Of a stretch of DNA of 64,000 nucleotides, positions 1 to 64,000 are shown piece after piece. A program made the position numbers and the translations under genes. The stretch's first letter is position 1. Each line of letters opens with the position of its first letter. The DNA is taken from positions 192,370-256,369 of the forward strand of contig JANLFK010000004.1 in the NCBI GenBank assembly GCA_024655945.1. Reading direction: 5' to 3'. The stretch is from a candidate division KSB1 bacterium (GTDB taxonomy: Bacteria; Zhuqueibacterota; Zhuqueibacteria; JANLFK01; Oleimicrobiaceae). The notes under the pieces were generated by a model. It was not told the origin of the DNA. It saw only the letters and a list, made by a program, of their open reading frames with translations, and did no database searches.

Positions 1-2
1 TC

Positions 3-806
3 CTGGCTTCCAGCGGAGAGGAGATGGAGTTGGAGGTGGACCTGGTGCGCGGAACCTATGAGGGCCAACAGGCCACCTTCCTCTACCTGCGCGATGTTAG
101 CGAGGAGAAGCGCATGGAGCGCCATCTGCAGCGGGTGGATAAGCTCACCTCGCTGGGCCAGCTTTCCTCTGGGATCGCCCACGAGATCCGCACGCCCCTT
201 GGCAGCATCCAGCTCAACCTCGACCACCTCCTGCAATGCACGCAACTCACCAAAGAGCAGCGGCATGTGCTGGAGAGCAGTATGGAGGCCGTCAACCGCA
301 TCTCCAGCATTGTGCAACGCACCCTGGATTTTGCCCGGCCGGCCGAGCCGAGCCTCGAAAAGCTCCAGATCCGGCAGGTGGTTGACAATGTGCTGAAAAT
401 GATGGCTACCAACCTGAGCAAGGCTAAAGTCGCGGTGGTGCAAGAGTGGGCAGATGACCTTCCCCTGGTTCAAGCTGACTGGCAGAAGCTCAATCAGGCG
501 TTTGTCAACATTGTGCTCAATGCCGTACAGGCTATGCCACGTGGCGGGCGTCTGCGCATTTGGGGCAAGCGACGCGCCGCCGGAGAGACGCCCATGGTGG
601 AGGTCGGGTTTGAGGATACGGGCGTGGGGATTGCACCGGAGGACCTCCGCCGCGTCTTTGACCCCTTCTTCACCACCAAGTACGAAGGGGTCGGCTTGGG
701 CCTCTCGGTGGTGCACCGCATCGTTGAATCGCATCGGGCCACCATTGGTATCACGAGCAAGCTTGGGGAAGGGACCACAGTCTGCATCCTTTTCCCGGCT
801 GCCTGA
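3..806 (+). CDS. Sensor histidine kinase, C-terminal part (5' end outside window)
   Basis: The reading frame is open to the left edge, so this is the C-terminal part of a larger kinase. About 35 residues at the start look like the end of a PAS domain (FLYLRDVSEEKR). A HisKA dimerisation domain follows, with the phospho-acceptor His in SSGIAHEIRTPLG, then a HATPase_c domain with an N box (NIVLNAVQAMP), G1 (EDTGVGI), F box (FDPFFTTK) and G2 (GVGLGLSVVHRI). It should autophosphorylate on the His and pass the phosphate to the response regulator that starts 17 bp downstream. This NtrB/PilS-like layout is usual for kinases paired with sigma54 activators. The signal it senses would be read by the missing N-terminus, so it cannot be named here. 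Confidence 0.93.
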   Translation: MASSGEEMELEVDLVRGTYEGQQATFLYLRDVSEEKRMERHLQRVDKLTSLGQLSSGIAHEIRTPLGSIQLNLDHLLQCTQLTKEQRHVLESSMEAVNRISSIVQRTLDFARPAEPSLEKLQIRQVVDNVLKMMATNLSKAKVAVVQEWADDLPLVQADWQKLNQAFVNIVLNAVQAMPRGGRLRIWGKRRAAGETPMVEVGFEDTGVGIAPEDLRRVFDPFFTTKYEGVGLGLSVVHRIVESHRATIGITSKLGEGTTVCILFPAA

Positions 807-822
807 GAGCAGAGAGGAGAAG

Positions 823-2202
<1,380 letters not shown>

Positions 2203-2214
2203 CGCGACCTCCCG

Positions 2215-2254
2215 AGCGCAGCATTTCATGCGCCAGCGCAGCAAATGCTGCGCT
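2215..2254 (+). promoter_or_regulatory. Candidate enhancer (activator binding site) 1
   Basis: A 40-bp element starts 13 bp after the activator's stop codon. It contains a perfect palindrome, AGCGCAGCAAATGCTGCGCT (2235-2254), preceded one 20-bp unit upstream by a degenerate copy starting AGCGCAGCATTTCATGCG. Two palindromes spaced by about two helical turns suit cooperative binding of NtrC-type dimers. The same element recurs in reverse orientation at 4003-4042. It lies 64 bp upstream of the sigma54 promoter at 2319. Confidence 0.75.
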
Positions 2255-2318
2255 CCCCGAGGTGCTTGCCGCCTTGCCTCAAGCCTTAACTCCCACGAAA
2301 TCAATGGGCCCACATTTG

Positions 2319-2334
2319 TGGCACGTCAGTTGCG
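2319..2334 (+). promoter_or_regulatory. Sigma54 (-24/-12) promoter for TadG-like gene 1
   Basis: TGGCAC-GTCAG-TTGC: the GG and GC dinucleotides are separated by exactly 10 nt, matching the sigma54 consensus at all invariant positions. The expected start of transcription is near 2345. It lies between candidate enhancer 1 and the first TadG-like gene. Confidence 0.85.
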
Positions 2335-2886
2335 AAATGGCGGACGGACGAGCAGGCCAGCCGCGCAGTGCGGGGTGGTGAAGAGGTGAAGGCGTGGTGA
2401 GCATCGTTCTGTGACAACCGCAACCCTGTGTGCACTGATCGACGCGTCGCCGACGCAAAGGAGACGAACTACGTGAGCGCAACCTTGCGGCACGAGGTGA
2501 CCGGTGGGCGGTCGAGGATGTGGAAGGTGGATGGTCCCCGCGCCCAGGCCGATTGCGCAGAGGACTGGCAGCACTGGCATCGGGATGATGGGCGGTGAGG
2601 TGGAGGGCGATGCGGCGGAGGCGGTGACGGGTGGTGAAGGGGTGGCGTTCCAGGCGGCGATGAACACGGGGATTGCGGTTGTCACGGCGGCGTGGTCGGA
2701 GGTTTGGAAGTGGTGATGGTGCGCGGCCGGCCCTGGCACTGTGAACACGGGCGTGACGCCTGCAGTGGAAGTGCGGTAGGGCAATCCAGGGTGAAAGCAG
2801 GCCACACGCAAAGGGTGCGCTTCAATCCCACGATAAGAGGCCGGACCGAAACACGGTTCGGCCTCTCCTGCGCGGAGGGCAATACA
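2335..2886 (+). other. Long G-rich leader of TadG-like gene 1
   Basis: About 540 nt separate the predicted sigma54 transcription start from the chosen GTG start. I see no gene here with family resemblance. A 41-codon frame (GTG at 2473, AAGGAG upstream, stop near 2598) is possible but unsupported. The first ~40 nt resemble the leader of the second paralog, so this leader seems to carry roughly 440 extra bases. Its last part holds a strong hairpin just before the ribosome binding site. Confidence 0.5.
2836..2866 (+). promoter_or_regulatory. Hairpin upstream of TadG-like gene 1 ribosome binding site
   Basis: The arms AGAGGCCGGACCG and CGGTTCGGCCTCT pair over 13 positions with one mismatch, around a 5-nt loop (AAACA). 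The hairpin ends 7 nt before the GGAGG at 2874. There is no T tract, so translational control or mRNA stabilisation fits better than termination. Confidence 0.6.
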
Positions 2887-3912
2887 GTGGAGACTCCCGG
2901 CCTGGACTCTCGGTGCTGGTTCAGACAATCTTCTGTGCCATGCAAGGTGCATGGGCGCGGCAACAGAAAAGCGCTTGGGCGCAACGAGCGGGGCGGCACG
3001 CTGGCCGTTTCTGCCGTTGCCCTTTTCATCTGTCTGCTGGTCTGCGGCTTGGCGATTGACATCGGTGCGATCTTAGTGGCGCGGTCCCAGCTGCAGGCAG
3101 CAGCAGATGCCGCTGCGTTAGCCGGAGCAAGGGGGCTGATAAACGGGCAGGAGGCAGCAATAGCTTCTGCTATCCAAGTCTTTGGGCGCAACAAGGTGCA
3201 GAATCGCGCGCTCTCTTTGGCGGCAGAAGAGGTTTCGTTTCCCGGCGCCGGACAGGTGGAGGTCAGGGTTACCAGGCCGGTCGAAATCTACTTTCTGCAG
3301 CTGGTGCGTGCCAACAGCGTGGATGTGTCGGCGCGTGCGGTGGCCGCCTATGGCAGCGCGCGGTCAGTGGTCGGGCTCAAGCCGTGGGCAGTGCCGGACC
3401 TGCACTGGCTCCCAGGGGACGCTGTGGTGCTGAAGGCAGGTCCGCAGGGCGAGGTGCCAAGTTGGCGCTATCCGGTGTGCTTCCCCCCGCTGAACAGGGG
3501 CAATCCAGTCACCGGGGCGGCAGCCTACCAGGACGCGATCGTCAATGGTTCCTCAATGGCCATTGAGATTGGCGACGAGCTGCTGTTGGAGACCGGCGAC
3601 ATGGTAGGCCCCACGCGTCAGGCGGTCGACCAGATCCTGGCGCTGGACCCAGACGCCTGGCTCAGTCCCAGCGGCATTCAGGGTTCCCGTTACCCGGGCG
3701 ACAGCAGTCCGCGCATCTGCAAAATCGCCCTCCTGGACCCGAACTCTTTGCCTGGGCCGGGGCGAAGTTCCGTGACCGTCGTCCGCTTTGGGGTATTCTT
3801 CATCGAAGGCATGCAGGGACAGTCGCTCATCGGGCGCTACATGCGGGCGGCGACGATTGGCGAAATGGGCGGCGGCGGCTCTGACCTCTTTTGCGTGAAG
3901 CTGATTTCTTGA
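2887..3912 (+). CDS. TadG-like membrane-anchored protein, paralog 1
   Basis: 341 aa from GTG 2887, chosen because GGAGG (2874-2878) lies 8 nt upstream and because the length then matches the tandem paralog (342 aa). After a short basic N-terminus comes ERGGTLAVSAVALFICLLVC, the Tad/TadE-G-type N-terminal motif leading into one membrane segment, then QLQAAADAAALAGARGL, typical of TadG-like proteins (Flp pilus assembly family). The ~240-residue remainder is probably outside the cytoplasm and is strongly conserved in the paralog (GLKPWAVPD, YPVCFPP, RYPGDSSPRICKIALLDP, EMGGGGSDLF). Two Cys are shared by both. A sigma54 promoter and candidate enhancer lie upstream. The exact function of the C-terminal domain is unknown to me. 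Confidence 0.82.
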   Translation: METPGLDSRCWFRQSSVPCKVHGRGNRKALGRNERGGTLAVSAVALFICLLVCGLAIDIGAILVARSQLQAAADAAALAGARGLINGQEAAIASAIQVFGRNKVQNRALSLAAEEVSFPGAGQVEVRVTRPVEIYFLQLVRANSVDVSARAVAAYGSARSVVGLKPWAVPDLHWLPGDAVVLKAGPQGEVPSWRYPVCFPPLNRGNPVTGAAAYQDAIVNGSSMAIEIGDELLLETGDMVGPTRQAVDQILALDPDAWLSPSGIQGSRYPGDSSPRICKIALLDPNSLPGPGRSSVTVVRFGVFFIEGMQGQSLIGRYMRAATIGEMGGGGSDLFCVKLIS

Positions 3913-4002
3913 GAGTAACCTGACTTCCACGCAGAGAAGGAACTCCTCGTGAGCCGAGCAACCCTTGAGCGGATGAGGGCCGCCCAGTGCACGAGCAGAG
4001 GG

Positions 4003-4042
4003 AGCGCAGGATTTGCTGCGCTACCGCATGAAATGCTGCGCT
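4003..4042 (+). promoter_or_regulatory. Candidate enhancer (activator binding site) 2
   Basis: A near-copy of the 2215-2254 element in inverted orientation: 37 of 40 bases match its reverse complement. The palindrome AGCGCAGGATTTGCTGCGCT comes first here (one mismatch between arms), followed by the half-site CATGAAATGCTGCGCT. It lies 75 bp upstream of the sigma54 promoter at 4118. The rest of the 3913-4237 gap holds only that promoter and a short G-rich leader. Confidence 0.75.
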
Positions 4043-4117
4043 TACTGGACCTTGGCCGGCCAGCCGAGGTGGTGCTAACTCTTTAAAAGTCATGGCCCGC
4101 GCAGGGGTGTCAAATTC

Positions 4118-4133
4118 TGGCACAGCAGTTGCG
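4118..4133 (+). promoter_or_regulatory. Sigma54 (-24/-12) promoter for TadG-like gene 2
   Basis: TGGCAC-AGCAG-TTGC with 10 nt between GG and GC. It differs from the first promoter only in the spacer. The predicted transcription start is near 4144, giving a ~93-nt leader before the GTG at 4238. Confidence 0.85.
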
Positions 4134-4237
4134 AAGAGATGGGACGAGGAAGTCGACAGGCCGCGCGGTGTGTGTGGTGGTGATGGGTTGGGTGCGGAGC
4201 GCGGCGGATGGTAGCGGTGAGCACCCGGAGGGCAAGA

Positions 4238-5266
4238 GTGCAGCAGAGCGTTCAACACGTTCGCAGAGCCTATGGCGACGCTCGAGCAGCGCTGGGAAGC
4301 GGCGGTTGGGTGAGGGGCCTGCTCGGCGATCAGCGAGGGAGCGCTCTTGCCTTAGCGACTGCAATGATGTTTGTGTTTCTTTGCTGCGCGGGGATGGCAA
4401 TCGACCTGGGGTCGATCCTCTCCTCGCGCACCCAATTGCAGTCGGCGGTGGATGCGGCGGCGTTGGCTGGGGCGCGCGGGCTCATCCGCAACAACCAGAC
4501 CGCCATCTCCTACGCGGTAGCAACCTTCGGGGCGAACAAGCTGCAGAACCGGTCACTGCAGCTCAACCCCAGTGAGGTCTCTTTCCCGGCGACGAATCAG
4601 GTCTCTGTCTCCGTCACGCGGCCTGTCAACCTCTTTTTTCTCCAGCTCATCGACTTGCGACGGGTGAACATCTCCGCGCAGGCCACCGCCACCTGCGGCA
4701 CGGTGCGTTCCACCTATGGCCTCAAACCATGGGCAGTGCCTGACCAACAGTGGCAGGTGGGAGACCGTGTGGTGCTGAAGACTGGCGCCCATGGACATGG
4801 TGGCCCCACCGGGAGCTGGCACTACCCGGTATGCTTCCCGCCGGTGAATCGTGGGTCGCCGGTGCGCGGCGCCGACGCCTATCGGGACAACATCATCAAC
4901 GGCGCATCGTGCAAGGTAGAGATCGGCGACCGCCTGATGGTGGAGCCGGGGAACAAGCAGGGCCCCACGCGCCAAGGGGTCAACAGCGTGCTGTCCCTTG
5001 ACCCCAACGCCTACTGGGCTGGCGACCATGTGGAGGGGTCGAGTTACCCGGGCGACAGCAGCCCGCGCATCTGCAAGATCGCCCTCATCGATCCAAACGA
5101 CGACCCCGGCAACGGACGCGGCGAGGTGACAGTCATCCGCTTCGGGGTGTTCTTCCTGGAGGGTATGGACGGACAGGACGTTGTAGGCTACTACATGCGC
5201 GCCGCGACGCGCGGTGAAATGGGCGGTGGCGGCTCCGACCTGTTTGCCATCAAGCTCAGCCAGTGA
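4238..5266 (+). CDS. TadG-like membrane-anchored protein, paralog 2
   Basis: 342 aa from GTG 4238, which has GGAGGG at 4227-4232; an in-frame ATG at 4208 lacks such a site. Basic N-terminus, then DQRGSALALATAMMFVFLCC with one membrane segment, then QLQSAVDAAALAGARGL, the TadG-family signature. The C-terminal domain parallels paralog 1 across its length (GLKPWAVPD, YPVCFPPVNRG, SYPGDSSPRICKIALIDP, EMGGGGSDLF). Two extra Cys (ATCGTV, GASCKV) are unique to this copy. It is a tandem duplicate that includes its promoter and enhancer. No other tad gene (ATPase, secretin, Flp pilin) is in the window. Confidence 0.82.
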   Translation: MQQSVQHVRRAYGDARAALGSGGWVRGLLGDQRGSALALATAMMFVFLCCAGMAIDLGSILSSRTQLQSAVDAAALAGARGLIRNNQTAISYAVATFGANKLQNRSLQLNPSEVSFPATNQVSVSVTRPVNLFFLQLIDLRRVNISAQATATCGTVRSTYGLKPWAVPDQQWQVGDRVVLKTGAHGHGGPTGSWHYPVCFPPVNRGSPVRGADAYRDNIINGASCKVEIGDRLMVEPGNKQGPTRQGVNSVLSLDPNAYWAGDHVEGSSYPGDSSPRICKIALIDPNDDPGNGRGEVTVIRFGVFFLEGMDGQDVVGYYMRAATRGEMGGGGSDLFAIKLSQ

Positions 5267-5360
5267 GTAATGATGGCCGCACAGGCAGGCAAGGATAGCG
5301 ATGGACTGACATAGAAACTCCCTCTCTACTGCTTCACACTCTCATTCCACATTCGCTGCA

Positions 5361-5397
5361 GGGCCGCTCTTCAGAGATGGAAAGCGGCCTTTGCATT
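5361..5397 (+). terminator. Possible Rho-independent terminator after TadG-like gene 2
   Basis: GGCCGCT (5362-5368) pairs with AGCGGCC (5383-5389), extended by a G-T and an A-T pair, followed by TTTGCATTT. The loop is long (14 nt) and the T tract is interrupted, so support is moderate. The rest of 5267-5498 holds the next gene's promoter. Confidence 0.5.
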
Positions 5398-5454
5398 TCC
5401 CAGGACGGCTCCCTCGCGCCTTCTGCGCGAGCCGTTGGCACCGCCATTTTCTGC

Positions 5455-5484
5455 TTGCGAATGCCGTGGATATTGCTATATTTG
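5455..5484 (+). promoter_or_regulatory. Sigma70-type promoter for the amidase gene
   Basis: TTGCGA (5455-5460), a 16-nt spacer, and TATATT (5477-5482) continuing as TATATTTG. The element sits just before the amidase gene. The -10 matches the TANATT pattern seen at other promoters in this window. Confidence 0.55.
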
Positions 5485-5498
5485 TAGGTGCGCGATGA

Positions 5499-6548
5499 AT
5501 GGCACGCGACGGCGAGAGGAGCACACTGCAGAAAGGGCTGGGGCGCGTGAAGAGAGCACGTCCGTTCACGATGGCACAGGGGATGGGGGCACTGTCCCTT
5601 CGTCTCCTCTGCCTTGTCGCCTTGCTCGGCGGCATGGTCGGCTGCGCGGCTGTTGCTATGTTGCCGCCGCCGCTGGTGCCGGTGAAAGAGGTTACCTACC
5701 AGGAGGGGACAGTCGCCGTTGAGCTTGCCGGTGGAGGGTGGTTCACGGTGCGCCAGCACCAGTGGGGGAACCGGGTGATCCTGGACCTGGCCCCGTGCGT
5801 GGTGAGCAAACCCGGCAGGGTCGGCGTGGATGATGACCAGGTAGCGGAGTACCACTGGGCCCAAAACGATCCCCAGACGGTCCGTTTGGTCGTCACAGTT
5901 CAGGCAGAGACCAGGGTCAGGGTGCGGCGCTTGCGCAACTACGTGGTGGTTGCGGTGGCGGCCAGGCCGAGAGCGCGGCCACGAGAACCAGAGCGCCCGA
6001 TCATGGTCTTGATTGACCCTGGGCACGGCGGCACAGATGCGGGCGGCGTGGGCAGATTCGGTACCCTCGAGAAGGATGTCACGCTGGACATCTCGCGCCG
6101 TCTGGCGGCTCGCCTGTTGGCCGACCGCCGGTTTGACGTGCGCATGACCAGGATCGACGACAGCGGTCCCTCGTTGGTTGCGCGGCGGGACATGTCGCGC
6201 GCGCTGCAGCCGAACCTGATGATCTCCGTGCACCTGAACGCCTCCCGCGACCGGCAGAAGAGCAAGACCGAAGTCTACTTCTATTCGGAAAGAAGCCGGG
6301 AGTTGGCGCGGCACGTGGGGCTTGCCTTGATGAACGCCCTGCAGACCGATGAGCTCGTGTACGGCGGGAGGTTGTTCTATGTGCTGCGCTTTAATGGTGC
6401 TGCATACTCGATTCTTGTGGAGCCCCTCTACTTGTCCAATGCGGCGCACGAACGTTTTTTGGCCAGCGGCGCCGGGCGCGAGCGGGTGGCGCGCGTTCTC
6501 TATGAGGCGATAGCCAGCTACTTCCGCGACAAGCCGGGGAGGAGATAG
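5499..6548 (+). CDS. N-acetylmuramoyl-L-alanine amidase (Amidase_3), lipoprotein
   Basis: Up to 349 aa; it cuts the amide bond between MurNAc and the stem peptide of peptidoglycan in the periplasm. A lipoprotein-type signal (LVALLGGMVGC) occupies the N-terminus. The start is uncertain: GTG 5547 has GAAAGGG upstream and ATG 5571 is also in frame; either leaves the signal intact. Residues ~60-150 resemble an AMIN domain (cell-wall targeting). The catalytic domain follows, with zinc ligands in IDPGHGG, the Glu in TLEKDVT, the His in MISVHLNAS and a second Glu in ILVEPLYLSN. It is somewhat short in its C-terminal half but has all key residues. Confidence 0.88.
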   Translation: MARDGERSTLQKGLGRVKRARPFTMAQGMGALSLRLLCLVALLGGMVGCAAVAMLPPPLVPVKEVTYQEGTVAVELAGGGWFTVRQHQWGNRVILDLAPCVVSKPGRVGVDDDQVAEYHWAQNDPQTVRLVVTVQAETRVRVRRLRNYVVVAVAARPRARPREPERPIMVLIDPGHGGTDAGGVGRFGTLEKDVTLDISRRLAARLLADRRFDVRMTRIDDSGPSLVARRDMSRALQPNLMISVHLNASRDRQKSKTEVYFYSERSRELARHVGLALMNALQTDELVYGGRLFYVLRFNGAAYSILVEPLYLSNAAHERFLASGAGRERVARVLYEAIASYFRDKPGRR

Positions 6549-6591
6549 GCCCGGCAACTGGCGATGACGCAGTTCGGAGGGAAATTCGGCA

Positions 6592-7575
6592 GTGCCAGCG
6601 AATTTGACCCCCGAATATCTGGAGGCGGAGCGCGAGTACAAGCAAGCGCGCACGCCGCAGGAACGGTTGGATGCTCTGCGCAAGATGTTGGCCACGGTGC
6701 CCAAGCACAAGGGCACCGAGAAACTGCAGGCGGACATCAAGCGCCGCATCGCCAAACTCAACGAGGAGATTCAAAAGTCCGGCAAGCGCAAGGGGTTTGC
6801 CCTTGCCGTGGCCAAAGAGGGTGCAGGGCAGGTCGCGCTCATCGGGGCGCCGAACGTGGGCAAGTCGCAACTTGTGGCGGCGCTGACCCACGCCACTCCC
6901 GAGGTGGCCCCCTATCCTTTCACTACCCGCGCGCCCTATCCTGCCATGATGCCTTTTGAGAACGTGCAAGTGCAACTGGTCGACTTGCCGCCCTTTAGCA
7001 GTCAACACATGGAACCCTGGGTGGCAGGCATCGTCCGCACGGCAGACGCTGCCCTCATCGTGATCGACTTGGCCTGTGACGACCCTCTGGGGCAGTTCGA
7101 GGAAACTTTGCGCCTCCTGCAACAGTGCAAGATCAAGCCGGTGGCTGGCCAGGCGCAGTTTGACCCATGGGCCAGCGTCATCGAGAAGCAGTGTCTGGTA
7201 GTGGGAAACAAGATGGACTGCCCCAACGCCGCAGAAACATTTGCCTTTCTCCAAGAGCTCTACGGCTGCGATTACCAGATGCTTCCGGTTTCTGCGCAGA
7301 GGGGCGACGGACTGGAGGAGCTGCGCCGCGCCGTCTTTGGCATGCTCAACGTGCTGCGCGTCTATTCCAAGCCGCCGGGGAAGGAGCCAGACTTTTCGCG
7401 GCCGTTTGTGCTCAGGCGGAACGCTACGGTGCTGGAGTTTGCCAATATGGTGCATCACGATTTTGGCGAGAAGCTTCGTTTTGCGCGGGTGTGGGGCAAC
7501 GGCAAGTTCGATGGCCAGCGCGTGATGAAGGACTATGAGCTGCAGGACGGCGATGTCATCGAGCTGCACATCTGA
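6592..7575 (+). CDS. TGS-domain GTPase (Obg/DRG-like)
   Basis: 327 aa from a GTG start with GGAGG upstream. A charged helical N-terminus (~80 residues) precedes the G domain: G1 GAPNVGKS, G2 PFTTR, G3 DLPPF (family form of DxxG), G4 NKMD, G5-like SAQ. A TGS domain makes up the C-terminal ~65 residues (ending LQDGDVIELHI). Proteins of this layout belong to the DRG-like branch of Obg GTPases and are thought to bind ribosomes or RNA; the substrate is not known. It lies between envelope genes with no clear partner. Confidence 0.85.
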   Translation: MPANLTPEYLEAEREYKQARTPQERLDALRKMLATVPKHKGTEKLQADIKRRIAKLNEEIQKSGKRKGFALAVAKEGAGQVALIGAPNVGKSQLVAALTHATPEVAPYPFTTRAPYPAMMPFENVQVQLVDLPPFSSQHMEPWVAGIVRTADAALIVIDLACDDPLGQFEETLRLLQQCKIKPVAGQAQFDPWASVIEKQCLVVGNKMDCPNAAETFAFLQELYGCDYQMLPVSAQRGDGLEELRRAVFGMLNVLRVYSKPPGKEPDFSRPFVLRRNATVLEFANMVHHDFGEKLRFARVWGNGKFDGQRVMKDYELQDGDVIELHI

Positions 7576-7768
7576 GTTGGCCGTGCCACGGGTGTGGCAA
7601 GGGCCGGGGAAGGCCGAGTGCTTGGATCCGCGCGGCTCTGCAAGCCCTCTCCGTGCAAGAGTTGGCGAAACCCCGCGCGCCAGGGTTACGGGCAAGTGGC
7701 GCCTTCCCGTGCAGAGTGGCTTTCCGGTGGCCTTGAGCAGACATGGCGCGAGCGACGCGGCCCGCCCC

Positions 7769-8800
7769 ATGGTAGAGGGCGGCAGCAGTCTTCCCGAGAT
7801 GACCCTGCGTCACGAGGGCATGAGGGAGCTTGTCCGGGAATTGGCTGCTCGCGGATTCTTCGAGGGATGGCGGGCGGCCCCACGCGTTGTGCCATCGGCC
7901 GAGGCTTCCGGAGGCACCGCTTTTCTGCAGATTAATGTCGGGTGCCCGCACAACGGCTGCATCTTCTGCCCCTTTTTTAAGGATGTGGCCTTCTCAGAAA
8001 AGCCGCTCCCGCGCATTGAAAAGGAGGTGCGGCTCTTGGCAGCCGAGTGCAGCCGGCGAGACCTGCCGGTGCGCCGCCTGATGCTCCTGGATGCCGATGC
8101 CTTGTGCACCGCTCAGGCGAAGCTGGAGCAGGTGCTGCGTCTGGTGCGTGCTCAGTTCCCTGGTCGCAGAGTGTCAAGTGCGCAGGTGACCGCGTACGAC
8201 GAGCTTTTTGAATGCATCTACTTCAGGAGAGTGGAATCGCGCGTGGAGCCTGTGGAGGTAAGTGCCTTCTGCCGCACGGAGAGCGTGCTTGCCAAGGATG
8301 TGGATGGGTTGCGGTGTCTGCGCGAGTTGGGCCTCGGCCTCCTCTGGTGGGGCGTGGAGAGTGGCTCGGGTCGCTTGCTGCGCCTGATGGGCAAGGGTCG
8401 AGTGCCAGGAGCGGAGCGGGAGCGCATCCTTGCCGCAGGGGAGATGCTCCGAGAGGCCGGCATCCATTTTGTGGCCATCATTCTCGTGGGGTTAGGAGGC
8501 GAACGCTTCTACGATGAGCATCTGCAGGAGACGCTCTCGCTGCTTCGCCAGCTCGATCCCCCGGGTGTCTCCTTCTCTGACCTGGTCGTGGTGCCGGGCA
8601 CCGGTTACGCCGAGCTGGTGGAGGCGGGCCTCTTGGACGTGTTGCCCCCACAGAGAATGGCCGAGCAGCGGAGGGCATTCGAACAGAGCGACCTTGCAGT
8701 GGTGCAGTACGACTATGAGCTGGGCGCGGACCATGGGAACAAAGGCGTGGCTATTTCCGCCGCGAGGCCCTTACATGTGACTGAAAAGGTCGTGCTATGA
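7769..8800 (+). CDS. Radical SAM protein with CX4CX2C cluster motif
   Basis: 343 aa from ATG 7769; ATG 7799 is an equally possible start, since neither has a good ribosome binding site, and the frame stays open further upstream without homology. The cluster motif is INVGCPHNGCIFCPFFKD, i.e. Cys-X4-Cys-X2-Cys, as in a known family with GCxHNxCxFC. A GGE-like SAM-binding segment (GVESGSG) and a long TIM-barrel half follow. It should generate a 5'-deoxyadenosyl radical; the substrate is unknown. Its last codons overlap the start of the GWxTD gene by 4 bp, implying translational coupling. 7576-7768 shows no gene. Confidence 0.85.
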   Translation: MVEGGSSLPEMTLRHEGMRELVRELAARGFFEGWRAAPRVVPSAEASGGTAFLQINVGCPHNGCIFCPFFKDVAFSEKPLPRIEKEVRLLAAECSRRDLPVRRLMLLDADALCTAQAKLEQVLRLVRAQFPGRRVSSAQVTAYDELFECIYFRRVESRVEPVEVSAFCRTESVLAKDVDGLRCLRELGLGLLWWGVESGSGRLLRLMGKGRVPGAERERILAAGEMLREAGIHFVAIILVGLGGERFYDEHLQETLSLLRQLDPPGVSFSDLVVVPGTGYAELVEAGLLDVLPPQRMAEQRRAFEQSDLAVVQYDYELGADHGNKGVAISAARPLHVTEKVVL

Positions 8801-11058
8801 GGTCGAGCTTGCGCAGGTACCTGTTTCTGGCCCTGAGCCTGTGGATGCTGGGCAGGGCACTTGGCGCCCAGCCCGCCCAACTCTTGGCGCGTGCTGATTC
8901 TCTACGCGTGAGGGGGGACCTGCAGGCAGCTCGCCAGCTCTATCAAAAGGTCCTGAAGGCGGACAGGTCCTCCTTAGGGGCGCGTGCCGGCCTGGGCAGG
9001 ATCGCCGTGGCCAATGAGGATTGGGGCGAGGCCAACGACCAGTTCGGCGCGATCTTGGAACGCAAGCCAGACGATTTGGAAGCCCATTACTACCGGGGCA
9101 TCTGCTACCGCGAGAGCGGCAAGTACAAAGCGCTGTTGCTGCGCAAGTTGGACTGGAACAAGGCTGAGAAGCATTTCAACGAGGTGCTGGCACGCGACTC
9201 CTCCTTCCAGGACGTGCTCTACCAGTACGCGGTGCTCTGTCGTTACCGCGAGCGCTACACGCAGGCCATCCAGGCGGCGCACGCGCAGCTGCGGCTACGG
9301 CCCGAGCTCGAGAGACCGCAAGTCGGTATCTTCCGCCTCTATCGCCATTTCATCACTCACACGAGGCTCGACAGCGCCCTGGCTTGGCTGGCGGAACAGC
9401 CGTGGGAGCATGCGCGCCACTCGCAGGCAGAAGCATGGCGCCGCGCCGGCAACTTGGCCGCGGCCGATTCTCTCCTGCGGGCTCTTCTGGAGCAACCCCT
9501 GACTATGCCTCGCCAGCCCGTCTATCTTTCCCTTGCGCGCGTCGCATACGAGCGGGGCAACGCGGCGGAAGGTGAGAAGCTTTTCTGGCGGGCCGTTGAC
9601 CAGATCAGCTCGCGCGTGGAGGCGGATCTCGTTTTTGAGGACGTGAAGTACGTGCTGAACGACCAGGAGTTGGAGTTCTATCGCTCCCTCGGATCTGCCG
9701 ATTCGCTCATCGCCTTCTTCCGTGCCATTTGGACGCAGCGCGACCCGACGCCGGCAGCGGAGACAAACTGCCGCCTCGCCGAGCACTATCGCCGTCTGCT
9801 CTATGCCGAGAAGAACTATGAGTACGATGGCTTCAGGACGCGCTTCAACAACCCGGACAAACTCAACCGCCTGCAGTTTTCCAAAGTGAGCAAGTTGAAC
9901 GAGGAGTACAACGACAAGGGGCTCATCTTCATCAGGCACGGCGAGCCCGACGAGCGGGCAACCACGCTGGGTCAGGATGTGGAGGCCAATGAGTCGTGGC
10001 TCTACTACCAGACGCCCTTCAACCCGCGCATGACCTTCCACTTCATGCTGGAGAACTCTCCCACTGCCTGGCGCCTGGCGCCGTACATCGACGACCCGCG
10101 CATGCTGGAGGACCGCCTGACGTGGGGCGGAGAGTACGCACGACTCTTGCGCGCCGACCAGCTGGAACGCCTGAACTTAGTGGAGCAGATGGCGCAGGAG
10201 AGTCAAAAGGTGGTCGCGGTGGCGCTGGCCACCGACCGGCACACCTGGGACAAGGCGATCCAGCCACTGGAGGTGCCCTTCATATTGGCCACCTTCCGAG
10301 GGGAAAAGGGGCTCACTGCTCTGGAGCTCTGCTTTGCCGTGCCGCTGCGGCCGTTGGCCCAGCGCGCCAAGCAGGACACGCGGCTCGTGCACGTGGAGCA
10401 TGGCGTGGCCCTGTTCGACCGCTCCCTCCGCCTAGTGGGCGAGGAGCGCCTCACCGCGGAAGTGGACCCGCACCGCAGTGGCGCGGCCTACATCGAGGCG
10501 CGGCGCTTCCTGCTGGCGGCAGGGACGTACAACGTCGGCTTCCACGTGCGCGTGCCCGAGCTGGATCTGCTGGGAGGCTTCAAGCTGCAACGTGCAGTGG
10601 AAGACTATGCGGCTCCCGGGTTGCATGTCAGCGACCTTGTCGTTGCAACACGCATCGCCCAGGCGACAAGGCCCTCCAATTTCGTGTGGAACGACCTGGA
10701 AATCGTCCCTAACCCCACTCAAACCTTCATGCGCCAGCAGCCGGTGTACGTCTATTTCGAGCTCTACGGCCTGCATCCGGACCAGGACGGGCGCACCGAC
10801 TATGTGCTGGAGTATCGGCTTGAGGCCGTCAAGCGCGGGAAGAAGGGAGTCGGCACGGCATTTGGCCTGCTCGGCAGCGGACAGAAGCCATCGTTGACCA
10901 TTCGCGCCGAGAGGAGTGGCACCTCCGAGTTTGCCTCGGAGTATGTGGCCATCGACGTCAGCAGTGTGGCCAGCGGCCAGTACACGTTGATGGTCAAAGT
11001 CAGCGACCGACACTCCGGGCAGGCCGCTGAACGAGCCGTCGGCCTGCGACTACTGTGA
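8797..11058 (+). CDS. TPR and GWxTD-domain secreted protein
   Basis: 753 aa. An N-terminal signal peptide (LFLALSLWMLGRALGAQ) is followed by tetratricopeptide-like repeats (residues ~25-330) and a GWxTD-type domain: WTQRDPTPAAETN aligns with the family's conserved W-x-x-RDPTP segment, and NDKGLIFIRHGEPDE with the GWxTDRG...GEPD core, although the name-giving GW is replaced. A beta-rich C-terminal half follows. The family is common in Acidobacteria and FCB bacteria and its biochemical role is not established. It overlaps the radical SAM gene by 4 bp. Confidence 0.8.
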   Translation: MRSSLRRYLFLALSLWMLGRALGAQPAQLLARADSLRVRGDLQAARQLYQKVLKADRSSLGARAGLGRIAVANEDWGEANDQFGAILERKPDDLEAHYYRGICYRESGKYKALLLRKLDWNKAEKHFNEVLARDSSFQDVLYQYAVLCRYRERYTQAIQAAHAQLRLRPELERPQVGIFRLYRHFITHTRLDSALAWLAEQPWEHARHSQAEAWRRAGNLAAADSLLRALLEQPLTMPRQPVYLSLARVAYERGNAAEGEKLFWRAVDQISSRVEADLVFEDVKYVLNDQELEFYRSLGSADSLIAFFRAIWTQRDPTPAAETNCRLAEHYRRLLYAEKNYEYDGFRTRFNNPDKLNRLQFSKVSKLNEEYNDKGLIFIRHGEPDERATTLGQDVEANESWLYYQTPFNPRMTFHFMLENSPTAWRLAPYIDDPRMLEDRLTWGGEYARLLRADQLERLNLVEQMAQESQKVVAVALATDRHTWDKAIQPLEVPFILATFRGEKGLTALELCFAVPLRPLAQRAKQDTRLVHVEHGVALFDRSLRLVGEERLTAEVDPHRSGAAYIEARRFLLAAGTYNVGFHVRVPELDLLGGFKLQRAVEDYAAPGLHVSDLVVATRIAQATRPSNFVWNDLEIVPNPTQTFMRQQPVYVYFELYGLHPDQDGRTDYVLEYRLEAVKRGKKGVGTAFGLLGSGQKPSLTIRAERSGTSEFASEYVAIDVSSVASGQYTLMVKVSDRHSGQAAERAVGLRLL

Positions 11059-11139
11059 GTCAAGCGACTGCCCATGCGCTGCACGAAGGTGCGGACGGAG
11101 AATTGTTCCGCTTTCGGCAGGGCGAGTTGACGAGCTGGC

Positions 11140-11817
11140 ATGAGCTGTCTTGAGAAAACGAACATGCGAAGGATTTCCGCCCTCATCGACGCGGAGGGTG
11201 TGCAGGAGTTGGTCCAGCTGCTGGACGCCTGGACCGGGCGCTGGCACCAGGAGTGCCCGAACATGCCCGCCAAGCCAGACGGGTTGCTCGAGCTGCTGCA
11301 GGCTCTGCATGTGTGCAATTTCTCCCTCTGGCATGAAGAAGACGAGGCGCGCCGTCCGGATGTGGCCGATGCGGTCATCGTCGCGCATAAGAGGGCCATT
11401 GACCACTGGAACCAGCGGAGGAATGACACCATCGAGCAGCTGGACGGCCACTTGCTTGCCGCGTTGCAACGACTGGGTGTTCGCCCCCATTCGGGTGCCA
11501 CGCAAAACTCAGAAACGCCGGGCAGCATCCTGGACCGGTTGTCCATCGCCTCGCTGAAGATCTATCACATGGCCGAACAGGCGCGCCGCGAGGACGCGGG
11601 TCCGGGACACCGTGCCGCCTGCGAGGGGCGCCGTGCGGTCCTGCAGGAACAGCGGGATGACCTGATTGTCTCCTTAGAACGCCTGCTCAAGGAGATCCTG
11701 GCCGGAGAGAAGAGACTCAAGCTCTATCGGCAGTTCAAGATGTACAACGACCCTGCGCTGAATCCGGCGCTCTACGGTGCCGGAAAAGGGAGCACGAAGG
11801 ACCCACAAAGCGAATGA
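11140..11817 (+). CDS. DUF4254 family protein
   Basis: 225 aa, largely helical. The segment NFSLWHEEDEARRPD matches the DUF4254 signature (N-x-x-LWHxED-x-AR). A second in-frame ATG lies at 11164. In some genomes the family sits near glycosyltransferase or envelope genes; its activity is unknown. Its stop overlaps the start of the next gene (ATGA at 11814), suggesting coupled translation. Confidence 0.72.
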   Translation: MSCLEKTNMRRISALIDAEGVQELVQLLDAWTGRWHQECPNMPAKPDGLLELLQALHVCNFSLWHEEDEARRPDVADAVIVAHKRAIDHWNQRRNDTIEQLDGHLLAALQRLGVRPHSGATQNSETPGSILDRLSIASLKIYHMAEQARREDAGPGHRAACEGRRAVLQEQRDDLIVSLERLLKEILAGEKRLKLYRQFKMYNDPALNPALYGAGKGSTKDPQSE

Positions 11818-13199
11818 GGGAGAAGCTGTACAGCTACCTGCGGGGGAGAGCTGGAGCTGTGCCCTCGGCCCAGTTGGTGAGGGACGTGCTGGGGATTGAA
11901 GGCGCCTCGCCGCAGATTGCAGAAAGGCTCATCGCTGCTGCCGTGGCAGGCGACACGCGCTTCGAGCACACCGCAGCCGGGTGGCAAGTGAAGGGGCGTG
12001 ACCTGCACCAGGTGCTCTTCCTGGCGGCCGTCGGGTCGCGCGAGACAAGTCAACTGGCGTTCACGGTCCTACATGGTCTCAGTGTAGCCGGGGGAGGGGT
12101 CATTGCATTCGCCGGGGCGCAGCGCCTGCCCAAGGTGAGTTGGCAGGGCAGCATTCCTGCGTGCGGCGGTGGGAAGGGCAGCTTAGCTGACCTTCTTCGG
12201 GCAGTGCAGGCGGGCTGCGTCGTGGAGTTCAAAGGAACAACAGCGTTTCGTTGGTTGAACAGCTTGAGCGTGCGCGCCGGCTTCGGGGAGTTGGAGTGCG
12301 ATGTCTTCTCCCTCCAGGGCCTCGCGCGTGGGGTATTGGAGCAGAAGGTGACTTCGGGAGAAAAACTTGCCGCCGTCCTCGGCTTGCCTTTGCGACTTGA
12401 AAACGGTCCTCTGTCCGTGAGCAGGCTCTTGGCGGAGGAGCTCACCGTGCTCCTGGAACATTGCTTGGAGAAAGGCATCTCCACCTTAGATGAGCTCGTG
12501 GAGCTTGCCGAGCCGCCTGTTCCGCCGGCGCATTGGTCCAGCCTCCGCTTTGGCCCTGAGTTTCTGCGGAGCCTGCCGCAGACGCCGGGTGTGTATCTCA
12601 TGCTCTCCAAGCTTGGCGAGGTCCTCTACGTGGGCAAAGCGCGCAATGTGCGCCAGCGGGTGCGCAGCTACTTCCAGGCCTCGCGCGCTGAAGAGGCAAA
12701 GACTGCCTTGTTGCGCCACCACTTGCACGACATACCCATCGTGGAGGTGGGCTCTGAGCTTGAGGCCTTACTGTTAGAACATCGTCTGATTGCGGAGCAC
12801 GATCCGCCAGTGAACCGGCAGTCGGAGGTGCATGCGCGGCCAGTTAGGGCGCGGGCGCGGGCCAACCGCATCCTGCTCCTTCCCTCCGTGGTGCCCGGGG
12901 CCGTGGAGCTGTTCTTCGCCACCCACGGCGGGGCGTTCGCGCAGTTGCGGGCACAATCCCCGCTGGCCGACGAGGAAGCGCGCGCCCTTTTGCACAGGCT
13001 CTACTTCTCTCCTGGCCAAAGGGCGCCAGGGGAATTGGAACAGCAGCTTGCCGAGATCCTTTTTAGCTGGTTGGAACGAAACCAGGACAGCGTGAGCTGG
13101 GTGGAAGTGGATGAGTCGCGCGATGCAGAGGACTGCCTGCGCCTCCTCAGGCTGCATGTGGACAACTTCATGCCGGGCACCAGGCAGATCTTCCGCTGA
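11814..13199 (+). CDS. Winged-helix / degenerate DnaQ-like / GIY-YIG fusion protein
   Basis: 461 aa. Residues ~1-60 resemble a winged helix. Residues ~64-235 follow the layout of a DnaQ (epsilon) exonuclease, ending in the family-like GISTLDELVEL, but the acidic residues of ExoI, ExoII and ExoIII are missing (FLAAVGS, EFKGTTAFRWL, LSVSRLLAEE), so nuclease activity there is unlikely. From ~257 comes an intact UvrC/Cho-type GIY-YIG domain (PGVYLM, LYVGKARNVRQRVRSYF, catalytic Glu in SELEALLLEHRLI). The C-terminus resembles the UvrC-like tail of DnaQ-GIY-YIG fusions of Bacteroidota and Actinobacteria. A role in DNA repair incision is likely (inference). Confidence 0.72.
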   Translation: MREKLYSYLRGRAGAVPSAQLVRDVLGIEGASPQIAERLIAAAVAGDTRFEHTAAGWQVKGRDLHQVLFLAAVGSRETSQLAFTVLHGLSVAGGGVIAFAGAQRLPKVSWQGSIPACGGGKGSLADLLRAVQAGCVVEFKGTTAFRWLNSLSVRAGFGELECDVFSLQGLARGVLEQKVTSGEKLAAVLGLPLRLENGPLSVSRLLAEELTVLLEHCLEKGISTLDELVELAEPPVPPAHWSSLRFGPEFLRSLPQTPGVYLMLSKLGEVLYVGKARNVRQRVRSYFQASRAEEAKTALLRHHLHDIPIVEVGSELEALLLEHRLIAEHDPPVNRQSEVHARPVRARARANRILLLPSVVPGAVELFFATHGGAFAQLRAQSPLADEEARALLHRLYFSPGQRAPGELEQQLAEILFSWLERNQDSVSWVEVDESRDAEDCLRLLRLHVDNFMPGTRQIFR

Positions 13200-13249
13200 A
13201 TCGGCCATGGCGCAAGGGAATTGTGCATGAGAATCGCGGGGAGTGCATC

Positions 13250-15808
13250 GTGAGGAAAGCGCTGCGCACCCGCGGAGGTATCCTCATTGCCGTCCTGTTG
13301 CTCTTGGGGGCAGCGGGAGATAGCAGGGCGCAGGTACCCAGCCCGGAGCAGTTTTTCGGCTTCCGCTTGGGCAGTGACCGCTGCCTTGTCGATTATGACC
13401 AGCTGGTGGCCTACTTTCGCTCCCTTGCTGAGGCATCGCCGCGTGTACGCCTGCATTTTGTGGGCCCCACGACCGAGGGCAATCCGTTTCTTGTAGTGGC
13501 GATCGGTTCCGAGGCTAACCTGCAGCGGCAAGGCTACCATCGTGAGGTGCAGGCCCAGCTTGCCGATGCGCGGCGCACGCCCCCGGTGCAAGCCTCGCGC
13601 CTTGTGCAAGAGGCCCGCGGCATCGTGAGCATCAACTGCAGCATCCATCCCACCGAGATCGGCGCCGCGCAGATGGCCCCAGAACTTGCTTATGAGCTGG
13701 CGACAGACGAATCCGCCGCCGCCCAGCTTGTGCGTGACGAAGTGATCCTGCTCTTGATTCCGGCGCACAACCCGGACGGCCTCAATATGGTCGTCCGCTG
13801 GTACCGCCAGCAGCTGGGGACGCCGTACGAGGGGAGCAGCCCGCCGTGGCTTTACCACCGCTACGCCGGGCACGACCTGAACCGCGACTGGTTCATGCTC
13901 ACTCAGGCGGAAACCGGCCTCACCGTGGACAGTGTGTACAATGCCTGGCTGCCACACGTGGTGCTGGACATGCATCAGATGGGCAGTTTTGGTGCGCGTC
14001 TCTTCCTCCCGCCCTACGTCGACCCCATTGACCCTAATGTCGACCCCGTGCTGCAGGCAGCGATGACCATGCTCGGCACCGAGGTGGCTCTGGAACTTAC
14101 CGCCCGAGGACTTGCCGGGGTAATCATGAATGCCAACTTTGATGCCTGGACACCGGCGCGTGCCTATCCAAACTACCATGGAGGCATTCGCTTCCTCTCC
14201 GAGGCCGCCGGTTGTCGGCTGGCGACACCGGTGACGATCCGCCCAGAAGAACTTGCCGCCCGTGGTCGCCAGGAGCTGCTCATGCGCCGGTGGAATATGC
14301 CCTTGCCGTGGACGGGCGGCAGGTGGACTTTGCGCCACATTGTGGACTATGACAAGGCGGTGGCCTGGGCGATCTTGCAGCAGGTGGCTCGCAATCGCGA
14401 GCAATGGGTGCGCAACGCCTACCTCGTCGCGCAGAACGCCCTCTGCCCCCGGGACGATGTCTCTGCCTTCCTGGTGCCGCCCCATCAGCACGACCGGGTG
14501 GCAGCCATCGAGATGCTGAAGATTCTGCGCCGTGGCTTGCTGAAGGTCTACCAGGCGGCCAAGCCCTTCCGTGTCGGGAGCCGCTCGTATGGGGCAGGCA
14601 CGTATGTGATCCCGCTGGCGCAGCCATTTGGCAGTTATGCACGCACGTTGTTGGAGCCCGCGCGCTACGAAGCGCCTCGCGTACACCCAGAGGCGCCACC
14701 TGCAGAACCGTACGACGTCACCGCTCACCAGCTTCCCCTGCTCATGGGCGTGACGACCGAGAAGGTTGTTGGCCCCTTGCCGTCAGACCTGGTGCTGCAA
14801 GAAGCCGCGCTCCTTCCGCAGGGGGGCATTGCCGGGCGCCGAACCGGTGCGGCTTACCTCTTGTCGCCTGCTGACGATCGTGCCTTCGCCATCGTGAACT
14901 TTGTGCTGGCACGAGGGGGACGAGTGCAATGGGCTAAGCGGCACTTCGAGGCGGCCGGGCGCCGATGGCCCGCGGGCACCTTCGTGCTGGAACACATGTC
15001 TTTCTGGCGGTCGGTGGACAGCTTAGCAACTGTCCTGGGAGTGGAGCTGCTCCCAGTCGAAGCCATTCCTTCGGCAGAGGCTTGGCCTCTCCACCAGCCG
15101 CGTGTGGGGATCTACCAGAGCTATGTGCCGGTAGCCGACGAAGGATGGCTCAGATGGGTCTTGGAGCGCGATGGCTTCGCCTACAAGGTCCTGCACGATG
15201 CCGATGTGCGGGCCGGAGACCTTGCGCAGGCGTTCGACGTCATAGTGCTGCCGAGCATGGGGGAGCGGGTTCTCTTGGAGGGGGCCAGCAAAGAGCAATA
15301 TCCGGCTGCGTACAGCGGCGGCCTCGGCCGTGCCGGTGTCGAGCAGCTTCGCGCGTTCGTCGAGCAAGGCGGAACGCTTGTCGCCTTTGGAGCTGCTTGC
15401 TCGCTGCCTTTGCGCCACTTCGCCCTGCCGCTGCGCAACGTGCTGGCCGGTGAGCAGGGGCGTGATTTTCGGTGCCCTGGCTCGCTCCTCCGCGTGCGCT
15501 GCGACACCCAGCATCCCCTTTGCTTTGGCATGCCTACCTCCGCGGCAATCTTCATGAGCGAGGCCATGGCCTTTTCCTGCGACACCGCTCAGGCGCCGAT
15601 TTCTTTCGCCTCGGACAGCTTGCTGCTGAGCGGCTGGCTGCAGGGCGAGAGGCTGATCGCTGGGCGCGCTGCGCTGGCCGAATGCCAGCTCGGCAGAGGC
15701 AGGGCCATTCTCTTCGGCTTCAGGCCCCACTTCCGCGCTTGGACGGTGGCGACCTTCAGAGTCTTGTTCAACACGCTGTATTGGGCTGCAGTCGAAAAGC
15801 GCCGGTGA
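13250..15808 (+). CDS. M14-family zinc carboxypeptidase, secreted
   Basis: 852 aa from GTG 13250 (GGGGAG 6 nt upstream); the longer in-frame GTG at 13223 would spoil the signal peptide ILIAVLLLLGAAGDSRAQ. The M14 domain (residues ~30-400) keeps the first zinc motif NCSIHPTEIG (His and Glu), the substrate Arg in DLNRDWF and the third ligand in VVLDMHQMG; FLSEAAG may hold the catalytic Glu. The C-terminal ~300 residues contain a segment like a class-I amidotransferase fold (DVIVLPS, FVEQGGTLVAFG), common in large secreted M14 peptidases. It probably degrades peptides outside the cytoplasm. Confidence 0.85.
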   Translation: MRKALRTRGGILIAVLLLLGAAGDSRAQVPSPEQFFGFRLGSDRCLVDYDQLVAYFRSLAEASPRVRLHFVGPTTEGNPFLVVAIGSEANLQRQGYHREVQAQLADARRTPPVQASRLVQEARGIVSINCSIHPTEIGAAQMAPELAYELATDESAAAQLVRDEVILLLIPAHNPDGLNMVVRWYRQQLGTPYEGSSPPWLYHRYAGHDLNRDWFMLTQAETGLTVDSVYNAWLPHVVLDMHQMGSFGARLFLPPYVDPIDPNVDPVLQAAMTMLGTEVALELTARGLAGVIMNANFDAWTPARAYPNYHGGIRFLSEAAGCRLATPVTIRPEELAARGRQELLMRRWNMPLPWTGGRWTLRHIVDYDKAVAWAILQQVARNREQWVRNAYLVAQNALCPRDDVSAFLVPPHQHDRVAAIEMLKILRRGLLKVYQAAKPFRVGSRSYGAGTYVIPLAQPFGSYARTLLEPARYEAPRVHPEAPPAEPYDVTAHQLPLLMGVTTEKVVGPLPSDLVLQEAALLPQGGIAGRRTGAAYLLSPADDRAFAIVNFVLARGGRVQWAKRHFEAAGRRWPAGTFVLEHMSFWRSVDSLATVLGVELLPVEAIPSAEAWPLHQPRVGIYQSYVPVADEGWLRWVLERDGFAYKVLHDADVRAGDLAQAFDVIVLPSMGERVLLEGASKEQYPAAYSGGLGRAGVEQLRAFVEQGGTLVAFGAACSLPLRHFALPLRNVLAGEQGRDFRCPGSLLRVRCDTQHPLCFGMPTSAAIFMSEAMAFSCDTAQAPISFASDSLLLSGWLQGERLIAGRAALAECQLGRGRAILFGFRPHFRAWTVATFRVLFNTLYWAAVEKRR

Positions 15809-15835
15809 CAGAGGCGCAGTATTGGCGAGGCTCCC

Positions 15836-16579
15836 ATGCCTAATGACCTGTTCCGGCCCCAGGTGAGCGCATATGTGGTGAACATTCGCCCCTGGCGGAT
15901 CGCCAGAGCGGTGCGCCAGTACCTGAAGACGTCTGACCGCTTCGCCACCCTTTTCGAGGGCTTTATCAGGGAACTCGGCGTGGCAGCCGAGGAGCTGGAG
16001 CGCGTCAGGGCCATGCTTCAGGAGGTCCACCACGACCTGACGCTTGTCTTCCGCCGCCCGGAAGATATCGCTGCCGGCAGGTTCCAGCAAGTGGGTAAAT
16101 TCACCCCGCAGGGGCCGGAGCTGCGTTTCCTGGTCAATGTGGAGCTGCTTTGGCACAAGATGAAGGTGGTGGAGGAGTACCGCTGCGGCGTCGGGTACTA
16201 CCACGACGACCAGGAAGGCAGGCAGACTATCCAGGAGACCCTTTCAACCAATCTGGTGAACATCAAGAGTCTGTTCGATGAGGGGCGGGAGCTTCTCCTC
16301 GAATTGATCGCATCGTATGCCGACGATGTGCCTCTGCTGGCATGGATAATCGAAGAGCCAGATGAGGTGGCTTTAGGCCTAGGGATGTCGGCAGAGAGGC
16401 TTTTGGCGCGCATCCTGGGCCCGGAAGGAGTAGCAGACGCCTATCGCAAGGTGGGCGAGTACTACTTGGAGAGCGGCTGGGGGGAACGAGCTGCACAGGT
16501 TCTTGCTGCCGGAGCTCGGCTTAAGGACGCAATGGCTAAGCCGGTCGCCCACGTTGAGCTCCGGCAGCACGAGAAATGA
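15836..16579 (+). CDS. Protein of unknown function
   Basis: 247 aa. I do not recognise a family. There is no signal peptide or membrane segment. It is mostly helical and rich in Glu and Arg, with possible coiled-coil stretches (AAEELERVRAMLQEVHHDL). A central part has clustered aromatics and Cys (EYRCGVGYYHDD). Coding is supported by codon use matching the neighbours, a GGCGAGG site before the ATG and tight packing between the peptidase and the STAS promoter. Probably cytoplasmic. Confidence 0.7.
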   Translation: MPNDLFRPQVSAYVVNIRPWRIARAVRQYLKTSDRFATLFEGFIRELGVAAEELERVRAMLQEVHHDLTLVFRRPEDIAAGRFQQVGKFTPQGPELRFLVNVELLWHKMKVVEEYRCGVGYYHDDQEGRQTIQETLSTNLVNIKSLFDEGRELLLELIASYADDVPLLAWIIEEPDEVALGLGMSAERLLARILGPEGVADAYRKVGEYYLESGWGERAAQVLAAGARLKDAMAKPVAHVELRQHEK

Positions 16580-16580
16580 G

Positions 16581-16609
16581 TTGCAATCTTGGGCGGAAAT
16601 TCGTAAATT
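16581..16609 (+). promoter_or_regulatory. Sigma70-type promoter for the STAS gene
   Basis: TTGCAA (16581-16586), a 17-nt spacer and TAAATT (16604-16609). It begins directly after the preceding stop codon and lies 40 bp before the STAS start codon. Confidence 0.6.
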
Positions 16610-16649
16610 GGAGCGGCTTTTGGGATGGACCAAGCACGCGGAGGAAGCT

Positions 16650-16991
16650 ATGGCGATCAAAGAGCAGTTGCAGGGAGACGTCGCAGTCCTTCAGGTCAAG
16701 GGTAATTTGATGGGGGGTCCTGAGACGGTTGAGGTCCACGAGAAGGTCAAGGAACTGGTGGGCAGGGGCATCAAGGGCGTGGTCCTCGACTTGTCCAAAG
16801 TGAAGTGGGTGAACAGCTCCGGTTTGGGTGCCATCATGGGCGCCATGACCACGTTGCGCAATGCACAGGGCGACATCCGCCTGGCGGGCGTCGCCGAAAA
16901 AGTGCAAAGCCTGCTCATGATTACCAAACTGGTCACCATCTTCGAGACATTCCCCACGGTCGAACGGGCGGTCGAAAGCTTCCGGAAGTAG
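16650..16991 (+). CDS. STAS-domain anti-sigma factor antagonist-like protein
   Basis: 113 aa from ATG 16650, with GGAGGAAG upstream. It is a single STAS domain of SpoIIAA/RsbV type. The segment WVNSSGLGAIMGA holds the Ser that kinases phosphorylate in this family. It would sequester an anti-sigma or partner kinase when unphosphorylated. No cognate kinase or phosphatase is in the window, so the pathway is open. It has its own promoter; the next gene starts 41 bp downstream. Confidence 0.88.
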   Translation: MAIKEQLQGDVAVLQVKGNLMGGPETVEVHEKVKELVGRGIKGVVLDLSKVKWVNSSGLGAIMGAMTTLRNAQGDIRLAGVAEKVQSLLMITKLVTIFETFPTVERAVESFRK

Positions 16992-17032
16992 GGGGTTCTC
17001 CGCCGGTGAGCAAGGAGGCGAAAGGAGCTGCC

Positions 17033-20011
17033 ATGGTTACTGGGTACTGCTGGAGTCGAGTGTGGCGTTGGGGTGCCACGGTCATGCTGCTTGGTGGGCC
17101 ACTTTTGGCCGCAGACCTGCAGCGGCCCTACGACCCCGTGGTGCTGCAGGGACGCCATCTGGCGCTATTTGTCGGTGCGCCGGTGGCAAACATGCGGGTC
17201 TACTCCTATCGCGCCGACAGTGACCAGTGGCTCCCCATCCCGTTCCAGATTGACGAGCGCGACAACCTCTCCACCTACTTCGCCCCTGCCTACAACGGGG
17301 TGCTCGATTCCCTCGATGAGGTGGTCTTCATGGCCTCTGATGCGGGCGACCTCTGCCCCGAGGATGCCTGGGTGGCAGATGCGGAGGCGCGGGCCAATAG
17401 GCGCTATCTCGTCACCGTGGCGGACACTCTGGATGGACTAAGGCAGGGGTATGTGTACATCTACCTGTCGTCCTCCCTTGCCACCTCGTCCTCTCACTAC
17501 GTGGGGTATGACTCTGCCATGGACCTGGTCACCGGTGTCAGCTACACCATCCAGAACGGAGTGAAGGGCTTTGCCGACTACTTGGCCATCAATGCTGCGG
17601 CCGGGGGCGATAGCCTCGACTTCCTTGACCGGCAGAAGTTTCGCCTGCAGGTGAATGTCTACGGCCTGAACATTGAGCCATTCACCGAGGACCACCCCTG
17701 GATCAGTCTGCGTCGGGTCGATGCTCGCGCCGGTGCGGTGCGGGTGATCCGCTCCCAAGTGATACTGTTCAGTGGGTCGGTGTTGGGCGTGTCGTTCACC
17801 GATAGCCTCAAGCTGACGACCTTCTACTATCCGTACCTGTCCTACATGGCCACTGGCGAGCGCTCGTTGGTGACCATACCAAACGTGAGCTTGCGCATGC
17901 TCCGTTTTTCCTACGACCTCAACTCCCGCGCCTTTGGCATGATTTTCTACAATCCCTACAACCAGGCCGGCAATCGCATCAATGCGATCGAGGCCGCGGG
18001 CTTCAAAGATACCCTGCTCTGGCCAGGGACCAACTGGTACCTGATCGTGGCCGATCCAAGCTATCCGGGGGCGGTACTCAGCAGAGCTTCGGTATTGGGT
18101 GTCGTCGCGTTGGGCGGGAACCCGATTAGCGACCGCTATCGGCTCTTTTTCCGCGATACCGCCTCACCGGAATCGCCGAACACCGGCGAGGACGGTTCTT
18201 ACGGGGAGACCGGGCTTATCTTGGAAGACAATGACACGATGGTGGGCACCCTGAACTTGACCTACTGGTCGTACTACTTCCCGTTCAACCTCTCTTATCA
18301 GCAGGCAGAGCAACTGGGCAGGCAAGCAAGCGCAGCGCTGCAGGCGTGGGGGGTGCCCGAGGTCTACGACGTGATCCCACCTGCGCGAATGGCCGACCTC
18401 GGAGTGGTGGATGTCCAGCAACAGTCGGTGACACTCAGCCTCACCGCTCCAGGGGATGATGGGTGGTCTGGAGGAGCGGCCACAAGCTACGAGGTTCGCT
18501 ACTCCACGCAAGCGGTGGGGGCCGATACGGCCGCCTGGTGGGCGGCAGCTGCGGCTCTTGCTGCTCCACCGCAACCTGGGCCGCCTGGGCAGGCGCAGGT
18601 CATCATCATCGCCGGCTTGCAGCAGAGCACGACTTACTACTTCGTCGCCGTGGCGCTCGACAACGTGGGCAACCGCTCCGCTTACTCAAACGTCGCCACC
18701 GCCACTACACTGCCGGCTCCAGACAACGTGCCCCCTGCGCGGATTGCCGACCTTGCAGTGGTGGATGTCCAGCGGCAAGCGGTGACGCTCGGCCTGACTG
18801 CGCCAGGGGATGATGGCTGGTCCGGAGGTCCCGCCTCAAGCTACGAGGTTCGCTACGCCACCGAGGCGGTGGGAGCTGACACAGCGGCGTGGTGGGCGAC
18901 GGCTGCGGTTTTCTCGGCTCCTCCACCGCCTGGACAGCCGGGTGAACCGCAGACCATCACCGTCCCTGGGTTGCAGGAGAACACGACGTACTACTTCCTT
19001 GTCGTGGCCGTCGACGAGGTGGGCAACCGCTCTGGCTATTCCAATGTTGCGGAGGGCACCACACTGCCTGCTCCGGACGAGATTCCTCCTGCGCGGATCG
19101 CCGACCTAGCGATTGAGCAGGTGCAAGATGACTACGTGACCTTGAGCCTTACCGCCCCTGGCGATGACGGATGGCTCGGGGGCGCTGTGTCGGCCTATGA
19201 AGTCCGCTACTCCACGCAGCCGGTGGGCGCAGACACTACTGCCTGGTGGGAGGCCGCCACGGTCTTCGCGTCCCCGCCGCAGCCTGTACAACCGGGCCTG
19301 GGGCAGACCATCACGGTGATTGGATTGGCCAAGAACAGGACGTACTACTTTGTGGTCGTGGCGCTGGATGACAGGGGCAATCGCTCGCCCTATTCGAACG
19401 TGGCCTCTGCAACCACGCTCCCTGTGGAGTTGGCGAGCTTCCAGGCCCATCCAGGCGAAGGCCAGGTGGTGCTGGAGTGGACGACGAAGAGCGAGAGCAA
19501 CAACTACGGTTTCGAGGTGCAGCGCAGGGAGGGAAACGGGGGCGAGTGGCTGGCCCTGGGCTTTGTGCGCGGCGGCGGCACCACCACCAGACCCCGGAGC
19601 TACCGTTTCGTCGACCAGAAAGTGTTGGCGCGCACCTACTCCTACAGGCTCAAGCAGCTGGACAACGACGGGCGCTTCGAGTACTCGCCGGTAGTGGAGG
19701 TTACGGTGGAGCCGCCCAGCGCTTTCGCATTGGCTGGCAACTATCCGAACCCATTCAACCCAGGAACTGAGATCTCCTACCGCATAGCCAAGCCTGCCGA
19801 TGGTGAACAGGTCCACGTGCGGCTGACCATCTACAACATGCTCGGCCAGGAGATTGCAACTTTGGTGGACGCCCCCCAACCGCCGGGATGGTACGTTGTT
19901 GCCTGGGATGGCCGGGACGCATTGGGGCGCGCTGCTGGCTCCGGCCTCTACATCTGCCGCCTGCAGGCAGGGGCATTTGCCGCCACAATGAAGATGCTCA
20001 AAATGCAGTGA
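17033..20011 (+). CDS. Secreted multidomain Fn3 protein with T9SS/FlgD-type C-terminal domain
   Basis: 992 aa from ATG 17033 (AAAGGAG upstream); the ORF extends further back into the STAS gene and that part is rejected. A signal peptide (WGATVMLLGGPLLAAD) precedes an uncharacterised ~420-residue beta-rich domain. Three fibronectin-type III domains of exactly 118 residues each start near 447, 565 and 683, every one opening with PPAR(I/M)ADL. The last ~90 residues (NYPNPFNPGTEISYRI, IYNMLGQE, GWYVVAWDGRD, SGLYICRLQAG) form the type IX secretion / FlgD-like sorting module typical of FCB bacteria. Probably cell-surface or secreted; the ligand is unknown. Confidence 0.85.
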   Translation: MVTGYCWSRVWRWGATVMLLGGPLLAADLQRPYDPVVLQGRHLALFVGAPVANMRVYSYRADSDQWLPIPFQIDERDNLSTYFAPAYNGVLDSLDEVVFMASDAGDLCPEDAWVADAEARANRRYLVTVADTLDGLRQGYVYIYLSSSLATSSSHYVGYDSAMDLVTGVSYTIQNGVKGFADYLAINAAAGGDSLDFLDRQKFRLQVNVYGLNIEPFTEDHPWISLRRVDARAGAVRVIRSQVILFSGSVLGVSFTDSLKLTTFYYPYLSYMATGERSLVTIPNVSLRMLRFSYDLNSRAFGMIFYNPYNQAGNRINAIEAAGFKDTLLWPGTNWYLIVADPSYPGAVLSRASVLGVVALGGNPISDRYRLFFRDTASPESPNTGEDGSYGETGLILEDNDTMVGTLNLTYWSYYFPFNLSYQQAEQLGRQASAALQAWGVPEVYDVIPPARMADLGVVDVQQQSVTLSLTAPGDDGWSGGAATSYEVRYSTQAVGADTAAWWAAAAALAAPPQPGPPGQAQVIIIAGLQQSTTYYFVAVALDNVGNRSAYSNVATATTLPAPDNVPPARIADLAVVDVQRQAVTLGLTAPGDDGWSGGPASSYEVRYATEAVGADTAAWWATAAVFSAPPPPGQPGEPQTITVPGLQENTTYYFLVVAVDEVGNRSGYSNVAEGTTLPAPDEIPPARIADLAIEQVQDDYVTLSLTAPGDDGWLGGAVSAYEVRYSTQPVGADTTAWWEAATVFASPPQPVQPGLGQTITVIGLAKNRTYYFVVVALDDRGNRSPYSNVASATTLPVELASFQAHPGEGQVVLEWTTKSESNNYGFEVQRREGNGGEWLALGFVRGGGTTTRPRSYRFVDQKVLARTYSYRLKQLDNDGRFEYSPVVEVTVEPPSAFALAGNYPNPFNPGTEISYRIAKPADGEQVHVRLTIYNMLGQEIATLVDAPQPPGWYVVAWDGRDALGRAAGSGLYICRLQAGAFAATMKMLKMQ
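18374..19430 (+). repeat. Three tandem 354-bp Fn3-encoding repeats
   Basis: Repeat units begin at 18374, 18728 and 19082, an exact 354-bp period. DNA similarity is visible throughout, for example CTGCGCGGAT at the start of units 2 and 3 and AGCTACGAGGTTCGCTAC in units 1 and 2. Lack of indels and in-frame spacing indicate duplication by unequal recombination within the gene. Confidence 0.85.
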
Positions 20012-20172
20012 GGTAGTGCCGCTGGCAGAGACTCGGCGCAAGCATGGCTTTGCCTTGACCATCTGCTCGTTGAGAAGCGCTTTGGCGGCAACCAGAGCCT
20101 GTGCGCCGGTCGACGGTGGCTTTCTGGCAGCGGCTAGCCGACATGAGAAAGTTGCCAAACAGGCAAGGCGAG

Positions 20173-20694
20173 ATGATGAGTAGGATAGCTTTGTGGACTC
20201 TTGGCGCATTGCTGGGTCTGACTGCCCTGGTGGCGGGTTGTGCCACTACGCCGCGAGGGAAGGAATCCACCTCTGCTGCCAAGAAGGTGAGCGGCGTGGT
20301 GGAGGACTGGGACCCGGCAAGTCTTAAGGAGAGCGAGCCGGCAATCCCCGTGCCGGAGGGGGTGGCTCGTCCCAGCAAGGGTGTGGTCACGCAGCCGGAA
20401 CCTTTCGGCACAGAGACGGCAGCGCAGCCATCGTTGCTCCAGGGTTACCGGGTGCAAATCATCTCCACGCCCTTCGAGGAAGTGGCCCGTGAGGTGCGCA
20501 AGGAGGCTGTGCTCAAGTTCGAAGAGCCCGTGTACATGGTCTTCGATGCACCTTACTACAAGGTGCGGGTCGGTGATTGTCTCTCCCGTTTCGAGGCGGA
20601 GGAGCTCCAGCAAAAGGCCATCGAGAAAGGATTTGGCCAGGCCTGGGTGGTGCGCACCATGGTCACGCCTGGGGGTGCGTCGCAGCAGCCGTAG
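20173..20694 (+). CDS. SPOR-domain lipoprotein
   Basis: 173 aa from ATG 20173 (20176 and 20143 are alternatives). The signal ends with the lipobox LTALVAGC, so it should be lipidated. A low-complexity linker rich in Pro/Glu/Ala leads to a C-terminal SPOR-like domain (GYRVQIISTPFEEVAREVR, YYKVRVGDCLSRFEAEEL). SPOR domains bind denuded peptidoglycan, often at division sites. It is followed by a hairpin terminator. Confidence 0.82.
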   Translation: MMSRIALWTLGALLGLTALVAGCATTPRGKESTSAAKKVSGVVEDWDPASLKESEPAIPVPEGVARPSKGVVTQPEPFGTETAAQPSLLQGYRVQIISTPFEEVAREVRKEAVLKFEEPVYMVFDAPYYKVRVGDCLSRFEAEELQQKAIEKGFGQAWVVRTMVTPGGASQQP

Positions 20695-20751
20695 ACATTC
20701 CCGACAGCGCCGCGTAGGGCGCAGGCTGGCCTCCTGTGCAACATTGCGAAG

Positions 20752-20778
20752 CCGCGGCTCTGCCCGCGGATTTTTCGT
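20752..20778 (+). terminator. Rho-independent terminator-like hairpin
   Basis: CCGCGG (20752-20757) pairs with CCGCGG (20764-20769) around a CTCTGC loop, followed by ATTTTTCG. It separates the SPOR gene from the yebC promoter. Confidence 0.55.
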
Positions 20779-20807
20779 TTGCATATCGGGGCCAATTTTA
20801 TTAAATT
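20779..20807 (+). promoter_or_regulatory. Sigma70-type promoter for yebC and downstream genes
   Basis: TTGCAT (20779-20784), a 17-nt spacer and TAAATT (20802-20807) in a locally AT-rich stretch. It directly follows the terminator hairpin and is 64 bp before yebC. Confidence 0.65.
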
Positions 20808-20871
20808 TAACAGCCAAAACAGAGAGGCCCGGCCTACGCCGGCAGACGATCAAGCCCGTGGGAGGAAGTGC

Positions 20872-21624
20872 ATGTCCGGACATTCAAAGTGGCATAGCAT
20901 AAAGCACAAGAAGGCCAAAGTTGATGCGGAGCGTGGTCGGCTTTTCACGCGGCTGATCCGCGAAATCACCACTGCTGCACGCGTCGGCGGTGGGGATGAG
21001 AACGCCAACCCTCGCCTGCGCGCCGCGGTCGCTGCTGCTAAGGCGGCCAACATGCCGGCGGCGAACATCGAAAAGGCCATCAAGAAGGGTACTGGGGAAC
21101 TGCCCGGCGTCGTTTACGAGGAAGCGATCTACGAGGGTTACGGGCCAGGTGGGGCGGCCATCATGGTGGAGACGCTCACCGACAACAAGAATCGCACGGT
21201 CGCCGAGATTAGGCACCTGTTCAGCAAGTACAACGGCAACCTCGGCGAAAATGGCTGCGTGGCCTGGATGTTCGAGAAGAAGGGTGTGATCACGGTCAAG
21301 CCCTCGGGCAAGTCGGAAGACGATCTCTTAGCCATTGCCTTGGAGGCAGGAGCAGAAGACCTGCGCAACCAGGGGGAGACCTACGAAATCACGACCTCGC
21401 CGGCGGAATTTGAGAACGTCAAGCGTGCGCTCCTCGCCAAGAATCTTGAGATTGAAAGGGCAGAGCTCACTATGTATCCGAAGCGCACGGTGAAGGTGGA
21501 AGGCAAGAACGCCGAGACCCTTCTCAAACTCATGGACGCCCTGGAGGAGCAAGAAGACGTGCAGAACCTCTACTCCAACTTCGACATTGACGACAAGGTC
21601 TTGGAAGAGCTGGAGCAGAGTTAG
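20872..21624 (+). CDS. yebC: YebC/PmpR-family protein
   Basis: 250 aa, full family length. It starts MSGHSKWHSIKHKKAKVDAE, the invariant YebC N-terminus, after GGAGGAAG. Members act in translation of difficult (polyproline) stretches and have been described as DNA-binding regulators. It is immediately upstream of ruvC, a very common bacterial arrangement. The longer ORF starting in the promoter is rejected. Confidence 0.97.
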   Translation: MSGHSKWHSIKHKKAKVDAERGRLFTRLIREITTAARVGGGDENANPRLRAAVAAAKAANMPAANIEKAIKKGTGELPGVVYEEAIYEGYGPGGAAIMVETLTDNKNRTVAEIRHLFSKYNGNLGENGCVAWMFEKKGVITVKPSGKSEDDLLAIALEAGAEDLRNQGETYEITTSPAEFENVKRALLAKNLEIERAELTMYPKRTVKVEGKNAETLLKLMDALEEQEDVQNLYSNFDIDDKVLEELEQS

Positions 21625-21660
21625 CGAGGGTGTTCGCCTCCCAGGCTGCGGGCAGAACAG

Positions 21661-22143
21661 GTGTATGTGTTAGGCGTTGACCCTGGGGTGGCGCGCACTG
21701 GCTACGGCGTGGTAGTCGCAGACGGACAGCGCCTTAGCGCGGGCGGCTATGGCAGCATCATCACCGCAGCGCACCTCCCCCTCGCCAGGCGGTTGCGCAC
21801 CATCTATGACGAGCTGGGCGCCTTGCTCGAGTCCTGTCCCGTGGAAGGGGTGGCGATTGAAGAGCTCTTCTTGGCCAAGAACCCACGCTTGGCCTTGAAC
21901 GTGGGACACGCGCGCGGCGTCGTGCTCCTTTTGGCCGAACAGCATGGGCTCCCGGTGTTCGAGTACGCGGTCACCGAGGTGAAACGGGCGGTTGTGGGCA
22001 ACGGAGTGGCCTCCAAGGAACAGGTGCGGTACATGGTAAGCAAGCTTCTCGGCCTGCAAGAAGCGCCGCGCATGTACGATGCGGCAGACGCGCTGGCTGT
22101 GGCCCTGTGCCACGCCCAACGCTGGGCCCTGAAGCAGAGGTGA
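21661..22143 (+). CDS. ruvC: Holliday junction resolvase RuvC
   Basis: 160 aa from a GTG start. The four catalytic acids of the RNase H-like fold are present: VLGVDPG near the N-terminus, VAIEELF, and the pair in YDAADALAVAL. It cuts four-way junctions in homologous recombination and acts with RuvAB encoded directly downstream. The ribosome binding site is weak. Confidence 0.97.
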   Translation: MYVLGVDPGVARTGYGVVVADGQRLSAGGYGSIITAAHLPLARRLRTIYDELGALLESCPVEGVAIEELFLAKNPRLALNVGHARGVVLLLAEQHGLPVFEYAVTEVKRAVVGNGVASKEQVRYMVSKLLGLQEAPRMYDAADALAVALCHAQRWALKQR

Positions 22144-22238
22144 ATCGTGGATGTGGTGGCGCAATATGGCCGGATGGTGTCGAGCAAGGTAGCGCCCTTT
22201 CCTTCTGCGAACGGCCGACAACGGGTGCTGACGCGGGA

Positions 22239-22844
22239 ATGATTGCCTACCTCAAGGGTACGCTGGTCCACAAAGCCCCCACGCGCGCCATCGTCGAAGT
22301 GGCGGGCGTCGGATTCGATGTTGCTATCCCCCTTTCGAGCTTCGAAGCTTTGGGAACCCCTGGGGGCGAAGTCCGGCTTCTCACCTACCTGCACGTCCGG
22401 GAAGACGGTCTGGAACTCTTTGGCTTTGCCACGGCGGAGGAGCGAGAGATGTTCGTCCGTCTGCTCTCGGTGACCGGCATCGGGCCCCGGTTGGCGCACA
22501 CCATCCTGTGTGGGAGCACGGTGCACGACCTGCGCCAGCACATCGCCAGGGGGGACGCCGAGGCGCTGGCCGCGGTGCGCGGCATTGGCAAGAAGCTGGC
22601 CCAGCGCCTGGTGGTGGATTTGCAGGAGCGCTTCGCTGCAGAGCTGGAGACGGCCGGCGGCGTTCCCGGTGCCAGGGGTAAGGTGGCGCCCGAAGTGGTA
22701 GAAGATGCCCTGCTGGCGCTCGTTTCGTTGGGCCATACCCGTGACGCTGCGCAGAAGACCCTGCAGGGCGTACTCGCGCAAGTTGCGCCGCAAGAGGCGC
22801 TTACGGCCGAAGAGCTCGTCAAACGCGCTTTGCGCAACGTGTGA
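22239..22844 (+). CDS. ruvA: Holliday junction helicase subunit RuvA
   Basis: 201 aa from ATG 22239; a longer frame overlapping ruvC is discarded. It starts MIAYLKGTLV, the conserved OB-fold N-terminus. Helix-hairpin-helix motifs (LLSVTGIGPRLA, LAAVRGIGKKLAQRL) bind junction DNA. The C-terminal domain (DALLALVSLGH...) binds RuvB. It is 9 bp upstream of ruvB. Confidence 0.97.
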   Translation: MIAYLKGTLVHKAPTRAIVEVAGVGFDVAIPLSSFEALGTPGGEVRLLTYLHVREDGLELFGFATAEEREMFVRLLSVTGIGPRLAHTILCGSTVHDLRQHIARGDAEALAAVRGIGKKLAQRLVVDLQERFAAELETAGGVPGARGKVAPEVVEDALLALVSLGHTRDAAQKTLQGVLAQVAPQEALTAEELVKRALRNV

Positions 22845-22853
22845 GGTAGAAAG

Positions 22854-23891
22854 ATGGCGGTTCAGCGACACACGGTCGACAGAGCAACCAATCCGGGGCG
22901 ACTCGATGGCGAGATCGAGTTCGATACCGCTCTCCGTCCTACCTCCTTTGACGAGTTCGTCGGGCAGAAAAAGCTGGTGGATAACCTGAAGGTGTTCATC
23001 CAGGCTGCAAAGCAGCGCGGCGAACCGCTTGACCATTGCCTCTTCTACGGCCCGCCGGGGCTGGGCAAGACGACCCTGGCCAACATCATTGCCCATGAAA
23101 TGGGAGTCAACATCCGTTGCACTTCTGGACCCGCCTTGGAGCGGCCTCTGGACTTGGTGGGCTTGTTGAGCAGGCTTGAGGAACGCGACGTCCTGTTCAT
23201 CGACGAGGTGCACCGCCTCAGCCGCGTGGTGGAGGAGTACCTCTACCCGGCGCTGGAAGAGTTCCAGGTGGACATTATCATCGACAAGGGGCCAAACGCC
23301 CGTTCTGTGCGCCTGAAACTGCCGCCCTTCACCATGATCGGGGCAACCACGCGCGCCGGTTCTCTCACCTCCCCTTTGCGCTCGCGCTTCGGCGTGACCA
23401 ACCGTCTCGACTACTACAAGCCGGAAGAGCTCTTTCAGATTATCAAACGTTCGGCCCGCATCCTGGAGATTGGCCTCGACGAGGAGGCGGGGCTGGAAAT
23501 CGCCAGGCGCTCGCGAGGCACGCCGCGGGTAGCCAACCGCCTGCTGCGCCGGGTGCGCGATTTCGCGCAGGTTGAAGGCCTGTCGCGCATCACCTTGCCG
23601 GTGACCCTCGATGCCCTCCGTCGCCTGGAAGTTGACGAGCTGGGTCTCGATGAGATGGACAAGCGCATCGTCTGCACCGTCATCGAAAAGTTCAAAGGGG
23701 GACCAGTGGGGCTCAACACCTTGGCGGTGGCAGTTGGCGAAGATGGCGAGACCATCGAGGAAGTCTACGAACCCTACCTGGTGCAGGAAGGGTTCATCGA
23801 CCGCACCGCCCGTGGCAGGACGGCCACGGAGCGCGCCTTTGCCCACTTTGGCTTCAAGCAACCCCAGAGAAAGCAGGAAAGCCTGTTCTAA
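22854..23891 (+). CDS. ruvB: Holliday junction branch migration ATPase RuvB
   Basis: 345 aa. AAA+ motor with Walker [14 protein letters not shown], Walker [10 protein letters not shown], sensor 1 [20 protein letters not shown] and arginine-finger region, plus a C-terminal winged helix ([13 protein letters not shown]). It drives branch migration with RuvA. It has a full-length, standard sequence. Confidence 0.98.
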
Positions 23892-23934
23892 GGACCAAGG
23901 TACAGCGACCGGTGACTTCTGAGGGAGTGAAGCT

Positions 23935-24963
23935 ATGAAGCTTGCGGACTTTCAATACAACCTACCAGAGAAGCTGATTGCTCAGTACCCTGCGAAGCGA
24001 CGCGACCAGGCCTGCTTGATGATCGTCAACCGCGAGACCGGCGAGATTGACGAGGCCTTGTTCAGCGATGTGGTGGACTATATGAACGAGGGCGATTGCC
24101 TGGTAGTCAACGAGACCAAAGTCTTTCCGGCGCGCCTGTTAGGCACCAAGGACCGCACCGAGGCGCAGGTGGAGATATTCCTGCTCCGCGAATTGGAACC
24201 GAGCCTGTGGGAAGTGCTCGTCAAGCCGGCACGCAAAGTGCGCATCGGCAATCGTCTGACCGTGGGCAAGGAGCTGATGTGCGACGTCATTGACAATACG
24301 GTTTCCGGCGGTCGTGTGGTGCGATTCCACTATGACGGTGACTTTTACGCAATTGTCGAACGCATCGGCAAGTCGCCCTTGCCGCCGTACATCAAGCGCG
24401 AACCGGAGCCTTTGGACAAGGAGCGCTACCAGACGGTCTACGCCAAGACCCGTGGGGCAGTGGCCGCCCCGACCGCTGGCCTCCACTTTACCAGAGAGCT
24501 GTTGAAAAAGATCGAGAAGAAGGGGGTCAAGATTGTCCCGGTCCTTCTGCATCTCGGATTGGGCAGCTTCCGCCCAGTGGCGGTGGAGGACTTGAGCCGT
24601 CACAAGATGGACTCGGAATACTATGAGATTTCACCAGAGTCAGTGGACGCCATCAATGAGACCATGCGCTCCGGGCACAAGGTCATCGCCGTGGGGACGA
24701 GCACAGTGCGCGTCCTGGAGACAGTGGTCACCTCCGAGGGATGGGTCAAGCCAGGCAAAGGGTGGACTGACAAGTTCATCTACCCCCCGTATGAGTTCAC
24801 GATTGTGGACCGCCTGATTACCAATTTCCACCTCCCGGGATCGACGCTGCTGATGATGGTGTGCGCTTTTGCCGGCCGGGACCTGATTTTCAAGGCGTAT
24901 CGCAGAGCGATCAGGGAAAAGTTCCGCTTCTGCAGTTACGGCGATGCCATGCTGATCCTGTAG
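23935..24963 (+). CDS. queA: S-adenosylmethionine:tRNA ribosyltransferase-isomerase QueA
   Basis: 342 aa after a GAGGGAG site. It adds the ribosyl group of SAM to preQ1 at the wobble position of tRNAs to make epoxyqueuosine. Conserved blocks: FQYNLPEKLIAQYPAKRRD, VNETKVFPARL, GAVAAPTAGLHFT, VGTSTVRVLE and NFHLPGSTLLMMVCAFAG. It follows ruvB, a frequent ruvB-queA arrangement. Confidence 0.97.
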   Translation: MKLADFQYNLPEKLIAQYPAKRRDQACLMIVNRETGEIDEALFSDVVDYMNEGDCLVVNETKVFPARLLGTKDRTEAQVEIFLLRELEPSLWEVLVKPARKVRIGNRLTVGKELMCDVIDNTVSGGRVVRFHYDGDFYAIVERIGKSPLPPYIKREPEPLDKERYQTVYAKTRGAVAAPTAGLHFTRELLKKIEKKGVKIVPVLLHLGLGSFRPVAVEDLSRHKMDSEYYEISPESVDAINETMRSGHKVIAVGTSTVRVLETVVTSEGWVKPGKGWTDKFIYPPYEFTIVDRLITNFHLPGSTLLMMVCAFAGRDLIFKAYRRAIREKFRFCSYGDAMLIL

Positions 24964-24990
24964 CCTGGTGCGCCAGAAGCGGAAGAGAGT

Positions 24991-25686
24991 GTGGCCGTGC
25001 GCACCACGGTGATAGTGGTGGCGGCGGGACGCAGCGCGCGTTTCGGTTCCGACACCCCGAAGCAATTTGCCCTCGTCCACGGGCGCCCGTTGCTCTTCTA
25101 CTCCCTCAGCGCCTTCCAGCGCATGCCTCTGGTGGATGCTCTGATCGCTGTAGTTCCCGAGGGGCGCGAGCAGTGGGTGCAGGAGGAGATCGTCGACCGT
25201 TTTGACCTGCACAAAGTCGTCGCGGTGGTGCGAGGCGGCGAACGCCGACAGGACTCGGTGTGGGCCGGCCTGCAAGCTGTGCCGCAAGCGAGCGAGCTGG
25301 TGGCGATCCACGACGGTGCCCGGCCTTTGGTGAACCCCGAAGTGGTGGCCGCAGTCCTTTCGGCCGCGGAAAAGCATGGTGCTGCTATCCCGGGCATCCG
25401 GCTGGCGGACACCATCAAGGAGGTTCAAGGCGGGCAGGTGGTGCAGACGCTCAACCGTGACCGGCTCATCGCCGTGCAGACACCCCAGGCCTTCCGCTAT
25501 GCGCTGCTTCTTGAGGCATACCGCGCCGCCCAGGGGCAAAGGGTAGAGGTGACCGACGATGCCGCGATGGTCGAGCGGCTGGGGCACCCCGTTTGGGTGG
25601 TCAAGGGGGACCCCCGCGCCGTCAAAGTGACGACGCCCCATGACTTGAGCATCGTGGTGCAATGGCTGGTCGGGCAAGAGGGCTGA
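24991..25686 (+). CDS. ispD: 2-C-methyl-D-erythritol 4-phosphate cytidylyltransferase IspD
   Basis: 231 aa from GTG 24991 (GTG 24997 is also possible). The nucleotide-binding loop is [30 protein letters not shown] and VTDDAAMVE are also family blocks. It makes CDP-methylerythritol in the non-mevalonate isoprenoid pathway. Its TGA overlaps the ATG of ispF. Confidence 0.97.
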
Positions 25687-26192
25687 TGAGAGTAGGGCAA
25701 GGATACGATGTGCACCGGCTGGTCGCCGGCAGGCCGCTGATCTTGGGTGGCGTGCAGATCCCCTTCCCACAGGGGCTGCTGGGGCACTCGGATGCCGATG
25801 TGCTTTGCCATGCCATTGCCGATGCGCTATTGGGGGCTGCAGCAGCCGGGGACATTGGCAAGCACTTTCCCAACTCAGACCCGCAGTGGAAAGGGGTGTC
25901 CAGCTTGTTGATCCTGCGGCGGGTCGCTGACGTCGTCTCTGATGCGGGCTTTGTCGTAGTCAATGTGGATGCTACCGTGGTCGCGGAGCGGCCTATGTTG
26001 GCCCCCTACATCGAGCAGATGCGCGAGAACATCGCCTCCGCCTTGCAGGTTTGCCCCTCTGCGGTTTCGGTGAAGGCCACGACGACCGAAGGGCTCGGCA
26101 TGGCAGGTAGAGGCGAAGGGATCGCTGCCTCGGCCGTGGCCCTCCTGGCTCATGCGCGTGGCGAAGCAGCAAGCGGTGAACATGCCGGTTAG
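25686..26192 (+). CDS. ispF: 2-C-methyl-D-erythritol 2,4-cyclodiphosphate synthase IspF
   Basis: 168 aa from ATG 25686, overlapping the ispD stop by one base. Zinc and substrate motifs: [38 protein letters not shown] and [19 protein letters not shown]. It cyclises the ispE product. A co-translated ispD-ispF pair is classical. Confidence 0.97.
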
Positions 26193-27591
26193 TCCCAGGG
26201 TAGTTTTCTCTGTAGCTGATGCGGGTCATCTGAGCCTTGCCGAGGCGCGGCTGGCGCTGGTAAGCTGGTTGCTCGCCAAGAAGGGCGGCGGGACTTTTGT
26301 CGTCCGCCTCGACGACTTTGCCGGCGGTCTCCAGCCCGCGACGCAACTGAGCCTGTACCGGGACCTGCAGTGGCTTGGCATGGCTGCAGATGAAGGGCCT
26401 GGTATCGGTGGGGACTTTGCTCCGTATCGCCAGGCAGAGCGGCATGAGCTCTACGCCCGCTTCTTGGAGAAACTCCTGGCTGAACAGAGTGCCTTCCGCT
26501 GCTTCTGCGTGGGGGACGGAGCGAGGTCTCCTCAGCCCGCGCCGGCGCAGTGCAGTGCAGGCTGTTCGACGCTGCCGGCCCGCCGCGTGGAGGAGCTCTC
26601 CAGGCAGGGCGTGTCCTCCATCGTCAGGCTCAAGGGCCAGGCAGGCGAGATTGTGGTTGACGACTTGCTGCGCGGGCCTATTTCGCTGCGTGGGGAGGCG
26701 GTGGGCGATGTGGTGCTCGCCATGCCCAGCGGCGCACCCACACCTGAGTTTCGGGCTGCAGTGGATGACGCGCTCATGTTCGCCTCGCACGTGGTGCGCG
26801 ACGAACAGGCGATGCCTTTCACCTTCCGCCAGGTGCTCATCTGTCGAGCCCTGGACTTGGAGCCACCGCAGGTTGCTCACCTGGCGTCGGTGCGCGCGCT
26901 CCCTGGTTTCGATCCGGCAGCAGAACACCGCCGGGTCACCATCGAGCGCTTGCGCCGCGAAGGTTACCTTGCCAGCACGGTGCTGGCCTTTGTCGCGCGC
27001 CTGGTGGGCATGGAAATCGCCCAGCTGACCGTACGCAGCGCGGCTGAACTGCTGCCGCTCTTTCGGCTGCAAGAGCTGCCCACCCACGAGGCAGTGCTCA
27101 ACCTGGAAGTCCTCCGCGAAGAGAGCCGTCGCCAGCTCCGCCCCCTCAGTGATGAGGAGCTGCACGAAGCCTTGCGGCCCGCCCTGGCACGTGCGGGCTT
27201 AGGGAGCGACCCGCGCCTGCCGCAGCTGGTGGCCCTGTACCGGGACTGGGCTTTTTCCGTGGGAGACTTGGCGCAAAAGCTCTCGGTGTTTGGCAGGGAG
27301 TCGGTGCCGGTCATGGACAGGACCGCAGTGCAGTTCTTGGCGCGGGAGTCTTCGCAGAAGGTGCTTTGGTCTTTTGCACGTGGATTGAGGTCGCTGCGCC
27401 ACCTCGATGCGGAGGTTTTCTCCCGGCTCATGACCAAGGTCAGGCAGGAGACCGGGCTCATGGGCCATGACCTGTGGGTGCCGGTGCGACTTGTCCTTAC
27501 CGGCGACCGAGATGGCCCACCTCTGCCGCAAGTGGTAGCGCTCATGGGCAGAGATAAGTGCCAGAAACTTATCGAGAGGATACTTGGTTAA
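26182..27591 (+). CDS. Glutamyl-tRNA synthetase-like protein lacking HIGH and KMSKS motifs
   Basis: 469 aa from ATG 26182, overlapping ispF. The whole sequence follows a bacterial Glu[37 protein letters not shown] and [12 protein letters not shown] align without gaps. The ATP-binding motifs are gone. [12 protein letters not shown] (residues 15-26) stands where GYLHIGGARTAL is expected, so HIGG is SLAE. DPAAE (244-248) stands where K(L/I)SKR is expected. The RIEDTD segment reads RLDDFA. I infer it cannot activate glutamate. It may be a repurposed paralog, or a decaying gene that is still open; a real gltX should exist elsewhere. It overlaps ddl by 8 bp, so it is still co-translated. Confidence 0.8.
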
Positions 27592-28639
27592 CAAACTGAA
27601 GATTGCGGTGCTCACGGGCGGATATTCCCCGGAGCGGGATGTATCGCTGGCCTCTGGGCTGCAAATTGCCACTGCCCTCCGCGCTCGTGGCCACAAGGTC
27701 ATCCTGGTGGACCCTGCCCTCGGCGATGGACCGATAAGGGAGGGAGACAAAGTCACCAGGCTGGGCATTGGCCCCGAACCACCGTCGCTCGAGGAGCTGC
27801 CCAGGGATTTTGGTCAACACTACATTCGGTGTATCGACTACCTTGCCCACCAGGGCATCGACGTGGTGTTCAACGGGCTACATGGTGGCGCTGGCGAGGA
27901 TGGCACCATTCAGGGGTTGCTCGACTTGGCAGGCTTGCCCTACACTGGGACCGGCGTGTTGGGGAGCGCGCTGGCCATGAACAAGGTGGCCTCGAAGCGA
28001 ATTTTTGAGCGCGTGGGCATTCGCACCCCGGAGTGGCTCCTGGTCGACGGGCAACTGTCGGAGTGGGAAAGCGTGGCGCGAGCAGTGGCCACCAGTTTCG
28101 GCTTTCCCGCAGTGGTCAAGCCGAGCAATCAGGGCTCCACGGTGGGCGTGAGCCGGGTCAATGGGCCGGAGGAGCTGGCCGAGGCCCTGCGCAAAGCGCG
28201 CATGTACTCGCAGGAGGTGATTATCGAGCGGTTCATCGCCGGCCGGGAAATCACCGTGGCGCTTCTGGCGGGTGAGGCCTTGCCTGTGGTGGAGATCATC
28301 CCCGAACATGGTTTTTACGACTATGAGTGCAAGTACTCGCACGGCAAGAGCCGCTACGAAGTGCCTGCCCCGATCCCCGAACCCACGCGCCTCGAAGCCC
28401 AGGAGATGGCAGTCAAGGCCTACCAGGTGCTCTACACCCAAGACTACGGCCGGGTGGACATGCGATACCGTGAGGATGGCAAAGTGTACTGCCTGGAGAT
28501 GAATACGCTGCCCGGCATGACCGGTATAAGCCTGGTGCCTAAGGCGGCGCGTGCTGCAGGGATGGAGTTCGCGGAGTTGTGCGAGCGGATTGTCGAGCTC
28601 GCCCTGCGCCGCGCTCAGGGGAGTGCTCGTGAGCAGTAG
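27584..28639 (+). CDS. ddl: D-alanine--D-alanine ligase
   Basis: 351 aa from TTG 27584 (GAGAGG just upstream), overlapping the previous gene. It starts LKIAVLTGGYSPERDVSLASG, the Ddl N-terminal motif. The ATP-grasp domain has VVKPSNQGSTVGVS, IIERFIAGREITVALL and a metal-binding end, YCLEMNTLPGMT. It makes D-Ala-D-Ala for peptidoglycan. Confidence 0.95.
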   Translation: MVNKLKIAVLTGGYSPERDVSLASGLQIATALRARGHKVILVDPALGDGPIREGDKVTRLGIGPEPPSLEELPRDFGQHYIRCIDYLAHQGIDVVFNGLHGGAGEDGTIQGLLDLAGLPYTGTGVLGSALAMNKVASKRIFERVGIRTPEWLLVDGQLSEWESVARAVATSFGFPAVVKPSNQGSTVGVSRVNGPEELAEALRKARMYSQEVIIERFIAGREITVALLAGEALPVVEIIPEHGFYDYECKYSHGKSRYEVPAPIPEPTRLEAQEMAVKAYQVLYTQDYGRVDMRYREDGKVYCLEMNTLPGMTGISLVPKAARAAGMEFAELCERIVELALRRAQGSAREQ

Positions 28640-29423
28640 TTTGCTTCGCGCTGCATTTGGCGTCGAGCAGCCGCTCATCGGCATGGTGCACCTGCAGCCG
28701 CTTCCAGGCAGCCCGCGCTTTGCAGGAGACTTTGGCGCGGTAATCGACGCCGCTCTGCGCGACGCAGAGGCGTTGGCGGAAGGCGGCTTTGATGGCTGCA
28801 TCGTGGAGAATTTTGGCGACAGGCCTTTCTTTCCCGATCGTGTTCCGGAGGTGACTGTCGCCGCCATGGCCATGGTCACGGACCGCCTGGTTCGGGCCAC
28901 GCGTTTGCCCGTGGGAGTGAATGTACTACGCAACGACGCAATGGCGGCGCTCGCGATAGCCGCAATAGTGGGAGCGCGGTTCATCCGGGTCAATGTGCTG
29001 GCGGGCGCGATGGTGACCGATCAGGGGCTTATCCAAGGCAGGGCCCACGAGGTGATGCGCACGCGGGCCGCACTGGGCGCGAAAGTCATGGTGCTTGCCG
29101 ATGTGCTGGTGAAACACGCCGCACCGCTCGGCGAAGCGGACCCGGTGCGACAGGCGGCAGACCTGCTCGAGCGAGCCGGGGCGGACGCTCTCATCGTCAC
29201 CGGCAGAGCTACCGGTGAGGCACCAAGCCCTGCTCTGGTGCAGCACCTCCGGGAATCATTTCCCAGTGCTGCCATCCTGGTGGGCAGCGGCGTTACCCCG
29301 TCCAATGCGGGTCAGTTTCTCCCGTTCTGCGACGGCCTCATCGTCGGCACCTGCCTTAAGGCCGGCGGGGCAGTTTCCGTCGAGCGAGTTCGCGAGTTGG
29401 TGTCGGCAGTGAGAGGGACATAG
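28629..29423 (+). CDS. BtpA/SgcQ-family protein
   Basis: 264 aa from GTG 28629 (GGGGAG upstream), overlapping ddl; upstream in-frame codons lie inside ddl. Conserved blocks: PLIGMVHLQPLPGSPRF, ALAEGGFDGCIVENFGD, VNVLRNDAMAALAIA, RVNVLAGAMVTDQGLI and VGSGVTPSNAGQFL. It is a TIM-barrel family related to E. coli SgcQ and cyanobacterial BtpA (photosystem I biogenesis factor). The enzyme activity is not established; in a non-phototroph it is probably metabolic. Confidence 0.85.
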   Translation: MSSSLLRAAFGVEQPLIGMVHLQPLPGSPRFAGDFGAVIDAALRDAEALAEGGFDGCIVENFGDRPFFPDRVPEVTVAAMAMVTDRLVRATRLPVGVNVLRNDAMAALAIAAIVGARFIRVNVLAGAMVTDQGLIQGRAHEVMRTRAALGAKVMVLADVLVKHAAPLGEADPVRQAADLLERAGADALIVTGRATGEAPSPALVQHLRESFPSAAILVGSGVTPSNAGQFLPFCDGLIVGTCLKAGGAVSVERVRELVSAVRGT

Positions 29424-29424
29424 T

Positions 29425-30861
29425 ATGGCACTCAAGTTCTACAACACGCTCACCAGGCGAAAGGAAGAGTTCGTCCCCTTGTACGAGGGGAGAGTGGGTA
29501 TCTACGTGTGTGGTCCCACTGTCTATGACCATGCGCACATCGGTCATGCCAAGAGCTACGTCTCCTTCGACGTCATTGTGCGCTACTTGCGCTACTTAGG
29601 CTACCGGGTGCGCTACGTGCAGAACATCACCGACGTAGGCCACTTGCTGGATACGGGCGAGGACCGCATCCTGAAGGGTGCAGCGCGCGAGCGTATCGAG
29701 CCAATGGAGCTGGTGGAGCGTTACACGCGCAGTTACTTCGAGGACATGGATGCGCTCACTGTCGTCCGACCGGACATCTCGCCGCGTGCCTCTGGACACA
29801 TACCCGAGCAGATCGAGCTGGTCAAGACATTGATCGCCAAGGGCTATGCCTACGAGGTCAACGGCTCGGTCTACTTCGACGTGACCAAGTTTCCCGACTA
29901 CGGCAAGCTTTCCGGGCGGTCGCTGGATGAACAAGAGGCCGGCGCTCGCGTGGAAGTGAGTCCGGAAAAGCGGCACCCGGCGGATTTTGCCTTGTGGAAG
30001 AAAGCCGATCCCGCGCACATCATGCGCTGGCCCAGCCCTTGGGGGTGGGGCTTCCCCGGCTGGCACCTGGAATGTTCGGCCATGGCCATGAAGTACCTTG
30101 GCGAGACCATCGACATCCACGGCGGTGGCCTGGAGAATTCGTTCCCCCATCATGAGTGCGAAATCGCCCAGAGCGAGGCGGCCACGGGCAAGCCGTTCGT
30201 GCGCTACTGGCTGCACAACAACATGGTGCTGGTCAACGGCGTGAAGATGAGCAAGTCGCTGGGCAACTTTACCACCATCAAACAGGCCCTCACCAGGCAC
30301 TCTGCTGAGGAGTTGCGTTTCTTCGTGCTCACCAGTCATTATCGCTCGCCTCTGGACTACAGCGACGAGGCCGTCAGCGCCGCGGGGCAGGGACTTGCCC
30401 GCCTCCATACCTTGCTCAGAACCCTGGAGCACCGTCGCGGCGATGCGGCCGAAGGCGAAGCCGATGCCGAGCTTGCGGCCGCGCTGCAGAGGCGCAAGTC
30501 AGAGTTCTTGGCAGCCATGGATGATGATTGCAACACGGCAGCGGCCATCGGCGCACTCTTCGAGGCGGTGCACGACGTGAATGTCTTCCTGGAAGCGCAG
30601 CCCGCGCCCACGCGGGGGAGCGTCGATGCGGCCCTGCAGTTTTTCAAGGAACTGGCGGGCGACGTTCTGGGCATCACTCCATTTTCCAAGGCGGGACTCT
30701 CGGAAAAGGCTCAGGCGCTGATCGAGCTATTGGTTGAGGTGCGCACGCAACTTCGAGGTGCTGGCGACTGGCAGCGTGCGGACGATATTCGCGCGCGGCT
30801 GAAGGAGATGGGAGTCGTGTTGGAGGACGGCCGCGACAAGACGACCTGGCGGTGGGCTTAG
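29425..30861 (+). CDS. cysS: Cysteinyl-tRNA synthetase
   Basis: 478 aa, standard length. Class I motifs are intact: [14 protein letters not shown] (HIGH plus a zinc-ligand Cys) and KMSKSLGNF. Other zinc ligands are in WHLECSAMA and the HHECE-like segment. It charges tRNA-Cys. It is 1 bp after the btpA-family stop and the last gene of this run. Confidence 0.98.
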
Positions 30862-30935
30862 GGCTGGCTGGTGTGCCGCGAGCTCGCGCGCCGGTGCAAC
30901 GGAACAAAAAATTTGCCAGTAACGAAAAAAAGTCC

Positions 30936-30963
30936 TTGACGCGGCGGTTTTTTTTTATAGATT
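30936..30963 (+). promoter_or_regulatory. Promoter of the tRNA-tuf operon
   Basis: TTGACG (30936-30941), a 16-nt spacer with nine consecutive T, and TAGATT (30958-30963). It precedes the first tRNA by 60 bp. The rest of 30862-31023 shows no gene. Confidence 0.65.
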
Positions 30964-31023
30964 AGTAAGCTGTCTTTTGGGAGAAGCGCACCTGCCAAGA
31001 TTGTGGAAGTTCGTTTGGGTTGC

Positions 31024-31096
31024 GCCACCATAGCTCAGTTGGTAGAGCACCTCACTTGTAATGAGGACGTCGCGGGTTCGATTCCTGCTGGTGGCT
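31024..31096 (+). tRNA. tRNA-Thr (anticodon TGT)
   Basis: 73 nt. Acceptor GCCACCA pairs with TGGTGGC; anticodon stem CCTCA/TGAGG with loop CTTGTAA; T arm GCGGG-TTCGATT-CCTGC. CCA is not encoded. Confidence 0.97.
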
Positions 31097-31159
31097 CAGA
31101 CAGACGTACGCACGCCACCTGCGTCTTCCCCAAAAGATCGACAATTTCTCTTAGTGCGT

Positions 31160-31241
31160 GGGGAGGTTCCCGAGCGGTCAAAGGGAACAGACTGTAAATC
31201 TGTCGGCTCTGCCTTCGGAGGTTCGAATCCTCCCCTCCCCA
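31160..31241 (+). tRNA. tRNA-Tyr (anticodon GTA)
   Basis: 82 nt with a long variable arm. Acceptor GGGGAGG pairs with CCTCCCC; anticodon loop CTGTAAA between CAGA and TCTG; T loop TTCGAAT. CCA is not encoded. Confidence 0.97.
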
Positions 31242-31326
31242 CAGAAGCCGGGATTTGAAGAGTGCCATTCCGCGAAGTCTCATCGGCAGGTGGGCTTCTC
31301 ACACAACTCTTCGATCCCGCAGCTTT

Positions 31327-31400
31327 GCGGGAGTAACTCAGCTGGCTAGAGTCACAGCCTTCCAAGCTGTTGGTCGCGGGTTCGAGTCCCGTCTCCCGCT
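31327..31400 (+). tRNA. tRNA-Gly (anticodon TCC)
   Basis: 74 nt. Acceptor GCGGGAG pairs with CTCCCGC; anticodon loop CTTCCAA between ACAGC and GCTGT; T loop TTCGAGT. Confidence 0.97.
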
Positions 31401-31533
31401 CGGCTGCGCCCTGGCCGAGGCAAGAGGGGCGCGCTTCCCTGTACGGGGAGCTCCGGCAGTGCGAACACGTGACGCCTGGGCAAGGCGACGGTGGCAAGCG
31501 AGTAGCGGCACGCTGGGACGTTACGGCGGTGAT

Positions 31534-31606
<73 letters not shown>

Positions 31607-31645
31607 CGGCTGTCCCGGCCTTGGAGGAGTCGCCAGACACCTTGT

Positions 31646-32850
<1,205 letters not shown>

Positions 32851-32895
32851 CCACGGGCTTCGCACGGCGAGAGATCTCGGTGAGGAATTGCGGCG

Positions 32896-33045
32896 ATGCA
32901 AGAGATTATCACGTTAGAATGCTCAGAGTGCAAGAACAGGAACTACACGACCACGAAGGATAAGAAGAAACACACGGCGAAGCTCGAGCTGCGCAAGTAC
33001 TGTCCGTTTTGCAAGCATCACACGCTGCACAAGGAGACCCGATAG
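32896..33045 (+). CDS. rpmG: 50S ribosomal protein L33 (zinc ribbon form)
   Basis: 49 aa, starting [20 protein letters not shown]. Two CXXC pairs (CSEC, CPFC) bind zinc. It lies between tuf and tRNA-Trp, its usual place before secE-nusG. TGAGGA precedes the ATG. Confidence 0.95.
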
Positions 33046-33075
33046 CCCGGCAGCACGGATGGTACCCAGCGGCAC

Positions 33076-33149
33076 AGGCCTGTAGCACAATTGGCTAGTG
33101 CACCGGACTCCAAATCCGGCGGTTGGGGGTTCGAGTCCCTCCAGGCCTG
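33076..33149 (+). tRNA. tRNA-Trp (anticodon CCA)
   Basis: 74 nt. Acceptor AGGCCTG pairs with CAGGCCT (one end mismatch/wobble); anticodon loop CTCCAAA between CCGGA and TCCGG; T loop TTCGAGT. Confidence 0.95.
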
Positions 33150-33154
33150 CCGTC

Positions 33155-33184
33155 GGAGAGAGCGTCACACAACGCTCTCTCTTT
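33155..33184 (+). terminator. Strong hairpin between tRNA-Trp and secE
   Basis: GAGAGAGCGT pairs perfectly with ACGCTCTCTC around the loop CACACA, followed only by TTTG. It could be a weak terminator, an attenuator or a processing signal after the tRNA. secE begins 29 bp later. Confidence 0.55.
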
Positions 33185-33212
33185 GCAACAAGGAAAAGGC
33201 AGAGAGTGACCC

Positions 33213-33407
33213 ATGTTTGAAAAAGCGATCAACTTCTTGCGGGAAGTAAAGATTGAGATGGCGAAGGTGAGCTGGCCCACGCGTGAGGAGCTCAAGGGGT
33301 CCACTACCATCGTCATAGTCACCACTTTGCTCTTTGCCGTCTTCATCTTTATCACCGATCAAATCATTTCGCGCATTGTTGGGGTCATCTTCAGGCTGGC
33401 CGGTTAG
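33213..33407 (+). CDS. secE: Preprotein translocase subunit SecE
   Basis: 64 aa, the short one-helix form. EMAKVSWPTREELKGST is the conserved cytoplasmic motif; VTTLLFAVFIFITDQIISRIV is the membrane helix. It clamps SecY in the translocon. It is directly before nusG. Confidence 0.96.
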   Translation: MFEKAINFLREVKIEMAKVSWPTREELKGSTTIVIVTTLLFAVFIFITDQIISRIVGVIFRLAG

Positions 33408-33410
33408 GCC

Positions 33411-33986
33411 GTGGACAGGTATATATCTTCGGGGCGTATAGATTTGGAAAATGACGAGCTAAAATGGTATGCCGTGCGCGTGCTCTCCGGTCACGAGCGC
33501 AAGGTGAAGGCCTACGTGGATAACGAGATCGACAGGAGCGGGCTTCGGCATAAGATCAAAGAGGTCCTTCTCCCTGCCGAGCAGATTACGGAGATGCGTC
33601 AGGGGAAGAAGAAGACCAAGAATCGCATCTTCTTCACCGGCTACCTTTTCTTGAACATGGTGCTGGACAAAGAAACGCAGCACCTCGTCTTGGAGACGCC
33701 TGGCGTCACCAATTTTGTCGGTTCCAAGGCCAAGCCGGAACCCTTGCGCCCCGAAGAGATCGATCGCATCTTAGGACGGGTGGACGAATCGCGCGCTAAG
33801 GAGCGCATCCACGTGCCGTTCCGCGTCGGCGATGCGATCAAGGTGATCGACGGGCCATTTACCGACTTTACCGGGGTGGTGGAGGAGATTTACGAGGACA
33901 AGAACAAGCTGAGAGTGATGGTGAGCATTTTCGGCAGGTCTACGCCTGTGGAGCTCGACTTCTTGCAGGTGGAGTTGGAATCGTAG
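33411..33986 (+). CDS. nusG: Transcription termination/antitermination protein NusG
   Basis: 191 aa from a GTG 3 bp after secE. NGN domain ([42 protein letters not shown]) and KOW domain ([21 protein letters not shown]). It binds RNA polymerase and couples transcription with translation or Rho. It has a slightly long N-terminus. Confidence 0.97.
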
Positions 33987-33996
33987 TGGAGCGAGA

Positions 33997-34422
33997 ATGG
34001 CGAAGAAAGTCGTCGCAACAGTGAAACTGCAAATCCCGGCGGGCAATGCCACGCCCTCGCCGCCGGTTGGTCCGGCCCTTGGCCAACACGGCGTCAATAT
34101 TGTGGAATTTTGCAAGGCGTTCAACGCTCGTACGCAGGACAAACTGGGCTACATCATCCCTGTGGTCATCACCATCTATGCTGACCGCACCTTCACCTTC
34201 GTCACCAAGACGCCCCCGGCGGCGGTGCTGCTCAAGAAAGCAGCAGGCATCGAGAAAGGCTCGGGCGAGCCAAACCGCACCCGGGTGGGCACCGTGACCA
34301 AGGCGCAGGTGCGCGAGATCGCGATGACCAAGATGGAAGACTTGAACGCCAGCAGTCTGGAGAGCGCTATTTCGATGATTGAAGGAACTGCCCGGAGCAT
34401 GGGCATCAAGGTGGTGGATTGA
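33997..34422 (+). CDS. rplK: 50S ribosomal protein L11
   Basis: 141 aa. [20 protein letters not shown] is the thiostrepton-region motif; the C-terminal domain ends MGIKVVD. It binds the GTPase-associated rRNA. Its stop overlaps a rejected upstream start of rplA. Confidence 0.98.
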
Positions 34423-34451
34423 GCGGCACGCCTTACTTGTGCGGAGTCGGA

Positions 34452-35156
34452 ATGAAACGGAGCAAACGATTTCAGCAGGCCCTTGCCAAGCGCGATGCCA
34501 GTAAGCAGTATCCTCTGGATGAGGCGGTGAGGCTGGTAAAGGAAACGGCCACCGCCAAGTTCGATGAGACTGTGGAGATGAGCGTCCGTCTGGGAGTTGA
34601 TCCCCGCCACGCTGATCAGATGGTGCGCGGCTCGGTAACCCTCCCGCACGGGCTGGGCAAGACCAAACGGGTCCTGGTCCTCACCAAGGGTGACAAAGAG
34701 AAGGAGGCGTTGGACGCAGGGGCCGACTACGTCGGTTTGGATGAGTACCTGGAGAAGATTCAGGGCGGTTGGCTTGAGTTCGATGCCGTGGTGGCCACTC
34801 CTGACGTGATGGGGCAAGTGGGTAGATTGGGCAAGATCCTCGGTCCGCGCGGTCTGATGCCTAACCCGAAAAGTGGTACGGTCACCTTCAACGTGGCCGA
34901 GGCGGTGAAAGAGATCAAGGCAGGCAAAGTGGATTTCCGGGTGGACAAGTACGGCATCTTGCATGTTCCGCTGGGCAAGGCTTCCTTTCCGGCCGAGAGG
35001 CTGGTGGAGAACGCAAAGGCGTTCATGGAGGCGGTGCTGCGCCTGAAGCCGCCAACGGCAAAGGGGCAGTACGTGCGCAGCGTCACCCTTTCGAGCACCA
35101 TGGGTCCGGGCGTCAAAATTGACCGCGGTGCTCTTCTCGACGAAGTGAAGGCGTGA
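34452..35156 (+). CDS. rplA: 50S ribosomal protein L1
   Basis: 234 aa from ATG 34452 (CGGAG upstream; a longer frame reaching back to 34419 is rejected). [29 protein letters not shown] and [14 protein letters not shown] are diagnostic. It forms the L1 stalk. No L1 autoregulatory leader is evident before rplK, where the gap is only 10 bp. Confidence 0.98.
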
Positions 35157-35198
35157 GCACTCCCCTGGCGGGTGTGTGCGCAGATGTGAGGAAGGATA

Positions 35199-35729
35199 AT
35201 GGCAAGACCAGAAAAAGAACGAGTCGTCGCTGAGATCACCGAAGGACTTTCGCGAGCACGGGGGATCTATGTGACCGACTTTTCGGGCCTCAACGTGGAG
35301 GAGGCGACCGAACTGCGCAAGACGTTGCGGAAATCCAAGGTGCAGTATCGGGTAGTGAAGAACACCTTAGCACGGCGCTCTGTGCAACAGGCGGGCTTCG
35401 ACCAGTTGCTCCCTCACCTGGCGGGCCCCACAGCTTTTGCCTTGAGCTTCGATGACCCCGGTCTACCCGCACGACTGCTCAGGGACTTTGCGAAGAAGAA
35501 GAACAAGCTGGCCATCAAGGCCATTGTTTATGAAGGCGAGTTAGTGGATGCATCGCGTGTGGACGAGATTTGTGACCTTCCTCCGCGTGAAGTGATGTTG
35601 GCAAGACTGCTCGGCACCATGAATGCGCCGCTCAGCAGGCTGGTGTACACTCTCAATGGGATGCTGGCGCAATTGGTCAGGGTGCTCGATGCCATTCGCG
35701 CCCAGAAGGAAGGACAAGCATCGCTCTAA
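35199..35729 (+). CDS. rplJ: 50S ribosomal protein L10
   Basis: 176 aa after AGGAAGGATA. The N-terminus [21 protein letters not shown] and [12 protein letters not shown] mark L10, the base of the L7/L12 stalk. The 42-bp gap before it is too short for an E. coli-type L10 leader. Confidence 0.97.
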
Positions 35730-35752
35730 TGGGTAATTCTGGAGGAGAGAAC

Positions 35753-36193
35753 ATGGCAGAAGAGAAAGCTGCCCAGGAAGTGACCGTGGAAGGCAAGGGC
35801 GGTGATGGCAAGATCGAGGCGGTGATCAGGGCCGTCGAAGGCTTGACCGTGCTCGAGCTGGCCAAGTTGGTCAAGGCTCTTGAGGAGCGGTTTGGCGTTA
35901 CTGCCGCTGCGTCAGTGGTGGCCGCGGCGCCGGTAGCTGGTGCGCAGGCGAGCCCTGAGGCTGCCCCCGCCGCTGAGGAAAAATCCGAGTTCTCGGTGAT
36001 CCTGCAGTCTGCCGGGGCGCAGAAGATCCAGGTGATCAAGGTGGTGCGCCAGCTGACGAATCTTGGCCTCAAGGAGGCGAAGGACTTGGTGGAAGGAGCT
36101 CCGGCTCCGGTCAAGGAAGGCGTTTCCAAGGAAGAGGCCAACGAGATCAAAGCCAAACTGGAAGAGGCCGGCGCCACGGTCGTGCTGAAGTAG
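35753..36193 (+). CDS. rplL: 50S ribosomal protein L7/L12
   Basis: 146 aa from ATG 35753 (GGAGGAGAG upstream). It has an N-terminal dimerisation part ([19 protein letters not shown]), an Ala/Pro hinge and a C-terminal factor-binding domain ([26 protein letters not shown]). It carries about 15 extra charged residues before the usual start of the dimerisation helix. Confidence 0.97.
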
Positions 36194-36274
36194 GCCAGGG
36201 GCGAGAAGGCGAAGGCCCCAGCTGGGCCTCGGTTGGGCTTTGAAGGTTTTTTGGAGCGAAAGGAAGTGACTTCC

Positions 36275-39200
36275 TTGGCGAACGTTGCGCAGGTGACGAG
36301 AAAATCGTTCTCGAAAATCGCATCGGCCATCGAGCTGCCTGATCTCTTAGACGTTCAGCTCAAGTCTTTCGACGAGTTCCTGCAGCCGAATGTGCCTCCT
36401 GACAAGCGGCTGAATCAGGGGCTTCAGGCAGTATTCCAGTCGGTGTTCCCGATCATCGACAGCCGCGAGAACTTTCGGCTGGACTTTGTGGAGTACTACG
36501 TCGAAAGGCCTCGCTACAGCGTCGAGGAGTGCCAGGAACGCGGGGTGACCTATGCGGTGCCCCTGAAGGCAAAGCTCCGTCTGTCCATCAAGGAGGACAG
36601 TGGGGACGATTCCTATGCCGAGACCATCGAGCAGGTGGTCTATCTTGGCAATATCCCCTACATGACGGAGCGCGGCACGTTCATCATCAACGGCGCCGAG
36701 CGGATTGTGGTCAGCCAGCTTCACCGTTCGCCTGGTGTCTTCTTCGATGAGTTGCGCCATCCCAACGGCCAGAAGCTGTTTAGCGCGCGCGTCATCCCTC
36801 TGCGTGGCTCCTGGGTGGAGTTTACCACCGACATCAACGACGTCATGTACGCGTACATCGATCGCCGGAAGAAGTTTCCGGTGACCACTCTGCTGCGCGC
36901 TGTCGGCTATTCCACCGACAGCGAGCTCCTCGGCCTCTTTGACCTGAGCGTGGAGGTGCCGGCCAAGGCGGACAAGCTGCGTCCCTATCTGCACCACATC
37001 GCCTTGGAGGACATAGTCGACGAAGAAAGTGGCGAGCTCTTGTGCGAGCGCGACCAGAGGCTCACGGAAGAGACCATCGAGCAGATCGATCGCTCCAGCG
37101 TCAAGAGGGTGCGCCTGCTGCGGCCAGAAAGCCCTTCGGGCCCAGAGATTATCAGCAATACCCTGCGCAAGGACACGGCCCGGAGCGAGGAAGACGCTCT
37201 GGAGACCATCTACCGCCACCTGCGCGCCGGCGAGCCACCCGATTTAGAAGCGGCCCGTGGCCTGGTGGAGCGCCTCTTCTTCAACCCGAAGCGCTATGAT
37301 CTAGGCAAGATCGGCCGTCACCGTCTGAACAAGAAGCTCGGCTTGGACATCCCCCTGGATGTGACCGTCCTCACCAAGGATGACATCGTGGCCATCATCA
37401 AGTACTTGGTGGACCTGCGGGACGGCAAGCGCGAGGCTGACGACATCGATCATCTGGGCAACCGGCGGGTGCGCACCGTGGGCGAGCAATTGGCCCAGCA
37501 GATGAGTGTCGGCCTGTCGCGGATGGCGCGCACCATCAAGGAGCGCATGAACCTGCGCGAGAGCGAAAACCTCACGCCGCAGGACTTGGTCAACGCGCGC
37601 ACCATTCTGTCGGTGATCAACACTTTCTTCGGCACCAGCCAACTGTCGCAGTTCATGGACCAGACCAACCAGTTGGCCGAGCTGACACACAAGCGTCGCT
37701 TGTCGGCCCTGGGCCCAGGTGGTCTGACCAGAGAGCGCGCGGGTTTTGAGGTACGCGACGTCCACTACACCCACTACGGACGTCTCTGCCCCATCGAAAC
37801 GCCCGAGGGGCCGAACATTGGATTGATCTCCTCGCTGACCACCTACGGGCGCCTCAACGATTTGGGCTTCATCGAGGCGCCGTACCGTAAGGTCGTCAAC
37901 GGGCGGGTGACTGATGAGATCGTCTATCTGACTGCCGACGAGGAAGAGAATCAGATTGTGGCGCAGGCCAATGCGCCGTTGGACAAGGATGGCCGATTTC
38001 TCCAGGAGCGCGTGAAGGCGCGTCTGCGCGGCGACTTTTCGGTGGTGCCGCCGGAACAGGTGAGTTACATGGATGTTTCGCCGACCCAGACGGTGTCGGC
38101 GGCAGCCGCGCTCATCCCCTTCTTGGAGCACGACGACGCCAACCGCGCCCTAATGGGTTCCAACATGCAGCGTCAGGCGGTGCCTCTGCTCCGCCCGGAG
38201 TTGCCCCTCATCGGCACAGGTCTTGAAGGCAAGGTGGCGCGCGACTCGCGGGCGATCATCGTCTCCGACGTGGACGGCGTGGTGGAAGAGGTGGATGCCG
38301 ATCACATCGTAATCCGCGTGGAGCCGGCACACGACCCAGAGAGCGAGCGCGAGGAACTGCTGGACTTTGAGGACCGCACGCGCCGGGTGTACCGTCTGAC
38401 CAAGTTCATGCGCACCAACCAGGACACTTGCATCAACCAACGGCCTTTGGTGACGCAAGGGCAGCGCGTTACCAAGAACCAGGTGCTGGCCGACGGCTTT
38501 GCCACCGATCGCGGCGAACTGGCCCTCGGTCGCAACGTGCTGGTGGCCTTTATGCCGTGGCGTGGCTACAACTTCGAAGACGCCATCATCGTGTCCGAGC
38601 GCATTGTGCGCGAGGACATTTTCACGTCGCTGCACATCGAAGAATTCGACCTCCAGGTGCGCGACACAAAGCGGGGCGAAGAAGAACTGACGCGGGAGAT
38701 TCCCAACGTCAGCGAAGAAGCCACCAAGGACCTGGACGAAAACGGTGTCGTACGCGTCGGCGCCGAAGTGCAGGCGGGTGATATCCTGGTCGGCAAGGTG
38801 ACGCCGAAGGGCGAGACCGACCCGACGCCAGAAGAGAAGCTGCTCAAGGCCATTTTCGGCGAAAAGGCCGGCGATGTCAAGGATGCTTCCCTCAAGGTTC
38901 CGCCCGGCGTGAAAGGGATTGTCATCAATACGCGCCTGTTCACGCGCAAGAAGAAGGATACCAAGAGCAAGAAGCAAGAGAAGAAAATGCTCGATGACCT
39001 GACGCTGTGGCGCCAGGAAGAGGAGCAGAAGGCCAGGCGGCTGCGCGACCAGAAGCTCATTCGGGTGCTGGATGGGAAGACAGCACAGGCCGTGCGCGAT
39101 ATTCAGACCGACAAGGCCTTGGTGAAGGCCAAAACGGCGCTCCGCGCAGAGGGTAACTTGGCCCGACTGGACTTCGACCGGGTCAACTTCCGACTGGAAG

Positions 39201-40147
39201 TGACCGAAGATGCGGAGGCCAACCAGTTAGCGCGCGAGATCATTCGACGATACGAGCAGCGCCTGGCAGCCATTGAGCAGGAGTACGAGCAGAACAAGCT
39301 AAAGCTAACCATGGGCGATGAGTTACCTCCCGGCATTGTGCAGCTTGCCAAAGTCTACGTGGCCAAGAAGCGCAAACTGTCGGTCGGTGACAAGATGGCC
39401 GGACGGCATGGCAACAAAGGCGTGGTTTCCAAGATTGTGCCGGTGGAGGACATGCCGTTCCTGCCGGATGGCACGCCGGTGGACGTGGTGCTTAACCCGC
39501 TGGGCGTACCTTCGCGTATGAACCTTGGCCAGATTATGGAGTGCAACTTGGGCTGGGCGGCTGCTAAGCTGAACCAGTTTTATGCCTCGCCGGTATTCGA
39601 CGGTGCTACCTATGAGGAAGTTGTCGAAGAGCTGAAGAAGGCGGGGCTTCCACCCGCCGGCAAGACGATCCTGTATGATGGGCGTACCGGCGAGCCGTTC
39701 GACCAGCCGGTGACCGTCGGCTATTTGTACTTGATGAAGTTGTCGCACCTGGTGGAAGACAAGATCCACGCCCGTTCCATCGGGCCGTACTCGCTGATCA
39801 CCCAGCAGCCCTTAGGCGGCAAGGCACAGTTCGGTGGGCAGCGGTTCGGCGAAATGGAGGTCTGGGCCCTCGAAGCCTATGGGGCCGCGCACACGCTGCA
39901 GGAGATCCTCACCGTCAAGTCGGACGATGTGCGTGGGCGTTCCAAGGTGTACGAGGCCATTGTCAAGGGCGACAACTTGCCCGAGCCCAGCTTGCCCGAG
40001 TCGTTCAATGTGCTCATTCGCGAGCTGCAAGGTCTTGGGCTCGATGTGGAGCTGATCGATGGCCGGATGCCCCAGTGGTCCGCGCGCCCGCGAAAGGGAC
40101 CACATGGGCTGAGACCTACCGAGGGCAGCTCTGTGATTCACGGTTAG
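36275..40147 (+). CDS. rpoB: DNA-directed RNA polymerase subunit beta
   Basis: About 1290 aa from TTG 36275 (AAAGGAAG upstream), where family similarity begins; the frame stays open to 36233. Diagnostic blocks: the rifampicin region [52 protein letters not shown]-like [17 protein letters not shown] and the C-terminal [26 protein letters not shown] lysine-rich charged helical stretch ([13 protein letters not shown]) lies before [12 protein letters not shown]. The rifampicin cluster looks wild type. Confidence 0.98.
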
Positions 40148-40170
40148 CGCATCTTGCGGAGGTGTAAAGT

Positions 40171-43100
40171 TTGGTGCTCACGACCAGACAAGATGCAATA
40201 GGCAGGGGGCCAACTACTGCCATCGCCATCGGTCTTGCTTCTCCGGACAAGATCCTGGAACGGTCTTACGGCGAGGTGACCAAGCCGGAGACTATCAACT
40301 ACCGTTCCTTCAAACCGGAGAAAGACGGCCTTTTCTGCGAAAAGATTTTCGGTCCGGTGCGGGATTGGGAGTGTCACTGCGGCAAGTACAAGCGCGTGCG
40401 CTACAAAGGGATCGTCTGCGACCGCTGTGGGGTAGAGGTCACCCAGAAGAGCGTGCGCCGCGAGCGCATGGGGCACATCACCTTGGCCGTGCCGGTGGTG
40501 CACATTTGGTACTGGAAGTCCATCCCCTCGAAGATCGGCTACCTGCTGAACATGAGCAGCAAGGAGCTGGAGAAGATCATCTACTACGAGTCCTATGTGG
40601 TGATCCAACCGGGGCGCAGTGGTCTGAGCGCCAGAGAGCTGATCTCCGAGGAAGAGTACCTGCGCATCATCAACGACTACCCGGAGCTCATCCAGACGGA
40701 AAACGAAGAGGAGCGCTTCGTGGCCAAGATGGGCGGCGAGGCGATCCTGGACTTGCTCAAGCGGGTCGACATCCAAAAGCTCTCCGAGGAGCTGCGCCAG
40801 CAGGCCAAGACCGAGACCTCGGTGCAGCGCCGCATGGAGTGCCTGAAGCGACTCAAGGTCATCGAGGCGTTCCGGCGCAGCGGCCTCAATGGGCGCGAAA
40901 ACAAGCCAGAGTGGATGGTGATGACGGTGATCCCGGTCATCCCGCCGGAACTGCGCCCGTTGGTGCCGTTGGAAGGCGGTCGTTTCGCCACCTCGGACCT
41001 GAACGATCTTTACCGGCGTGTGCTCATTCGCAACAACCGCCTGAAGAAGTTGTTGGAGATCAAGGCGCCTGAGGTCATCCTGCGCAACGAGAAGCGCATG
41101 CTGCAGGAAGCGGTTGACTCGCTCTTTGACAATAGCCGCAAGGCTTCGGCGGTGCGAGGTGACAGCAACCGCGCGCTCAAGTCGCTTTCCGACATGCTGC
41201 GCGGCAAGCAAGGCCGCTTCCGCCAGAATCTGTTGGGCAAGCGCATCGACTACTCGGGCCGCTCCGTCATCGTGGTTGGCCCGGAGCTGAAGCTGCACGA
41301 ATGTGGGCTGCCCAAAGAGATGGCGCTGGAGCTTTTCAAGCCGTTCATCATCCGCAAGCTGATCGAACGTGGGATGGTGAAGACGGTGAAGAGCGCGAAG
41401 AAGGTGGTCGACCGGCGCGGCGCCGAAGTGTGGGCCATCCTGGAGGAGATTATCCAGGATCACCCGGTGATGCTCAACCGCGCCCCCACGTTGCACCGCT
41501 TGGGCATTCAGGCCTTCCAGCCGCTGCTCATCGAGGGCAAGGCCATTCAGATTCACCCCCTGGTCTGCGCGGCCTTCAACGCGGACTTTGACGGGGACCA
41601 GATGGCGGTGCACGTGCCGCTGTCCTTCTACGCGCAGATCGAGGCCAAGCTGTTGATGCTGTCCAGCCACAGCATCTTGTCGCCGGCCAGCGGCCGACCC
41701 TTGGCCATCCCCAGCCAGGACATCGTGCTGGGAATCTACCACCTCACCAAGGTGAAGCGGGGCGACAAGGGCGAGGGGATGCTCTTCTCTTCCCCGGACG
41801 AGGTGATTATCGCCCACAACAATGGTGTGGTGGGTCTGCATGCCCGCATCAAGGTGCGGCTGGATGGGCGTGTCATCGAGACAACTACTGGGCGGGTTAT
41901 TTTCAACCAGTGTGTGCCGCGGGAACTGGGCTTTTACAACGAGCTCCTCACCAAGAAGCGCATCGAGCAGATCGTATACGACTGCTACCGGCGTCTGGGG
42001 AGTGTGCGCACCACAGAGTTCCTGGATCAGTTGAAGGACATCGGCTTCCACTACGCCATGGTCTCCGGCGCGACGGTGGGCCTGACCGACGTGCTCACGC
42101 CGCCTGAGAAGCAGGCCATTCTGCAGAATGCTACGCAGGCGGTGGAAGCAATTCAGAAGCAGTACGAGCGCGGCGTCATCACCGACGGTGAGCGCTACAA
42201 CCGCACCATCGACGTCTGGACGCACGCCACCAACGAAGTGACCGAGAAGATGTTCGAGGGGCTGCGGGACGATAAGGAGGGCTTCAATCCCATCTTTATG
42301 ATGGCCGATTCGGGGGCCCGCGGCTCGCAGGACCAGATCCGCCAACTGGCGGGCATGCGTGGCCTGATGGCTAAGCCCCAGAAGAAGATGATTGGCCAGA
42401 TGGGCGAAATCATCGAAAACCCGATCACGGCCAACTTCCGTGAAGGGCTCTCCGTGCTGGAGTACTTTATCTCCACGCATGGCGCGCGCAAGGGTTTGGC
42501 CGACACAGCCCTCAAGACCGCTGATGCCGGCTACCTGACCAGGAGGCTGGTCGACGTGGCCAACGATGTGGTGGTGACCATGAAGGACTGCGGCACCATC
42601 ATGGGCGTACGCACCGGAGCCCTCAAAGAGGGCGAGGAAGTCATTGAGCCGCTCATCGACCGAATCGTGGGCCGGGTTGCCGCAGAGGACGTCTATCACC
42701 CCGATACCGGCGAGGTGATGGTGCAAGCTGGCCAGCTCATTGACGAGGAGTTGGGCCAGGCCATCGTGGACGCCGGCATTGAGGAGGTGAGCATCCGCTC
42801 GGTGCTCACCTGTGCCGCCCGACGCGGTGTGTGCGCCATGTGCTATGGGCGCAACCTGGCTACTGGCCGCATGGTGCAGGTCGGCGAGGCTGTTGGGGTA
42901 ATGGCTGCGCAGTCCATTGGGGAGCCTGGCACGCAGCTTACCCTGCGTACGTTCCACATCGGTGGCACGGCCTCGCGCATCGCGGCGCAGAGCAGCGTGG
43001 TCACCAAGCGGGGCGGCACACTGCAGTACGAAAATGTCAGAGCCATCCGGCAGGAGGATGGATCGCAAATCTGCATTTCCCGCACTGGGCGGATCAACAT

Positions 43101-44403
43101 TGTTGACGAGAACAATCGCGTGGTGGAAAAGTACACCGTTCCCTATGGTGCCACCATCCTGAAGCAGGAGGGGCAGAGCATCGGCAAGGGCGAGGTGTTC
43201 TTCCAGTGGGATCCCTATAGTGCGAGTATCATTTCCACCCACAGCGGTACGGTGCGGTTCGAGGACATCAAGGAGAATGTCACCTACCGGGAAGAGCTGG
43301 ATGAGACCACGGGGCTGAAACAGAGCGTCATCATCGAGGCGCGCAACCGCAACCTTAACCCGCAGGTCTTGGTGGTCGACGCAAAGGGCAAAGTTCTTGC
43401 TCGCCACCACATGCCGGTGCGGGCGTTCCTCCAGGTGCGTGAGGGCCAGGAGATTAAGGCGGGGCAGGTGATTGCCAAGATCCCCCGCGAAATCGCTAAG
43501 ACGCGGGACATCACGGGCGGACTACCTCGGGTGGCCGAGCTGTTCGAGGCGCGGCGGCCGAAAGACCCAGCAGTGGTCAGCGAGATCGACGGCATCGTCA
43601 GCTTTGGCGAAATCCGCCGCGGCGTGCGCAGGATCGTGGTCACCTCCGAGGACGGTCACGACCAGCGCACCTACACCATCCCCTACGGCAAGCACGTGTT
43701 GGTGCACGACGGGGACCGAGTGCGGGCGGGCGAGAAACTGTCTGAAGGAGCTGTGGCACCCCACGACATCCTGGCGATCATGGGCGCCAACAAGGTGCAG
43801 GAGTATCTGCTGAATGAGATCCAGGAGGTCTATCGCCTGCAGGGCGTGCGCATCAACGATAAGCACATCGAGATCATCGTACGGCAGATGCTGCAGAAGG
43901 TGCGCATCGAGGACCCCGGTGACACCGACTACCTGGAGGGTGAGCAGGTCGATCGTCTCTCTTTCATGGAAGAGAACGATCGCATGAAGGAGCAGATGGT
44001 CATCACCGCGCCAGGCGACTCGACCTGGCGAGTGGGGCAGAGGGTGAATGCTGCCGAGTTCAAGGAGGTGTGTGCAACGCTGGAGAAGGACGGAAAGCAG
44101 GTCCCTGAGGCCCGTCCGGCCAAGCCTGCCACCTTCGAGCCGCTCCTGCTCGGCATCACCAAGGCGTCGCTGTCCACCGACAGCTTCATTTCGGCCGCTT
44201 CGTTCCAGGAGACCACGCGGGTGCTGGCCGATGCCTCGGTGGAGGGAAAGATCGACCGCTTGCTTGGTCTGAAGGAAAACGTGGTGATGGGCAACCTCAT
44301 CCCCGCAGGAACAGGCCTGGCCAAGTACCGCGACATTCGCGTGTTCGCACCCAGCCAGGAAGAGGCTGAGCAGGTCACGAACGAAGTGGCTGCGTCTGAG
44401 TAA
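40171..44403 (+). CDS. rpoC: DNA-directed RNA polymerase subunit beta'
   Basis: 1410 aa from TTG 40171 (GGAGGT upstream; GTG 40174 also possible). The N-terminal zinc finger is [20 protein letters not shown]. The catalytic Mg site is [16 protein letters not shown]. The bridge helix and trigger loop are present ([37 protein letters not shown]). A second Cys cluster is [13 protein letters not shown]. It is full length and co-transcribed with rpoB. Confidence 0.98.
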
Positions 44404-44439
44404 CAGATGAGCAACGCCCGTTGTCGAGCGAAAAAGTAG

Positions 44440-44468
44440 TTGGATTTCGTAGGCTGTTTGCTTATATT
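44440..44468 (+). promoter_or_regulatory. Promoter of the str operon (rpsL-rpsG-fusA-tuf)
   Basis: TTGGAT (44440-44445), a 17-nt spacer and TATATT (44463-44468, continuing TATATTTG), 25 bp before rpsL. It is the best sigma70-type match in the window. Confidence 0.7.
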
Positions 44469-44493
44469 TGGCGTTCGCAGAAGAGGAGGAAGC

Positions 44494-44868
44494 TTGCCGA
44501 CGATTAATCAGCTTGTGCGCCATGGCAGGGCGCGCGTACTGGCCAAGAGCAAGGCGCCAGCACTGACGGGGTCGCCGCAGCGGCGTGGCGTGTGCACTCG
44601 GGTGTACACCACTGCGCCCAAGAAGCCTAACTCTGCGCTGCGCAAAGTGGCCCGTGTGCGCCTGACCAACGGCTACGAAGTGACGGCCTATATCCCAGGC
44701 GAGGGCCACAATTTGCAAGAGCACTCCATCGTGCTCGTCAGAGGTGGCCGAGTGAAGGACCTCCCTGGTGTGCGCTACCATATCATCCGGGGAACGCTGG
44801 ACACCGCAGGCGTCAACGACCGTACCCAGGGGCGCTCCAAGTACGGGACGAAGAGGCCCAAGAAGTAA
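44494..44868 (+). CDS. rpsL: 30S ribosomal protein S12
   Basis: 124 aa from TTG 44494 after [48 protein letters not shown] and the decoding-centre loop [11 protein letters not shown] are standard, with Lys at the usual streptomycin positions (PKKPNS, and [12 protein letters not shown]). Confidence 0.98.
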
Positions 44869-44906
44869 CAGGCAAGCGAGACGAATTGTTCATACTCTGA
44901 GAGTGA

Positions 44907-45380
<474 letters not shown>

Positions 45381-45572
45381 TTTCGTGCCGGGCTTGGCCT
45401 GGCGAGGTAACAACAACAAGCGCTCCCCTTAGCCAGGGAGTGCACAACCATGTGACAATCTCGAGCAGGACGCAGGAGCTAAAGGAAACCACTGCAGTTT
45501 TGGCGTGCCGTCGTCCTCCGAGCTTAGGTGAGAGACCAGAACGGGTCTTTCCAGATTTGGCGGACTTTTTTA

Positions 45573-47666
45573 ATGTCAACACGATACCCAATCGAAAAAA
45601 TTCGCAACATCGGCATCATGGCGCACATCGATGCCGGCAAGACCACGACCACCGAGCGCATCCTGTTCTACACGGGCAAGGTGCACCGCATCGGCGAGGT
45701 GGATGATGGTGCTGCCACCATGGATTGGATGGAGCAGGAAAAGGAGCGAGGCATCACCATCACTGCCGCCTCCATCAGCTGCGAGTGGGACGGTCACCGC
45801 ATCAACATCATCGACACGCCGGGGCATGTGGATTTCACCGTGGAAGTGGAACGCTCCCTGCGCGTGCTGGACGGCGCCGTTGCCTTGTTCTGCGCAGTTG
45901 GTGGCGTGGAGCCGCAGTCGGAAACCGTGTGGCGACAGGCGGACAAGTATCGCATCCCGCGCATCGCCTTTGTCAACAAGATGGATCGCATTGGCGCGGA
46001 CTTTTTCAACACCGTGCGCATGATCCGCGAGCGGCTGGGCGCCAACCCCATCCCCGTGCAAATTCCCATGGGGCAGGGCGATATGTTCACCGGCCTCATC
46101 GACCTCATTCGCATGAAGGCCGTCACCCACAGGGAAGATACGCTTGGCAGCCAGTGGGAGGAGTTTGATATCCCCAAGGACCTATTGGGGCTCGCCAACG
46201 AGTACCGCACCAAGCTCTTGGAAGCCATTTCGGACTATGACGACACCCTCTTGGAGAAATACTTAGAGGGCAAAGAGATTGGGGAAGAGGAAATCATCAG
46301 CGTGGTGCGCAGGGCGACGCTGGATGTGAGCATCGTGCCGGTGCTTTGCGGTTCAGCTGCGCGGAACAAGGGTATCCAGCGCCTGTTGGATGCGGTGGTG
46401 CGCTATCTGCCTTCGCCGATGGATTTGCCGCCGGTGCAGGGCGAAAACCCCTACATCGGCAAGATGGAGACGCGGCGCCCTTCGGAGGATGAGCCTTTCG
46501 CGGCCTTGGCCTTCAAGGTGATGTCCGATCCGTACGTGGGCCGTCTGACCTACTTCCGCGTCTATTCGGGGAAGATCCAGACGGGTGCGACGGTGCTCAA
46601 CGCCAATCTTGGCAAGCGCGAGCGCTTGTCGCGCATTCTGCAGATGGCCGCCAACAAGCGCGAGGACCTGGAAGAGATTACCTGTGGCAACATTGCTGCC
46701 GCCGTGGGTTTGCGGCTCACTCAGACAGGTGACACGCTGTGCGACCCCAAGAAGCCCATTGTGCTGGAGGCGATGCGCTTCCCAGAACCGGTGATCAGCA
46801 TCGCCATTGAGCCGAAGACCAAGGCCGATCAAGAACGCTTGTCCCTTTCCTTGGCGCGCCTGGCCGATGAGGACCCGACCTTTCAGGTGAAGGTGAACCA
46901 GGAGACGGGGCAGACCCTCATCTCCGGTATGGGCGAGCTTCACCTGGAGATCCTGACCGACCGCCTGCTGCGCGAGTTTAAGGTGGGGGCCAAGATCGGC
47001 AAGCCGCAGGTCAGCTACCGCGAGACGATCCGGCGCAAGGTGACTAGCGAGGGCAAGTTCATCAAGCAGAGCGGTGGACGGGGGCAGTACGGACACGTCG
47101 TGTTGGAGCTGGAGCCGAACGAGCCGGGCAAAGGGTTCGAATTCGAGAGCAAGATCATCGGCGGCGTCATTCCCAAGCAGTTCATCAAGCCGATCGCCGA
47201 TGGGGTGAAAGAAGCGATGGGCGAAGGCGTGCTGACAGGCAGCCCCATGGTCGATATCAAGGTGGCCCTTATCGATGGCTCATATCACGAGGTGGACTCG
47301 TCGGATATTGCCTTCAAGATCGCGGCCTCGATGGCGTTCCGTGATGGAGCACGACGTGCCGACCCCATGCTCTTGGAGCCGTTGATGAAGCTGGAAGTGG
47401 TGGTACCGGAGGAGTACCTGGGCGACGTGGTGGGCGACCTGCGTATGCGGCGCGCCAAAATAAAGGCCATGGCGCCCCGCGCCGACGGCCAGGTCATCGA
47501 TGCAGAGATACCGGTGAGCGAAACCTTCGGCTACGCAACGCAGCTACGCTCCATGACCCAGGGCCGGGCAATCTTTACGTTGCAATTCCTGCGCTATGCC
47601 CCGGCCCCCGACGAGGTAGCCGAAAAGCTGTTGGGCGAACATCGCCCCTATGCGATGGCCCGGTGA
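45573..47666 (+). CDS. fusA: Elongation factor G
   Basis: 697 aa from ATG 45573 ([20 protein letters not shown]); a longer frame back to 45528 is rejected. G motifs [23 protein letters not shown] and NKMD. Domains II-V follow, with [10 protein letters not shown] and the domain IV segment [11 protein letters not shown]. It catalyses translocation. Its codon usage is typical of the neighbourhood, unlike the adjoining tuf. Confidence 0.98.
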
Positions 47667-47698
47667 GCGGCCGACGTGGCAACTTGAAAGAGCAATCA

Positions 47699-48903
<1,205 letters not shown>

Positions 48904-48950
48904 AGCCGCCTCCCTGAGGCAAACACAGCACGCAGACTGCTGGAGAGTGC

Positions 48951-49259
48951 ATGGCTGGGCAGACCATCAGAATCAAACTGAGAGCGTACGACCACTGGCT
49001 CCTGGACAAGTCCACGGAGAAGATCATCCAGACGGCCAGGAATACGGGCGCCGAGATATCCGGCCCCATCCCCTTGCCGACGCGCAGGACGGTGTACACG
49101 GTCTTGCGTTCGCCGCACGTCGACAAAAAGTCGCGGGAGCAATTCGAGACGCGCGTCCACAAGCGCCTCATCGACATCCACAACTCGACACCAAAGACGG
49201 TGGATGCGCTCATGAAGCTAGAGCTGCCCGCGGGCGTGGACGTGGAGATCAAGGGGTGA
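48951..49259 (+). CDS. rpsJ: 30S ribosomal protein S10
   Basis: 102 aa. [40 protein letters not shown] and [11 protein letters not shown] are standard. S10 is also NusE in antitermination. It opens the S10 operon 47 bp after tuf. Confidence 0.98.
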
Positions 49260-49302
49260 GGAGCCCCGCTACCAAACTGAATGGGCAACAGACGAGAGAG
49301 CT

Positions 49303-49926
49303 ATGTTGGGATTGATCGGTAAGAAGGCGGGCATGACGCGGCTCTTCGACGCGTCGGGCAAGCTGGTGCCGGTGACGGTAATCGAAGCCGGGCCCTGCTA
49401 CGTCGCGCAGATAAAGACCGCAGAAAAAGATGGCTACAACGCCGTGCAACTGGCCTTTGGCGAGCGACGTGCCAAGTTAGCCAATAAGCCCCTGCTGGGT
49501 CACTGCGAGAAGGCCAACATCAAGCCGCCGCGCGTGCTGCGCGAGTTCCGCGACTTTGCCCTGGCAGAGAGCGTGAAGCCGGGAGACGTGCTCAAGGCGG
49601 ATCTGTTTAGCGAAGGCGATGTGGTTTCCGTTACGGGTGTGTCCAAAGGGCGCGGGTTCGCCGGCGTGGTCAAACGGCACCACTTCGGTGGCGGCCCCAA
49701 GAGCCACGGCCAGAGCGACCGTCATCGCGCCCCGGGTTCCATCGGCTCGTCGTCGTTTCCGTCCCGCTCTTTCAAGGGACTGCGCATGGCGGGGAGAATG
49801 GGTGGCGACAGGCTGACTGTCCGCAACCTGCAGGTGGTCAAGGTGGACGCGGAGAAGAACCTGATTGCAGTGAAGGGCGCCGTGCCTGGTGCGCCGAATG
49901 GCATCGTGATCATTAAGAAAAAGTAG
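49303..49926 (+). CDS. rplC: 50S ribosomal protein L3
   Basis: 207 aa. MLGLIGKKAGMTRLFD and the peptidyl-transferase-centre loop HHFGGGPKSHGQSDRHRAPGS identify L3. Confidence 0.98.
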   Translation: MLGLIGKKAGMTRLFDASGKLVPVTVIEAGPCYVAQIKTAEKDGYNAVQLAFGERRAKLANKPLLGHCEKANIKPPRVLREFRDFALAESVKPGDVLKADLFSEGDVVSVTGVSKGRGFAGVVKRHHFGGGPKSHGQSDRHRAPGSIGSSSFPSRSFKGLRMAGRMGGDRLTVRNLQVVKVDAEKNLIAVKGAVPGAPNGIVIIKKK

Positions 49927-49934
49927 ATAGCGCC

Positions 49935-50561
49935 ATGAAACTTGCGTTACACAAGACCGATGGGAGCACCGCCGCCGAGCTTGAGGTGCCCGACGAGATC
50001 TTCGCAGCGGAACCGAACCAGGGAGTGATCCACCAAGCAGTGGTAGCCGAGTTGGCCAACCGCCGGCAAGGGACCGCCTCCACGCGCACGCGCTCCATGG
50101 TGCGCGGTGGTGGGCGCAAACCCTGGCGCCAAAAAGGGCGGGGCACGGCCCGCGCCGGCACGATTCGCTCCCCTCTTTGGGTTGGTGGCGGCCGCGTGTT
50201 TGGTCCCCACCCGCGGGACTATCACCAGAAGCTGTCGAAGAGGATGAAGCGCCTGGCGCGTATATCGGCCCTCTCGGCTAAGGCGAAGGCCCAGGAAGTC
50301 CTGGTGGTCGAGGACTTTTCTGTGGAAAGCGGCAAGACGCGCGACATGCTCGGCATCCTCAAGGGGATTGGCGTGGCCGATAAGAAGACGCTGCTTCTTA
50401 TCCCCACCGCCGATGAGATGCTGCTGCGGGCGGGACGCAACCTGCCCAACTTGGAGATCCGCCAGGCCAGTGCGGTATCGACCTGCGACATTCTCAATTG
50501 CCAGATGTTGGTCATCCAGAAGAGCGCCTTGGACGAAATGCAGAAGGTGTTGGTGTCATGA
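49935..50561 (+). CDS. rplD: 50S ribosomal protein L4
   Basis: 208 aa. The exit-tunnel loop is RTRSMVRGGGRKPWRQKGRG. It overlaps rplW by 4 bp (ATGA). No E. coli-style L4 leader is evident before rpsJ. Confidence 0.98.
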   Translation: MKLALHKTDGSTAAELEVPDEIFAAEPNQGVIHQAVVAELANRRQGTASTRTRSMVRGGGRKPWRQKGRGTARAGTIRSPLWVGGGRVFGPHPRDYHQKLSKRMKRLARISALSAKAKAQEVLVVEDFSVESGKTRDMLGILKGIGVADKKTLLLIPTADEMLLRAGRNLPNLEIRQASAVSTCDILNCQMLVIQKSALDEMQKVLVS

Positions 50562-50860
50562 GAAAGCCGCACACTATCTTGCGCCGGCCCATAGTCACCG
50601 AGAAGATGCTCAAGCTGCAGGAGACGCACCGGCAGTATGCCTTCGAGGTCGACGCCGAGGCCACCAAGATTGCCGTCAAGGAGGCGGTGGAGAAAAGGTT
50701 CGACGTCACCGTGGAAGGCGTGCGCATCATGAACGTGAAGGGCAAGACCAAGCGCATGAACACCAGGCGTGGCCTCACCCGTGGGCGGCGCGCCAACTGG
50801 CGTAAGGCCATTGTCACCCTGCGCGAGGGCGACACCATCGACCTGTTCGGTACGCGGTAG
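50558..50860 (+). CDS. rplW: 50S ribosomal protein L23
   Basis: 100 aa from ATG 50558, overlapping rplD. ILRRPIVTEKMLKLQE and YAFEVDAEATKIAVKEAVEK are family blocks. It sits at the tunnel exit and docks SRP and trigger factor. Confidence 0.98.
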   Translation: MRKPHTILRRPIVTEKMLKLQETHRQYAFEVDAEATKIAVKEAVEKRFDVTVEGVRIMNVKGKTKRMNTRRGLTRGRRANWRKAIVTLREGDTIDLFGTR

Positions 50861-50893
50861 CAGATGAGAAGCTTAAGATAGAAAGAGACCCTG

Positions 50894-51718
50894 ATGGCAG
50901 TCAAGACGTTCAAACCGGTAACCCCGACGCTGCGGTTTCGCACGGTTTCGGCATTCGACGAAACTACCGAGACCAAGCCGGAGAAGAGCCTGCTGGCTCC
51001 GCTGCGCAAGACGGGCGGCCGCAACAACGTGGGAAGGATCACTTCGCGTCGCCGCGGTGGCGGCCACAAGCGGGCCTATCGGCTCATCGATTTCAAGCGC
51101 GACAAGCTGGAAATCCCCGCGCGGGTGGCTTCTATCCAGTACGATCCGAACCGCTCGGCCAATGTGGCGCTCTTGCACTACGCCGACGGCGAGAAGCGCT
51201 ACATCCTTGCTCCGGTGGGCCTCAAGGTGGGCGACGAACTGCTCTCTGGGGAGAAGCCGGAGATCCGGATCGGCAATGCCATGCCGCTGCGCAACATCCC
51301 GCTGGGCACCTTCATCCACAACGTGGAGCTGAAGCCCGGCAAGGGCGGGCAGATCGCGCGCGGCGCCGGAACCTATGCGCAGCTGGTGGCGAAAGAGGGC
51401 GACTATGGCCATGTGCGTCTCCCCTCGGGCGAGGTGCGGCTCATCCGCCTTGAGTGCAGAGCCACGCTCGGCCAGGTGGGCAACGTTGAACACGACTCGC
51501 TGAGTCTGGGCAAGGCCGGTGCCTCGCGCTGGCTGGGCCGTCGCCCCAAGGTGCGCGGCGTGGCAATGAACCCTGTGGACCACCCCATGGGCGGAGGCGA
51601 GGGCAAGAGCTCCGGAGGTCGCCACCCTTGCTCGCCGTGGGGTCAGTTGGCCAAAGGGTTGAAGACCCGCGGCCGGAAGCCTTCTGACAAGCTGATTATC
51701 AGGAGAAGAAAAGGCTAA
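50894..51718 (+). CDS. rplB: 50S ribosomal protein L2
   Basis: 274 aa. [22 protein letters not shown] near the N-terminus and [23 protein letters not shown] near the C-terminus are invariant L2 segments near the peptidyl-transferase centre. Confidence 0.98.
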
Positions 51719-51728
51719 GCGAGGAGAC

Positions 51729-52016
51729 ATGGCGCGCTCGGTAAAGAAAGGTCCGTACGTCGACCAGAAGCTGCTCAAGAAGATCGAAGCGTTGAACAAG
51801 GCCAACCAGAAGAAGGTCATCAAGACGTGGGCTCGCCGCTCCACCATTCCGCCGGAGTTTGTCGGCCATACGCTGGCGGTGCACAACGGCAACAAGTTCA
51901 TCCCCGTGTTCATCACCGAAAACATGGTGGGACACAAATTGGGCGAGTTCGCACCGACGAGGACTTTCCGCGGCCATCCAGAAAGGGCAAAGGAAAAGGC
52001 GACGCGCGTACATTGA
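51729..52016 (+). CDS. rpsS: 30S ribosomal protein S19
   Basis: 95 aa. [20 protein letters not shown] and [23 protein letters not shown] are diagnostic. Confidence 0.98.
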
Positions 52017-52050
52017 TGGCGAGCAGAGGCATTCTCAGCGGAGATAGGTG

Positions 52051-52413
52051 ATGGAAGGACGTTGCGTGGCAAAATACTTGAGGACGTCGCCGCGAAAGAT
52101 GCGCCAAGTGGCGGACTTGATCCGGGGCCGGGGCGTAGAGGATGCGCTGAACATCCTCCACTTCAGCCCCAAGGCGGCGTCTCGTCCTTTGGAGAAAGCG
52201 CTGCGCTCGGCAGTGGCGAATCTCATGAACAGCGACGAGGGCGCGAAGCTCTCGCCAGAGGAACTCTTCGTTAAGGAGATCCAAGTCAATGCGGGCTTTA
52301 CCCTGCGCCGGTATCGCGCGGGGTCCATGGGGCGGGCAAGCAGGATTCGCAAGCGCACCTGCCACGTTGCCATCGTGGTCGCTGACGCCGGCGAGAAGGC
52401 AGCTCACGCTTAA
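52051..52413 (+). CDS. rplV: 50S ribosomal protein L22
   Basis: 120 aa from ATG 52051 (GGAG upstream; GTG 52048 in frame). [20 protein letters not shown] and the beta-hairpin tip [20 protein letters not shown]. The hairpin lines the exit tunnel. Confidence 0.97.
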
Positions 52414-52454
52414 GTGGTGCCGTTGGTTACCCTGATCACCAGCAGGAGGAGAGT

Positions 52455-53105
52455 TTGGGACAAAAGGCAAATCCAATTGGCATGCGCGTAGGCATCACCC
52501 GCACCTGGGAGTCGAACTGGTTCGACGAGCGGGATTTTGCCAGCAAGTTGTCGGAAGACTTGTTGTTGCGCAACTACATCAGGAATCGACTCCAGCGCGC
52601 GGGCGTGTCCAGGATCGAGATTGAGCGTACCGCAAAGAATAGCAAGGTCACCATTCACACGGCACGGCCAGGGATTGTGATCGGGCGCAAGGGCGCCGAG
52701 GTGGACAAGATCAAAGAAGAGCTGGAGCGGCTGACCAAGACAGAGGTTCACATAAACATTCAGGAGATCAAGCGACCGGAGCTGGATGCCTACCTGGTGG
52801 CCGAGAATATCGCCAGTCAGCTGGTGGCGAAGGTCTCTTTTCGCAAGGCAATGAAGCGCGCCATCATGTCCACCATGCGCATGGGGGCCGAAGGAGTGCG
52901 CATCGTCTGCTCCGGAAGGCTGGGCGGCGCGGAAATGGCCCGTACCGAGCAATACCGGGAGGGAAGGATCCCCCTCCACACCTTCCGCGCGGACATCGAT
53001 TTTGCCCGCGCGACCGCGCGCACGACCTACGGCACGGTGGGCGTAAAGGTGTGGATCTGCAAGGGTGAAGTCTTCGGCGCCAAGAGCGCCGTGGAACATA
53101 GTTGA
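52455..53105 (+). CDS. rpsC: 30S ribosomal protein S3
   Basis: 216 aa from a TTG start after [33 protein letters not shown] domain [15 protein letters not shown]-terminal [13 protein letters not shown]. Confidence 0.98.
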
Positions 53106-53128
53106 CACTGATACGGAGATAGCACCTT

Positions 53129-53548
53129 ATGTTAATGCCAAAGCGCACCAAGTGGCGCAAGCAGCAGCGTGGTCGCATGAAAGGCATCGCCACCAGAGGA
53201 GCGATGCTTACTTTCGGCCACTACGGGCTCAAGGCGCTGGAGCCGGCCTGGATCACGCAGCGGCAGATCGAGGCGGCGCGTATCGCCATGACCCGCCATA
53301 TCAAGCGTGGTGGCCGAGTGTGGATTCGTATCTTCCCCGACAAACCGGTGACCAAGAAGCCGGCCGAGACCCGCATGGGCAAGGGTAAGGGTGCCCCCGA
53401 ATACTGGGTAGCTGTCGTCAAGCCGGGCCGCGTCCTCTTTGAGCTGGAAGGGGTTTCTGAGGAGCTGGCGCGCGAGGCGTTGCGCTTGGCCGCGCATAAG
53501 CTCCCCATTCGCACAAAGTTCGTTGCCAGAGCCGAGTACGGAGCATAG
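53129..53548 (+). CDS. rplP: 50S ribosomal protein L16
   Basis: 139 aa. [19 protein letters not shown] and [21 protein letters not shown] are invariant L16 segments. Confidence 0.98.
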
Positions 53549-53551
53549 GCC

Positions 53552-53761
53552 ATGAAGATGGAGGAGATCAAGCAGCTGCCCGTCGAGGAGCTGAAGCTGC
53601 GCCTGGAGGAGGCGGTGGATGAGTTGCACAACCTCCGTTTTCAGCACGCGACGCATCAGCTGGACAATCCTTTGAAGATCCGCCTGCTGCGCAAAGACAT
53701 CGCGCGCCTGAAGACGGTGCTGCGCGAATATGAACTGGGCATCAGGAAGGCGAAGCAATAG
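53552..53761 (+). CDS. rpmC: 50S ribosomal protein L29
   Basis: 69 aa, two helices. [28 protein letters not shown] and [14 protein letters not shown] match the family. It starts 3 bp after rplP. Confidence 0.96.
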
Positions 53762-53780
53762 CCTTGTCATGGGAAGGACC

Positions 53781-54068
53781 ATGGAAAATACACAATCAGC
53801 AGGATCCAAGGTGGCACAGCGAGGTAGACGCAAGACCAAGGTCGGGGTCGTCGTTTCCGACAAGATGAACAAGAGCCGCGTGGTGGCAGTTACCCGGCGC
53901 GTGAAGCACCCGCAGTACGAAAAATATGTGAGGCGCACCTCTACCTTCATGTGCCACGACGAGGGCAACGAAAGCCACGTGGGCGACAAGGTGTTGATCA
54001 TGGAAACTCGTCCCCTTAGCCGTCGCAAGCGCTGGCGGCTGGTGGAGATCATCGAGAAGGCGAAGTAG
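53781..54068 (+). CDS. rpsQ: 30S ribosomal protein S17
   Basis: 95 aa from ATG 53781 (GGAAGGA upstream; ATG 53769 also in frame). [29 protein letters not shown] and [23 protein letters not shown]. The N-terminus is slightly longer than usual. Confidence 0.96.
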
Positions 54069-54108
54069 TGGGAACTGCAGAGATGCTGAGTACAGGAAAG
54101 CGTGAGCA

Positions 54109-54477
54109 ATGATCCAGACCTACACACGACTCAATGTTGCCGACAACACCGGCGCCAAGCGCGTCATGTGCATCAGAATTTTGGGAGGTAGCAAGCGTCG
54201 CTATGCGACGGTGGGGGACGTGATTGTCGTTACCGTCAAGTCGGCGCTGCCCGGCGGGAGCGTGAAGAAGGGTGACTTGAGCAAGGCGGTCATCGTGCGC
54301 ACCAAGAAGGAGACCCGCCGGCCGGATGGTTCCTACATCCGCTTCGACGAGAACGCGGCCGTGCTCATCAACGACGCGGGCGAGCCGAAAGGGACGCGTA
54401 TCTTTGGGCCGGTGGCCCGCGAGCTGCGCGAGAAGCAGTTTCTCAAGATCGTATCCTTAGCGTCCGAAGTGCTGTGA
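54109..54477 (+). CDS. rplN: 50S ribosomal protein L14
   Basis: 122 aa. [27 protein letters not shown] and [27 protein letters not shown]. Confidence 0.98.
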
Positions 54478-54516
54478 AGAGGCAGCACCGACGGAGAAGC
54501 AGAGGCAAGGCAGGAG

Positions 54517-54852
54517 ATGAACGTACGAAAAGATGACATGGTGGTGGTAATCTCCGGCGACGACCGCGGCAAGCGGGGCCGGGTGTTGAAAGTGTTCCCG
54601 GAAAAGAACCGCGTCATCGTCGAGGGAGTCAACTTCATCAAGCGCCACACCAGACCGTCGCAGCAGAACCCCCAGGGTGGCATAGTCGAGAAGGAGGCCC
54701 CCATTCATGCCTCCAATGTCATGGTTATTTGCCCCAAGTGCAACGAGACGACAAAGGTGGGCGTGAAGGTCATTAGCGACAGCCGCACCGGCCGGGCAAC
54801 CCGCGTGCGCTACTGCAACAGCTGCGGCGAGATGTTGGTGAAAGGCTTATAG
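54517..54852 (+). CDS. rplX: 50S ribosomal protein L24
   Basis: 111 aa. KOW motif [29 protein letters not shown]; a C-terminal zinc-finger-like Cys set (CPKC...CNSC). Confidence 0.97.
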
Positions 54853-54878
54853 TCTGGGAAAGGCGGACACAAGGCCCT

Positions 54879-55439
54879 ATGGACTACAAACCACGACTTT
54901 TGGAACAGTATCGCGCTGAGATCGTGCCCTACTTGATGAAGCGCTTCGGCTACAAGAATGTCATGCAGGTGCCACGCCTGGAGAAGATTGTCCTCAACAT
55001 GGGTGTGGGCGATGCATTGGCAAATCGCAAGCTGCTGGACATGGCCATGGATGAGATGGCGGTCATTGCCGGACAGCGGCCGGCCATCAGTAGGGCGCGC
55101 AAGGCGATTTCTAACTTCAGGCTGCGCGCTGGCAACCCCATCGGCTGCCATGTGACCCTGCGAGGTTGGCGCATGTATGAGTTCCTCGATCGCTTGATCA
55201 GCATTGCCTTGCCGCGGGTGCGTGACTTCCGCGGACTGTCGGACCGCTCGTTTGATGGGCGGGGCAACTACTCCTTAGGCATCAAGGAACAGATCATTTT
55301 CCCGGAGATAAACTACGACAAGGTAGAGAAAATCCGGGGCATGGATGTGACCATTGTGACCACAGCAAAGACTGACGAGGAAGCTTACGAGCTTCTGGCG
55401 GCATTTGGCATGCCATTTATGCGCAGAGAGGGCGCGTGA
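54879..55439 (+). CDS. rplE: 50S ribosomal protein L5
   Basis: 186 aa. [36 protein letters not shown] and [21 protein letters not shown]. It binds 5S rRNA. Confidence 0.98.
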
Positions 55440-55466
55440 CCGGAGACTAAACGCGGAGAGTAGAGC

Positions 55467-55652
55467 TTGGCCAGGACATCGTGCATCGCGAAGATGAAGA
55501 AGCCACAGAAGTTTGCCGTACGCCACCGCAATCGCTGCAGCCGCTGTGGACGGCCGCGCGGGCATTTGCGGAAGTTTGGCTTGTGTCGCATCTGCTTCCG
55601 GGAGCTTGCGGGGCAAGGCATGATCCCGGGTGTGGTCAAGTCCAGCTGGTGA
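55467..55652 (+). CDS. rpsN: 30S ribosomal protein S14, zinc-type
   Basis: 61 aa from a TTG start. The short zinc form: CSRCGRPRG and [22 protein letters not shown] supply two CXXC pairs. Confidence 0.97.
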
Positions 55653-55684
55653 CCAGCGGCATCTTCGGCAAGAGGAGATGATAG

Positions 55685-56083
55685 ATGTCAATGACCGATC
55701 CCATCGCTGATTATTTGACCAGGATCCGCAATGCGCTGCGTGCCGGTCACAAGAAGGTGGATATTCCTGCTTCGCGTTTGAAGACCGATATCACCCGCAT
55801 TCTGCAGGAACAGCACTACATCCACAGCTTCGTGTTGGTGGAGGACGGCAAGCAGGGCATGTTGAGGATCTACTTGCGCTACGACGAGAACGAGGAGCCG
55901 GTGATCTCAGGCCTGGAGCGGGTTAGCAAACCAGGACAGCGGAAGTATGTGGGTGTGGACGAGATCCCGCGGGTCCTTAACAATTTGGGTGTCGCTATTC
56001 TGTCAACGCCGAAAGGGGTGATGACTGGTCAGCAGGCACGCAAGGCTGGCGTCGGTGGCGAGGTGCTTTGCTACGTGTGGTGA
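55685..56083 (+). CDS. rpsH: 30S ribosomal protein S8
   Basis: 132 aa. [29 protein letters not shown]-like [12 protein letters not shown] and [22 protein letters not shown]. Confidence 0.98.
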
Positions 56084-56108
56084 TGAGTGCTCAGTGTAGG
56101 AGACTGCT

Positions 56109-56648
56109 GTGTCACGAGTAGGAAAAGTTCCCATTGTGGTGCCCGGGGGCGTCGCGGTGACTGTTGCCGATAAGCGGGTCTCGGCCAAAGGACCGAAGGG
56201 CGAGCTGTCACTGGATTTGCCCTCGCCTTTGACCTGCACGGTGCAAGATGGGCAGGTGGTGGTGGCTGCGGATCCAAGTGCACCGCAGGCCAAGTCGCTT
56301 CATGGGCTGTTCCGCACCCTGATTGCCAACATGATCCTGGGCGTGACCGAGGGGTTCCAGAAGCGCTTGGAGGTGGTGGGGGTGGGTTACCGCGCGGAGG
56401 TGGTGAACAACCGCCTGAAGTTGCAGCTGGGCTATTCCCACCCCATCGTTTTTGTTCCGCCGGCAGGGATCACCTTCGAGACGCCGACTCCGACTAATAT
56501 TGTCGTCAAAGGGATCGACAAGGCGTTGGTGGGGCAGGTGGCTGCCAAGGTGCGCTCCTTCAAGCCACCGGAACCCTACAAGGGTAAGGGAATTCGCTAC
56601 GAAGGGGAGCAGGTGCGGAAGAAGGAAGGCAAGAGCGCCGGACGATGA
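56109..56648 (+). CDS. rplF: 50S ribosomal protein L6
   Basis: 179 aa from a GTG start. SRVGKVPIVVPGGVAV, GVGYRAEV and EPYKGKGIRYEGEQVRKKEGKSAG. Confidence 0.98.
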   Translation: MSRVGKVPIVVPGGVAVTVADKRVSAKGPKGELSLDLPSPLTCTVQDGQVVVAADPSAPQAKSLHGLFRTLIANMILGVTEGFQKRLEVVGVGYRAEVVNNRLKLQLGYSHPIVFVPPAGITFETPTPTNIVVKGIDKALVGQVAAKVRSFKPPEPYKGKGIRYEGEQVRKKEGKSAGR

Positions 56649-56694
56649 CGGTGAGCTGGCAGACAGCGAACAGCAGAAGAAACGCAAGTGAGCG

Positions 56695-57066
56695 ATGAAG
56701 AACTCGACTTTCAAAGTAGAGGCGCGGGCACGCAAGAAAAAGCGCATTCGTAAGCGGGTGCATGGTACCGGTGAACGGCCGCGCTTGGTAGTCTTTCGCA
56801 GTAACCGACACATCTACGCGCAGTTGGTGGATGACACCACCCACCGCGTGCTGACGGGTGTGTCCAGCCTGACAGAGGCTCTTCGACCGGCGGTGAAGGA
56901 GGCCAAGAGCAAGGTTGAGGTCGCCAAAGTGGTCGGCAAGGGCATCGCCGAGAAGGCCAAGGAGCTCAAGATTAGCAAGGTAGTCTTTGACCGAGGCGGG
57001 TACTTGTACCACGGCCGGGTGAAGGCGCTGGCCGACGGCGCGCGCGAGGGCGGACTACAGTTCTGA
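56695..57066 (+). CDS. rplR: 50S ribosomal protein L18
   Basis: 123 aa. RKKKRIRKRVHGTGERPRLVVFRSNRHIYAQ and FDRGGYLYHGRVKALADGAREGGLQF. It binds 5S rRNA. Confidence 0.98.
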   Translation: MKNSTFKVEARARKKKRIRKRVHGTGERPRLVVFRSNRHIYAQLVDDTTHRVLTGVSSLTEALRPAVKEAKSKVEVAKVVGKGIAEKAKELKISKVVFDRGGYLYHGRVKALADGAREGGLQF

Positions 57067-57121
57067 GGCCGGACAGAGTCGGCGCACGTGATGGCGAAAT
57101 CGCAAACAGCAGGAGCAGAGC

Positions 57122-57655
57122 TTGGAGCGTATCAACCCAAGTGAATTGGAACTGAAAGAACAGGTAGTGCACGTCAACCGCGTGGCCAAAGTGGTCAAGG
57201 GTGGACGGCGCTTTAGCTTCAACGCCATCGTCGTCGTGGGCGATGGCAAAGGACACGTGGGCGTGGGACTGGGCAAGGCCAATGAGGTGACCGACGCCAT
57301 TTCCAAAGGATCAGAGGCGGCCAAGAAGAACATCATGCGCGTGCCATTGGTGGGAAGCACCATCCCGCATCTGGTCAGTGGCAAGTACGGCGCCGGTAAG
57401 GTGCTCCTTCGCCCGGCCTCGCCTGGAACCGGGGTCATTGCTGGCGGTGCGGTGCGCGCCATCATGGAGGCGGCAGGCGTGCGGGACGTGTTGACCAAGT
57501 CGCTGGGCTCCGCCAACCCGCATAATGTGGTCAAAGCAACTGTGGTTGCCCTCAGCAAATTGGTGGATGCCCGGACAATGGCCAAGAAGCGAGACATGAG
57601 CCTCCGCCAGCTCTTCGGGCTGGAGGAAACCCCGGCCAAGGCAGAAAACGACTGA
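57122..57655 (+). CDS. rpsE: 30S ribosomal protein S5
   Basis: 177 aa from a TTG start. [54 protein letters not shown] and [12 protein letters not shown]. Confidence 0.98.
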
Positions 57656-57672
57656 TCGAGACGGATGCAGCG

Positions 57673-57864
57673 ATGGCAAAGAAGACGCGAAAACTTCGGG
57701 TGACCTTGGTGCGCAGCACCATTGGCCGCCACTGGCGGCAGAAACTGACGGTGCGGGCCCTCGGTCTGCGCAAGCTCCACCAGAGCGTGGAGCACGCCGA
57801 CACACCGCAGATCAGGGGGATGATTGCCAAGGTCGGCCACTTAGTGAATGTGGAAGAGCTGTAG
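57673..57864 (+). CDS. rpmD: 50S ribosomal protein L30
   Basis: 63 aa. [30 protein letters not shown] and [15 protein letters not shown] are typical bacterial L30. Confidence 0.96.
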
Positions 57865-57922
57865 CGGCACGCCTGAATACGCCGCTGAGCAAGTGTGTGC
57901 GACAAGCAAGCCTTGAGGAACG

Positions 57923-58363
57923 ATGAATCTATCGCAGCTGAAACCACCTGCAGGGTCAAAAAAGCAGCGCAAACGCCTGGGCAGAGGCGATGCCTCTGGA
58001 CACGGCGGCACCTCGACGCGGGGCCACAAGGGACAGCATTCCCGCTCTGGCGCCAAGCATCGGGCCTGGTTCGAGGGCGGGCAGATGCCCTTACAACGGC
58101 GAGTGCCCAAGCGGGGTTTCACTAGCCCCTTCAAGAAAGAATACCAGGTCGTCAACGTCTGCGACCTGGAACGCCTGGAGTCGGTGACAAGCGTCGACCC
58201 CGCCGTGCTTCGCGAGAAGGGGCTCATCAGGAAGAAAGGGCTCCCTGTCAAGATACTTGGTTCGGGGCAGCTGAGTCGTGCTCTGCAGGTATCGGCGCAC
58301 GCGTTCAGCAAGTCCGCCAAGGAGAAGATTGAGAGCGCAGGCGGGAAGGTGACGGTGCTATGA
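57923..58363 (+). CDS. rplO: 50S ribosomal protein L15
   Basis: 146 aa. MNLSQLKPPAGSKKQRKRLGRG, GHGGTSTRGHKGQHSRSG and PKRGF. It overlaps secY by 4 bp. Confidence 0.98.
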   Translation: MNLSQLKPPAGSKKQRKRLGRGDASGHGGTSTRGHKGQHSRSGAKHRAWFEGGQMPLQRRVPKRGFTSPFKKEYQVVNVCDLERLESVTSVDPAVLREKGLIRKKGLPVKILGSGQLSRALQVSAHAFSKSAKEKIESAGGKVTVL

Positions 58364-59733
58364 TCAGGGAATTCCAGAGCGCCTTCAAGATCCCAGAGCT
58401 GAAGCGGAAGATTCTCTTTACGCTCGGCATTCTGGTTGTCTATCGTGTTGGCGGCCACGTGCCCATCCCCATGGTCAGCGGACCGGCACTGACTGCCTAT
58501 ATCGACTCGGCAATGGGCGGCGGTGGCCTCCTCGGGCTCTACGACCTCTTCGCCGGGGGCGCCCTGAAGCGAGCCACCGTCTTCGCGCTGGGCATCATGC
58601 CCTACATCTCCGCCTCGATCATCTTGCAACTGCTCGGGGCGGTGGTGCCCTATTTCCAGAAGTTGCAAAAGGAAGGCGAGGCGGGACGCAAGAAAATCGC
58701 CCAGTACACGCGATACGGCACGGTGCTCATCTCCGCCTTCCAGGCTTACGGCGTGTCGGTTTTTCTGCGCTCGATTCCGCCCGTGGAGACTGTCACCAAG
58801 ACGGGCGAGCGTATCCTGTTGCGGGTTGTGTCGGCCGATACCACCGGGCAGATCATTCTCTTTACGTTCCTGACGATGTTAACCCTGGCAGCGGGGACGG
58901 TGCTGATCATGTGGCTGGGGGAACAGATCACCGAGCGCGGCATCGGCAACGGCATTTCTCTGATCATTTTCATCGGCATCATTGCCAGGTTCCCGAACTC
59001 CATCTTCAACGAGCTGCAGCAGGCGCTCACCGGGAATCGTGGTCTGCTGACAGAGATCCTGCTGATCGCAGTCTTTGTGGGCACGGTGGCGGCGACGGTG
59101 GTCCTCACGCAGGGCACCCGCAAGATCCCCGTGCAGTACGCCAAGCGCATCATCGGCCGGAAGATCTACGGTGGGCAGAGCACCCATTTGCCGCTGCGAG
59201 TCAACACGGCGGGGGTGATGCCCATTATTTTCGCTCAGTCGATTCTCTTTGTGCCGCAGACGATCCAGACCTTTCTGCCCAAGAGCGGGTTCGTCGAGTC
59301 GTTGAACAACATGTTTTCCGCCACCTCGGTGGTCTACTGGCTGATCTACGGGATCTTGATTGTCTTCTTCACGTACTTCTACACGGCGATTGCCTTCAAC
59401 CCCGTCGACGTGGCGGACAATATGAAGAAGTACGGGGGCTTCATCCCCGGTGTGCGCCCGGGCGCAAAGACAAGCGAGTTCATCGACCACATTCTGACGC
59501 GCATCATGCTCCCTGGGTCGATAGCCCTGGCGATTGTGGCCATTTTCCCGTACTTCCTGACCAAGGTGTCCAACGTCTCCTACGATTTTGCTTCGTTCTA
59601 CGGCGGCACGTCGTTGTTGATCGTGGTGGGTGTGGTGTTGGACACCTTGCAGCAGGTCGAGTCGCACCTGCTGATGCGGCATTACGACGGATTCTTGAAG
59701 ACCGGCAAGATTAGAGGGCGCAGGCGGATGTAG
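58360..59733 (+). CDS. secY: Preprotein translocase subunit SecY
   Basis: 457 aa, ten membrane segments expected. PELKRKILFTLGILVVYRVGGHVPIP, IMPYISASIILQLL, GIGNGISLIIF and GGFIPGVRPG are conserved. It forms the protein-conducting channel with SecE (encoded at 33213). Confidence 0.98.
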   Translation: MIREFQSAFKIPELKRKILFTLGILVVYRVGGHVPIPMVSGPALTAYIDSAMGGGGLLGLYDLFAGGALKRATVFALGIMPYISASIILQLLGAVVPYFQKLQKEGEAGRKKIAQYTRYGTVLISAFQAYGVSVFLRSIPPVETVTKTGERILLRVVSADTTGQIILFTFLTMLTLAAGTVLIMWLGEQITERGIGNGISLIIFIGIIARFPNSIFNELQQALTGNRGLLTEILLIAVFVGTVAATVVLTQGTRKIPVQYAKRIIGRKIYGGQSTHLPLRVNTAGVMPIIFAQSILFVPQTIQTFLPKSGFVESLNNMFSATSVVYWLIYGILIVFFTYFYTAIAFNPVDVADNMKKYGGFIPGVRPGAKTSEFIDHILTRIMLPGSIALAIVAIFPYFLTKVSNVSYDFASFYGGTSLLIVVGVVLDTLQQVESHLLMRHYDGFLKTGKIRGRRRM

Positions 59734-59765
59734 TGCGCCGCCTGGTCAGGGAACGGACCCAGCCC

Positions 59766-60434
59766 ATGCGCCTGATCATACTCGGAGCGCCCGGCACCGG
59801 CAAGGGGACGCAGGCCAGTCTGCTGGCCAACCATCTGCGGGTGGCGCATATCTCCACTGGCGACATGCTCCGCGAGGCGGTGGCGCAACGCACCCCACTC
59901 GGGCAAAAGGTGGAAGGAATCATGGCGGAGGGCAAGCTGGTGCCGGACCGCCTCATGATTGCGGTGGTCTCCGAGCGGTTGCGGGCGGCGGATTGTCAGA
60001 GCGGGTTCATTCTCGATGGCTTCCCCAGGACCCTGGCGCAGGCTAAGGCGCTTGACCGGCTGCTGGAGAGGCAGGGGAAGGCCATCGACTTGGTGTTGAT
60101 GCTGGAGGTGCCGGACGCCGAGATCGTGCGGCGGCTGAGTAGCAGGCGGGTCTGTGCGGCGTGTGGGGCTGTCTACAACCTCGCCACCGACGAGGCAGCA
60201 CGTACGGGCATTTGCCCTGCGTGTGGCGGGCAGCTCGTCCAGCGTCCGGATGATAGAGAAGAGACCGTGCGCGAGCGGCTGCGCGTCTACGCGCGGCAGA
60301 CACTACCCCTACGGCGTTACTATGAGCAGCAGGGGAAGTTGCGCGTCATCCCGGGCGATAGATCGATTCCTGAGGTGCAGCAGGTTGTGCAGGAGGCGGT
60401 GCAGCGACTAAGTACCACGACAACAGCCCGCTGA
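59766..60434 (+). CDS. adk: Adenylate kinase (zinc LID form)
   Basis: 222 aa from ATG 59766, the usual start MRLIILGAPGTGKGTQ; GTG 59733 overlapping the secY stop is an alternative. P-loop GAPGTGKGT; DGFPRT; a LID with CAAC and CPAC pairs for structural zinc. It catalyses 2 ADP = ATP + AMP. Confidence 0.96.
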   Translation: MRLIILGAPGTGKGTQASLLANHLRVAHISTGDMLREAVAQRTPLGQKVEGIMAEGKLVPDRLMIAVVSERLRAADCQSGFILDGFPRTLAQAKALDRLLERQGKAIDLVLMLEVPDAEIVRRLSSRRVCAACGAVYNLATDEAARTGICPACGGQLVQRPDDREETVRERLRVYARQTLPLRRYYEQQGKLRVIPGDRSIPEVQQVVQEAVQRLSTTTTAR

Positions 60435-60457
60435 AGGGGCAGCGTGAAATCGAGCTG

Positions 60458-61180
60458 ATGCGCGCCAGTTGCCGTCTCGTCGCCGAGGCACTGGCGCTGG
60501 CCGAGTCGCTGATCAGGCCGGGACTGAACACAGAGGTACTTGACCGAGAGGTCGCAAGCTTTCTTAGGGCACGCGGCGCGCGCGCAGCGTTCAAGAACTA
60601 CATGGGTTTCCCGGCGCACATCTGCGTGTCGGTGGATGAGGAAGTCGTGCACGGCCTGCCCGGATGCAGAGTGCTGCGCGAAGGGGACATCGTTGGGGTC
60701 GATATCGGCGTGGAGATGGCGGGGTACTACGGAGATGGGTGCAAGACGTTCCCGGTAGGGCAGATCTCCCCGGAGAAGGAGCGCCTGCTTGCGGCAACGA
60801 AACAGGCCCTTTACGCGGGCATCGCCCAGGCACGCGTGGGCAATCGATTGTCCGACATCTCGCACGCCATTCAGACGACGGTGGAAAACGAAGGCTTCTC
60901 CGTCGTGAGGGCCTTGGTGGGGCATGGCATTGGTCGCAGCCTGCACGAGCCTCCGCAGGTGCCGAATTTCGGCGCACCGCATCGTGGCGTGCGGCTGCGC
61001 GCCGGGATGGTGTTGGCCATCGAGCCGATGGTGAACATGGGCTCGCACGAGGTCCTCACCTTGGCCGATGGCTGGACGGTGGTGACCAAAGACCGGCTGC
61101 CTTCCGCCCATTTTGAGCACACGGTGGCCATCACTGACGGGGAGCCGGTGATCCTTACCGAGGATGTGACGGTAGCATAG
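60458..61180 (+). CDS. map: Methionine aminopeptidase type I
   Basis: 240 aa from the first ATG. Metal ligands are intact: Asp in VGVDIGVEM and GYYGDGCK, His in ALVGHGIGR and HEPPQVPNF region, Glu in [10 protein letters not shown] and HFEHTVAI. Family-like residues continue upstream of this ATG (KGQREIEL), up to a CTG at 60431 that overlaps the adk stop; no ATG, GTG or TTG lies in that stretch. The true start is therefore uncertain. It removes initiator Met. Confidence 0.93.
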
Positions 61181-61187
61181 GAGGCCC

Positions 61188-61406
61188 ATGGCTAAGGAAC
61201 AACCGATACGAGCTGACGGCACGATTATCGAAACGTTGCCCAACGCCGCGTTCCGCGTGGAGCTGGAGAACGGCCACAAAGTGCTCGCCCACATCTCGGG
61301 CAAGATGCGCATGCATTTTATCCGCATTCTGCCGGGCGACAAGGTGACCGTGGAGCTGTCTCCCTACGACTTGACGCGCGGGCGCATCACGTATCGGTAC
61401 AAGTAG
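61188..61406 (+). CDS. infA: Translation initiation factor IF-1
   Basis: 72 aa, starting [20 protein letters not shown] after GGAGG. The OB fold contains [41 protein letters not shown]. Confidence 0.98.
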
Positions 61407-61514
61407 CTTGCCTCTGTGCAAGCAACAGCGCTGCGCTGTGCGTAGCCGTCTGGCAGAGGTGGGAGGCCAGAAACTTCCCATCAGTGAAGAAGATTGTGCC
61501 GATTGGGAGTAGGT
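61406..61514 (+). promoter_or_regulatory. Structured leader before rpmJ/alpha operon
   Basis: Three successive perfect 6-bp hairpins: GCTTGC/GCAAGC (61406-61423), ACAGCG/CGCTGT (61425-61439) and TCTGGC/GCCAGA (61449-61471). TCCCA (61476-61480) can then pair with TGGGA (61504-61508), covering the rpmJ ribosome binding site. This could be an autoregulatory leader for the alpha operon, which S4 controls in E. coli (inference). Confidence 0.5.
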
Positions 61515-61628
61515 ATGAAAGTACGGTCGTCGGTGAAGAAGATTTGCGAGAGCTGCAAGATCGTCAAACGCAAGGGCGTGGTGATGGTCATTTGCAAGAA
61601 CCCGCGCCACAAGCAGCGGCAGGGTTAG
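61515..61628 (+). CDS. rpmJ: 50S ribosomal protein L36
   Basis: 37 aa. [20 protein letters not shown], then [13 protein letters not shown]; the three Cys and one His form the zinc site. Usual place between infA and rpsM. Confidence 0.97.
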
Positions 61629-61660
61629 CAGCCATTTGACTTTTCTTCAAGGAGGCGGTT

Positions 61661-62029
61661 TTGGCACGCATTGCTGGTATCGATTTGCCAAAAGAGAAGC
61701 GCATCGAGGTGGCGTTGACCTACATCTACGGCATCGGCCTCACCTCGTCGCGGAAGATCCTGGCGAAAGCGGGTGTAAACCCTGACATCCGCGTCAAGGA
61801 CCTTTCGGCCGATGATGCGGCGAAGATTCGCAACATCATCGCTGCGGAGTACAAGGTGGAGGGTGCGCTCCGTGCGGAAGAGACGATGAACATCAAGCGG
61901 CTGATGGATATCGGCTGCTATCGCGGGCTTCGTCATCGCCGCAACCTGCCGGTGCGCGGTCAACGCACGCACACCAACGCGCGTACGCGGCGTGGCAGGC
62001 GCCGCATTGTGAGCGTGAAGAAGAAATAG
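61661..62029 (+). CDS. rpsM: 30S ribosomal protein S13
   Basis: 122 aa from a TTG with AAGGAGG upstream. [25 protein letters not shown] and [25 protein letters not shown]. Confidence 0.98.
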
Positions 62030-62066
62030 CTGGCACGGACACTCATTTGCGAGGTGGAGGTAGAGT

Positions 62067-62453
62067 TTGAGCGCAATGCGAAGACGCGCGCGCAAGCGCG
62101 AGCGAGTCGAGGCCAACGGGGTGGCACATATCAAGGCCACCTTCAACAACACTATCGTCACGCTGACCGATAGCTATGGCAATGTGATTTCATGGGCGTC
62201 TGCCGGTAGGATTGGGTTCAAGGGCTCGCGCAAGAGCACCCCCTTTGCGGCGCAATTGGCTGCCGAGGCGGCCGCCAAGGAGGCCTTGGAACTGGGTCTG
62301 CGTCGTGTGGAGGTGATGCTCAAGGGCCCAGGCGCGGGCCGCGAGGCGGCAGTGCGATCGCTGCAGGCGGCCGGTCTGCAGGTGGTGGCGATCAAGGACG
62401 TCACCCCCATCCCGCATAATGGCTGCCGCCCGCCCAAGCGGCGCAGGGTGTGA
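62067..62453 (+). CDS. rpsK: 30S ribosomal protein S11
   Basis: 128 aa from a TTG start. [45 protein letters not shown] and [18 protein letters not shown]. Confidence 0.98.
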
Positions 62454-62508
62454 GCAACCGATAGGCAGCGTCCCAACAGAGAACGCGAGTTCTGGAGGCA
62501 GTTTCCTT

Positions 62509-63138
62509 ATGGCAAGATATACTGGACCGGACTGCAAACTGTGCCGTCGCGAAGGGCAGAAGCTGTTTCTCAAGGGCGTCAAGTGCGACGCCGCCAAGTG
62601 TCCGTTCGAAAAGCGCGGCTATGCCCCTGGCCAACATGGGCGCACCAGGAGGTTCAGGCAGTCCCAATACGGCTTGCAACTGCGCGAGAAGCAGAAGGTG
62701 CGGCGCATCTACGGAGTGCTGGAGGCGCAGTTCCGCAACTACTTCGAGAAGGCGGTGCGACAGCCAGGCATCACTGGCGAGAATCTGCTTCGCTTGCTGG
62801 AGACCCGGCTGGACAATGTCGTCTACCGGCTCGGACTCGCTCCGTCGCGCAAGGCCGCGCGCCAGTTGGTGCGACACCGGCACTTCCTGGTGAACAATCG
62901 CATCGTCGATATTCCGTCGTACCGCTTGAAGCCAGGCGATGAGGTGAAAGTGAGGGCCAAGAGCCGCCAGCTGGAAGTCTTCCACGCCTCGATGCGCCGC
63001 ATGCGCGAGGGGCGGCAGTTGCCGTGGCTGGCGTTGGACAAGGCAAACATGTCCGGGACGCTCCTGGAAGTCCCCAGCCGCGCCGATATTCCGCTGCCCG
63101 TGAACGAAAGCCTCGTTGTGGAGCTCTACTCCAAGTAG
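62509..63138 (+). CDS. rpsD: 30S ribosomal protein S4 (zinc form)
   Basis: 209 aa from ATG 62509 (GGAGG upstream; the longer frame into rpsK is rejected). It starts [16 protein letters not shown] with further Cys at [10 protein letters not shown], the zinc form. [30 protein letters not shown] is the S4 RNA-binding domain. Confidence 0.98.
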
Positions 63139-63196
63139 CGGCCCACGTTTGGAGGCTGGCCATGTGGCACAAGACACATTTGTGGAGTGAACATAC

Positions 63197-64000
63197 ATGA
63201 GCTTACCAAACTTTCAAATGCCGGAGACCATCGAACTCGATGAGTTGGTCTACAGCAACACCCACGGCCGGTTCATCGTGCAGCCCCTGGAGAAGGGCTT
63301 TGGCGTGACCATAGGCAATGCGCTGCGCCGGGTGCTGCTCTCGTCGCTCCCCGGGGCGGCCATCACCATGGTGCGCATCGACAAGGTGCAGCACGAGTTC
63401 TCGACGATCCCCGGCGTCAAGGAGGATGTCGCCGAGATCGTCATGAACCTCAAAGAGGTGCGCCTCAAGCTCATCAACCGCAAGCCGGACAAGGTGGTCC
63501 TCCACCTAAAAGGGCCGCGGGAGTTCAAGGCGGGCGACATCCAGGTCAATCCGGGCGAATTCGAAGTCCTGAACCCCGAACACCACATTGCCACGCTCAA
63601 CGAGAAGGCCGACTTTAAGATGGAGCTCCGCATAGGGCGAGGCCGTGGCTATGTCCCCGCGGAGGAAAACCGGCTGCCTGACATGCCCATCGGGTCGATT
63701 CCGATCGATGCCATTTACACGCCCATCAAGAACGTGCGCTACACGGTGGAGAATACCCGCGTGGGGCAGCGTACCGACTATGAGCGGTTGATCTTGGAGA
63801 TCGATACTGACGGAAGCATCACCCCAGACGATGCTCTGACCTACGCCGGGCAGATTCTTCAGGACCACATTCGGCTGTTCATCAACTTCGAAGTGGAGCC
63901 TGAGGAAGAAGAGCCCGTGGAAGTGGACGAAGAGGCGGTGCGCATTCGGAGGCTCCTGAAGATGAGCGTCGAGGAGCTGGAACTGTCGGTACGCGCCTCC
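63197..64000 (+). CDS. rpoA: DNA-directed RNA polymerase subunit alpha (3' end outside window)
   Basis: 268 codons are visible; the frame is open at the right edge. GFGVTIGNALRRVLLSSLPGAAI, GVKEDVAEIVMNLK, GYVPAEENR and VRYTVENTRVGQRTDYERLILEI belong to the N-terminal dimerisation domain. An acidic linker follows, and the C-terminal domain just begins (LLKMSVEELELSVRAS). Confidence 0.98.
   Translation, partial: MSLPNFQMPETIELDELVYSNTHGRFIVQPLEKGFGVTIGNALRRVLLSSLPGAAITMVRIDKVQHEFSTIPGVKEDVAEIVMNLKEVRLKLINRKPDKVVLHLKGPREFKAGDIQVNPGEFEVLNPEHHIATLNEKADFKMELRIGRGRGYVPAEENRLPDMPIGSIPIDAIYTPIKNVRYTVENTRVGQRTDYERLILEIDTDGSITPDDALTYAGQILQDHIRLFINFEVEPEEEEPVEVDEEAVRIRRLLKMSVEELELSVRAS

Follow-up and report, generated by a model that had tools for sequence, protein, structure and literature searches.

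A GIY-YIG nuclease family of a candidate division KSB1 class that retains a DnaQ-like domain lacking its exonuclease residues

A DnaQ-type exonuclease domain placed directly before a GIY-YIG nuclease domain of the UvrC/Cho type is the hallmark of the Cho-like+Exo subfamily (Dunin-Horkawicz 2006, PMC1564403), which corresponds to PRK07883, “DEDD exonuclease domain-containing protein”. DnaQ/GIY-YIG fusions have been explained by a nick-then-digest scheme in which the GIY-YIG domain makes the incision and the exonuclease then digests the DNA across the lesion (a proposal that PMC1564403 cites), and the GIY-YIG/DnaQ fusions of Bacteroidetes have predicted LexA-regulated promoters and are predicted SOS genes (PMC8565304). 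Here we analyze a related protein encoded within a 64,000 nucleotide stretch of a candidate division KSB1 genome (contig JANLFK010000004.1, positions 192,370 to 256,369), referred to below as the window and numbered from its first base. The best NCBIfam match of this protein is NF005906, which is among the PRK07883 models (E = 7e-28), with a score of 97.2 bits against a curated cut-off of 495. It shares with the Cho-like+Exo proteins the DnaQ-type domain directly before the GIY-YIG domain, while its family differs from them in having lost the DEDDh residues, in having an added winged-helix-like N-domain, and in carrying a new C-terminal domain instead of the C4-UvrBb C-terminus.

The nuclease gene occupies positions 11814–13199 of the forward strand, as do all features described here, and encodes 461 amino acids from an ATG start. 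The gene immediately upstream (11140–11817) encodes a DUF4254 protein (PF14063, E = 6e-51) and overlaps the nuclease gene by four bases (ATGA, joining its TGA stop to the ATG start), which suggests that the two may be translationally coupled in the genus of the window alone. DUF4254 was considered as an obligatory partner and rejected, as neighborhood comparison limits the coupling to that genus. Outside the genus the upstream neighbor of the nuclease gene is often DUF4199-like or CYTH. The N-terminal domain covers approximately residues 1–62 (11814–11999). The N-terminal parts of intact wHTH-DnaQ proteins (L147, L148 and L004, the last from a proteobacterial MAG) align to this stretch (hhalign P = 8.8e-15), while Pfam and PDB profile searches gave nothing convincing for a winged-helix fold. 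The N-terminal winged helix proposed in the initial annotation stands as a homologue of the wHTH-DnaQ N-termini, and it is from the sequence pattern that we infer the fold itself. The middle domain (residues 63–236) is followed by a linker of residues 237–248 (12522–12557), the DFSxYxFDxxF region of the family, in which F246 is invariant. The same annotation had described GISTLDELVEL leading into PGVYLM, and this was confirmed, with GISTLDELV at residues 221–229 ahead of PGVYLM at 258–263.

No RNase_T/DnaQ Pfam match was obtained for any of the 28 family members scanned, the window protein giving GIY-YIG alone with confidence, so that the claim of a DnaQ domain needed profile-profile tests. 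A profile of the degenerate domain built from 28 members (residues 63–240) matched the intact wHTH-DnaQ relatives with an hhalign P value of 4e-12 and a probability of 97.6%, and matched unrelated DnaQ domains, from DinG-type and sensor-DnaQ proteins with nothing else in common with the family, with P = 4.9e-8 across 160 columns. Shuffling its columns (ten replicates) or reversing the profile gave P ≥ 0.24, and twelve unrelated neighbor families, used as real-protein controls, gave P ≥ 0.058. Taken together, the N-domain and DnaQ domain matched the intact wHTH-DnaQ set over the whole length with P = 2e-24. The top PDB match of the degenerate profile was the exonuclease of PolC (2p1j), weak at E = 0.12 although the alignment ran from end to end; the intact set matches the same structure at E = 1.6e-46.

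The clade of the window is by itself too diverged for a firm match to DnaQ (P = 1.6e-4 over the second half of the domain), and the fold of the window protein rests on the family. A family profile made without this clade still matches it (E = 2.6e-12, against 9.5e-4 for the best shuffle). A single-sequence AlphaFold2 model of the window protein, with a mean pLDDT of 35, was uninformative as to an RNase H-like fold. When the window protein and L004 are aligned as a pair with MAFFT, their DnaQ parts shift out of register, and claims about individual residues therefore rest on the family alignment. Judged from these profile comparisons, residues 63–236 (12000–12521) descend from DEDDh (DnaQ) exonucleases, for the window through its family, and the DnaQ-like central domain of the initial annotation is supported by both family-level matches and their controls.

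Every catalytic position of this domain is substituted in the window protein. The residues aligned with the ExoI D/E are V/S, those aligned with the ExoII H/N/D are F/K/A and those aligned with the ExoIII H/D are N/V, so the window has none of the catalytic acids that had been reported missing from the three Exo motifs. In the family alignment the ExoII Asp, the ExoIII His and the ExoIII Asp are each present in 0 of 36 homologs, and the ExoI Asp and ExoI Glu are each kept in 3 of 34. Two members retain a ghost of the ExoI motif with both its D and its E, L109 as LIDVES and L146 as IDFEY. Intact relatives are found in two genomes from other lineages of the phylum (G066 and G062), where stand-alone proteins combine the N-domain with an intact DnaQ domain (LDVEITG / AHNAHFD / HHLARDD and LDVEIIG / AHNARFD / HHRARSD). 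In a tree rooted on three outgroups only, the degenerate members form a clade separate from the intact outgroups with support of 100/99, and the simplest reading of this grouping is that ExoII and ExoIII catalysis was lost on the stem of the class, before the class diversified. A survey of homologs had been suggested as a way to locate the loss of the DEDD residues, and it is by the intact outgroups that the loss is placed on this stem. The class genomes themselves yielded no intact wHTH-DnaQ paralogue. A decayed stand-alone wHTH-DnaQ copy, with in-frame stops and its ExoI part gone, lies at positions 1501–2075 of locus L156, in another genome of the phylum from outside the class (G063).

The range of dN/dS within the genus is 0.22–0.38 for the DnaQ-like domain, 0.08–0.13 for the N-domain and 0.11–0.16 for the GIY-YIG domain, the more divergent pairs being nearly saturated at synonymous sites. 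Identity across the family is 17% in the DnaQ-like domain versus 27% in the winged-helix-like domain and 47% in the GIY-YIG domain. The DnaQ-like domain evolves approximately twice as fast as its neighbors and, though the least constrained part of the protein, is under continued purifying selection. A chance pseudogene was rejected on the basis of conserved synteny and dN/dS. In the main clade of 17 members the former ExoII motif AHNxxFD has become DGFGNQ, the equivalent of which in the window lies in the former ExoII strand and helix (residues 137–151, VEFKGTTAFRWLNSL; 12222–12266). The ExoII-motif columns of the main clade are more conserved than the remaining domain (p = 1.9e-5) and account for six of the 12 columns that rank highest in conservation (hypergeometric p = 4.7e-6), both values ignoring kinship among the sequences. 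At the former ExoI turn, too, Pro is nearly invariant and Trp is frequent. In f1, which is the three-member clade of the window, and in f3/f9 and f5/f8 the former ExoII pocket shows no special conservation, and DGFGNQ was rejected as a family-wide signature since it is confined to the main clade. The dN/dS values and the conserved DGFGNQ of the largest clade argue that the pseudo-DnaQ domain is not simply decaying.

The GIY-YIG domain (residues 249–338; 12558–12827) is intact and of the UvrC type. It matches Pfam PF01541 above the cut-off (E = 4e-9, residues 259–331), and the nearest solved structure is the UvrC N-domain 1yd6 (E = 8.6e-16, residues 249–334). Y261, Y272, G274, R282 and E322 are present in 36 of 36 homologs, K275 in 35 of 36 and N334 in 35, the remaining row being masked as X, so that the active site described as complete from the window alone has catalytic residues that are essentially invariant. 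GIY-YIG domains are expected to make single-strand incisions, and with a complete site the same would be expected here.

The C-terminal domain (residues 339–461; 12828–13196) aligns across the class and has a near-invariant Trp, which is W419 in the window. It has no C4 cluster, with 0–5 scattered Cys residues across the family and one in the window. The C-termini of Cho-like proteins and of L004 gave no hhalign match to it, and comparison with PDB chains gave chance-level matches only. Of the UvrC domains Pfam identified GIY-YIG alone, the EndoV-like and HhH domains being absent. On these comparisons the C-terminal domain is new and family-specific.

Of 63 genomes from the uncultured class to which the window belongs, 41 carry the nuclease gene, in some as fragments at contig ends, as judged from searches by protein and then by family profile and from our own tally of the match table; the family is kept across many families of the class. 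The DnaQ-GIY-YIG fusion was absent from all 19 genomes compared from elsewhere in the phylum. Outside the phylum at least one protein, L004, has the N-domain, an intact DnaQ domain, a GIY-YIG domain and a Cys-rich C-terminus, a lower bound because this search was pattern-based. One class genome carries the nuclease gene as two overlapping frames (G044:C3:600498-601668; profile positions 48–329 and 328–463), either a frameshift or an assembly error. In genus g5 of the class three proteins of approximately 700 amino acids (L157, L159 and L162) have an N-terminus that looks sensor-like by eye and an intact C-terminal DnaQ domain; their genomes lack the nuclease family.

Downstream of the nuclease gene, families f1, f2, f4, f7, f10, f12 and f13 mostly have an M61 and/or M14 peptidase gene, a gene for a protein of approximately 240 amino acids and a STAS gene, with varying completeness. 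This conserved neighborhood argues for a vertically inherited gene that has apparently long been kept, and gives no pointer to its function; the M61 and M14 peptidases and STAS are uninformative as to DNA repair. In the window the approximately 240 amino acid protein (15836–16579) is uncharacterized, with no match in Pfam or NCBIfam, and members of its cluster lie close to the nuclease gene at 18 loci from seven class families, usually beside STAS. The search for links to defense systems, phages and viruses returned GIY-YIG matches only and one marginal PADLOC match.

The role of the middle domain could be that of a vestigial spacer under relaxed selection, which merely joins the winged helix to the nuclease and binds nothing. 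This would agree with its being the part of the protein that evolves fastest (dN/dS 0.22–0.38 vs. 0.08–0.16; identity 17% vs. 27% and 47%) and with the lack of special conservation at the old ExoII pocket in f1, f3/f9 and f5/f8. However, the domain has been kept across many families of the class, is under purifying selection and in 17 members has acquired a new DGFGNQ where the ExoII motif stood, and we consider a mere spacer unlikely. The new conserved polar residues at the old active site, and the ExoI D and E kept in L109 and L146, raise the question of whether the domain is alive as a different hydrolase, using rearranged residues such as the D, N and Q of DGFGNQ or those ExoI acids. No acidic set is conserved family-wide, however, all of these acids are missing from the window protein, and the members with ExoI acids lack those of ExoII and ExoIII, so an active hydrolase is very improbable.

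Finally, the resemblance to DnaQ could be spurious and residues 63–236 an unrelated domain, as might be thought from the blank Pfam result in this region and the weak score of the f1 clade alone. Against this the hhalign matches extend across the whole domain (P = 4e-12 and 5e-8, controls P ≥ 0.058), the protein is colinear with wHTH-DnaQ and wHTH-DnaQ-GIY-YIG proteins, and L109 has the ghost ExoI motif LIDVES; we give this explanation almost no weight. The reading that we favor, and think probable, is that the protein is a chromosomal multidomain endonuclease with a wHTH-DnaQ(-GIY-YIG) exonuclease-nickase as its ancestor, in which the dead DnaQ domain serves as a noncatalytic module aiming the GIY-YIG nuclease outside UvrABC.

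In such an endonuclease the DEDDh residues would have been lost before the class diversified, with the DnaQ fold kept in a noncatalytic form. The pseudo-DnaQ domain probably still grips a DNA end, a single strand or a partner through the old substrate groove, and together with the winged-helix-like domain it would position the active UvrC-type GIY-YIG domain, which may make one single-strand incision, while the new C-terminal domain would provide recruitment. As the C4 and UvrB-binding region is gone, the protein probably acts outside UvrABC and independently of UvrB. A role in DNA damage is plausible by analogy with the predicted SOS genes of Bacteroidetes (PMC8565304). The earlier proposal that the exonuclease domain was converted into a binding or scaffold module gains from the continued selection and has its best support in the main clade, whose 17 members carry DGFGNQ; the three-member clade of the window lacks this motif. 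A more tentative extension, which is possible but which we rather doubt, is that these are class-wide nickases independent of nucleotide excision repair whose ancestral proofreading-type exonuclease domain has been neofunctionalized, its dead active site having been remade into a conserved ligand pocket (DGFGNQ) that recognizes a partner, a nucleotide or the 3′ end of DNA and in this way gates or aims the GIY-YIG cut.

With respect to the nick-then-digest scheme, a conserved family that has lost the digesting step and kept the domain suggests that digestion is dispensable. The family is in effect a natural separation-of-function mutant, and the intact outgroups within the phylum make a before and after comparison directly testable. 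The initial annotation read the sequence correctly and its reading extends to the whole class, although it had not seen the class-wide loss, the missing C4/UvrB-binding region or the new C-terminal domain; its functional interpretation is plausible, with the best support coming from clades other than that of the window.

Among known proteins L004 (Centralia_MAG_154) has the same order of N-domain, DnaQ and GIY-YIG, with 30% identity over residues 2–335, but its exonuclease motifs are intact (LDLETTG / AHNxxFD / HRALGDA) and it retains the Cys-rich C-terminus, with a further C-terminal region; in a poorly resolved tree its GIY-YIG domain is not the sister of that of the family. The stand-alone wHTH-DnaQ proteins of sister lineages (L147/L154 and L148/L155) are homologous throughout the N-domain and DnaQ domain, but have an intact DEDDh set and no GIY-YIG domain. 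UvrC and Cho share the GIY-YIG domain type and active site, whereas the window protein lacks EndoV-like, HhH, C4 or UvrB-binding domains, and the genome of the window also encodes a separate UvrC-sized GIY-YIG protein. A precedent is the large fragment of Bst Pol I, which reportedly can form proofreading complexes although it has no exonuclease activity (PMC5990039). Its dead exonuclease domain has likewise lost many critical residues, is kept in a DNA enzyme and still joins DNA complexes, although it is part of a polymerase with another architecture. The family described here is a variant of the known Cho-like+Exo kind in which the exonuclease domain has lost its catalytic residues.
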